DNA of 44,822 nt, taken from positions 19,275 to 64,096 of the forward strand of contig CALQZH010000001.1 in the NCBI GenBank assembly GCA_943349395.1. The letters run 5' to 3'. Origin of the DNA: Parcubacteria group bacterium. Its GTDB lineage: Bacteria; Patescibacteriota; Minisyncoccia; UBA6257; UBA11618. The position numbers and the translations under genes are program-made. Shown here piece after piece: positions 1 through 44,822 of this stretch (position 1 is the stretch's first letter; the number at the start of each line of letters is the position of its first letter). The notes below the pieces were generated by a model. The model did not search any database, was not told the origin of the DNA, and saw only the letters and a program-made list of their open reading frames with translations.

Positions 1-830
1 GCGCCGGTTCGTGCAGTACCAAAACCGTAAAAAAGCTCCAATGGCAACTGCTCGGGGAGACGCTTCGCTTGTTTCTTCGGCGCGGCATCCGCGAGGGCCG
101 CGGCATAGGCGCAGTAGTCGCATGAGGGTTTCGCCGCGGGAACGTCGTCGCCTGTGAGGCAGTCTTTCGCGGCCATAAGCGTCGGTTCTACCCACGCGTC
201 GTTTCCCCGGTATGGGATGAGCGTGATCGCGAATTCGAGCCGGGCATCGAACGCCGCCTTATCGGTCTTCCCGTTGCAGTACACGAAATAGCCGGTGTCG
301 GATACCGTGAGGCTATTCCGGCGCAGGAGCCACTGGTACGTTTCCATCTGCCGCTTGTATCCCGCGTGCCAGTCCTGGTCCAAGGCCGTTATATCCCCCG
401 CTTTCGCGGTCGCCTTGTAGTCGACGACGATGTGGTTGCCTGCGGAGTCCTGCCATAGGTCGTCGATCGCGCCGAACACATAGAAGTTTGTCGGGGCATG
501 GAGGCACCCGACGCCCGTGAAATTATGCCGCCACTCGGCAAGCTGTGCATGCGGCACGGGCCGGGCATCGACACAGTATTTTTCTATGAGCGGATGCTTC
601 GTGCCCGCCGCGCGGTGCGTATCGAATTCCTGCTTCAATAAATAATCTACGGCGGAGTTTAAGGAGAATGGGAAACCGGGCGGGCGGCCGACGCCGAGCC
701 TGCGATCGAAATAGAAACAGCGCGGGCATTCGATGAAGAGGTCGATCTTCGAGCGCGAGAGGCGGAAGGGTTCTTTCGATGAAGGGTCGTACAGGCCTTT
801 CGTTCGGCGGGCGGTATAATAATCGGACAT
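1..830 (-). CDS. PD-(D/E)XK nuclease superfamily protein (RecB/Cas4-like), 3' end cut by window edge
   Basis: Own translation of the minus strand from ATG at 830: MSDYYTARRTKGLYDPSSKEPFRLSRSKIDLFIECPRCFYFDRRLGVGRPPGF...FGAIDDLWQDSAGNHIVVDYKATAKAG...PSCDYCAYA. Open to the edge. Absent from the ORF track, presumably because it has no stop in the window. D...VVDYKAT and flanking Cys motifs fit the PDDEXK_1 pattern. Confidence 0.85.
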   Translation of the reverse strand, partial: MSDYYTARRTKGLYDPSSKEPFRLSRSKIDLFIECPRCFYFDRRLGVGRPPGFPFSLNSAVDYLLKQEFDTHRAAGTKHPLIEKYCVDARPVPHAQLAEWRHNFTGVGCLHAPTNFYVFGAIDDLWQDSAGNHIVVDYKATAKAGDITALDQDWHAGYKRQMETYQWLLRRNSLTVSDTGYFVYCNGKTDKAAFDARLEFAITLIPYRGNDAWVEPTLMAAKDCLTGDDVPAAKPSCDYCAYAAALADAAPKKQAKRLPEQLPLELFYGFGTARTG

Positions 831-890
831 AGTTAGAGCCTACCCCATACTCTCCTCGGCCGCGATAGGGACCGGGTTTGGGAAATGAGA

Positions 891-911
891 ACGGCCCGCT
901 TGGCGGGCCGT
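891..911 (-). terminator. GC-rich hairpin terminator (ACGGCCCGC/GCGGGCCGT)
   Basis: Inverted repeat immediately after the small minus-strand ORF at 927..1046. Confidence 0.5.
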
Positions 912-926
912 CGGATGCGTGCGGAA

Positions 927-1046
927 CTACTTCTTTTTCTCGGATGCGGGTTTCTCGCTCCGCGCATCGGCATCCTTCCACTCCCTGATGATCAGGAGCA
1001 GGGTCATCGTCGCGGCCTGTTCTTTCGTAAGGGTGACTATTCGCAT
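927..1046 (-). CDS. small 39-aa protein MRIVTLTKEQAATMTLLLIIREWKDADARSEKPASEKKK
   Basis: Own translation; ATG to TAG followed by a hairpin. Below the length cutoff of the ORF track. Confidence 0.45.
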   Translation of the reverse strand: MRIVTLTKEQAATMTLLLIIREWKDADARSEKPASEKKK

Positions 1047-1130
1047 ATGAGCCTTTCGGATTGGCGGAGGATGCGGGATCGGGAGGGGTGAGGGCTCTTA
1101 GAAGAGTATTCGAGGATATCGAATCGCGCA

Positions 1131-1172
1131 ATCAAAAGAGCGGCGGCCTGGATAGGCAGTCGCTCTTTTGAT
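1131..1172 (-). terminator. hairpin ATCAAAAGAGCG...CGCTCTTTTGAT
   Basis: 12-bp inverted repeat directly downstream of the minus-strand gene ending at 1179. Confidence 0.5.
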
Positions 1173-1178
1173 GATCTT

Positions 1179-1631
1179 CTATCTCCCTCCGTGTCCGCCG
1201 AATCGCCCGCCGCGTCCGAATCCGATTCCCATGCCCTTCCCCTTTCCGTCGGGCTTGGCCTTCTGGGCCTGCATGAATAGGAGTCGCTGGTCGGCTTGCG
1301 CCTGGGTGATCACGCCCGCCGTGACGAGCGCCTGTAGGCGCGTCTTCATGTTAGTCGCCTTCTGCGCCTTCATCTTCTCCGCGAGCTGCTCCTTCGTGAT
1401 AGCGTGTGCCGTGGCGACGTCGGCAATCGTCTTGCCCTGTGCCCACGCGGCCTTGATCTCGTCGACCGTGACGCCGAGGAGCGACGCTTCGCTCTGGAAC
1501 CTCGCCGCGAGGTCCGCGGGACTTCCGTCCATGCCGGGGCCGAATCCGTGCGCGGATGCGACGCTCGCGGCGAGCATGCCCGCGCCGACGAGGGACAGAA
1601 ACGAGTATATGAGCCTATTCTTCATATTCAT
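1179..1631 (-). CDS. secreted small protein with signal peptide and Gly/Arg-rich C-terminus
   Basis: MNMKNRLIYSFLSLVGAGMLAASVASAHG (signal peptide), internal DEIKAAWAQGKTIADVATAHAITKEQLAEKM repeat-type helices, C-term GFGRGGRFGGHGGR. Confidence 0.75.
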   Translation of the reverse strand: MNMKNRLIYSFLSLVGAGMLAASVASAHGFGPGMDGSPADLAARFQSEASLLGVTVDEIKAAWAQGKTIADVATAHAITKEQLAEKMKAQKATNMKTRLQALVTAGVITQAQADQRLLFMQAQKAKPDGKGKGMGIGFGRGGRFGGHGGR

Positions 1632-1715
1632 GGTGTATTTTCCGTTATCCGTTTGTATGCGCATGAGTGCGACTCGCCTCATGCATAGTGATACGGGGAA
1701 TGATGCGGATATATT

Positions 1716-2402
1716 TCAGAAGCCGGTCGGGCGCACGCCGCGGGCACGGAAGGCCGCCCCGTCGTCCGCGCCGAATGCGCTCACCGTATCGCCGATCTTC
1801 AAGAGGCCGTAGGCATCGGGGCGCGCATCGGGAACGATGAGTATGAGCGATGTGGCATTGCCCGCATCGAGGAGAACGAACCCGCCCGGGGCGAAGCTCT
1901 CGATCTCGCCATGGCGCACTTCGCGCAGGCGCTCGGCTCCGTAGCGGCGGTAGAAGGAGCCGCCGAACGGGAGATCGCCGCGCCGCGCCGCCTGGAAGGG
2001 CGCGCGATGCAGGGGCGCGGTCAGGGGCCCCGCGGCCATGGCGACCCCGACGATCGCGAGGAGCGAGTAGACGAGGGGCATGCGGTACGCGAATGCGTAG
2101 CGGCGTACGAGCGTCTCGAGTATCAGGATGAAGGCGAGGGAGAGCGCGATGAGCGCCCACGGAAGCGAGCGGAAGAGCGTGATCCATCCGCGCGAGCCGA
2201 AGAGCGGCGCGGACCATGCGCCGGTCTCGTGGAGCGAGAAGACGATGAATCCGGCGAGGTAGAGTACGGTAGAGAGCGCGATCGCGGCGCCTGCGGCGAA
2301 AAGGAGTCCTATGAGGACGAACTGCCAGCGGGGGCGCATGGAGGCGCGGCCACTCCGTATGGCTTCGAGTACCGTATTCCGTATGTCTCGTTCGTTATGC
2401 AT
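1716..2402 (-). CDS. multi-pass membrane protein, candidate anti-sigma partner of the adjacent ECF sigma factor
   Basis: 228-aa ORF with several hydrophobic helices; start overlaps the end of the sigma-factor ORF. Confidence 0.7.
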   Translation of the reverse strand: MHNERDIRNTVLEAIRSGRASMRPRWQFVLIGLLFAAGAAIALSTVLYLAGFIVFSLHETGAWSAPLFGSRGWITLFRSLPWALIALSLAFILILETLVRRYAFAYRMPLVYSLLAIVGVAMAAGPLTAPLHRAPFQAARRGDLPFGGSFYRRYGAERLREVRHGEIESFAPGGFVLLDAGNATSLILIVPDARPDAYGLLKIGDTVSAFGADDGAAFRARGVRPTGF

Positions 2403-2970
2403 AGGACAGTTTTTTCCGTTCCGCGAGCTTCCTCATGGCCGCCTTGCCGCGGGCGAGGCGCACCCCCACGGTCGAGACGGGTATTTGGAGCACGTCGGCG
2501 ATTTCGCCGTACGAGAGCTCCTCGTAATAATAGAGGACGAGCGGCTCGCGGTACTTGTCCCCCACCTCGTCGAGGCACTCGCCGAGCGACGCGATAAGCT
2601 CCTTCTCCTTCGCGGGACCGTCGGCGGTTTCAGGAGCGGCGAGATGCGGGAACAGGGCATCGAAGTCGAATACGGGGATCGAGAACTTCCCCGCGCGTTT
2701 CCTGATCTCGGTTATGAACTCGTTGTGCGCGATGCGGTAGATCCAGGGCGAGAACGCGCGCGATCCGTCGAAGCTCAGTATGTTCGTATACGCCTTCATG
2801 AAGATGTCTTGCAGGAGATCTCGCACGTCCTCGCGATCGCGGAGGAATTTCGTGCCGTAGCGCGCGAGCTTCGCCTGGTAGCGGTCGATCAGCGCGCCGA
2901 AGGCCGGGAGGTCGCCAGCCTGCGCCGCGCGCGCGAGATCCTCGTCAGTCCGGTCGGAATGCGGAGCCAT
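2395..2970 (-). CDS. ECF-type RNA polymerase sigma-70 factor
   Basis: DREDVRDLLQDIFMKAYTNILSFDGSRAFSPWIYRIAHNEFITEIRKR (region 2) and YREPLVLYYYEELSYGEIADVLQIPVSTVGVRLARGKAAMRK (region 4). Confidence 0.93.
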   Translation of the reverse strand: MAPHSDRTDEDLARAAQAGDLPAFGALIDRYQAKLARYGTKFLRDREDVRDLLQDIFMKAYTNILSFDGSRAFSPWIYRIAHNEFITEIRKRAGKFSIPVFDFDALFPHLAAPETADGPAKEKELIASLGECLDEVGDKYREPLVLYYYEELSYGEIADVLQIPVSTVGVRLARGKAAMRKLAERKKLSYA

Positions 2971-3000
2971 ATATATAGTACGGCCGGAAGCGCCGATATA

Positions 3001-3759
3001 TTACAAGAATGGCACGAAGGCGCTTACCCGCTTCTTGTAATCGGCAAAAGCGGGGTTCGCCTCCATCTTCTTCTCGAGCAGGGGGATGCCGGAGACCTTC
3101 GTTATGAGGATGGTTATGGCGATCGGGCCGATGATGGCGACTGATCCGTAGGGGGCGGACAGGGCGATGATCCAGAGACCCCACCACTGCGTCGCTTCGC
3201 CGAAATAATTGGGGTGGCGGGTGTAGCGCCATAAGCCGCTTTGCATGAGCGCGCCTCGGTTCGCGGGGTTTTGCATGAATGATGAGAGTTGCGCGTCGCC
3301 GATCGCCTCAAAGAGGAAGCCGATGATCCAGATCGCCGTCCCGATGAGATCGAGCGGCCCGAGCGGCGCCTGGGGGCTCGCATTGATGACGAGGATCGGC
3401 AAGGCGATGATGAAGAGGAGAATGCCTTGCAGGAGATATATCTGCGCATAGGAGCGCAGATAAAACCACGAGCCCCATGCGGCACGCCATTCACGGTAGC
3501 GATAATCTTCCTGCTTCCCGCGATTGCGGGTGTGGATATGCCAGGCGAGGCGCAGGCCCCACATGCTCACGAGAACCCCCGCAAGGATGCCACGCGTGCC
3601 GGGAGCATCGGAAATCAAGAAGGATATCCAGGCCATGAGCACGAATCCGAGCCCCCATGCCACGTCGGCAACGTCATTCCTCCGCATGGCGACCGATGCC
3701 AAGAACCACAGGCTCATATAGGCGAAGAGGACTGCGCCGAGGATCGCGAAATGATTCAC
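3001..3759 (-). CDS. DUF1295 family protein (steroid 5-alpha reductase-like membrane protein)
   Basis: GLRLAWHIHTRNRGKQEDYRYREWR...GLWRYTRHPNYFGEATQWWGLW...EKKMEANPAFADYKKRVSAFVPFL. Confidence 0.92.
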   Translation of the reverse strand: MNHFAILGAVLFAYMSLWFLASVAMRRNDVADVAWGLGFVLMAWISFLISDAPGTRGILAGVLVSMWGLRLAWHIHTRNRGKQEDYRYREWRAAWGSWFYLRSYAQIYLLQGILLFIIALPILVINASPQAPLGPLDLIGTAIWIIGFLFEAIGDAQLSSFMQNPANRGALMQSGLWRYTRHPNYFGEATQWWGLWIIALSAPYGSVAIIGPIAITILITKVSGIPLLEKKMEANPAFADYKKRVSAFVPFL

Positions 3760-4157
3760 AGTCCGATCCTATGCGCTAGGGAATATGCGATGAGGGAAAC
3801 GGCGGCAGAGAGGGCTGTCCCCCATGCCATGTCGACGATGGTCACGGGGATGGTCCAGCCTTTGGCGACCGCGAGATTCGTGAGGTCATAGGTTGCGTAG
3901 GAGACGAGGCCGAACAATGCGCCGGAAAAGACCGCGTGCGTAAGAGAGCTTTTTTCCATGGCCGGAGCTATCGCGAAGATCACGAGGCCTAGGACGAAAA
4001 GGAGGTAGAAGGCGATGGCTGCGGTCCAATTCACGCTCGTCTTCATGAGCGATCCGACCTGCCCGGCATAGAAGCCCTTGGCGAGGCTGAGCCAGGCCGC
4101 GTCGAGGACGAGGAAGGCGGGAAAGGCGATCGCGTAGAGCTTGATGAGCATATGCAT
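3756..4157 (-). CDS. DUF2177 family membrane protein
   Basis: MHMLIKLYAIAFPAFLVLDAAWLSLAKGFYAGQVG...LFGLVSYATYDLTNLAVAKGW...DMAWGTALSAAVSLIAY. Confidence 0.88.
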   Translation of the reverse strand: MHMLIKLYAIAFPAFLVLDAAWLSLAKGFYAGQVGSLMKTSVNWTAAIAFYLLFVLGLVIFAIAPAMEKSSLTHAVFSGALFGLVSYATYDLTNLAVAKGWTIPVTIVDMAWGTALSAAVSLIAYSLAHRIGL

Positions 4158-4159
4158 TT

Positions 4160-4927
4160 TTATATCACGGCGAGCCAGAAAACGCAGGCGACTAGGATGC
4201 GGTAGATGCCGAATGGGACGAGGGTGTTCGTGCGTATATGGCGCAGGAGGAATGAGACGGCGAGGAGGGCGACGATGAAGGAAGTGACGAATCCCGCGGC
4301 AAGCGGGGCGATGTCGCTCGGGGGAAAGAGCGCGTAGCTCTTCACGAGGTCGAGTCCGGTCGCGGCGAGCATGGTCGGCACGGCGAGCAGGAACGAGAAC
4401 TCGACGATCGACGCGCGCGGGATGCCGATCGCGAGGCCGCCGACCATCGTCGCGGCCGAGCGCGATACGCCGGGGACGACGGCGACGGATTGCGCGCAGC
4501 CGATCGCGAAGGCCTGCCGCGCCGAAATGTCCTTGACCGATCCGCGTGCCTCGCTCCCCCCTCCGGTCCATAGCTCGAAGGCGATAAGGAGCATGCCGCC
4601 GAGCGTAAGCGACGCGAGGACCACGGACGTGTTCCCGATGAGATACGTTTTAACGAGCTTGTATGCGAGGAGGCCCACGACGCCCGTAGGGATGAAGGCG
4701 ATCGCGACTTTTTTGAGAATCGCCACGTCGCGGAGCTTATCGTGATAGAGCGCGATGACCGCGAGGATCGCCCCGAGCTGGATCGCGATCTCGAAGCTCT
4801 TTACGAAGGGTGTCTGCGCGATGCGCAGGAGGTCGCTCGCGAGGATGAGATGTCCGGTCGAGGAGACGGGCAGGAATTCGGTGATGCCCTCGACGATGCC
4901 GAGGATGACGGCGTGGAAGATGCTCAT
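4160..4927 (-). CDS. uppP: undecaprenyl-diphosphate phosphatase
   Basis: MSIFHAVILGIVEGITEFLPVSSTGHLILASDLL and SVAVVPGVSRSAATMVGGLAIGIPR motifs. Confidence 0.96.
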   Translation of the reverse strand: MSIFHAVILGIVEGITEFLPVSSTGHLILASDLLRIAQTPFVKSFEIAIQLGAILAVIALYHDKLRDVAILKKVAIAFIPTGVVGLLAYKLVKTYLIGNTSVVLASLTLGGMLLIAFELWTGGGSEARGSVKDISARQAFAIGCAQSVAVVPGVSRSAATMVGGLAIGIPRASIVEFSFLLAVPTMLAATGLDLVKSYALFPPSDIAPLAAGFVTSFIVALLAVSFLLRHIRTNTLVPFGIYRILVACVFWLAVI

Positions 4928-4998
4928 GGCTAAAACTATACACATCCTCCTTCGCCAAGGCTATGGAGGATTCTTTTCGCCCGAGCGAAAAGAAAAAA

Positions 4999-5044
4999 GC
5001 CCCGCATGCCGCCTGTCCGATGTCGGACGGTCAGCATGCGGGGC
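4999..5044 (-). terminator. hairpin GCCCCGCATGC...GCATGCGGGGC with T-run on the minus strand
   Basis: Long inverted repeat followed by TTTTTT on the minus strand, downstream of the gene at 5061. Confidence 0.75.
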
Positions 5045-5060
5045 ACTGCGGAGTGGGCTG

Positions 5061-5900
5061 TCATTCCGCGGCGGGCTTGGGTTGCGCGAGCCTGTCGAGG
5101 ATGAATGTGAGGAGCGCGATGCAGTTCGGGATCTCGATTTCGAGAGTACCGAGTTCTGCTTGGTAGTCGACCGCGTCATAGCGGGTGAGATGCGCCGGAA
5201 GATGCTCCGTATAGGCCTCGTCGGCAGAGACGAGGCTGTTGAAGGGCGCGAGTGCGCGCTCGTCGGCCCGTTCGCGATAGGTCCGGACAACCATTGCGCG
5301 CGAATCGTCCGGCAGGGCGCCCTCGAGCTTGAGGATCTTGCGCGCAACATGGATGGGCGCTTCGATCATCTTCTGTAGGAACTTCGCTTGGTCCTCGAGT
5401 GAAAGATCTTGGAATCCGTACATCTCGTGGCGGAATTGCCCGATCTTGCGCGCGACATACTCGAAGGCTTCGTGGGCCCTGTCGCGTGTGCGATATGCGA
5501 AGAGGGGCATCGGGTTATTCCCTATCTCGCCGTTCCGGTAGAGCGCGGCATCATGCAGATGCTCGCCGAACGACAGGCTGATTCCGTGTCCGCCATTCCG
5601 GGCGAGGCTCGTCGGGATCGCGCGCATGTCGATCGGCGCGAATATCTCGGCAGCCTCGGCACGCATGGCGATCATGAACCGGTCCGCATCGCGAAACGAC
5701 GCATCGTCGAATACGAGAATGCCGTCGATGTCGCTGCGCGCGGTTGCGGTGCCGCTCGCGTACGAGCCGCACAGTATGCCTCCGCGAAAGCCATCCATTC
5801 TCTCGGCCGCCTTTCGGAACTGGGCGATGAAGTGAGTGACCCGTTGGGTCTCCGGAACATGTTTTAGGTGAATCTTTTCGCCGGTGAATACTCGGCCCAT
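5061..5900 (-). CDS. nucleotidyltransferase domain protein
   Basis: GGILCGSYASGTATARSDIDGILVFDD (GSxxxG...SDxD nucleotidyltransferase motif). Confidence 0.75.
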   Translation of the reverse strand: MGRVFTGEKIHLKHVPETQRVTHFIAQFRKAAERMDGFRGGILCGSYASGTATARSDIDGILVFDDASFRDADRFMIAMRAEAAEIFAPIDMRAIPTSLARNGGHGISLSFGEHLHDAALYRNGEIGNNPMPLFAYRTRDRAHEAFEYVARKIGQFRHEMYGFQDLSLEDQAKFLQKMIEAPIHVARKILKLEGALPDDSRAMVVRTYRERADERALAPFNSLVSADEAYTEHLPAHLTRYDAVDYQAELGTLEIEIPNCIALLTFILDRLAQPKPAAE

Positions 5901-5927
5901 CGAGGCCTCCATTTCTAGTGCGATGCC

Positions 5928-6704
5928 CTATGAGGAGCATCTTTGTTTGAGGACGAAGCGCGGGACGGTTCCCGCGGGAGTCGTGACAGGTTTCGTGAAT
6001 TCGGCGATCGGCATCCAGCGGAGGCCGAAGGTTCCGAAGGGCTCGCGCATGAAGACGAGGCGGTCCGTTTCGTCGTTGCTCCCCGCCTTGAGGGCGGTGC
6101 CTTCGACGAAGTAGAGTCCCCCTTCGCAATGCTCCCACATGCCGCGCACGACTTCGGTCGGGAGCGGCGGCTCGTCTGCCGTCATGTCCGTCGTGAGGAT
6201 GTCTTCGCATCCTAGGGCGAACTTCGTGAGGCAGGAGAGCATGAAACGCACTATGCTTTCGACGGGCGTGAGGGCCTTCGGATCGGCCGCGAATGCGATG
6301 CGGTCGAGCCTATTTCCCGCGAACGCATTGTTCTGCCCCTCGTGCATGAAGAGCGCGATGGCGTTCCATCGCCAGAAGGCGTTCGCGGTATGCCAGGCAT
6401 CGTCGCCTGTCCATTGCCAGAGGTCGCCCATGGGGAGCGCTGTCGCCCCCCATGCCCAGGTCTGCCAGGGCGTGGGCCCGGGCTGTGCCTGTGGGTTGGG
6501 AATGGCGGCGCATATCGTACCCTGAAGGCCGCGCGCTCCGGCGTGCTTGTGCGCGGCCTGCGCCGCGATACGCATGATCCGTATGTGGCGCACATACGGG
6601 TCGGTCGCCGTGACGAGGATGCCTCGCTTGGCGAGGTTCGGATACAGGAGGATGGGAGGAATCATTCGGAAGGTCTCCTCGAGAAGGTGTATGGGGTATG
6701 CCAA
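5928..6704 (-). CDS. hypothetical protein
   Basis: 258-aa uninterrupted ORF in the collinear minus-strand gene row. Confidence 0.65.
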   Translation of the reverse strand: MAYPIHLLEETFRMIPPILLYPNLAKRGILVTATDPYVRHIRIMRIAAQAAHKHAGARGLQGTICAAIPNPQAQPGPTPWQTWAWGATALPMGDLWQWTGDDAWHTANAFWRWNAIALFMHEGQNNAFAGNRLDRIAFAADPKALTPVESIVRFMLSCLTKFALGCEDILTTDMTADEPPLPTEVVRGMWEHCEGGLYFVEGTALKAGSNDETDRLVFMREPFGTFGLRWMPIAEFTKPVTTPAGTVPRFVLKQRCSS

Positions 6705-6774
6705 CGTGCCGATTGCAACGTATGCAAAATACGGTATTTAGTCCGATTTGGCAATCTTAGAGGACATGAAAAAA

Positions 6775-6800
6775 CCCGCACGTGAGGAGATCCGTGCGGG
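6775..6800 (-). terminator. hairpin CCCGCACG...CGTGCGGG with T-run
   Basis: Inverted repeat, T6 on the minus strand, downstream of the gene at 6918. Confidence 0.7.
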
Positions 6801-6917
6801 AGGGACAGGCGCCGGGCGCATGCCGATTAGGCGGATGCGGTAGAGTGCATCCGAGTTCGGCGTACGCGCCTTCGGGCCTGATTCTGCAAAGAGCTGGTCG
6901 CGCGGCACGGACCTTCC

Positions 6918-7508
6918 CTAGCGGATACCCGTGTCGATATCGACGGTGAGCCGGGCCTCGCCATGCTCGGGAACTATGACGGTCCGGGGCAGCGCGGCGC
7001 GGCACCCGAGTTCCGTGCAGGGGGAGAGCGTTGCCGCATAGGTGCCTGCGCGCAAGGCTGTGCGGAACGTGCCGTCGGAGGCGAGCGGCGCGTAGGCCGG
7101 CGGCAGGGAGGACGACTGCGGCGAGAATATCATCGTGCGGCCGAGATACGGGTTCGGCCGTCCGGCGGGACATGGCTCGACCGGGCACAGGGGGCCGATC
7201 GAAACCGTTCCTGAGACGATGCCGGATTCCCTGCCGGCGGGGCATGCCTTGAACGCGCACGAAGGCGGCATGCGCCCGACATATGAGCCGTCGGGGCATT
7301 GCATCGCGTCTTGCGTGCAGGCTATCGGCGCGGGCACGGGCGGGGGTGTCGGGGGGTAATACCACCGTACCCAGCGGGGGTTATGCCACGCGCTCGGCCA
7401 ATGGAAGGGGTTCCAGGTGCCCTGGTTCCACCATGCCCCGGCACCGAGCATCAGGGCCGCGACGCCGCAGGTACCGAGAGTCCTGAAGGATCCCTTGGAC
7501 GTGGTCAT
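6918..7508 (-). CDS. secreted/anchored hypothetical protein with Cys-rich CPDGSYVGRMPPSCAFKACP motif
   Basis: N-terminal hydrophobic segment, then CTQDAMQCPDGSYVGRMPPSCAFKACPAG. Confidence 0.7.
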   Translation of the reverse strand: MTTSKGSFRTLGTCGVAALMLGAGAWWNQGTWNPFHWPSAWHNPRWVRWYYPPTPPPVPAPIACTQDAMQCPDGSYVGRMPPSCAFKACPAGRESGIVSGTVSIGPLCPVEPCPAGRPNPYLGRTMIFSPQSSSLPPAYAPLASDGTFRTALRAGTYAATLSPCTELGCRAALPRTVIVPEHGEARLTVDIDTGIR

Positions 7509-7646
7509 CGCGCCATATTATTCGGGGATGAACATCATGATCCGGCGCATGACGCGGTGCATGAATTCGAGGATTGCTATTTCGGCTTTGATCATACTCA
7601 AGAAGCCGGACGTGCGCCCGATATCTTACGCGATGCCGGTTGCCGG

Positions 7647-8612
7647 TCAGCTCGCAATGTACTTCCGGTTGATGGCGAGCGAGGCGTAGCCGAGGCCGAT
7701 GAAGACGAAGCCGAGGATGACGAGGGAAATGGGCCACCCGAGGGAGTCGGCGAAGTATTCGCTCGTGATATAGGAAACGTGGGCAACGAGGAAGAGCGTG
7801 CTTATGATGAGGACCGTCTTGCTCTTTAGGAGGGTGGCGAGGTACAGGCAGGCGAAAACGATCGCGAAATAGAGGATTTGCCACCCGGTCGAATCGAATA
7901 CGCGGGAGAAGGCGGCGCCGAGGAGTCCGACGCTCCCGAAGAAATACAGGATGCCCGTAAGTCCCCTGTTCCAGCCGTCCCGGAACGCATGCCCGAGGCT
8001 TAAATAGCTCGCGCCTATCGCCATGGTAAGATAGGCGAAAATGTCCCAGTAATCGGAAGAGCGGGTGTCTGCGAGGATGGCGTTTGTCACGAGGTAGATG
8101 GATGCGGTGCCATTCGCGATGGCAAAAAGCGAAAGGACAGGGCTTTTATGAATGGCATTGAGGGCGAGATAGAACGTGAAGATGACGATGAAGGTGAGCG
8201 CGATGACCCACGGGTGATTGTCGCCGGTCGAAAGCTCGGACAAGGTCACGAGCGCTCCCCCGGGAACGAGCGCGCCGCCGATCGCGTGGAAGACATGGCC
8301 GATGGTCTCTTGTGGCCTCTCTTTGCGGAGCATCGAGCCGAGGGCCGTAATGAGGAGGCCGAGGCCGAGCGTGACGGAGACGCGGCCGAATGGCCCGATA
8401 TCATCCCATATTTGCGAAACGAAGATCACGATGCCGACGACGATGATCGCGGCACCCACGACATAGAGCATTTTCGTTACCGAAAAGTGCCGCGCGTTCC
8501 CCTCTTCCATCGACGCGTTTTGGGGGGCGAAGCGTGCCATGACGTCTTCGCGGCGCATCTCGCCGCTCGCGATCTTCGCCTCGATCTCCCGCAGCAGGTC
8601 TTCCTTGGTCAT
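7647..8612 (-). CDS. multi-pass membrane protein (DUF2157-like)
   Basis: MTKEDLLREIEAKIASGEMRREDVMARF cytosolic N-terminus followed by about 10 hydrophobic segments. Confidence 0.7.
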   Translation of the reverse strand: MTKEDLLREIEAKIASGEMRREDVMARFAPQNASMEEGNARHFSVTKMLYVVGAAIIVVGIVIFVSQIWDDIGPFGRVSVTLGLGLLITALGSMLRKERPQETIGHVFHAIGGALVPGGALVTLSELSTGDNHPWVIALTFIVIFTFYLALNAIHKSPVLSLFAIANGTASIYLVTNAILADTRSSDYWDIFAYLTMAIGASYLSLGHAFRDGWNRGLTGILYFFGSVGLLGAAFSRVFDSTGWQILYFAIVFACLYLATLLKSKTVLIISTLFLVAHVSYITSEYFADSLGWPISLVILGFVFIGLGYASLAINRKYIAS

Positions 8613-8616
8613 AGTT

Positions 8617-9207
8617 TTATTTGCCGCTCCGTCCGGGTAGGACCCACCCGATGAACTCGAAATTATTGCGGTAATAGTCTTGGTTGTTGGCATTGATAAG
8701 GTTGAGCTTCGCCTTACTCTTTCCCTTGGTGATGTAATGGCCATACGAGGAAGATCTGTCGCCGAACGGGAAGAATATTCCATGATCATTCCGGTCGTAA
8801 TGAGTCGAGACGGTTACGCCATCGGGCGACGTGAGGATACCGCTCAGGCTCATCGCCTGCGCCTCGCCAAGGGGTATCTCTCTACTCTCGTTCCTCTTCG
8901 TATCATGGAGCAAGATTCGGCCGGAGTAGGTTTCGGGGTATGCGGGCCTACCATTGGCATCTAGGTATTGGGCCAAATCGACGGGACGTATGGCGAGTCT
9001 CCCGTTTTCGACGGAGTACCTTTTTTGGAGATAGTCGTTGCAACGGTAGGAGTAATCCGTGCCGGTCCCGCATGTTGCATATATGAAGTCGTAATTAGTC
9101 GAAAGGAGGAAAGAGGGCAGATATGTAGAGATGGCGAACGCGGCTATGAGCGCGACCGGTAATATGAACGCGAGGAGCAATGCGAAGTTACGTTTGATGA
9201 AATCCAT
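8617..9207 (-). CDS. membrane-anchored hypothetical protein
   Basis: MDFIKRNFALLLAFILPVALIAAFAISTYLPSF N-terminal anchor; 196 aa. Confidence 0.65.
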   Translation of the reverse strand: MDFIKRNFALLLAFILPVALIAAFAISTYLPSFLLSTNYDFIYATCGTGTDYSYRCNDYLQKRYSVENGRLAIRPVDLAQYLDANGRPAYPETYSGRILLHDTKRNESREIPLGEAQAMSLSGILTSPDGVTVSTHYDRNDHGIFFPFGDRSSSYGHYITKGKSKAKLNLINANNQDYYRNNFEFIGWVLPGRSGK

Positions 9208-9257
9208 ATGGTTTGATCGTACTCCCGTCAGAACCTATCTCGCAATGCGCATGAAAA

Positions 9258-9293
9258 AACCGTCGGGAGGGGGCGAGCCCCCTCGGGACGGTT
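9258..9293 (-). terminator. rho-independent terminator AACCGTCSSGAGGGGGC.../...AACCGTC
   Basis: GC-rich hairpin plus T-run on the minus strand, after the sigma-factor fragment. Confidence 0.75.
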
Positions 9294-9312
9294 CGGATTG
9301 GTCCGGGTTCCC

Positions 9313-10034
9313 TCACGCGCTCGCGCGTTCGGGCACGTCAGCGTCCGCATGCGACATGCGGAGCCAGTCGTCAGAGCCCCAGCCTTCGAGCGCGAAGCCG
9401 AGCTTGTGCGCCACGCGCGATGTGATCGACCGTATGCTCGACGCCGATAGGCCGAATAGTCCTGCAATTTCATCGACATGCCGGTACGGGGGATAGCCAT
9501 TGAGGCATAGCCGCCGTTCGAATATTTCCCGGTCCCGATCGGAGATTCGCAGGTCGCGGAGCGTTGCGAGGTAGCGTGCATGGAGCGCCTCCTCGGTGCA
9601 GGTGTTCTCTTTGGCGAGAAGCCGCTCGAGGGGAGTGGGGCCCGGGAAGCACGGATCGACCGTGAACGCCTCCCCGCTCTTGGCATTCGTGGCGACGGTC
9701 TCGGAGACGACGCGCGATCCCGCTTTTGCCACGAGGCAGTCGCGTACTTTGGGGACCGCTACCTCGATGCCCTTGGCGATTTCCTCGATGGAGGGCGATA
9801 TGCCGTGCGTACGGAGAAAAAGGCTTTGAAAGCGCTCTATTTTTCCATAAAGGTTATATTGCCATCGAGCTCTGCGGATATCTTGCCCGGAGTAGATGAT
9901 CCCGTCCTTAATGGCCTGGCGCACGAGGCGCGCGGCGTACGGGTGAAAGGGACCTTCTTCGGGGTTGAATGTCTCGATGGCATTCATAAGGCCAAAGACG
10001 CCTTCGTCCGTGAGGTCGTCGATGTCGAAGTTTG
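9313..10034 (-). pseudogene. 5'-truncated sigma-70 family factor (regions 3-4 intact, region 2 cut)
   Basis: Minus-strand reading NFDIDDLTDEGVFGLMNAIETFNPEEGPFHPYAARLVRQAI...SIEEIAKGIEVAVPKVRDCL...RDREIFERRLCLNGYPPYRHVDEIAGLFGLSASSIRSITSRVAHKL. Homology-like reading stops abruptly near 10034; a TGA lies just upstream and there is no start codon upstream of the cut. Confidence 0.75.
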
Positions 10035-11089
10035 AGCAGCAAGCGACGCCGACTCAAATGGCTGGAAGGGCAATCGAAGGCGCGGCAACTATCGGAACCT
10101 TCGGCGCTGGGCAACCGGCTGGATTCGCTGGTAAGGTCGCGCTTAACTCTGGTCTTGGAGGAGTGGTTGGAGCGGCTCAAGGAATGGAGGAAGGAAAGAC
10201 GCCGAAAGAAATAGCTTCACAGGCGGCATTAGGTGCTGCAGGAGGGGCTTTAATACCCGTTGCTGGGAAAGCGATTGAAATGACTAAAAATGGGCTAACG
10301 GAAGTATTACCGAAAAGCCTTATTAAGGCTTATTTCCCAAGCGAAAAGGACATTAGTGAGCACTTAATCAAGAATACGAAGCTTGGATTCACGAAGACGA
10401 TGCTTTCGAATGCAAAAGACAATGTAGGGAGCCTCTCTAAGGAAATAAATGAAATCCTTGAAAGTAACCCCGATATTTTCATTGATAAAAATAAGCTATT
10501 GAAAAGCGTCGCGCAATCTTATGGGCAAACCGGCGGTGGCGGAACCATTAAAAGTTCTGAAGTAATAAAGTTAATTCAAAGAATAGCACCGGATTCCAAG
10601 GGCTTGCTTTTACGGGACTCTTTAAGCCTTAAGGACGCGAATAGACTTCGAATGGCGATAGATAAGGCACTTGGGGATAGATTTTTCCTTGCAAAGCACA
10701 GCCCCTTTGCGAAGGAAGTTGCCGGTAATTTCAATTCCTTTTTAAGGGAAACCGTTAAGAGTAATGCGCCTAAAACGATACCTATTTTTGACGAACTTTC
10801 AAAGGAAATAAATGTGAGAAATGCCCTCCAAAAATCCATTAAAAAGTTCGGACGCGTTAATTTAAGGGACTTAATCTCGATTGTAACCGGCGCAACAGCC
10901 GGTGCTACGCAGGGTGTTTTCGGTGCGATGGCGGGCGCGGCGGGCGGTGTCGTCGGTGAAAGGGTCTTGACTAGTCCGTCGGTAGGACTCGGTGTCGCAA
11001 AGGGACTGTCTCAGCTCGGTCGAGTTTCCATACCAAAAGCCGGTAAGGATATCGTGAGATTCGGGGTTATGAAGGCTATCTCTCAATAA
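10035..11089 (+). CDS. phage-like protein, probably 5'-truncated at the junction
   Basis: Ala/Gly-rich repeats GMEEGKTPKEIASQAALGAAGGALIPVAGKAIEM and GATAGATQGVFGAMAGAAGGVVGERV resemble phage virion/injection-type proteins. AT-richer than its neighbours. The in-frame extension to 9965 is antisense to the sigma gene. Confidence 0.5.
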
Positions 11090-11324
11090 AAACGAAGATA
11101 ATACCCACCATGGCCCCGATGATAATACCTGCTAAGAAACCCATAAATCGGTTAGTGTCAATTTTATCATAACCGAACGGAAAATGCAAAAATGGATTTT
11201 CTGACTATCGTAAAGACGTTTGCTAGTGATACCCAGGGAGGGGTTATGTTAATTCTATCGGTCGCTCTTTTTTCTTGCATACAGTATCTTTTGAATAAGC
11301 ATCAGACTCTACGCGCATAAAAAA

Positions 11325-11350
11325 CTCCGGGAGGCTGGGACCTCCCGGAG
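11325..11350 (-). terminator. purM-like gene terminator CTCCGGGAGG...CCTCCCGGAG
   Basis: Perfect 10-bp stem plus T-run on the minus strand. Confidence 0.8.
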
Positions 11351-11376
11351 CGGTACTTGGAGCGAGATTCTCAGGG

Positions 11377-12483
11377 TCATCGGACTGCCAGCGTCTCCCC
11401 GGAATATTCGAGGTTTTTAGGCTCGATGACGACTTTCTTCTCGCCGTTCTCGATGTGTCCTGCGACCAGGGCTCCGAGATGGAGTTTGCGGGCGACATCG
11501 AGGACTGTCTCCGCATCGCCCTTTTCGACATAGAGCGCGAAACCCGCGCCCATGTTGAGATTGCCGAATGCCTCCCGATCATCGACTGGCCCATGCTCTT
11601 GCAGGAAATCGAAGATCGGAAGCTGTTTCGGCAGCCGTTCGATGATATACGCGAACGGCTGGGTCGCGCGCATGAGCTTGCGCCAGCCGTGGCCGGTGAT
11701 ATTGACCGCGTAGTGAATGTCCACGCCGCGATCGAGACAGTCTTCGACGAGTCCGACATAGATAAGCGTCGGATCGAGAAGCGTCTCGCCGTAGGATCGG
11801 CCATCGCTGAGTTCCGTTCGGTAGCCCTGCGGCAGTGTGTCGGCGATTGTCCGTGCGAGGGTGAGCCCGTTCGCATGGATGCCCGAGCTCTCAATGATCA
11901 CGATCGCGTCCCCATGCGTGATGGTGCCGGTGATCAGGCGGGCTTTCGGCTTCACGATGCCGATTGCCGAGCCGGAGAGCACGACGGCTTCCGGCGTGAC
12001 GACTCCCTTGAGCGTAGGCGTTTCGCCGCCGCCCCAGGCGCATCGTGCCATGGTGCAGGCCCTCTTCCAGCCGAGAATGAGATCGTCCGAGCGCTTCTCG
12101 TCCTTGAACCAGTCAGATGAGCCGACCGCGAGATGCATCGCCACCGAGAGCGGATGCGCTCCCACGGTGATGAGATCGTTCACGATCATGGCGACGGTAT
12201 CTTGGGCGATCCGGTCGTAATGCGATATGCCGGTAAGGGCGTACATCGCGTCGGCAACAAGGTTCTTCGTGCCGAGTCCCTCTTCGACGTGGGCAAGGTA
12301 GCTGTCGAGCGTCTCGATGAGGTAGGCGCTCTCTCCGCGACTCGCTTCGAGTTCTCGGAACTCGCCGCCGTTGAGGCGGGCGATGTTGCGTGCCGTCTCT
12401 CGCGCCGCCAATTGGCACGCTTTCTTGAACGGGTCCATAGCGCCGTAAATTACGCCGGTATCGGCGTAGGTCATCGTGATCAT
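11377..12483 (-). CDS. purM: phosphoribosylformylglycinamidine cyclo-ligase (AIR synthase) family protein
   Basis: MITMTYADTGVIYGAMDPFKKACQ...AMIVNDLITVGAHPLSVAMHLAVG...ESSGIHANGLTLARTI...NITGHGWRKLMRA...NMGAGFALYV. Confidence 0.85.
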   Translation of the reverse strand: MITMTYADTGVIYGAMDPFKKACQLAARETARNIARLNGGEFRELEASRGESAYLIETLDSYLAHVEEGLGTKNLVADAMYALTGISHYDRIAQDTVAMIVNDLITVGAHPLSVAMHLAVGSSDWFKDEKRSDDLILGWKRACTMARCAWGGGETPTLKGVVTPEAVVLSGSAIGIVKPKARLITGTITHGDAIVIIESSGIHANGLTLARTIADTLPQGYRTELSDGRSYGETLLDPTLIYVGLVEDCLDRGVDIHYAVNITGHGWRKLMRATQPFAYIIERLPKQLPIFDFLQEHGPVDDREAFGNLNMGAGFALYVEKGDAETVLDVARKLHLGALVAGHIENGEKKVVIEPKNLEYSGETLAVR

Positions 12484-12682
12484 GTTCGGATCCTTTCGGA
12501 TGGTGGTTAGGGAATCAAAGGACGGGGCTATGATGCCATGGTTAGAAGGAGTTGGCAATGAATGTGGAGGGGGCGGGATCTTGGGCTTGTTATGTGATGA
12601 GGCGATCTATCGATTGATGCGGATAATTTCGAAAGTGGTATGATGGGATCGTTAATAATAGGTTAAAATCATCGATGAACGC

Positions 12683-13150
12683 ATGAAAGATAAGATCACT
12701 GTATTTTTTTGGTTTGATAGGGATTTGAAGGAGGTGGTTGCATACTACCGGGACATCCTTAATAAGGGTGGAAAAGCATATTTCGAGGAAGTCGCATATA
12801 ACCTGATGTCTGATGTGCCGGGGCAGAAAGTCGAATTGGCTACGGTAAGGATCTTCGGGAGCGCCTATCACTTCATGGGGGCACGACGTCATGTTGATTT
12901 TAATGAATCCGTATCTTTGATGATTACTACCGAAGACCAGGCAGAAACGGATTATTATTGGGACGCGTTCACAAAAGAAGGTAAGGAAATCGAGTGTGGT
13001 TGGTGCAGGGATAAGTACGGATTATCCTGGCAGATAACCCCTAGAAAGCTATTAGAGCTGAACACAAGCAAGGATAAGGATGTGGCACGGTATGCCATGC
13101 AACAAATGATGAAGATGAAGAAGATCGTCATTAAAGATCTAGAGAGGTAG
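12683..13150 (+). CDS. VOC/PhnB-like family protein (3-demethylubiquinone-9 3-methyltransferase fold)
   Basis: KITVFFWFDRDLKEVVAYYRDIL...FMGARRHVDFNESVSLMITTEDQAETDYYWDAFTKEGKEIECGWCRDKYGLSWQITP. Confidence 0.88.
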   Translation: MKDKITVFFWFDRDLKEVVAYYRDILNKGGKAYFEEVAYNLMSDVPGQKVELATVRIFGSAYHFMGARRHVDFNESVSLMITTEDQAETDYYWDAFTKEGKEIECGWCRDKYGLSWQITPRKLLELNTSKDKDVARYAMQQMMKMKKIVIKDLER

Positions 13151-13167
13151 CTGTCGTCGAGGAAGAT

Positions 13168-13286
13168 GGGATTCGCCTGCCGCGGTGGGACCTTACAAAT
13201 GGAGGGTGGGATTCGCCCCTTCGCCGCCTATGCGGCTCGGAATCTTCGGCTCCTATTAGGAGCCTGCGACCCGCGGTTCGAATCAG
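13168..13286. repeat. T-arm-bounded repeat array downstream of tRNA-Ser (cluster A)
   Basis: ATGGGATTCGCC...GGTGGGATTCGCCCCTTCGCCGCCTATGCGGCTCGGAATCTTCGGCTCCTATTAGGAGCCTGCGACCCGCGGTTCGAATC; near-identical core at 32448..32525. Confidence 0.85.
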
Positions 13287-13294
13287 CACCCACC

Positions 13295-13335
13295 ACTAAC
13301 AAAAGAGATGCCGTGAAGGCATCTCTTTTGTTAGT
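13295..13335. repeat. perfect 18-bp hairpin immediately 3' of tRNA-Ser
   Basis: ACTAACAAAAGAGATGCC-GTGAA-GGCATCTCTTTTGTTAGT. Confidence 0.95.
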
Positions 13336-13336
13336 G

Positions 13337-13420
13337 CGGAGGAGGTGGGATTCGAACCCACGAGACCCTTTCGAGTCGAGGATTAGCAATCCTCTGCCTT
13401 GACCGCTAGGCTACTCCTCC
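13337..13420 (-). tRNA. tRNA-Ser(GCT)
   Basis: GGAGGAGTAGCCTAGCGGTCAAGGCAGAGGATTGCTAATCCTCGACTCG...GGGTTCGAATCCCACCTCCTCC cloverleaf with long variable arm. Confidence 0.93.
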
Positions 13421-13490
13421 AGTCCTGCCTAGTATATCCCGATTATCGAGCTTGATCAAACGCCGGCCTATCCCCTATCATCCGCGTCAT

Positions 13491-13973
13491 ATGGTCGCCA
13501 TCCTCCATAATATCCGGAGCGCGCACAACGTCGCCTCGATATTCCGCACCGCGGACGGCGCGGGAGTCCAGAAGCTCTATCTCTGCGGCATAACGCCGGG
13601 ACCGCTCGATGTCTTCGGCCGCAACCGGGAAGACTTCGCGAAGGTGGCGCTCGGTGCCGAAAAGGCGGTGTCGTTCGAGAAAGTCGCGCGCACTGCGGAC
13701 TGCATTAGGCGTCTCAAGGCCGCGGGCTACTTCGTATGCGCGCTCGAGCTCGCTCCAGGCGCGGTCCCCTACTGCGATGCAGTCTTCTTGAAGGCGCATG
13801 CGGGAAAGATCGCGATCGTAGTGGGCCACGAGACAGAGGGCATCCCGAAGCGGATTCTCGCGCGGTGTGACGCCGTCGTTTCGATCCCCATGCGCGGCAT
13901 GAAGGAATCGCTCAATGTCTCCGTGGCCTTCGGTGTGATCGCTTTCGAAATGGCCCGTTATCGGTTATCGTGA
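13491..13973 (+). CDS. SpoU/TrmH family RNA methyltransferase
   Basis: MVAILHNIRSAHNVASIFRTADGAGVQKLYLCG...IAIVVGHETEGIP...VVSIPMRGMKESLNVSVAFGVIAFEMAR. Confidence 0.94.
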   Translation: MVAILHNIRSAHNVASIFRTADGAGVQKLYLCGITPGPLDVFGRNREDFAKVALGAEKAVSFEKVARTADCIRRLKAAGYFVCALELAPGAVPYCDAVFLKAHAGKIAIVVGHETEGIPKRILARCDAVVSIPMRGMKESLNVSVAFGVIAFEMARYRLS

Positions 13974-15616
13974 CTTTATCTAATAAGCTAACGAAGCTAA
14001 CAGCTAAAGAAGCTAGTATCATGTTCGGCCTGGAGAAAATCGCGTCGAAAATAGAGATCCCGCCCGAGGGCGTGGGAGCCGACTTGGCCATCCCCTGCTT
14101 CCGGGAGGATCCCGAAGCGACGGCCGAAAAAATCCGCGCCTTGAAGAACCCGCTTTTCAGGGAGGTGGTCGTGAAGGGGCGCTACGTGAACGTCTCGTTC
14201 GACTGCGCCGTCTTGGCACCGCTCGTGCTCGCGGAGGTCGCGGCGAAGAAAGACGCGTATGGCTGGAACGACAGCGGTGGGGGAAAGAAGGTGATGATCG
14301 AGTACTCGGCCCCGAATATCGCGAAGCCCATGCATATGGGCCACGCGCGCAACAACGCGATCGGCCACGCGCTCGTTAACCTCTACCGCGCGAACGGCTA
14401 CGAGGTGATCACGACGAACCACTACGGCGACTGGGGTATGTCTTTGGCGAAGATCATGCTCGCGTACGGCAAGTGGGGAAATCGCGCGGAATTCGACAAG
14501 GACCCGGTCCGGCACCTGCTTGGCCTCTACGTGCGGATGACGAAGGAATCTGCGGATAACCCGGCGCTCGAAGACGAGGCGCGCGCGCTGTTCAGGAAGC
14601 TCGAGGGCGGCGACCGGGGGCTCCATGCGACGTGGCAGGAGTTCCGCGACGTGAGCGTCGCGAACTTCGAGCGGATGTACGGCCTCCTCGGGATCTCCTT
14701 CGACGTGAAGAACGGGGAGAGCTTCTATACGGAATTCATCCCTAGGGCGATCGAGGAGGCGCTCGCGAAAGGCGCGGCGCACTACGGCGAGGCGGCGGAA
14801 GGCGGCGAGGGAAAGCCCGTCGCCGTGAATCTCGATGCGTGGAAGCTCCCCTCATTCCTATTGCAGAAGAGCGACGGCGCGTCGCTCTATGGCGCCCGCG
14901 ACATCGCGGTCGTGAAGTGGCGGCTCGAGCACTATGACGTGGAGAAGATCGTCTACGTCGTGGGGCACGAGCAGGAGCTCTACCTGAAGCAGATTTTCAA
15001 GACGATGGGGCTCATGGGCTACCCGGAGGAGAAGCTCGCGCACGTGAGCTATGGCATGGTGACTCAGGGCGGCAAGAAGATCTCGACGCGCACGGGCAAT
15101 ATCGTGTTCCTCGAGGACGGCTTCGAGGACGCAATCGCGCGCGCGAAGGGAATAAAAGAGGTGGGCATCGGCGCGATCATCTATAATATGCTTTCGATGG
15201 GCCGGGAGCACGACATCGCGTTCTCGTGGGACGCGGCGATGAGCGTTCAGGGCAATAGCGCGCCTTATATCCAGTACGCGTACGTGCGCGCGAAGGCCAT
15301 CCTCGAGAAGGCCGATGCCCCCGCTCCCCTGCCAGCGCCCTACACGCACCCAGTCCTCGAGCGCGAGGCGGCGCTCTTGAAACTCGTCGCGCATTTCCCG
15401 GGGGTTGTGTGGCAGGCGCACGCGCTCGAGGCGCCGCACCTCATAGCGACATTCCTGAACGCCTTCGCGCAGGAGTTCAACCGCTTCTACGCCTCGGTGC
15501 CGGTATTGGAAGATGGTGAGGGTCGCGATCTGCGCCTCGCGCTCGTCGCGGCTTCGGCACAAGTTATCAAAAACGGCCTCTGGCTCCTTGGCATTGCCGT
15601 GCCGGAGCGGATGTAA
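13970..15616 (+). CDS. argS: arginyl-tRNA synthetase
   Basis: VMIEYSAPNIAKPMHMGHARNNAIGHALVNLYRANGYEVITTNHYGDWG...YGMVTQGGKKISTRTGNIVFLED; start may be 14021 (MFGLEKI). Confidence 0.97.
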   Translation: MTLSNKLTKLTAKEASIMFGLEKIASKIEIPPEGVGADLAIPCFREDPEATAEKIRALKNPLFREVVVKGRYVNVSFDCAVLAPLVLAEVAAKKDAYGWNDSGGGKKVMIEYSAPNIAKPMHMGHARNNAIGHALVNLYRANGYEVITTNHYGDWGMSLAKIMLAYGKWGNRAEFDKDPVRHLLGLYVRMTKESADNPALEDEARALFRKLEGGDRGLHATWQEFRDVSVANFERMYGLLGISFDVKNGESFYTEFIPRAIEEALAKGAAHYGEAAEGGEGKPVAVNLDAWKLPSFLLQKSDGASLYGARDIAVVKWRLEHYDVEKIVYVVGHEQELYLKQIFKTMGLMGYPEEKLAHVSYGMVTQGGKKISTRTGNIVFLEDGFEDAIARAKGIKEVGIGAIIYNMLSMGREHDIAFSWDAAMSVQGNSAPYIQYAYVRAKAILEKADAPAPLPAPYTHPVLEREAALLKLVAHFPGVVWQAHALEAPHLIATFLNAFAQEFNRFYASVPVLEDGEGRDLRLALVAASAQVIKNGLWLLGIAVPERM

Positions 15617-15704
15617 TACATTTATTTTTGTTGTGGGGTAGATGGAGGCGGACGAGATGCTGGCCAAGCTGGCAATCTTAGGTGGCCTTTCGAAGCCCCA
15701 AACA

Positions 15705-15745
15705 CCCTCCGTGCTGACCATGGCAGTTCACGGAGGGATGTTTTT
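15705..15745 (+). terminator. rho-independent terminator CCCTCCGTG...CACGGAGGG-ATGTTTTT
   Basis: 9-bp stem followed by T-run, downstream of argS. Confidence 0.8.
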
Positions 15746-15925
15746 ATATGACGCGAAGGAATACTTGCGGTTCCTAATAGGATGTGTTACTATATCATCG
15801 GTTTCAGAAGAGGCGGTCGATTGTTCCTTCATGGCGTAAGATACTGGTATCTTCCTAAGAACTTTGCGGACACCCTTTTTGCGGTAGTCATGGGAAGCTG
15901 CCTGAAGGCATTGGCTGTCCTATTC

Positions 15926-15968
15926 GCCCCGGCTCGCATGAGAGAGCGAGTTCGGGGTTATTTTTTTG
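15926..15968 (+). terminator. rho-independent terminator CCCCGGCTCGC...GCGAGTTCGGGG-TTATTTTTTT
   Basis: Stem-loop plus T7. Confidence 0.8.
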
Positions 15969-16047
15969 CCTGTTTTGACACGGTATTCAGGATGGCGTTA
16001 TATGAGTGGGTTCATTGAATTCCCAATACCTCGAAAGGAGGTGTGTT

Positions 16048-16743
16048 ATGGGCTTCTCGGCCCGTTTGCTTATCGTGTATCCCGATCCGCCGAAGGAGGG
16101 CATTCCCGTATGGAGGTCCCACGAAGTCATTGATTTCGGGGAAATTACCCGCTTGGAAAAGCTCACGGGCGAGGCGGGCGGAAGCCCGTACAATCCCAAT
16201 GGGCATGTGCGGGCGGGAATATGCGCCATGCGCATGATGCTTGAGCGCCTATGGCCTCGCGCGGAGAATCCGCGCCGCGAATGGTTCGCGCCGGATATCC
16301 TCGTGTATAGGGATAATTCGGGTATCGTCCAGGCACGTGCGGTGGCGGATGAGGCGGGCGCGAAAGAGTGTATCGATTGCGGCACGCGTAACCCGCAAAC
16401 GGATAGTATCTACGACGTGAGCGGGGGCAAGCGCTATCCGTCCCTGAAGCGCATCCGCGAGCACAATATTCTGATCTCGCTCGAGGATGGGGAATTATGG
16501 GAACGCCTCAAATCACGGCAGTACCATGTCATAAGCGATGCGCCGATCATGTGGGCGCCGTGTGCCGAGATTGCCCAGTGGATGAGGGAAGACGAGTTGG
16601 GAGGATCGGCCGCCTTCCTCGAAGCTGCGAAGGATAAGGTCTCGCTCGCGCGCGTGACGGGTTGGAGGAAATATTTGCGCGAAGTGGGCGCGGCAGATGC
16701 GCGAGCGCTCTTCCTCTTTCCGACCTGCGATCATGGGATGTGA
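16048..16743 (+). CDS. hypothetical protein with Cys motif (CIDCGTRNPQ)
   Basis: Strong RBS AAGGAGGTGTGTT-ATG; 231-aa ORF. Confidence 0.7.
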   Translation: MGFSARLLIVYPDPPKEGIPVWRSHEVIDFGEITRLEKLTGEAGGSPYNPNGHVRAGICAMRMMLERLWPRAENPRREWFAPDILVYRDNSGIVQARAVADEAGAKECIDCGTRNPQTDSIYDVSGGKRYPSLKRIREHNILISLEDGELWERLKSRQYHVISDAPIMWAPCAEIAQWMREDELGGSAAFLEAAKDKVSLARVTGWRKYLREVGAADARALFLFPTCDHGM

Positions 16744-16836
16744 GATATGTTCTAGTGCGCTGCGCCCCGTCGGATGACGGGGTTTTTTCTATATGGATGC
16801 ATGCGGGAATTTGCAGTGCGGGGTATACTCATACGT

Positions 16837-17424
16837 ATGAAGGGTATCGCGAAGAAAGCTCGGATCAAGGACGAATTTTCGGTATTGGAGGCGCTCCATG
16901 CGAAGGGCGTTGCCGTGCCTCCCTTCGCGACCGACCTGCGGGATATCGGGGGCGTGGGGCTTCCGGCCTTCGTCATCGCGCGCGGCGGGGGCGGGGCGAC
17001 AAAGAAGGAAGCGGTCGCGCGGTACGGGGATATCGCCCCCGCGATCGCGAAAGCGTCGCGCGGCGGCGCGGAGGTGTTCGTGCAGAAGAGCGTTGCGGGG
17101 CACGAGATCGCCTGCGGCGTGATGCGCCATGAGCGGAAGTTGGTACCCCTCATGCCTATCGAGGCTATCCCCCGCGCGCGGCACGAGAGCGTGCCGTGGC
17201 ATCTCTCGGAGCGGCAGATCGGGCATGTGCAGGCGCTCGCGCTCGCGGCGCACAAGGCGCTCGGAATCGCCACGCACTCGTGCGTGCGGTGCGTCATGTC
17301 GGGGCAGGAGGCCTACGTGACGGCGGTCGAGCTCTCCCCTGCTCTCGCGCACGGGAGCCTGTTCGCGCATAGCGCTGCGGTCGTGGGCTTCACGCTCGCG
17401 GAACTCGAAAAATCATTATCATGA
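16837..17424 (+). CDS. D-Ala-D-Ala ligase-like ATP-grasp protein, short and degenerate
   Basis: VFVQKSVAGHEIACGVMRHERKLVPLMPIEAIP...HVQALALAAHKALGIATHSCVRCVMSGQEAYVTAVELSPALAHGSLFAHSAAVVGFTLAELEKSL aligns by eye to the Ddl C-terminus. Confidence 0.55.
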   Translation: MKGIAKKARIKDEFSVLEALHAKGVAVPPFATDLRDIGGVGLPAFVIARGGGGATKKEAVARYGDIAPAIAKASRGGAEVFVQKSVAGHEIACGVMRHERKLVPLMPIEAIPRARHESVPWHLSERQIGHVQALALAAHKALGIATHSCVRCVMSGQEAYVTAVELSPALAHGSLFAHSAAVVGFTLAELEKSLS

Positions 17425-17858
17425 TCACCTGGTCATCCCCCGAATTCCACTATCACGAGAAGGACGAGGCGTGGCCCGTCATCGTGGTTTTGGCGGGCAT
17501 GGCGATCGCGGGCATATCGCTCTGGCAGCACAACTTCCTCTTCTTCGTGTTCACCTTGATCGCCACCGGCCTCGCGGTCGTGTGGGGAACCCGCCAGCCG
17601 CGGCACTTCGAATTCTCGCTCGAGAAGCGCGGCGTGCGCATAGACGGGAAGATCCATCCGTACCACGACTTCGACGGCTTCGCGATCGACAGCGGCACGC
17701 TCCAATTGAGCACGAGAAGCCTCCTGCATCCCCGTTTTTCCATACTGATCCCCGAGGAGCGCGCGGGCGACATCCACGGGCATCTCCTGGCATTTTTGCC
17801 CGAAATCGAGTATGATGAATCATTCATAGAGGCGCTCGGGCGCATCGCGCGCTTCTGA
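17421..17858 (+). CDS. membrane protein, two N-terminal TM helices
   Basis: VIVVLAGMAIAGISLWQHNFLFFVFTLIATGLAVVWG; ATG overlaps the previous stop. Confidence 0.75.
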   Translation: MITWSSPEFHYHEKDEAWPVIVVLAGMAIAGISLWQHNFLFFVFTLIATGLAVVWGTRQPRHFEFSLEKRGVRIDGKIHPYHDFDGFAIDSGTLQLSTRSLLHPRFSILIPEERAGDIHGHLLAFLPEIEYDESFIEALGRIARF

Positions 17859-17867
17859 TCGAAAGCC

Positions 17868-17939
17868 GTCCTCATAGCTCAATGGATAGAGTGTAGCCCT
17901 GCGAAGGCTGAGATTGTGGTTCGATTCCACATGGGGACA
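17868..17939 (+). tRNA. tRNA-Arg(GCG)
   Basis: GTCCTCATAGCTCAATGGATAGAGTGTAGCCCTGCGAAGGCTGAGATTGTGGTTCGATTCCACATGGGGACA; anticodon loop CTGCGAA. Confidence 0.9.
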
Positions 17940-17940
17940 C

Positions 17941-17980
17941 ATATATCAAACGCCCCCTGCACAGGGGGCGTTTGATATAT
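17941..17980. repeat. perfect 18-bp hairpin, 4-nt loop, immediately 3' of tRNA-Arg
   Basis: ATATATCAAACGCCCCCT-GCAC-AGGGGGCGTTTGATATAT. Confidence 0.97.
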
Positions 17981-17986
17981 GCTTTC

Positions 17987-18150
17987 GTGGATATCGAACC
18001 AGACGGCGCCAATTTTTCCCAAGAGCGAGGCGATTGGATGAAAAATTGAGCGTTTCGACCCGCAGGGAGAGGCGATTCCACATGGGGACACACATAAACC
18101 AATACCCCTAACGAGGGGTATTGGTTTATGTGTCTATGGAATCGAACCAG
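17987..18150. repeat. T-arm-bounded repeat array (cluster B): inverted T-arm, core, 20-nt copy of tRNA-Arg 3' end, second hairpin, second inverted T-arm
   Basis: GTGGATATCGAACCAG at 17987; CGATTCCACATGGGGACACA at 17922-17941 is repeated exactly at 18073-18092; hairpin ACACATAAACCAATACCCCT-AACG-AGGGGTATTGGTTTATGTGT 18090-18133; ATGGAATCGAACCAG at 18136. Confidence 0.93.
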
Positions 18151-18174
18151 AATAGAACCCTTTTTAGGGGGTTT

Positions 18175-18711
18175 TTAAGCGACTGTAAAAAAAAGAAAGA
18201 TAAGAAAAAAATGGATTCCTAAGACAATCGACATCGGTCGATATATCTGATTGAATCCGTATTTTACGGTATACGTTATGAATGTGGAAATAATGAATAA
18301 GACAGCCAGGGCGAGGTATAAGAGAAGGAAGAGAAAAGCCCCGAACCCCACCTCCCTCCCAGAAGGATAAAGGAACCAAAAAGCAACGCTTCCTAATATC
18401 AAAAATGACAAAGGACTGAACATTAGGAAGAAAAAGAGAAGTCGGCCTTTTCGGGTTAATTGGCCTTCTATGGCCGTATCAGCTTCGTTCGGAGCCGATA
18501 TGATATTTTGCTGATTATTTTTGCGATCATGGATCAGTGTTGCTATGAATCCTATTGCGAAGAATATTGGCACTGTGATAATCGTGATCGTGTTAAGGCT
18601 TGGATAGGAGAAAAAATGAAAAGTAAGAGAGTCGATTATGACAAGAAGGTAGAAAAAGGCAACCGCTATAAGGCCGAAACAAAGGGATTTGACAGCGCTA
18701 CGTAACCACAT
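18175..18711 (-). CDS. orphan AT-rich multi-pass membrane protein located between two tRNA-linked arrays
   Basis: 178-aa ORF MWLRSAVKSLCFGLIAVAFFYLLVIIDSL... with about 5 TM segments; lower GC than its surroundings. Confidence 0.7.
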   Translation of the reverse strand: MWLRSAVKSLCFGLIAVAFFYLLVIIDSLTFHFFSYPSLNTITIITVPIFFAIGFIATLIHDRKNNQQNIISAPNEADTAIEGQLTRKGRLLFFFLMFSPLSFLILGSVAFWFLYPSGREVGFGAFLFLLLYLALAVLFIISTFITYTVKYGFNQIYRPMSIVLGIHFFLIFLFFTVA

Positions 18712-18825
18712 GGTCTGATTATATACTTGTTATGGCCTTAATAAAAAATCGAGCATATATTGGGTGCGTAGGGATGAACAGATTGATTTTCTCCGAGGAA
18801 AATCATATGATAATCCCCATAGAGC

Positions 18826-18896
18826 GCGGGTATAGTACAATGGTAGTACGTTTGGTTGCCAATCAAAATACACGGGTTCGATTCCCGTTACCCGCT
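18826..18896 (+). tRNA. tRNA-Gly(GCC)
   Basis: GCGGGTATAGTACAATGGTAGTACGTTTGGTTGCCAATCAAAATACACGGGTTCGATTCCCGTTACCCGCT. Confidence 0.93.
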
Positions 18897-18901
18897 CAAG
18901 C

Positions 18902-18943
18902 TGATACTTAAAACCCCCATTACAATGGGGGTTTTAAGTATCA
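18902..18943. repeat. perfect 19-bp hairpin, 4-nt loop, immediately 3' of tRNA-Gly
   Basis: TGATACTTAAAACCCCCAT-TACA-ATGGGGGTTTTAAGTATCA. Confidence 0.97.
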
Positions 18944-18958
18944 GTGTGAAATGGATAT

Positions 18959-19162
18959 CGGGAATCGAACCGTAGGTCCCCTGTTTTCAAGAAGGCCTGT
19001 GGCCGACTATGAAAACAGCGACCTCGAGCGGAGCGAGAGGCGATTCCCGTTTTCAATTAATAATGAGATCTAACCGTAGGTCCCCTGTTTTCAAGAAGGC
19101 TCGCGGCCGACTATAAAAACAGCGACCTCGATCCGCCAACTGGCGGAGAGAGGCGATTCCCG
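18959..19162. repeat. T-arm-bounded repeat array (cluster C), two tandem core units
   Basis: CGGGAATCGAACCGTAGGTCCCCTGTTTTCAAGAAGGC...GCCGACTATGAAAACAGCGACCTCG...GAGAGGCGATTCCCG, repeated as CCGTAGGTCCCCTGTTTTCAAGAAGGC...GCCGACTATAAAAACAGCGACCTCG...AGAGAGGCGATTCCCG. Confidence 0.95.
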
Positions 19163-19209
19163 CTTCATTGGCGAGAAATCATCATCAGGAATATTATAAA
19201 TACAAGATA

Positions 19210-19719
19210 ATGACCTTTTTCAATAACACGCGGCGGACGGTGAAATTAGCTTCTTTCGGGGGCGTGGTCGCGTTCCTTGGTTTTATTTTTGCTGGAGTTG
19301 ATAGTGTTAGTGGTATTGCTCTGGGGATTTCTTCCGTTATCGTCGCTCTTCTTATCGCATTCTCTTTTCTCTTGCCCGGCGGGTTCGCGGGGGTTTCTCT
19401 GATACTTTCATATTTTGCATGGGCATTCCTATTGAGCTTCTTAGATCCCCACGCGAGTTTTAACGAGGGCATTATCCTCATATTCATACCGTACTGCATC
19501 ATCACCTTTTCTTATGTATATTTGATAGGAACAGTGAGGAAGCATGATGAGAGTCGGGATATCGTTGTGCAGGGCAGGCAGGCGCCGAAGCAAAGCCTTG
19601 GGATTTTTCTAGGGAAATTCGTAATGGTATTCATCTTGATAGCTCTTGGAATATATGGCTTTTCCTATTTGATAGAAGGCACCTTCATAGACAGGATTAT
19701 AAATAGCATTATTCCCTAG
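19210..19719 (+). CDS. orphan membrane protein flanked on both sides by T-arm fragments
   Basis: MTFFNNTRRTVKLASFGGVVAFLGFIFAGVDSVSGIALGISSVIVALLIAFSFLL...; CGATTCCCG copies at 19153 (upstream) and 19725/19745 (downstream). Confidence 0.7.
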   Translation: MTFFNNTRRTVKLASFGGVVAFLGFIFAGVDSVSGIALGISSVIVALLIAFSFLLPGGFAGVSLILSYFAWAFLLSFLDPHASFNEGIILIFIPYCIITFSYVYLIGTVRKHDESRDIVVQGRQAPKQSLGIFLGKFVMVFILIALGIYGFSYLIEGTFIDRIINSIIP

Positions 19720-19720
19720 A

Positions 19721-19753
19721 AGGGGCGATTCCCGTTTACAATAAGCGATTCCC
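19721..19753. repeat. two further T-arm 3'-half fragments (AGGGGCGATTCCCG, AAGCGATTCCCG)
   Basis: Direct copies of the element terminus downstream of the 19210-19719 ORF. Confidence 0.8.
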
Positions 19754-19754
19754 G

Positions 19755-20303
19755 TCACCTCTCTCCTCCTTGCGCTCGCGCGAATTCTTGGAGCGCGGCA
19801 CGTTGGGATTCGTGAAGATGGGCCCCTGGGCGTTGGGTTTGTATGAGAGCGAACGCTTCTTCGGGCGACTTCCCCTTCTTCACGAGATACGCGGCAACGA
19901 GGGTGGGCGCCCTGCCGTGCCCGTTCTTGCAGTGCACATACACCTTCTTTCCCATGGCAACGATTTTTTCGAGTGCGGAAACTCCGAGCTCGAATTGGTC
20001 CGGGGTGGGGGGCATATGGTCGTGTACGGGAATCCACGCAAAAAAGGCGACGCCGAAAGGGGCATCAACCCGTTCTTCTTCTAAGGAGATATCCGCAACG
20101 ATCCCCTCTCGCAGGAGCACTTCGTCAAAGTGCGTTTGACAGCATTGGTTCGTGCCGATATAGATGCCATCGGCAATATGGTTATAATCGAGAGCCTTCT
20201 TGAATAGATGCATAGGGGGATCGAATGATTGCATGGTAGCACATAGCGGAATTTTTTGATTTTGGAATTCGTCTATGGAATAAAAAAAGTCCGACCACTC
20301 CAT
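19755..20303 (-). CDS. dual-specificity protein phosphatase-like protein
   Basis: IADGIYIGTNQCCQTHFDEVLLREGIVADISLEEERVD...KKVYVHCKNGHGRAPTLVAAYLVKKGKSPEEAFALIQTQRPG (HCx5R motif); start uncertain (20303 or 20234). Confidence 0.88.
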   Translation of the reverse strand: MEWSDFFYSIDEFQNQKIPLCATMQSFDPPMHLFKKALDYNHIADGIYIGTNQCCQTHFDEVLLREGIVADISLEEERVDAPFGVAFFAWIPVHDHMPPTPDQFELGVSALEKIVAMGKKVYVHCKNGHGRAPTLVAAYLVKKGKSPEEAFALIQTQRPGAHLHESQRAALQEFARAQGGER

Positions 20304-20336
20304 TGGCCGGACATCTGCTCCCCTTGCGGGAAGTCT

Positions 20337-20516
20337 TTAGCGTTTCTGCCGCTCGGGCTCGTCTGCCATAGGGTCGAAAAGCTCGTGCGCAATGAGCGGA
20401 CCGCGGGGGTCCATGATATCGGAGGCGGGGTTCTCGCGCTGCTCGGCCCTGTCTTCGGGCGTCGGGCGCATGCCGTCGCGCGTTCCGTGAATGAGCCATC
20501 TCAATCGTTCGTGCAT
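20337..20516 (-). CDS. small 59-aa protein MHERLRWLIHGTRDGMRPTPEDRAEQRENPASDIMDPRGPLIAHELFDPMADEPERQKR
   Basis: Own translation; compact ORF between two minus-strand genes. Confidence 0.5.
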   Translation of the reverse strand: MHERLRWLIHGTRDGMRPTPEDRAEQRENPASDIMDPRGPLIAHELFDPMADEPERQKR

Positions 20517-20583
20517 CGTCCTTCTTTCTTCGGGATGCGGAGAATCATCTCCGTGATACTGAGCCGGTCGAGCGAGGTATTCA

Positions 20584-21189
20584 TTACGGGTATCGTAGAT
20601 CCATCGCTTCCTTGAATCGGAATTCCCGGATGATATCCGGCATGAGGTCGCTAACCTCTTGCTCCATGGGATCGTCGCGATGCTCGAGGGTGCTCCCCTG
20701 CAGCGGCCGCATGCCGAAGCGATACTGCTTCGCGTGCAGGCATTCCTCGATAGTCTGGAGGGCCATCACGTGGAACGCGGGGAGATCCGGCACGTAGTCC
20801 GGCATATGGCCGAAACGCACCAGGTCTCCGCAGTGAGCGTGCTTCATGGCGCGCACGACAAAGACATTCGTGACATAGAGTACAGGTTCCCTGGCCGGAA
20901 GGCTTTCGCCGACAAACATGCGGTTGAAGGAAATGGCTCCTGCGCTGTCGGTTGCATCGCATGCGAAAACGAGATCGTAAGGGGTCGTACGGAATCCCCA
21001 TATCTCGTGCGCGAAGTCCACGCCCTGCTTCATCGCGTCGATGAGGCGATAGAGCGAGGAGCTCGTTACCCAGGGGTAGAGTCCGGTTTTTTGGACGTGG
21101 TCGTCTTGGGAGATGATGGTTAGGAGGTCGTGGAATGGCTGATTCGGAGGGGGATGTAAGAGCGTACGGAGTTGGCCGAGCGCGTTCAT
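20584..21189 (-). CDS. hypothetical protein
   Basis: 201-aa uninterrupted ORF. Confidence 0.65.
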   Translation of the reverse strand: MNALGQLRTLLHPPPNQPFHDLLTIISQDDHVQKTGLYPWVTSSSLYRLIDAMKQGVDFAHEIWGFRTTPYDLVFACDATDSAGAISFNRMFVGESLPAREPVLYVTNVFVVRAMKHAHCGDLVRFGHMPDYVPDLPAFHVMALQTIEECLHAKQYRFGMRPLQGSTLEHRDDPMEQEVSDLMPDIIREFRFKEAMDLRYP

Positions 21190-21306
21190 GGGGTTCCTTT
21201 CGATGGTTGGCGTGTCGAAGATCTACGTCCCCATGATCGGTTTTTCAATGCAAAAAGTCAATAAAAACAAGCTTATTCAAGCCTCTTATGGGGTGGATGG
21301 GATGGG

Positions 21307-21336
21307 TTGACAATATTGATATTAGTATGGTATAAT
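21307..21336 (+). promoter_or_regulatory. consensus sigma-70 promoter TTGACA-N18-TATAAT
   Basis: TTGACA 21307-21312 and TATAAT 21331-21336 upstream of the ORF at 21422. Confidence 0.8.
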
Positions 21337-21421
21337 ATACATGTAGAGAGTAAGACGAGATCCTGCTCCGCGTGGTGCGGAATAGGACGGAAATCCTTGA
21401 AAATTCGTTGGAGACGAAATC

Positions 21422-21736
21422 ATGCAGGCGTTGAAATGGATTCGTGAAGTGGCGATGTTCTTCTTCTTTGGAAGCTTCGTCGTGGGCGGGGGCCTCGGCC
21501 TCGTGTGGCTCGGAGGCAGTGATCTTCCTATGGTACGAACGCTCGCGATGCTCGGAGCATTCGTGTTCTGCCTTACGGCCACGATCCAGATGCTCATCAC
21601 CGCGTTTCTGTGGATGAGCGGCTGGGAGATCGGCAAGGTGGAAGGAGCTCCCGATGCCTGGGATGAATTCTACTACGCACAGATGGTGGCCGCCGGATGG
21701 CACGTCGGACAAAACGGCTGGGAAAAGAATGCGTGA
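21422..21736 (+). CDS. small two-TM membrane protein
   Basis: 104 aa; promoter upstream, terminator downstream. Confidence 0.7.
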   Translation: MQALKWIREVAMFFFFGSFVVGGGLGLVWLGGSDLPMVRTLAMLGAFVFCLTATIQMLITAFLWMSGWEIGKVEGAPDAWDEFYYAQMVAAGWHVGQNGWEKNA

Positions 21737-21760
21737 GGCCGGAACGGCCTCGTTCACGAG

Positions 21761-21799
21761 GCTCGCTCGGACTTCGGTCCGGACGAGCTTCATTTTTTG
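21761..21799 (+). terminator. hairpin GCTCGCTCGGACTTCGGTCCGGACGAGC followed by T-run
   Basis: Stem-loop plus ATTTTTT. Confidence 0.7.
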
Positions 21800-21817
21800 G
21801 AGGAAGGAGCATGAAGG

Positions 21818-22003
21818 ATGAAGGCAGTGAGGAGAATTCCGTGGTGCGTGGTGCTCTTCGTGGGTGCCATGGCATGCTTCGCCTGGTCTGCGGTCGCCTC
21901 GGGCCAGGCAGGGATTACGAAGGGCATGTCGGTCGTAGGGTTAGGAGCGCTTCTCGTCGCGCGCGTATCCCTTGGCGGTACTCGCGTGCCAAGAAAAGGA
22001 TAA
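21818..22003 (+). CDS. small membrane protein, 61 aa
   Basis: RBS GGAGGAAGGAG upstream; MKAVRRIPWCVVLFVGAMACFAWSAVASGQAG... Confidence 0.55.
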   Translation: MKAVRRIPWCVVLFVGAMACFAWSAVASGQAGITKGMSVVGLGALLVARVSLGGTRVPRKG

Positions 22004-22085
22004 AGCCCCGGTAAGGAGACGGGGTTCCAAACGGCGTCGTCGGATCAGGTTGATCCGGCGGCGCTATTTTTATTTTCGCATCTGC

Positions 22086-22135
22086 GGAAATAATCCTCCG
22101 AATCCGCCAGCTGGCGGAGAAGGAGGATTATTTCC
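22086..22135. terminator. bidirectional hairpin GGAAATAATCCTCC...GGAGGATTATTTCC with nested TCCGCCAGCTGGCGGA palindrome in the loop
   Basis: 14-bp perfect outer stem and 16-nt perfect inner palindrome, at the end of tyrS. Confidence 0.85.
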
Positions 22136-22136
22136 T

Positions 22137-23279
22137 TTATTTGATCTTCAGCCTGAACGCCTTAAGCTTGCCTATCTGGAGCACGTCGCCGTCCGTTATA
22201 GCGATAGTCGCGTCGGGATTCGCCTGCGCCGCGCCGGCGATTTTCACGCCCCCCTGTTCCACGAGTCGCCGCGCTTCTGCCTTGCTTTTCACCTCCGCGA
22301 GCATGAGCAGGGCGATTATCGGGACTTCTGCTTCCGTGAGGTAGAGATCCGGCATATCCGTCGGCAATCCGCCCTTCGAGAATTTCCGTATGAAATCGGC
22401 CTCTGCCCGCTCCCCTGCCCCGGCGCCGTGGTACATGGTCGTGAGCGTGCGGGCGAGAAGCGCTTTCGCGTCGCGCGGGCTCGCGCCCTCCGGCATCGCG
22501 ACATCGGTCAGGAGCGCGAAGTATTTCGGCATGAGCGCGTCGGGAGCGCTCATGATCTTCCCGAACATGTCATCGGGCGCATCATTCAGGGCTATATAGT
22601 TGCCGAGACTTTTCGACATCTTCTTCTCCCCATCCGTTCCTTCGATGAGCGGGAGCATCATCACATCCTGCTCGTCCATGCCGAAGGCGCGCTGTACGCG
22701 CCTCCCCATAAGCATATTGAACGTCTGGTCGGTACCGCCAAGCTCGACATCGGCCTTGACCGCGACGGAGTCATATCCCTGCATGAGAGGGTATAGGATT
22801 TCCAGCATGCTGATATCCGCATCCTCCGCGATGCGCTTCTTGAAATCGCCGCGGTGCAAGACCTGCTGGACGGTCACCTTGCTCATGAGTTCGATGAGCC
22901 TGGGCAAGGATTCGCCGAGCCACTCGCTATTGCGCCTGATTTCCGCCTTCGAGATATCCACGACTCTGCCTGCCTGGGCGAGATACGTTTCAAGGTTTGC
23001 GGCGACTTCGTCCTTCGTAAGCGTTGGCCGTGTTACGGACTTCCCTGTCGGGTCGCCGATCATAGCCGTGAAGTCGCCTATGATGAGCACGGCCTGGTGC
23101 CCCGCATCCTGGAACGCGCGGAGTTTCCTGAGGGGTACGGTGTGCCCGAGGTGCAGGTCGGGTGCAGTGGGGTCGATGCCGAACTTTACCCGGAGCTTTT
23201 TCCCGGACGCGAGCGCGGCTTCGAGGTGGGCCTTGTCGGCGATCTCTTCTGCGTCCGCGAAAAGGCTAGACGGCTTCAT
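22137..23279 (-). CDS. tyrS: tyrosyl-tRNA synthetase
   Basis: VKFGIDPTAPDLHLGHTVPLRKLRAFQDAGH...GGTDQTFNMLMGR...DGEKKMSKSLGNYIAL. Confidence 0.97.
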   Translation of the reverse strand: MKPSSLFADAEEIADKAHLEAALASGKKLRVKFGIDPTAPDLHLGHTVPLRKLRAFQDAGHQAVLIIGDFTAMIGDPTGKSVTRPTLTKDEVAANLETYLAQAGRVVDISKAEIRRNSEWLGESLPRLIELMSKVTVQQVLHRGDFKKRIAEDADISMLEILYPLMQGYDSVAVKADVELGGTDQTFNMLMGRRVQRAFGMDEQDVMMLPLIEGTDGEKKMSKSLGNYIALNDAPDDMFGKIMSAPDALMPKYFALLTDVAMPEGASPRDAKALLARTLTTMYHGAGAGERAEADFIRKFSKGGLPTDMPDLYLTEAEVPIIALLMLAEVKSKAEARRLVEQGGVKIAGAAQANPDATIAITDGDVLQIGKLKAFRLKIK

Positions 23280-23787
23280 AGGGCGTTGCGGCGAGGAAGA
23301 ATGCGACGGTCGCGAAGGCGATGAGCGGCACGGGCAGCATGCCCGCGAGGGCGCCGATGAGTATTAAAAGGGCGTTCGCGGAGAGGCTGACTACGATCGC
23401 GTGGCCGATATTGCGCACGAGGTCGCTCTCGGCGCGCCAAAGGAGGCGGTTGGCGAGCATATAGCCGAAGGAAAAGAGGGCAATGCCGGTGTCGATGAAC
23501 CACGCGGCCAAGGCGGGCGAGGCGCTGGCAGACGAGAGGCCGATCATGACGATCGCCGCTCCTCCCAAGCCGGTCGCGGCCATTGCCGATCGGCGGGTCT
23601 GCCGGGCATGCGCGTGCCTGCCGTACGCGAGCGCGGCGAAAGAGAAGATGACGGTGAGAACGAGGAGGGTGGCGTAGGGGGTCGCGGCGAACGCCGGCGC
23701 TATCTGCCCGCGCACGAAGGGGTACAGGGCCACGCTCCCGGTGAGCCCCGCGAAGAACACGTACTCCCAGAAGCGGAGGCGGATCAT
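23266..23787 (-). CDS. multi-pass membrane protein
   Basis: 173 aa with several TM segments, overlapping neighbouring genes in the same operon direction. Confidence 0.7.
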
Positions 23788-24374
23788 TTGCGGTTCTTGA
23801 TTATCTCGTCGATCACGCCGTACTCCTTCGCCTCTTCGGCAGTGAGATAGAAGTCGCGGTCGGTGTCTTTCTCGATCTTCGCCAGGGTCTTCCCGGTATG
23901 GTGCATGATGATGGCGTTCAGGCGCGCCTTGGTCTTCAGGATATGCTTCGCGCTGATTTCGATGTCGCTCGCCTGCCCCTGCGTGCCGCCCATGACCTGG
24001 TGCAGGAGGACCTCGGAGTTCGGCAGCGCGAAGCGCTTGCCCTTCGCGCCCGCGGCGAGGAGTACGGCGCCCATCGAGGCCGCGATGCCCACGCAGACGG
24101 TCGAGACTGCCGGCTTCACGTATTGCATGGTGTCGTATATGGCGAGGCCCGCGGACACCGATCCGCCGGGGGTGTTCACGTACACGGTGATGTCCTTCTT
24201 CGCATCCTCGTGCTCGAGGAAGAGGAGCTGGGCGATCACGGTGTTCGCGAGGCCGTCAGTGACCGGCCCGGATATAAAAACGATGCGCTCCTTCAAGAGC
24301 CGCGAGTAGATGTCGTATGCGCGCTCGCCTTGCGGCGACTTCTCAATGACTGTCGGTACCAAGTAGTTGTGCAT
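23784..24374 (-). CDS. clpP: ATP-dependent Clp protease proteolytic subunit
   Basis: [77 protein letters not shown]. Confidence 0.97.
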
Positions 24375-25524
24375 AGACGTTCTTCTGCTGGATTCTCTCA
24401 TAAATATAGTCGTGGAGCCGTTTCGCGTCAACGGGTTCCGGGCCTTTCGCGCCGGCATTGTAATGCGCGATCTCCTTCGCGACCTCATCGTCGGCGGGCT
24501 GTATCCCCTCTTTCTCGGCGATCTCGTAGATCACGAGATGCTGGGCGATCTTCCGCTTCGCGGCGTCGTCCGTGAGGGACGGGTCCTGCTCCTTGATCCG
24601 CACGATCATGGGCGCGGGGATGTCGATTGTCGCGGCATCCGATATCGCCTCGAGCGCCTTCTGCGCCGCGGCTTCGTCCTCGTGCTGGGCCTTCTCGGCG
24701 AGGATCCCGGCGCGCATATTCGTCGCGAGCTCCTCGAACGTCTTGATCGAGCCGAGCGATTGGGCGAATGTGTCGTCTGCCGGGGGCAGGACGCGGTCGA
24801 AAACCTTATTGACCGTCACGTCGAAGGTTATTTCCTTCCCGCGGAGACTTTCCTTCCAATAGTCGGCCGGCCCCGTGAGCGCGAATGCGAGCGTCTGCTC
24901 GGCCGTCACGCCTATGAGCTTATCCTCGAATCCGGGCATGAAGTGGCCGTTGCCGAGCACGAAGCGGTCGTGGTGAGGCTTCGTGTCCTCCGAGCTCGTC
25001 ATGTCGATGTCGATCACATTCCCCTTCGCGGCGGGCGTCGCGAGTTCCGCGAGCGTCGCGCGCGAGGTGCGGAGCCATAGGAGCGCGTCCTCGAGCTCCT
25101 TGTCGGTGACCGCAAGCGCCGCCTTCTTCGTAGCGAGCGCGGCCCGCTCCTTCTCGGCGATTTTCGCATAGCCGGAAATATCGACTTCCGGAAAGAGGGA
25201 GAGCGTCGCGACATAGGAGAATGCCGCCGGATCCTCCTTGATCTCTATGCGCGGCCGGTCGATGATCGTCCAATCATTCGCCTCCGCGGCTTCGGCGAGC
25301 GTGACCTTCACGGCGCGCTCCGCCGCGTCGTCGAACACGGCCTTGGGACTGATCGCCTCGCGCGCGAGGGACTCGGGCACCATGCCCGGGCGGAATCCCT
25401 TTATGGCGAGCTCCGCCCGGCGCGCTTCGAACGCGCGGTCCATATACGCCTTGAATTCGGCGAGATCGATCGAGACGGAAAGCTCGACGCCCGATCCGGG
25501 AAGTTTCTTGAACGATGATGTCAT
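24343..25524 (-). CDS. tig: trigger factor
   Basis: [54 protein letters not shown]-terminal helical domain. Confidence 0.9.
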
Positions 25525-25568
25525 AGCGGGGTTTTTCTAACTGCTGATCACTGAAAACTAACCACTCG

Positions 25569-27551
25569 TTAAAGGAACGGGACGAGGAGGAGCGCGACGA
25601 TGTTCGCGACCTTGATCAAGGGGTTGATCGCCGGGCCCGCGGTGTCCTTGTAGGGGTCGCCCACGGTGTCCCCTGTTACGGCTGCCTTGTGCGCGTCCGA
25701 TCCCTTGCCGCCGAAGTGGCCGTCCTCGATGTACTTCTTCGCGTTGTCCCAGGCGCCGCCGCCAGTGGTCATCGAGATGCCGAGGAAGAGGCCGGAGGTG
25801 ATGATGCCGATCAGGAGGCCACCCAAGGCCTGCGCGCCGAGGAAGTGGCCGACCGCGATCACGCCGACGATCGGGATGAGCGCGGGCACGACCATCTTCT
25901 TCAATGCCGCGCGGGTCACGATGTCGACCGCCTGGCCGTAGTCGGGAAGGGCCGTGCCTTCCATGATGCCGGGGATCTGCCGGAACTGGCGGCGGATCTC
26001 GTCGACGACCGCGCTCGCGGTCACGCCCACGGCGCGCATGGTGACGCCGCTGAAGAGGTACGGGAGCGAGGCGCCGAGGAGGAGGCCTATCAGGACGAGG
26101 GGGTTCGTGAGGTCGAAGCTCGCCATGGCGCCGCCCGTTTTCGGAAGCGCTTCGGCATAGCTCGCGAAGAGCACCATGGCCGCGAGGCCTGCGGAGCCGA
26201 TGGCATAGCCCTTGGTGACCGCCTTCGTGGTGTTGCCGACGGCGTCGAGCTCGTCGGTGATCTTCCTGACTTCCGCGGATGCCTTGCTCATCTCGGCGAT
26301 GCCGCCGGCATTGTCGGTGATGGGACCGAAGGAGTCGATGGCGACGATGATGCCGGTTGAGGAAAGCATGGCGACGGTCGCGAGGGCGACGCCCACGATG
26401 CCCATGGCGAAGTACGCGGCGAATATCGCGGCGCACACGACGAGGACGGGCATGAAGGTCGACTCCATGCCGACCGCGAGGCCCATGATGACGTTCGTGC
26501 CGTGGCCCGACCGGGACGCTTCGGCTATCGCCTTAACGGGCGCGAATTTCTTGGAGGTATAGTAGTCGGTGATCATGACGAGCAGGCCGGTGACGATAAG
26601 GCCGATCGCGAGGCTCCAGAGGACGTGCGGAATATCCTGGGGTGCCATGGCGAAGCCCGTTGTTTGCCAGAGATCGGTCACAGTGAACCAGAAGAATGCG
26701 GCGGAAAGCACGAGCGAGGCGACGAGGCCCTTGTAGAGCGCGCCCATCACATCCTGCGATTTCCCGAGCGATACGAAGAATACGCCGATGAGCGAGGCGA
26801 CGATCGAGACGCCGCCCAAGACGAGCGGGAGCGGGCTCTGTACGAGGAGAAGCGCGGCGATCATCGAGACCGCGTAGGTCTCGAAGAGGTCCGCGGCCAT
26901 GCCGGCGCAGTCGCTCACGTTGTCCCCTACCAGGTCGGCGATGACGCCGGGGTTTCTCGGATCATCTTCGGGGATGCCCGCTTCCACCTTGCCCACGAGG
27001 TCCGTGCCGACGTCGGCCGCCTTCGTGAAGATGCCGCCGCCCAGCCGGGCGAATACGGAGATGAGGCTCGCGCCGAATCCGAGGCCGATCAAGGAGCTTA
27101 TGTTGCCGCCTGTCGCGAGCGTGAGGCCGGCGACGGATGCGAGCGCCAAGGCGACGACGAGGAAGCCGGTTACGGATCCCGCGCGGAATGCGAGCGAGAG
27201 CGCGGGCGCGAGGCCCTTATGCGCGGCCTGGGCCGTCTTCGCGTTCGCGCGCACGGCCACGTTCATGCCGATATAGCCCGCGGCGCCCGAGGCGATCGCG
27301 CCGATAGCGAAGCCCATCGCGGTCGTCTGGCCGAGATAATGCCAAATCACGAGCGCGAGCGGCACGGCCACGAGGGTGATCGTGAAATACTGGCGGTTGA
27401 GAAACGCGGCGGATCCCGTCTGGATCGCGCGGGAGATGCGCCTCATCTCCTCGTTGCCCGAGGACTGGGCGTTCATGCGGATGACGGTGTATGCGCTGTA
27501 GGCTATCGCGAGCGCTACGGGTCCGAAAATGAGGTAGTTGATCGTATTCAT
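25569..27551 (-). CDS. hppA: membrane-bound ion-translocating pyrophosphatase
   Basis: [86 protein letters not shown]...[28 protein letters not shown]. Confidence 0.98.
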
Positions 27552-27576
27552 TGGTGTGTATGTATGATTCGTTTTC

Positions 27577-28836
<1,260 letters not shown>

Positions 28837-28938
28837 GATGCGGAGTGATTAGTTTGTATGGCGGTCGGATAGGCGCTTGAAAATGATAATGGCCGCCCAC
28901 TCGGACAGCCAGTCAGTCGCATACCCTCAATATCGATA

Positions 28939-29319
28939 TTATATGTTTTCGTAATGCCGTATGTCAAGGGTGCCGTTCCTATGGATATCGACGGCTATCA
29001 TGTCGATGCGCCATCCCCTCTCACCTACGAGTTTCGGGCGGGCGTTCGCATATGCCTCTGCTGCGCGCTTGGTCTTCCTGACTTTCGCGGCGGTCATATT
29101 ATCCTCGGGCGTTATGAAACTGTTTGACGATAAAGTCAAATCAGTGCATATGGTTTTAACCTCGACGAAGACGAGAGTTCGGTCGGGGGCGGTAGCGATG
29201 ATGTCGAGCTCGCCCCAGGTCTGGGAGTGGTTGCGCTCGACCACCCGGTATTTTTTGGCGATCAGGTAATCTGCGGCGGCATCCTCCCCTGCTTGGCCGA
29301 CGGATCGGTTCGTTTTCAT
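28939..29319 (-). CDS. UPF0102/YraN family endonuclease-like protein
   Basis: VGQAGEDAAADYLIAKKYRVVERNHSQTWGELDIIATAPDRTLVFVEVKT. Confidence 0.92.
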   Translation of the reverse strand: MKTNRSVGQAGEDAAADYLIAKKYRVVERNHSQTWGELDIIATAPDRTLVFVEVKTICTDLTLSSNSFITPEDNMTAAKVRKTKRAAEAYANARPKLVGERGWRIDMIAVDIHRNGTLDIRHYENI

Positions 29320-29384
29320 GATTTCAGTATAGCCGTATATGGCGATGTTTGCCGGCGAACACACGCCGGAATTTTAAAAGAGAA

Positions 29385-29706
29385 TGTTTCACGTTTTACA
29401 AATCGATCTGTTTTTTTGTAAATCAGCAAACACTTGAAAATAAGATTTTTTAAAAACATAGGATTGATGAGGATATCGGATTGTAATGAAAATAGAGTGT
29501 TTCACACATGGTAAAAATGTTTCACAGTCGGATATGCGCTTGGTTATTATGTTTTGATGTGTAAAACATTTTTATAAAAATGTTTTACAGTTTTGTTTCA
29601 CAGTCGGATAATGGCTCTGTTATTGATATATCCGAGTGTGAAACATATGTTTCACACGAGAGAATGTTTCACAGTGTTTTACAAAAATGTTTCACAGTGT
29701 AAAACA
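29385..29706. repeat. AT-rich intergenic array of TGTTTCACA/TGTTTTACA sites including perfect palindromes
   Basis: TGTTTCACGTTTTACA 29385; TGTTTCACA(C/G) at 29498, 29518, 29594; palindrome TGTAAAACATTTTTATAAAAATGTTTTACA 29560-29589; palindrome GTGTGAAACATATGTTTCACAC 29636-29657; several more to 29706. Confidence 0.93.
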
Positions 29707-29735
29707 GGGAAGGGTGGGGGGATTGAAGATGAAAA

Positions 29736-29782
29736 AACGCCGTCGCCTCGTCCGCCATGCGGCGGAGAGGGGACGGCGTGTA
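29736..29782 (-). terminator. terminator CGCCGTCSCCTC...GGGGACGGCG with nested CCGCCATGCGGCGG
   Basis: Long stem with T-run on the minus strand, downstream of the gene at 29811. Confidence 0.75.
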
Positions 29783-29810
29783 CGGCAAGAAGAGCGTCTC
29801 CGTATCTCGT

Positions 29811-30407
29811 TCATGTGATGAGAGGGTGACCCGTTTCCCATGTCCTCGATCGGCGGATCTCTCGCGCAATCGCGCCTATGCCTCTCGCATCGGTGAGTTG
29901 GTGCATGCGCGCGAGCAAGGCGATGCATCGGCGGCTCCTGATGCCCGGATAGTCGCGCGGGCAGACGGGCAGGGGATGGGCGTTCGGCATGCCCCATGCC
30001 CTATACGTGCGCTTGATGCGCGCGCAGTCGAAGTCGCAGGCTATGAAGTCGAAGCGGACGGTCACGGGTCGCTTGAGCGAATTCAAGAGGCGATTCGCAA
30101 GCGCGCATTCTTCGAACCTGTCCCGGGCCCGCATGAGGGCTTTGGTTTCGGGGTAGCTGGCTTGCGTGATGATATGCCGTTGCGGAATCCCGCGCGTAAT
30201 GAGCCGGGAGGCCATCACGGAGGCGATGCTCGTTTCGGGGTTCTCCTGCGGGAGGTCGAGCCCCGAGAGCAGGACGAAGATCGTTTGGGGGTACTGGACG
30301 AAGTGTCGCGTGGCTTCGGCGAGGACGTTTTCGGCGAGGGAAGAGAGTGCGCCGTGCCGATCGATCTGATTGCCGTGAATGAAGACGATCTTTCCGATGT
30401 CGCTCAT
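29811..30407 (-). CDS. DUF218/YdcF-like protein (tentative)
   Basis: IVFIHGNQIDRHGALSSLAENVLAEATRHFVQYPQTIFVLLSGLDLP...MASRLITRGIPQRHIITQASYPETKALMRAR. Confidence 0.6.
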   Translation of the reverse strand: MSDIGKIVFIHGNQIDRHGALSSLAENVLAEATRHFVQYPQTIFVLLSGLDLPQENPETSIASVMASRLITRGIPQRHIITQASYPETKALMRARDRFEECALANRLLNSLKRPVTVRFDFIACDFDCARIKRTYRAWGMPNAHPLPVCPRDYPGIRSRRCIALLARMHQLTDARGIGAIAREIRRSRTWETGHPLIT

Positions 30408-30542
30408 GGGCGTTGCTCCTTTTGTGAGGATGTTCTGGATTGTCGGGGTGCTACGGGAGAGAGTATATGACGGTTGGGTATGAAAATAAATAGGCGCCGT
30501 CCGGTCGTGGCCGGAGGGCGCCTGAGGGGTGGGGGAGCGGGA

Positions 30543-31073
30543 TCATCCCGCGATCCGTCGGTATATGCGCCAGGGTATGGTCTGCAGGATGCTCTCGCGG
30601 ATCACCCATCGTAAGCGATGCTGGGTGCAATACCGCTCTCCTTTGGGGTAGAACCAGTACGAAGGGGAGTGCTCCTCGAGGAAGATGTCTTGGCCGTATG
30701 CGGAAAGCGTCGCGTCCAAGCCGACTTCCCGCATCGCCATTCTCATATCTCGCATGCACCGCCGGATATGGGGAGGTGCGGCGACGATATGGAGCTCGGT
30801 CAATCCGATCCTTTTCGCGCTTAGTGCTGCGAACCGCGCGATGCGGAGCGTGGGCGGCGGGGGATTGGCACCGGGAATCTGCGGGAAGATCCAGACGCCG
30901 TTCGGGACGTGCGGATTCATGATGCCGCAATCGAGCTGGGTAAATACCGACGCGTTCATAATGTGCGCCGCGGCGCACGCCACGTCATGGATCGCCTCGT
31001 TCGCGGGGATCGAGTGCGGCATGCCGAACGCGAAAGCGACGATGCCTTTTTCTCCGCATAGAGAGTCTGTCAC
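30543..31073 (-). CDS. hypothetical protein, possibly DUF218-like
   Basis: GIVAFAFGMPHSIPANEAIHDVACAAAHIM...LTELHIVAAPPHIRRCMRDMRMAMREVGLD. Confidence 0.6.
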   Translation of the reverse strand: MTDSLCGEKGIVAFAFGMPHSIPANEAIHDVACAAAHIMNASVFTQLDCGIMNPHVPNGVWIFPQIPGANPPPPTLRIARFAALSAKRIGLTELHIVAAPPHIRRCMRDMRMAMREVGLDATLSAYGQDIFLEEHSPSYWFYPKGERYCTQHRLRWVIRESILQTIPWRIYRRIAG

Positions 31074-31246
31074 GGAAAGGTCCTTTCTATTCTATGAGCT
31101 CCGCAAGGAGCGGAGGGGAGAGTGTGGTGTCAGGGTGCGGAGCCTATGATGTGTTAAAAAAGAAATAAAGTCAATTGATCCGATGCGCGAAACGAAGGCC
31201 CCGCAGGAGCGGGGCTGAGGGATACCAAGGGGCGTTGGAAGGGCGT

Positions 31247-31915
31247 TCAGAGCCGATCCTGATCTTCAAGGAGGAGCGAGGGGTCGCTGAAGTGAGCGCG
31301 ATCGTTCCATGAGCGGATGAGCCAGGGGTTCGCGCGCGACTCGTCGTATTCCAGGGTCGCGATGCCGCCGTTGTCGGTGCGGAACGCGCGCATGAATTCG
31401 CCCATCTCGCGGCCGGATATCGCTTGGCCGAAGGTCGCATGGGCCGCCATGCAGCGCATGAAGACGCCGTGTGTCGCGACGAGGATCCGCTCGCAAGGCA
31501 GCGCGGCCAGATGCGCCAAGGCGCGGCCCGCGCGGCTCTTCAGATCGTCGAAATTCTCCTCGTCGGAAAAGCGGAATCCCTCGCGGAAATTCTCATGGAT
31601 CGTTTTCGATATCGCGAGCATCTCGGGGCTGACTTTCCCGAGGCCGATATGGGCGCTGGGCTTCCTGCGTTCGACGAAGAGGTCGGAGGTAGCAGGGGAG
31701 AGGCCGAGCTTCTCGCCGATGATCTCGGCGGTCTCGCGGGCGCGCCGGAGCGTGCTCGAGACGAGCGCGTGGTACGGTTCGTCTTTCGCGAGGCGCGCGG
31801 CGACCCGTAGGGATTGGTTGCGGCCCGAGGCGGTGAGAGGGGAGTCGGGGTTCTGGTACACGGCGTTCGCGTTTCCCTGGCTCTCGCCATGGCGTATGAG
31901 GAGAATCGTTTTCAT
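31247..31915 (-). CDS. histidine phosphatase family protein (phosphoglycerate mutase-like)
   Basis: ILLIRHGESQGNANAVYQNPDSPLTASGRNQSLRVAARL...LVSSTLRRARETAEII...ILVATHGVFMRCM. Confidence 0.95.
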   Translation of the reverse strand: MKTILLIRHGESQGNANAVYQNPDSPLTASGRNQSLRVAARLAKDEPYHALVSSTLRRARETAEIIGEKLGLSPATSDLFVERRKPSAHIGLGKVSPEMLAISKTIHENFREGFRFSDEENFDDLKSRAGRALAHLAALPCERILVATHGVFMRCMAAHATFGQAISGREMGEFMRAFRTDNGGIATLEYDESRANPWLIRSWNDRAHFSDPSLLLEDQDRL

Positions 31916-32189
31916 ATATAAGGAAGATGGATCTTTGAGATCAGTATATAGGGGATTATGATAAAAATCTCCGGATCGGCAACGGCCGTTCCGGAGATTC
32001 GAGGATATCGCCTGCGCGAAGCGTTCATGCTGTCGCGAGGGCGATGGGAACGAGTTTCAGGTACCAGGCCATGGCCTGGCGCATGCCGCATTCGCAGGGA
32101 GTGCCGCAGAGATCGGTCCGTTGGGTGCCTGCCGGACATCCCGAAAGATGGAGTCCGACGACGCCGATCAGGCTCTCGACGGCATTGAA

Positions 32190-32363
32190 TTACTCGATGC
32201 GCCGGCCGTCATCAGGCTCATACGGATGAGGGGCTCCATGCGTCTCGGTCAGGAATGTCACTTGGAAGGGCTTCCTGCATGACCGGCACTGGATGACCTG
32301 GCCCTCAGCATAGGAATGCTTCTGGTTCTCTTCTTGGCATATCGGGCACGTGCACTTCGCCAT
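32190..32363 (-). CDS. small zinc-ribbon protein, 57 aa
   Basis: Own translation MAKCTCPICQEENQKHSYAEGQVIQCRSCRKPFQVTFLTETHGAPHPYEPDDGRRIE with CxC/CxxC...CxxC. Confidence 0.75.
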   Translation of the reverse strand: MAKCTCPICQEENQKHSYAEGQVIQCRSCRKPFQVTFLTETHGAPHPYEPDDGRRIE

Positions 32364-32447
32364 GGGACGTATATTCCCTGTTCGAGTTTCAAAAAAAACG
32401 ATAGGACGCTGAACAATATATAATCGAAAATGAGGGGATTATCAATA

Positions 32448-32716
32448 GGGAATCGCCCCTTCTCCGCTCTTACGACTCGGAATCTTCGGCTTCTTATAAG
32501 AAGCCTGCGACCCGCGGTTCGATTTCTTATTGTGGGGGGATCGCCTCTCCCTCTCCGCCAGCTGGCGGATCGGTCGAGGCCTCAAAACTTCGTGATTTAG
32601 GCCTGCGGTTCGATATCTAATAGAAGGGAATCGCCTGCCGCTTCGCGGCAGACCATCGATTTTCATAATCGGCCGGAGGCCTCATTGAAAATCGTGGCCT
32701 GCGGTTCGATTCCCGC
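32448..32716. repeat. T-arm-bounded repeat array downstream of tRNA-Val (cluster D), three tandem core units
   Basis: Units about 32448-32525, 32534-32614 and 32626-32716, each GGRATCGCC...GCGGTTCGAT; first unit core nearly identical to cluster A. Confidence 0.95.
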
Positions 32717-32724
32717 CTCTAATA

Positions 32725-32770
32725 CCCACATTACAAAATACCCTCACGCTGGAGGATATTTTGTAATGTG
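32725..32770. repeat. long hairpin immediately 3' of tRNA-Val
   Basis: CCCACATTACAAAATACCCTC...GAGGATATTTTGTAATGTGGG (16 bp, one mismatch, 4 bp). Confidence 0.93.
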
Positions 32771-32840
32771 GGCAATGGGGGAATCGAACCCACGGCATCC
32801 TCTGTGTAAAAGAGGCGCTCTACCACTGAGCTAATTGCCC
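32770..32840 (-). tRNA. tRNA-Val(TAC)
   Basis: GGGCAATTAGCTCAGTGGTAGAGCGCCTCTTTTACACAGAGGATGCCGTGGGTTCGATTCCCCCATTGCCC. Confidence 0.95.
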
Positions 32841-32893
32841 TATAGTAGGGGAGTATAGGGGGTTTAGGACTATCGGGCAACGGGCGAAGGGCG

Positions 32894-32922
32894 TTGACAG
32901 AGTGCTCTAAATAGTAGAAAAT
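32894..32922 (+). promoter_or_regulatory. candidate promoter TTGACA-N17-GAAAAT
   Basis: Consensus -35, weak -10, upstream of the ORF at 33005. Confidence 0.4.
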
Positions 32923-33004
32923 ACAGGCAAGTTCCCTTTTTGTGGGGTACTGCCGCTTCTTTCGGGAGCGGGTTCCAGTTTCTTGACATAGTGGAGACGG
33001 CCTA

Positions 33005-33547
33005 ATGAAGCCTCAACATGACGATGGAAAAGTCGTCGGCGCGCTTGCGGGTGCGTCGGGGGAGTCGAACGGAATTCTCAGTGGTTCGGAAAGGGGGGGC
33101 GACGGCCAAACGCACCTCTCGCAAGATGCGAGCAAGATAGTCTGCGTAAAGACCCCGAAGCCAAAGAGGAGAGATCTTCCTCGGCCCAGCACGTTTTTCG
33201 TGCTGGTTCATGGTGATGGGGATCACCATGATGCGGTCGATGTGTCTCTCGGTCAGTGTGAGAGGGTTCTCAGTCTGCTCGGTGGAGATGATGGGATTCC
33301 CCCATATCTCACGACGGATGACGCGGGAACTATCCTCGTGAGGGAATTCCTCGGAGAAGACGATTCTGAGCGTTCTGATCTGTTCTATGACGGACTGGAG
33401 TATCGCGATCCCGACACGCTGTTCGATGAAATCGATCAGAGGGATTGGGGCGATGATCCGGTGGGTCGTTGGGATGGGGATCGGGAAAAGGAAGAGTCGG
33501 ATGAAAGCGCAGAACGATGCCATGAAGACGAAGATTGCTTAGTCTGA
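33005..33547 (+). CDS. hypothetical acidic protein
   Basis: 180-aa ORF with an upstream promoter-like site and a downstream plus-strand terminator. An overlapping minus ORF (33002-33523) exists. Confidence 0.5.
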   Translation: MKPQHDDGKVVGALAGASGESNGILSGSERGGDGQTHLSQDASKIVCVKTPKPKRRDLPRPSTFFVLVHGDGDHHDAVDVSLGQCERVLSLLGGDDGIPPYLTTDDAGTILVREFLGEDDSERSDLFYDGLEYRDPDTLFDEIDQRDWGDDPVGRWDGDREKEESDESAERCHEDEDCLV

Positions 33548-33589
33548 CTGGTATGCGGCGTTCTGTGCGACAAGGCTACAGCGGAGAGT

Positions 33590-33622
33590 CCCGGACAGAA
33601 TTCCTGTCCGGGCTCATTTTTT
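33590..33622 (+). terminator. CCCGGACAGAATTCCTGTCCGGG + T-run
   Basis: Perfect stem followed by ATTTTTT. Confidence 0.85.
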
Positions 33623-33715
33623 ATGAAGATCGAATGAATAGATCGAAAACCACGAAGATCACTTTATCGCGGCCGCGATAAAGTGACTGGGGCATATCTG
33701 GAGAGCCTGCTGATA

Positions 33716-34270
33716 TCAGTGAAGTATCGAACGTATCGCGCCGAGCGCCGGGGGGAGCGCGGTGAATCCATCCTCCGTATTCATATGCCCGGCATGGTGG
33801 AGCGTGACGAGTTGCGCGCCGAGCTTTTCCTCTATAAGCGCGCCGCTCCCGGGCGGCACGTGCGGATCATCATCGCTCTCGATCGCGACGACAGCGCTGC
33901 ATGCGTTTTTTATACGGTCGTAGTCGAAAGGGGAGCGGAAGAAGGTTTCGAGTTCCGAGTCATCGGCCTCTAAAAACCCGGCGACGAGCACGGCGCCGGC
34001 GATGCGTGTTCCCATAGGAAGCGATTCGAGATAGCGGAGTATGGCGACGGTGCCGATGCTATGTCCTACGAGGATGGTGTCTTCATCTGGCGTCCCGACA
34101 GTGTCCGCAATAGCACTGACCCACGCATCGCGATCGGGCTTCTCGGTATCGGGCATCGCGGGGACGGATGCGGCGTAGCCCTGTGCCTCAAGCTCGCGCG
34201 AAAGCCACGGGAACCAGTGGTCGTGAGGGGTCGCTCCCCAGCCGTGGATTATGACTACGCGCCTGTTCAT
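33716..34270 (-). CDS. RBBP9/YdeN-like alpha/beta hydrolase
   Basis: MNRRVVIIHGWGATPHDHWFPWLSRELEAQGY...TILVGHSIGTVAILRYLE...HHAGHMNTEDGFTALP. Confidence 0.92.
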   Translation of the reverse strand: MNRRVVIIHGWGATPHDHWFPWLSRELEAQGYAASVPAMPDTEKPDRDAWVSAIADTVGTPDEDTILVGHSIGTVAILRYLESLPMGTRIAGAVLVAGFLEADDSELETFFRSPFDYDRIKNACSAVVAIESDDDPHVPPGSGALIEEKLGAQLVTLHHAGHMNTEDGFTALPPALGAIRSILH

Positions 34271-34344
34271 TGGTGGGCATACATGGAATCGAACCATGGT
34301 CAGTCGTGTATAAGACGACCGCTCTACCATTGAGCTATATGCCC
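34271..34344 (-). tRNA. tRNA-Ile(TAT), CCA encoded
   Basis: GGGCATATAGCTCAATGGTAGAGCGGTCGTCTTATACACGACTGACCATGGTTCGATTCCATGTATGCCCACCA; anticodon loop CTTATAC. Confidence 0.85.
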
Positions 34345-34413
34345 GATAACGCTGAGTATATATAAAAAAAGACCTTTTTCAAAGGTCCTTTTTTATCACG
34401 ATTACTTAATTTC

Positions 34414-36249
34414 TTAGGCCGCGATCGGCTTCAACTTGAACGACTGTACGATGGCATTGAAGTCGTCCTGCTCTAAAACTTCCTTCTCGAGCAGGGCATC
34501 CGCGATGGCGGTAAGTACTTTCTTGCGCGAGCTCACGATCTTCTTCGCGAGCGCATAGGCGCGGGAAATGAAGCCCTTGATCTCCGCGTCGATCTCCGTC
34601 GCCGCTGTTTCCGAGTAGTTCTTTTCGCCGCCCATGGCGTGCCCGAGGAACATCGTCTCCTCGGTGGTGCCGAAGGCGATGGGGCCGATCTTCTCGCTCA
34701 TGCCGTATTGCGTCACGAGCCGGCGCGCGAGCTCGGAAACCTTCTGCAGATCGTTCGAGGCGCCGGTCGACATCTCGCCGAACATTTCCTGCTCCGCGAC
34801 GTAGCCGCCGAGCATCATGGCGAGGTCCGCGGCGAACTGCGAGCGGGTGCGGAGCCGCACGTCCTCGAGGGGGAGTTTCAACGTATAGCCGCCGGCGAAG
34901 CCGCGGCTCACGATAGAGACCTTGTGGATAGGGTCGGAATTCACGAGGCTCGCGGCGACGAGTGCGTGGCCCGCTTCATGGTACGCGGTGATCTCGCGTT
35001 CCTTGGGCGATATCGCGCGGCCTCTGCGCTCGGGGCCCATCATGACCTTCTCGACGGAGTCGAAGATATCCTGCTGGGTGATCGATGAGCGGTTCGCCCG
35101 CGCGGCGAGTATCGCCGCCTCGTTCATGAGGTTCGCGAGGTCGGCGCCCGAGAAGCCGGGGGTGCGCGTCGCGACCTTCCTGAGGTCGATCGTCTGCTCG
35201 AGCGGCTTGCCCTTCGCATGGATCGCGAGGATCGCCTCGCGGTCGGCGATATCCGGGCTATCCAAAGCCACGCGTCGGTCGAACCGGCCGGGGCGGAGGA
35301 GCGCCTCGTCCAAGACGTCGGGGCGGTTGGTCGCCGCGAGCACCACGACTTGGGTGTCGCGCTCGAAGCCGTCCATCTCGACCAATATCTGGTTTAAGGT
35401 CTGCTCGCGCTCGTCGTGCCCGCCGCCCATGCCGCTGCCGCGGTGGCGGCCGATGGCGTCGATCTCGTCGATGAAGAGGATCGAGGGCGCGGACTTCTTC
35501 GCGGTAGCGAAGACATCGCGGGTGCGCGAGGCACCCACGCCCACGAACATCTCGACGAATTCGGAGGCGGAGATATGGAAGAAGGGGACGCCGCTCTCGC
35601 CGGCCACGGCACGTGCGAGAAGCGTCTTGCCAGTGCCGGGCGCGCCCATCAAGAGCACGCCGCGGGGGATCCGGGCGCCCATATCGAGAAACTTCTTAGG
35701 GTTCTTGAGGAAGTCGACGACTTCTTCCAACTCGCGCTTGGTTTCCTTGAGCCCCGCCACGTCCTTGAACATCACACTGTCCTTCGAGGGCGAGAAGAGA
35801 CGGATGTTCGACTTGCCGAAGGAGAATGCCTGGTTCGCGCCTCCTTTCGCCTGGCGGAAGATGAACCAGAAAATCGCGACCATCGCGATGATCGGGAGAA
35901 GGGTGGGAATGAGGACGCTCGCCCAGAACCTGCCGCCCGACTGGCCTTCGACCGCGATCTTCACCTTCGCGAGCGCGAGGGGATCGACGCCGTAGTTCTT
36001 CAGGGTCTCCGTGAGTCCGGCCTCGTTCTCCTTTTCGGCGGTTGCCGCTGTGCCGTCTTTCATCGTTATGGCGAGGGTGTTCTCGCGCACGGTTATGGCC
36101 GTTATCCCGCCATCGTTTATCTTCGCGGCAACCTCGTTCAAGGGGAGTGTGGGCGAGGCGGTACCGAGCTCGGCGACGAGGGAGAATGCGAATGAGAGCG
36201 CGATGAGGATAGTTATGGCCCAGAAAACGTTCTTGTAGAGGAATTTCAT
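34414..36249 (-). CDS. ftsH: ATP-dependent zinc metalloprotease FtsH
   Basis: [51 protein letters not shown]...[14 protein letters not shown]. Confidence 0.98.
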
Positions 36250-36308
36250 GTGATATGAGGGTGTCTTGAGGGTTTATCATACCACGCGTTTGCCTGTATA
36301 TTCAAACC

Positions 36309-37193
36309 ATGGCAATGGCGCGGATCCTGAAGGAATATCTCGATTATGTCGAGATCGAGCGCGGCCGTTCGGTGGCTACCCGCGAGGCGTACGCCCAGTA
36401 CCTCAACCGGTTTTTCGACGTGGCGAAGATCGGGAGCGTCGCGGACGTCACCGAGGCGTCCATCCGCGACTTCCGGCTCTATCTCGCGCGCCAGGATCTC
36501 AAGAAGTCATCGCAGGCCCAGTACGTGATCGCGATCAGGAGCTTTTTGAAGTATCTCGCGCGACAGGGCCATGAGAGCGTGCCGCCCGATCGGGTGGATG
36601 TGCCCAAGATGCAAGAGAGGCAGGTGGAGATCCTGGACCATGCGGAACTCATGCGCCTCTTGGCCGCTCCCGATGCGCAGACCTTGAAGGGCGCGCGCGA
36701 CAAGGCGATCCTCGAGCTCTTCTTCTCGACGGGCATGCGACTCTCGGAGCTTTGCGGGCTCGACCGGTTCATCGATATGGCGAAAGAGGAGTTTACCGTA
36801 CGGGGGAAGGGGGACAAGGTGCGGCTCGTGTTCGTGTCGAAAGCGGCGCGCGAGTGCCTCGCGGACTATATGGCGAAGCGCGCGGATGCGGACGAGGCGC
36901 TCTTCGTGAGCGTCGTGCGCGGGAAGGCGATCGGGCGCATAACGCCGCGAGCCGTGGAGCGGCTGATCACGGCCTACGGGAAGAAAGCGGGAATCATGGG
37001 CAAGAAGCTCACGCCGCATACCCTGCGGCACTGCTTCGCGACCGACTTGTTGGAAAACGGCGCGGATCTCCGCTCGGTGCAGGAGATGCTCGGGCACTCG
37101 AACATCTCGACGACGCAGATCTATACCCACGTCACGAATAGGGGATTGAAGGACGCGTTCAAGACGTTCCACGACCGGCGGCGGAGAGAGTAA
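36309..37193 (+). CDS. tyrosine recombinase, XerC/XerD-like
   Basis: LELFFSTGMRLSELCGL...LTPHTLRHCFATDLLENGADLRSVQEMLGHSNISTTQIYTHV (R...HxxR...H...Y). Confidence 0.95.
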   Translation: MAMARILKEYLDYVEIERGRSVATREAYAQYLNRFFDVAKIGSVADVTEASIRDFRLYLARQDLKKSSQAQYVIAIRSFLKYLARQGHESVPPDRVDVPKMQERQVEILDHAELMRLLAAPDAQTLKGARDKAILELFFSTGMRLSELCGLDRFIDMAKEEFTVRGKGDKVRLVFVSKAARECLADYMAKRADADEALFVSVVRGKAIGRITPRAVERLITAYGKKAGIMGKKLTPHTLRHCFATDLLENGADLRSVQEMLGHSNISTTQIYTHVTNRGLKDAFKTFHDRRRRE

Positions 37194-37282
37194 TGGACAT
37201 GATCTGATTTTCGGTGTATGATAACCGCAGATTTGATTTCCGGGGTCTTCGGACCCCTATCGCAAAAACAGGGGGTTTTCGG

Positions 37283-37762
37283 ATGGCGAACGTTCTATCG
37301 GATGATGAGATTCTGCGAAGGGTGCGCACAGTCCTGATCGACGCGCTCGGCGTCGATGACGCGGACATCCTTCCCGAGTCGAGAATCGTGACGGACTTGG
37401 AAGCCCAGTGGCCCGATCTGCTCGACATCGGATTCAGGCTCAACAGGGCCTTCAGCCTCGTCATTCCCACCGACCATCTTTTTCCGAAGGTGAAGGCTGA
37501 GATGGTCGATGCGGAGGGCAGGCTGACCAATGCGGGGATCGATATGTTGTATGCGAATGCTCCGCAAGGCAGGGGCCTGCTTCATCTCAGGCTTGAGCCG
37601 GGCACTCGCATGGCCGACTTGCAGACGGTGGCAATGATCTGCCGTTATGTGAAGGGCTGCTTGATGAAGGGTGGCGAGGCGGCTGGTACTGACGATTCGG
37701 AGGCTGAATTGCTCGAATCGCTCGCTGACGAAGGCACGTCTGCCTGGTCGTCCCCGAAGTAG
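37283..37762 (+). CDS. acyl-carrier-protein-like domain protein lacking the DSL serine
   Basis: RRVRTVLIDALGVDDADILPESRIVTDLEAQWPDLLDIGFRLNRAFSLVIPTDHLF resembles the ACP helix pattern. Confidence 0.6.
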   Translation: MANVLSDDEILRRVRTVLIDALGVDDADILPESRIVTDLEAQWPDLLDIGFRLNRAFSLVIPTDHLFPKVKAEMVDAEGRLTNAGIDMLYANAPQGRGLLHLRLEPGTRMADLQTVAMICRYVKGCLMKGGEAAGTDDSEAELLESLADEGTSAWSSPK

Positions 37763-37795
37763 CGTATTCTCTTCTTCGAGATACGCGTGCATGAA

Positions 37796-37830
37796 AAGCC
37801 GTGCGGTCGAGTGACCGCATGGCTTTATTT
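37796..37830. terminator. bidirectional terminator AAGCCGTGCGGTC-GAGT-GACCGCATGGCTT
   Basis: Stem-loop between convergent genes. Confidence 0.8.
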
Positions 37831-39092
37831 TATTTGACGAGCTCTATCTTCCCATCCTTCACCGTTTTCACATACGATTCGCGGCTCGCGTTCCCATCCT
37901 TGTCGAACTCGGCGTGCCCCGCCTCGCCCGAGTAGCCGTTTACCGACGAGAGCGTGTCCTTGAGCGTCGTGGGGGAGACAGGGTGCTCGCGGTCATAGCT
38001 GCGGGAGATGGCAATCGCGAGGAGTTTCATGCCGTCGAACGCCTCGGCGCTCCAGCGGAGTGGCTCGTGGCCATAGGCCTTCTTCACGAGTCCGGAGAAG
38101 AGAGGGGTAGGGGTGCCGTTATAGCCATTCATTATGATGCCTTCGGCGGCGTTGCCTGCGGCCGCGAGCGTGCCCGGGTCGTCGAAACAGGTATAGCCGA
38201 AAAGCTGGTTCCCGTAGCCGAGCTCCCTGATCTGCCGCACGGCGATCGCGCAGTCGCGCTGGAGGCCCATCACGGCGATGGTCGCAGGCCCCGCGGCGAT
38301 CAGCTTCTGGATCTGCGTGCGGAAGTCGGTCGCGTCCTGCGTGAATCCTTCCGATCCCGTGACCGTGCCGCCTTTCTCCGCGAATGCCTTCGCGAAGGCC
38401 TCGTTGTATTCCACGACCGCGTCATTGTATGTCGCGAAAAGCGTTCCTGCGGACGCGAAGCCGCGCTTCCGCGCCTCGTCCGCGAGTGCCATGCCGATCT
38501 TCGACGAGACGTCGTCGTTCTTGAAGACGTAGGCTCCGGCAGAATTCAGCTTCGTCGCGAGGGAGGCCATCGTGAAGAGCACGGTATGCGTCTCCTCCGC
38601 GATCGGTGCGACGGCAAGCGATACGGGCGAGGTGCCGGTGATCAGGGCGACCGCATGGTCCGTCGAGATGAGTTTTCGGGCGGCGGCCGGGGCATTCTTC
38701 ACGTCGCTCCGAGTGTCTTCGTAAACGAGCTTGATGCGTATGCCGAAGGTCTCGGTATCGTTCACGCCTTTCGCCGCCAGGTCGAGGCCCTCTTTTATTC
38801 CCTGGCCGTATACCGCCTGGGGGCCCGAGAGGGGGATGATCACGCCGACCGTCTCCGTATGCCTGGTTGCCGGTTTTTCCGGTACGGCTTTCTCAGTCGG
38901 CTTCGGAACGGTTGCGGTTGCGGTTGCGGATGTCGCGCTCTGTTCCGTGGTGCTCGCGGAGGGCGCGAATTGCATGAGGGTGGGCGTGCTCGTGATGGAC
39001 ATGAGGCGCCTGCCGTTCCTGTAGTGGTCGTAGCCGAGGCCGAGGGCGGCAATGACGATGAGTATGAGGATAAGCTTGTTCTTGGGATGCAT
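37830..39092 (-). CDS. periplasmic branched-chain amino-acid-type binding protein (Peripla_BP_6/LivJ-like)
   Basis: ETVGVIIPLSGPQAVYGQGIKEGLDLAAKGVNDT...IKLVYEDTRSDVKNAPAAARKLISTDHAVALITG... Confidence 0.93.
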   Translation of the reverse strand: MHPKNKLILILIVIAALGLGYDHYRNGRRLMSITSTPTLMQFAPSASTTEQSATSATATATVPKPTEKAVPEKPATRHTETVGVIIPLSGPQAVYGQGIKEGLDLAAKGVNDTETFGIRIKLVYEDTRSDVKNAPAAARKLISTDHAVALITGTSPVSLAVAPIAEETHTVLFTMASLATKLNSAGAYVFKNDDVSSKIGMALADEARKRGFASAGTLFATYNDAVVEYNEAFAKAFAEKGGTVTGSEGFTQDATDFRTQIQKLIAAGPATIAVMGLQRDCAIAVRQIRELGYGNQLFGYTCFDDPGTLAAAGNAAEGIIMNGYNGTPTPLFSGLVKKAYGHEPLRWSAEAFDGMKLLAIAISRSYDREHPVSPTTLKDTLSSVNGYSGEAGHAEFDKDGNASRESYVKTVKDGKIELVK

Positions 39093-39161
39093 AGGGATTG
39101 TATAACGCGGGCACGGCATTCCTGCAAGCGATGGATGGCGCGAAGAAAGGCCGGTCGGGTT

Positions 39162-39977
39162 CTAGCCTGCCAATCGCGTCACGAACCAGAAGAGGGCGAG
39201 GAGCGAGATGAGGATGGCGATCATGCGCATCGCCGCATCGTACCGGGGCGTGCCGCGAAAGCGGAAGATGAGAGGCAGGGCGAGGGCGATGATGAGAAGT
39301 TGGCCGATTTCGATGCCGGCATTGAATGATAGCAGGGACGTGGCGAATGCGTCTTTCGGGATCTCGACTTCCTTGAGCAGGCCGGCGAATCCGAGTCCGT
39401 GGAACAGGCCGAAAAAGAAAACCATGCCGATCTTCACGCGCGGGTTGCCGATGCGCCGGCTGGCTTTGAAAAATACGCTGCTTATCGCCACGACGGCGAT
39501 GGAGAGGGCGATGAGCGGCTCGGTGATGCGCGGGGGGATCGTCAGGATGCCGGCGCCGGAGAGGATGAGGGTGATCGTATGGGCGACGGTGAAGGTCGCG
39601 GTGAGCGCGAGAATGTCCCGTAGGGAGACGAAGGCGAGGAGGAGGGAAAGCACGAAGAGGATGTGGTCGGGTCCGCTGAGGATATGCCCGACGCCGAGCG
39701 CGAGGAAATTCCAGATGGTGCGGAGGACGGTGTCGCCGCGTTTTTTCCCGCGAAAGGCCTCGACGACGTTCCGTTCCCGTTCGCTGCCGGATACGAGCTG
39801 GGGAACGTCGGTTGTGATGAATGCCCGAAGATCCGCTTCGCTCGCGCCCGGATGGCTCTTGATGTATTCCTGGAGGTTTTTCGGTATCAATTCGTGCCCG
39901 ATCGCGGGCGCGTGGGGAAAAAACAAGCCTGCGATGAGAAGTAATGGAATGAATGATCGTCCCGATCCCATTTTCAT
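39162..39977 (-). CDS. HupE/UreJ-like membrane protein
   Basis: LGVGHILSGPDHILFVLSLLLAFVSLRDILALTATFTVAHTITLIL...FFFGLFHGLGFAGLLKEVEIP...SFNAGIEIGQLLII. Confidence 0.93.
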   Translation of the reverse strand: MKMGSGRSFIPLLLIAGLFFPHAPAIGHELIPKNLQEYIKSHPGASEADLRAFITTDVPQLVSGSERERNVVEAFRGKKRGDTVLRTIWNFLALGVGHILSGPDHILFVLSLLLAFVSLRDILALTATFTVAHTITLILSGAGILTIPPRITEPLIALSIAVVAISSVFFKASRRIGNPRVKIGMVFFFGLFHGLGFAGLLKEVEIPKDAFATSLLSFNAGIEIGQLLIIALALPLIFRFRGTPRYDAAMRMIAILISLLALFWFVTRLAG

Positions 39978-39978
39978 A

Positions 39979-41253
39979 TCACAAGCGCTTCAGCTCCTCG
40001 CGGGCCGCCGATGCATAGGGTATCGAGAAATGGGGATCGATCGAAAGGGCCTTTTCGAGGAGGCGCCTGGCTTCCGGGATGGCGCCGTTCGCCTTCGCGA
40101 TCATTCCGGCGTGGAAGACGATCAAGGGGTCGTTTTCCCCGAGCCGGAGCGCACGCGAACTTTCGATCCGGGCGGGCGCGAAATCGCCCGCTTTGTAGTG
40201 GGCCCATGCCAGGGCATCGTCGGCATGGATATTCGGGCGGTTGGCCTTCGCGGTGCGGGCCTTCGCGAGCGCGAGTGCGGGGTCGCCATGGTCGGCCAGG
40301 AACAGTGCGTATTCCAAATCGGTATCGGTGCCGGCGGCCTTCGACTGCTCATAGGTTATGTTCACGACGGCGAACTGCTGGTCGGCGCTTTTCGTGTCGC
40401 CGCGCGCCTCTGCCAGTTCGCCCAGATCGGTCGCATACTGGGCGATCGGAAGCGCGGCAAAGGCACGCTCGAAAAATGTCCGTGCGGCGGCATGGTTCCC
40501 GCGAGCGAAGGCGGCCTTGCCCAGTCCCTCCAGGCTCGGTGCATGATCAGGATAGATGAGGAGGCCCCGCTCGAATGAACGCTCGGCTTCCTCTAGGCTC
40601 GTGCGCGCCTGCAATTTCCCCAGTTCGGCATATGCCCAGGCGGTGTTTTCCGCAAAGCCCGAGCCGGCTCCGATCGCCTTCTCTAAGGCGTCAATGGCGC
40701 CGGCCGCATCGCCATGGAGCTCCCGTGCATACGCGATGCGGCTCCATGAATTGAAGTCGGGCCGTTTGTCGACCATCGCTTGGAATGTGGCGATGGCTTC
40801 GGGATACATGCCGAGCTCGAGCTCGGCATCGCCTACCAGTCCGTCATATGCCGGTCGTGCCGGAGCAAGGGCCTGCGCCTTGAGGGCGGAGGCCAATGAT
40901 TTTCGGAAGTCGTGCCGTCCGGCATCGATCGATGCCTGGAGCGCGGGAACGTCCCCATTCCGGGGATCAATCTTCGCGACGGTCCCGAGCAGCCGTTCGA
41001 TTTCCGAATAATACGAGGTGTCCGCGGTTTCGCGCGCCTTTTGCGCGTACAGGTGCGCGAGCGCGATATAGGGCGTCGCATCGTCCGGATGCTGTTGGAG
41101 TCGGAAACGGAGAGTCTCTATGTCCCTGTCGAGCGATGGGGTAGGCGGAACGGCGCGGGCGTTTTGAAAATGCGAACGGGAAATCAGCAAGAAAGATAAT
41201 CCGATGGCGATCGGCGCGAGCGCATATGCGATATAGGTTCGGCGTGATGGCAT
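39979..41253 (-). CDS. TPR-repeat protein with N-terminal membrane anchor
   Basis: TYIAYALAPIAIGLSFLLISRSHF anchor; repeats such as ...GLLIYPDHAPSLEGLGKAAFARGNHAAARTFFERAF. Confidence 0.92.
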   Translation of the reverse strand: MPSRRTYIAYALAPIAIGLSFLLISRSHFQNARAVPPTPSLDRDIETLRFRLQQHPDDATPYIALAHLYAQKARETADTSYYSEIERLLGTVAKIDPRNGDVPALQASIDAGRHDFRKSLASALKAQALAPARPAYDGLVGDAELELGMYPEAIATFQAMVDKRPDFNSWSRIAYARELHGDAAGAIDALEKAIGAGSGFAENTAWAYAELGKLQARTSLEEAERSFERGLLIYPDHAPSLEGLGKAAFARGNHAAARTFFERAFAALPIAQYATDLGELAEARGDTKSADQQFAVVNITYEQSKAAGTDTDLEYALFLADHGDPALALAKARTAKANRPNIHADDALAWAHYKAGDFAPARIESSRALRLGENDPLIVFHAGMIAKANGAIPEARRLLEKALSIDPHFSIPYASAAREELKRL

Positions 41254-41351
41254 ATTGGCGTGATAGGGGACGATTGTCCGTAAAGACGGGGCGCCCGTGT
41301 GGGCGCCCCGTCAGTATCCTCATCGTGCGACTCTTCCGCAAGGGGAGGGGC

Positions 41352-43070
41352 TTAGTAACCCTTCGCTTGCAGGGCCGCTCTCGTCATCTCGCCTACCATG
41401 CCGGTGGCGGGAAGATTCCACTTTGCCTGGAGCTTCTTCACCGCTTCTGCGGTCATGGGGCCGAAGCGGCCATTCGGAGCATCGATGCCCAAGAAGCCTT
41501 CGGCAATCAGGATGCCCTGGAGGCAGCTCACATCCGCGCCCGTCGAGCCGGACTTCGCGCTCAGGGCTCGCATGAAGCCGCAAGCTTTCATCATGGGCAT
41601 TCCGTTGCCCATCGGCATCATCATGCCCATCTTCTGCTGGTGGGGCATGCTGTCATAGCCGGACGATGGCAGTGCGAGGTAGGGGAATGCCATGCGGAAC
41701 GGCTTGTCATTGGCATCGACGCCGTCGCCCAACTGGGCACCCGTCGCATCAGCCTTGAAGTCGGGGTGGAAGAGCGGATATGCCGCTCCGGCCACCGCGC
41801 GGATCGAGATATCCGTCACGTCGTCGGCCAAGCGCCTGCCGTTCGGATAGCCCTGGGTGTCGCCGCCCAATACGCCCATAGGACTCATCTTGTCGGGGGC
41901 GGTGGGGGCGATCGCCACGTTCAGGCGGAGCTCTTCGGAAGGAACGACGTTCGCCGGCTGGGTAAGGCCCTTGATGCCGGTCAGGAAGATGGCGATCAGG
42001 TCGTCGCGTTGGCTAGCACTCCCGAAGGCGCCTTGGGGCGGGACGGCGATTCCGTACAGTGCCTTCAAAAGGCCGCCGAGTTCGGGGTTCGTGACGCCAT
42101 TCGCGAATTGCGCGTCATCTTTCGGCTTGGACGAATTCCAGAGGTCCTTGGCCGCGAGGGGTACCACTACTTCGTTCACGAGCGGGGCGCCCAAGCGGGA
42201 GACCTGCACCCAGTCGCCGGAGTTCGTGCTGGCTCCGCCGGTTGCGGAAAGCACGCGCGTGGACTGGCGCGAGGTCGTTGACCATACGCCGATGACCGCG
42301 CCGGCATCGGTAGCGGCCATGGGCCGCGCGCCGGTCGAGGTGAGGTCGGCAATCGGAACCTGCACGGCGAGGGAATTCACGTTGAATCCCGCCAGGCCGT
42401 CGACGCCGCCGCCGGCATTGCCGGGGAGCTTGCGGATCGTGAGCAGGTCGAAGAGGCCGCCGAGCTCGACGAAGAACGGGTCATCGCTCTGTCCGGCGAA
42501 GACGGTCGTGGTACCGAGCTGCTTTACGGCCTGGGCCTGCAACGCCGCGTAATTAGGCGTCGACTTGGGGCCGATATTGACCGGTGCGACGGGAATGTCC
42601 GCGCCCAAGACGGTGCTCACGCCTTTCGCGACGCGCGTCAGCGTATAGGTCTGGCGGACGTTGAGGGTCGAATCGGCGATGTTTGCGACTGGTCCGACAT
42701 TGTACAGGAACGTGCCTGCATTGCCGACGGATGTCTTGAAGCGGAATTGGTAGGAGATATCCTCCATCGCGTCGCCGTTGTTGTCTACTTTGATCTCGTA
42801 GAGGGCGTTGTCGTCGAACGGGTAGAAGTTCGGGCCGCCAGCCGGTTCCTGGAAGGGGGATACGTTGGCGATAAGGGTGACGGTATCGGGCCTGTCGGGG
42901 CTTACGAACGCATAGAGGTCGGTCGTGTCCGCGGTCGGATCCTTGGCGATCATCGGGGCTTCGCGGTGGCTGGAGCCGAACGCGCTCGGCGCGAGGGAGA
43001 GGGCCATCGCCGCGGCCGCGAGAAACGCGGCGCCTGTTTTCAGGCGGGACGAAGAAACTGATTGATTCAT
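41352..43070 (-). CDS. DUF4331 protein with C-terminal peptidoglycan-binding domain
   Basis: SSHREAPMIAKDPTADTTDLYAFVSPDRPDTVTLIANVSPFQEPAGGPNFYPFDDNALYEIKVDNNGD; C-term GSTGADVSCLQGILIAEGFLGIDAPNGRFGPMTAEAVKKLQAKWNLPATGMVGEMTRAAL. Confidence 0.93.
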   Translation of the reverse strand: MNQSVSSSRLKTGAAFLAAAAMALSLAPSAFGSSHREAPMIAKDPTADTTDLYAFVSPDRPDTVTLIANVSPFQEPAGGPNFYPFDDNALYEIKVDNNGDAMEDISYQFRFKTSVGNAGTFLYNVGPVANIADSTLNVRQTYTLTRVAKGVSTVLGADIPVAPVNIGPKSTPNYAALQAQAVKQLGTTTVFAGQSDDPFFVELGGLFDLLTIRKLPGNAGGGVDGLAGFNVNSLAVQVPIADLTSTGARPMAATDAGAVIGVWSTTSRQSTRVLSATGGASTNSGDWVQVSRLGAPLVNEVVVPLAAKDLWNSSKPKDDAQFANGVTNPELGGLLKALYGIAVPPQGAFGSASQRDDLIAIFLTGIKGLTQPANVVPSEELRLNVAIAPTAPDKMSPMGVLGGDTQGYPNGRRLADDVTDISIRAVAGAAYPLFHPDFKADATGAQLGDGVDANDKPFRMAFPYLALPSSGYDSMPHQQKMGMMMPMGNGMPMMKACGFMRALSAKSGSTGADVSCLQGILIAEGFLGIDAPNGRFGPMTAEAVKKLQAKWNLPATGMVGEMTRAALQAKGY

Positions 43071-43215
43071 AGATTCGTGATTATTTTTTTCGGTTAATTG
43101 TATTCTCGATATCTCGTATCACTCGGAATATCCGATCGGCCTTTCCATTGATAGTTCGAAACTCGATACTAGTAAGGATAGAGCCGTTGTCGCTCATGTC
43201 AACACGTATTTTTTG

Positions 43216-43296
43216 TGCCCCCGAGAGGACTTGAACCTCTACTCCTTGCGGAACATGGTCCTAAACCATGCGCGTCTGCCATTTCGCCACGGGGGC
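43216..43296 (-). tRNA. tRNA-Leu(TAG)
   Basis: GCCCCCGTGGCGAAATGGCAGACGCGCATGGTTTAGGACCATGTTCCGCAAGGAGTAGAGGTTCAAGTCCTCTCGGGGGCA. Confidence 0.95.
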
Positions 43297-43302
43297 TATA
43301 TA

Positions 43303-43331
43303 TTGACTTTTAATACGATTAATGCTATACT
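43303..43331 (+). promoter_or_regulatory. sigma-70-type promoter TTGACT-N17-TATACT
   Basis: Upstream of the ORF at 43395, divergent from tRNA-Leu. Confidence 0.75.
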
Positions 43332-43394
43332 ACATAGTAGCATAGGATTCAAAATCATCTCAACCCGAATGCCCGATGGGCGAAGGAGAGTGTC

Positions 43395-43850
43395 ATGTGG
43401 AGCTGGACGTTCTGGCAGAAGAAGTTTCAGAAAGGACTCATGTATGCGGGAGGGGTATTCCTCTTTCTCATCGTGACCGGCTTCTTTCAGATGTTCACGA
43501 CGGGGGAAAGAAGAACCGTCATCGTGCATGAGTATGCACGGGTACCGGAGCCGGAAGTAAGACCGATCCGCAGGTCCGAGCGCGAGCCGCTCGAATGGCT
43601 CTCGCGGGGCGGGGAAGGGGAGGGAGTGTCGGCCATAAACCGGCTATTGCCGAACTTGAAAGAGGTGGAAGTGCCGCCGATGCACTTCGGAACGAGCGAA
43701 GACTTCGCGCCTGTCTCTGCCCCCCCAATGCACCTCGGAGAGGATCAGGGTCTTGCCCCGGTCCATGTGCCTCCGATGCGCTTCGGAGCTCCGGAGAATC
43801 GCGGCCCGCGGTTCGTTTGGCGCAATGGGCGTTGCGTGAAGCTATGGTGA
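43395..43850 (+). CDS. membrane-anchored protein with tandem (V/A)PPM(H/R)(F/L)G repeats
   Basis: RBS GAAGGAGAG; GVFLFLIVTGFFQMF anchor; VPPMHFGTSEDFAPVSAPPMHLGEDQGLAPVHVPPMRFGAPENRGPR. Confidence 0.75.
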   Translation: MWSWTFWQKKFQKGLMYAGGVFLFLIVTGFFQMFTTGERRTVIVHEYARVPEPEVRPIRRSEREPLEWLSRGGEGEGVSAINRLLPNLKEVEVPPMHFGTSEDFAPVSAPPMHLGEDQGLAPVHVPPMRFGAPENRGPRFVWRNGRCVKLW

Positions 43851-43879
43851 GGCGGAGCTGTAAAAAAGCGCCCATCAAA

Positions 43880-43913
43880 AAAACCGAGTTCGGATTATTC
43901 CGAACCCGGTTTT
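43880..43913. terminator. bidirectional terminator AAACCGAGTTCGG...CCGAACCCGGTTT
   Basis: Stem-loop flanked by A- and T-runs between convergent genes. Confidence 0.8.
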
Positions 43914-43933
43914 CTATTTTTTGCGTGGAGATA

Positions 43934-44290
43934 TTACCGTCCTACGCCGCACGCCTCGCCTCCTGCGCCGGTGATCGAGCAGATGAACGGGATGACGGCG
44001 AACGCGAGAAGCGCGACTACGATGCCGATTACGGCATTCAATATCATAGGGGAGGCCTCCTTTTCCTTGCCCTGAGTGAAGAGGAATGCGGCTCGGAGAA
44101 GATAGACGAGAGCGGTAAGGAAGATGATTACCTGAAAATAGCCGATAAGGGTATATACGACATTGATGATGCCGGTGAAACCGGCGCCTGAGCCCTGGAC
44201 GCGCGAGATGCCGCGACCTTGGGCGAACGAGGCGAGAGGCGCGGCGAGAGATGCGAGAAGCGATATATGAGTGATTCGGGCGAGTTTCAT
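43934..44290 (-). CDS. TrbC/VirB2-like pilin-type membrane protein
   Basis: Signal peptide, then IGYFQVIIFLTALVYLLRAAFLFTQGKEKEASPMILNAVIGIVVALLAFAVIPFICSITG. Confidence 0.75.
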   Translation of the reverse strand: MKLARITHISLLASLAAPLASFAQGRGISRVQGSGAGFTGIINVVYTLIGYFQVIIFLTALVYLLRAAFLFTQGKEKEASPMILNAVIGIVVALLAFAVIPFICSITGAGGEACGVGR

Positions 44291-44361
44291 AATAGTTTCA
44301 GCCTAGCACATAGTGCTTGTATCGTGCCTGTGGATAAATACGGAGCTCGGATCATGGTCGT

Positions 44362-44822
44362 CTATGCGAAGAGTTCTTGGATGATCTGCGTCACGCCGCC
44401 GGCGAGCAAGAGGAGGCCGAAGCCGAGCGCGGCATAGTAGATGGTCTCTTGACCCTTCTTGATCTCAGAGGGGTTGCCGCCCGACTTTGCGATCAGGAAC
44501 GCCCCGTAGAGGCACATGGCAGTCACGACGGGAACGGCGATCGTGATCAGGGCAATCGAGAGCTTGTCGACGAGTTGGCCGACGGTCGAGACGCCGAGCG
44601 GGTTGGGGAGTTCGCCATTCACTTTGAAATTGCCGTTTGCCGGGGCACTCCCTCCCGTATTGAGACTGCCCTTGAAAAGCTGTTGGACGTAAGATTGCTT
44701 GGTCCCCATGATATCGAACCCGGTCTCGCCCATCCTTCCTTGCGCGGTCAGGCTGAAGCTGTTTCCGCTCGGTGCCACGGTGCCATTCAATCTCGAGATG
44801 GATTCAGAGTCGAGAAATGGAT
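44362..44822 (-). CDS. TrbC/VirB2-like pilin-type protein, 5' end outside window
   Basis: LSIALITIAVPVVTAMCLYGAFLIAKSGGNPSEIKKGQETIYYAALGFGLLLLAGGVTQIIQELF. The listed start at 44790 is TTG and the frame stays open to the edge (...PFLDSESISRLNGTVAPSGN). Confidence 0.75.
   Translation of the reverse strand, partial: PFLDSESISRLNGTVAPSGNSFSLTAQGRMGETGFDIMGTKQSYVQQLFKGSLNTGGSAPANGNFKVNGELPNPLGVSTVGQLVDKLSIALITIAVPVVTAMCLYGAFLIAKSGGNPSEIKKGQETIYYAALGFGLLLLAGGVTQIIQELFA

Follow-up and report, generated by a model that had tools for sequence, protein, structure and literature searches.

Clustered parS half-sites upstream of yraN as a candidate ParB-loading region in a Parcubacteria group bacterium

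Introduction

Can ParB take hold of a chromosome where there are arms of parS and no parS palindrome? The question is raised by a short intergenic array, in the genome of a Parcubacteria group bacterium, of a nonamer built on one parS arm. Few DNA sites in bacteria are as conserved as parS, whose palindrome is regarded as the trigger of the ParB clamp; to our knowledge, CTP-dependent clamp loading has been described on full palindromic parS. An earlier note on the 44,822-nucleotide stretch of DNA analysed here (the window) had offered three functions for the array: a centromere or parS-like site, the iterons of a replication origin, or a multi-operator control region for the yraN, nusA and hppA row. 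In the analysis described below the first is well supported, the second is contradicted and the third is left unsupported.

Results

A half-site repeated twelve times

The genome that holds the window (G000) comprises 622 kb in 22 contigs and is 97.6% complete. Eleven exact matches to TGTTTYACA are present in the window, all of them at 29498-29706, where shuffling predicts 0.10 for the whole window, and TGTTTCACG at 29385 makes a twelfth site; nine of the twelve are on the plus strand and three on the minus strand, bearing out the array of nonamers in both orientations within some 320 bp that the earlier note had described. The genome search which that note had proposed shows TGTTTYACA to be nearly confined to the array, with a single further copy in the whole 622 kb. 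Letters one to eight of TGTTTCACA reproduce one arm of parS (TGTTTCACGTGAAACA) exactly, and 8 of the 11 genomic copies of that arm, TGTTTCAC, fall within the 322 bp array. The gap is AT-rich, as had been noted (GC 0.495 in the 1 kb bin 29001-30000, around 0.60 nearby), and is flanked by an ORF with no Pfam match (29811-30407) and by yraN (UPF0102; 28939-29364), after which come nusA and hppA; all four genes are on the minus strand.

The array as a whole (29385-29706, unstranded) is a candidate ParB-loading centromere region. It opens with the half-site TGTTTCACG (29385-29393, plus strand), which abuts GTTTTACA; here TGTTTCACGTTTTACA agrees with parS in 13 of 16 letters, as had been claimed. 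Three mismatches are also the best that any 16-mer in the array achieves, and the whole genome lacks a 16-mer with two mismatches or fewer to parS. The key feature is the half-site repeated twelve times rather than this one partial match. An AT-rich block without nonamers (29407-29497), well conserved in the sister species G001, separates the 29385 site from the others. These begin with two plus-strand copies of TGTTTCACA at 29498-29506 and 29518-29526, the latter beginning the 31-nt repeat D4, and continue with two copies of TGTTTTACA, at 29560-29568 (minus) and 29581-29589 (plus), which are the left and right arms of the 30-nt palindrome reported earlier (29560-29589). The right arm is also in tandem, with a 13 bp period, with TGTTTCACA at 29594-29602 (plus), which begins the second 31-nt repeat. 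Copies of TGTTTCACA at 29637-29645 (minus) and 29648-29656 (plus) form the arms of the 22-nt palindrome (29636-29657), likewise present as reported. They are followed on the plus strand by TGTTTCACA at 29665-29673 and by TGTTTTACA at 29675-29683, in a 13 bp tandem with the nonamer at 29688. The array closes with a convergent dyad (29688-29706), TGTTTCAC-AGT-GTAAAACA, in which the nonamers at 29688 (plus) and 29698 (minus) present parS-like arms with three extra bases between them.

Other roles for the array were considered and rejected. A scan found no terminator within it, and three promoter-like matches where 1.1 are expected; a role as an RNA element was set aside since the array has no Rfam match. 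A second array motif, TCGGATA, is weak since 15 further copies occur in 137 kb of the genome.

Conservation within the genus

Between G000 and its sister species G001, the nonamer positions are 98.1% identical, the other array positions 85.0% and the whole array 89.4%; the corresponding values are 84.7% for nusA, 75.1% for yraN, 60.0% for the gap between the array and yraN, and 55.5% for the other flank. On this comparison, the whole array is under selection, and the nonamers most of all. The palindromes, real in the window, are not kept as palindromes in G001. The nonamers are retained there, but the 22-mer is interrupted and the 30-mer altered at its centre; the unit of selection is therefore the nonamer and not a hairpin. 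Conservation among genomes of the same genus was found in part: the array is retained in G001 and G002, and none is seen in G003. In the 1 kb upstream of yraN there are 12 solitary arms in G000, 12 in G001 and 6 in G002, where 0.02-0.12 are expected, and none of the three genomes contains an exact parS. The G003 assembly also lacks yraN and a match to the C-terminus of DnaA; at its contig ends neither the array nor the neighbouring genes were found.

Canonical parS at the orthologous position

The nearest named NusA relatives of this bacterium belong to the Parcubacteria/Paceibacterota (Wolfebacteria, Harrisonbacteria, Liptonbacteria and others), with an identity of some 60%. The position of the array, in the gap upstream of yraN-nusA, is orthologous to that of canonical parS clusters in relatives of the same order. 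Exact parS copies upstream of yraN number seven in G004, a member of the same family, seven in G015, five each in G011 and G027, four each in G021 and G026, and three in G029; G033 has one exact parS together with hybrids. Exact parS is present in 60 of 245 genomes of the order. Outside the order, only two of 80 named NusA loci (L112 and L120) have parS upstream of nusA at a distance of up to 1.2 kb when one mismatch is allowed, and therefore the linkage of parS to nusA is a feature of only part of the group.

Several relatives show unusual forms of the site. Hybrid parS sites that pair a perfect arm with an altered one (TGTTTGACGTGAAACA, TGTTTAGCGTGAAACA) occur in four copies each in G021 (L026) and G033 (L035), and inside-out palindromes with gapless, diverging arms (GTGAAACATGTTTCAC) are repeated beside canonical or near-canonical parS in G009 (L102) and G034 (L283). 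G018 (L285, L286) carries the parS variant TGTTTCGCGTGAAACA in tandem copies spaced 52 bp apart at contig ends, eight sites in total, and is another lineage with an altered centromere site. Repeated TCCGGCAAT/CCGGAAAT motifs lie in gaps adjoining the parS clusters at L028, L110 and L112. In family f9 (G014, G036 and G171-G185) just one of 17 genomes has an exact parS, and neither of the two genomes examined yielded an orthodox ParB; a joint loss of ParB and parS is possible.

An ordinary ParB and ParA

The ParB of G000 (contig C2) is complete, with an N-terminal, an HTH and a dimerisation domain, and is encoded next to ParA; it aligns with Spo0J and with ParB of known structure, and keeps the GERR and ENxQR motifs. 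The parS-contacting residues of Caulobacter ParB, namely Q162, G170, K171, S172, R173, N178 and R204 (PMC7383237), are all kept. A reprogrammed ParB was rejected, as the specificity residue R173 is unchanged, and so was faster ParB evolution on the stem of the genus, that stem taking up 3.6% of the ParB tree and 3.4% of the DnaA tree by length. Most ParBs of the order have Ser at position 201, some of them in genomes with canonical parS, and this residue therefore does not explain the change of site; the frequency of Ser here is at odds with the statement that Gly201 is absolutely conserved among ParB orthologs (PMC7383237). Canonical parS accompanies Gly at residue 203 in 0 of 12 cases and Ala in 12 of 25. 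B. subtilis Spo0J likewise has Gly here, and the ParB tree offers only two supported independent pairs for the residue; once relatedness is counted, the link between Gly203 and a lack of canonical parS cannot reach significance, and it stays a lead.

Geometry of the arms

Arm geometry was surveyed in 23 regions. Abutting convergent arms, that is true parS, occur 38 times; neighbouring arms in the same direction are dominated by spacers of 4-5 bp (16 of 47), and the spacers of divergent arms are variable. Convergent arms with a 3 bp spacer were found in G000, G001, G002 and G026, the geometry of the dyad at 29688-29706 being repeated in G001, G002 and the second G026 cluster. Of 130 non-canonical arms, 96% are followed by a purine, as in parS. 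TGTTTYACR is read here as the probable 9 bp footprint of a single HTH domain.

Alternative explanations

A rival explanation is that a second DNA-binding protein reads TGTTTYACA and shares the region with ParB in the relatives, the true ParB sites of this genus lying elsewhere or being too changed. Solitary arms do coexist with full, canonical parS in G009, G021, G026, G033 and at L112, tandem pairs with 4-5 bp between the arms recur in about 11 lineages, and the ninth base of the nonamer is more commonly A than the G of parS. Set against this, the opening letters of the nonamer spell an exact parS arm, and among them are both bases by which parS can be told from the Noc site. The one-contig genome G036 yielded neither an orthodox ParB nor parS, and its nonamers occur at control frequency (12 versus 16); no other candidate binding protein is known. 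A second binder is judged unlikely.

The array lies directly upstream of yraN, as would a multi-operator region controlling yraN, nusA and hppA. Some relatives, however, have the same kind of cluster at a distance from yraN: the parS/nonamer cluster of G009 is about 17 kb from it, the nonamer cluster of G034 is 26 kb and the second of G026 10 kb away, and in G010 the parS cluster and yraN are on different contigs. A control region for this row is thus very improbable.

The replication-origin proposal, with the nonamers as variant DnaA boxes or iterons, draws on their clustering in an AT-rich gap, features that bacterial oriC (DnaA boxes and DnaA-trios) shares. The relaxed E. coli DnaA box is TTWTNCACA, and TGTTTCACA is one mismatch from it. 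The dnaA-dnaN gap, however, holds TTATCCACA, TTATCCACC and the DnaA-trio run CTACTACTACTACTATC, so that oriC-like sequence with standard boxes exists elsewhere in G000; the probable oriC is on contig C9 at 8994-9200 (L216), between dnaA and dnaN. The recognition helix of DnaA is ordinary (GKRDHTT), nonamers near dnaA are absent in all 29 genomes checked, and the GC-skew shift that the earlier note had proposed to look for does not appear, the skew remaining positive to either side of the array along its 91 kb contig. The skew of G008 reaches its minimum at dnaA, and the half-site cluster of that genome lies 92 kb away. DnaA boxes at a switch of GC skew were not found at the array, and oriC there was rejected. 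Nor does a plasmid iteron origin fit, the repeats being mixed in orientation and spacing and the neighbours being yraN, nusA, hppA and the Pfam-less ORF, not a replication initiator. There is little chance that the array is an origin of either kind.

That the array is a decaying, functionless relic of a parS cluster is suggested by the intact parS at the same place in relatives, and is scarcely credible given that nonamers and array are both more alike than yraN in the two sister species, contradicting decay.

Discussion

The preferred reading, to which a probability of about 0.7 is given, is that the array is a chromosomal ParB-loading centromere region in which parS has been replaced by half-sites. 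From the sites themselves, their near uniqueness in the genome, their conservation, their orthology with parS clusters and the ordinary ParA-ParB pair with intact contact residues, we infer that ParB binds here, that its clamp loads from half-sites and that the region serves segregation. The nonamers TGTTTYACR would be single-arm sites bound by the HTH domain of the chromosomal ParB that the cell itself encodes. The gap in the relatives carries full parS with some solitary arms, and in the genus of G000 the arms alone are left. ParB dimers could dock on several neighbouring half-sites simultaneously (tandems with a 12-13 bp period, divergent pairs, and the one convergent pair with three extra bases), raising the local concentration of ParB; the clamp would then close in a CTP-dependent manner and slide onto flanking DNA, and ParA would move the ParB-DNA complexes apart after replication.

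Counting against the centromere reading are the non-uniform spacing of the arms, the absence of a visible array from G003 of the same genus, and a ParB with no extra change on the genus stem relative to DnaA. The array and dnaA are on different contigs in G000. In seven genomes with both on one contig, parS is 3.7-44 kb from dnaA, as expected for a centromere, against 92 kb for the half-site cluster of G008, and the parS cluster of G026 sits at the turn of GC skew.

Compared with chromosomal ParABS systems, G000 shares the clustered exact arm, the ParB domains with ParA adjacent, and the gene neighbourhood of the clusters in relatives. It differs in that no palindrome with abutting arms is present, the arms being single, tandem, divergent, or convergent with three bases added, and in that the sixth base is often T instead of C. 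P. aeruginosa ParB binds half-parS, which is GTTCCAC/GTTTCAC; GTTTCAC half-sites are bound in vivo, even by a dimerisation-impaired variant (PMC10419367), and three B. cenocepacia ParBs retain 49-88% of their binding signal on half-parS (PMC5450999). GTTTCAC lies inside TGTTTCACA, so that single parS arms are common to both; whereas P. aeruginosa has hundreds of half-sites genome-wide beside functional parS, G000 has about a dozen, in a sole 322 bp cluster and with no parS. Noc-binding sites, in which 8 bp arms are likewise recognised by a ParB-family protein, differ from parS at two positions per arm (PMC7383237); the nonamers of G000 hold the parS bases at both, and its ParB keeps R173. Half-parS binding is thus already known in P. 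aeruginosa, and clustered half-sites as the sole candidate sites of a chromosome are apparently new; no description of such a chromosome was found in the literature searched, nor any account of parS or ParB in this bacterial group.

A more tentative proposal, given somewhat less than even odds, is that this is a functional centromere wholly without the parS palindrome, at which ParB loads from single or tandem arms (TGTTTYACR with a 12-13 bp period). Two abutting inverted arms would then not be needed for clamp loading; several Paceibacteria already carry the tandem element next to full parS.

A lineage retaining ParB alongside half-sites only would make both the need for the palindrome and the change of a centromere site directly testable, and the array points to the place where the chromosome may be gripped in an uncultured and very large group of bacteria.
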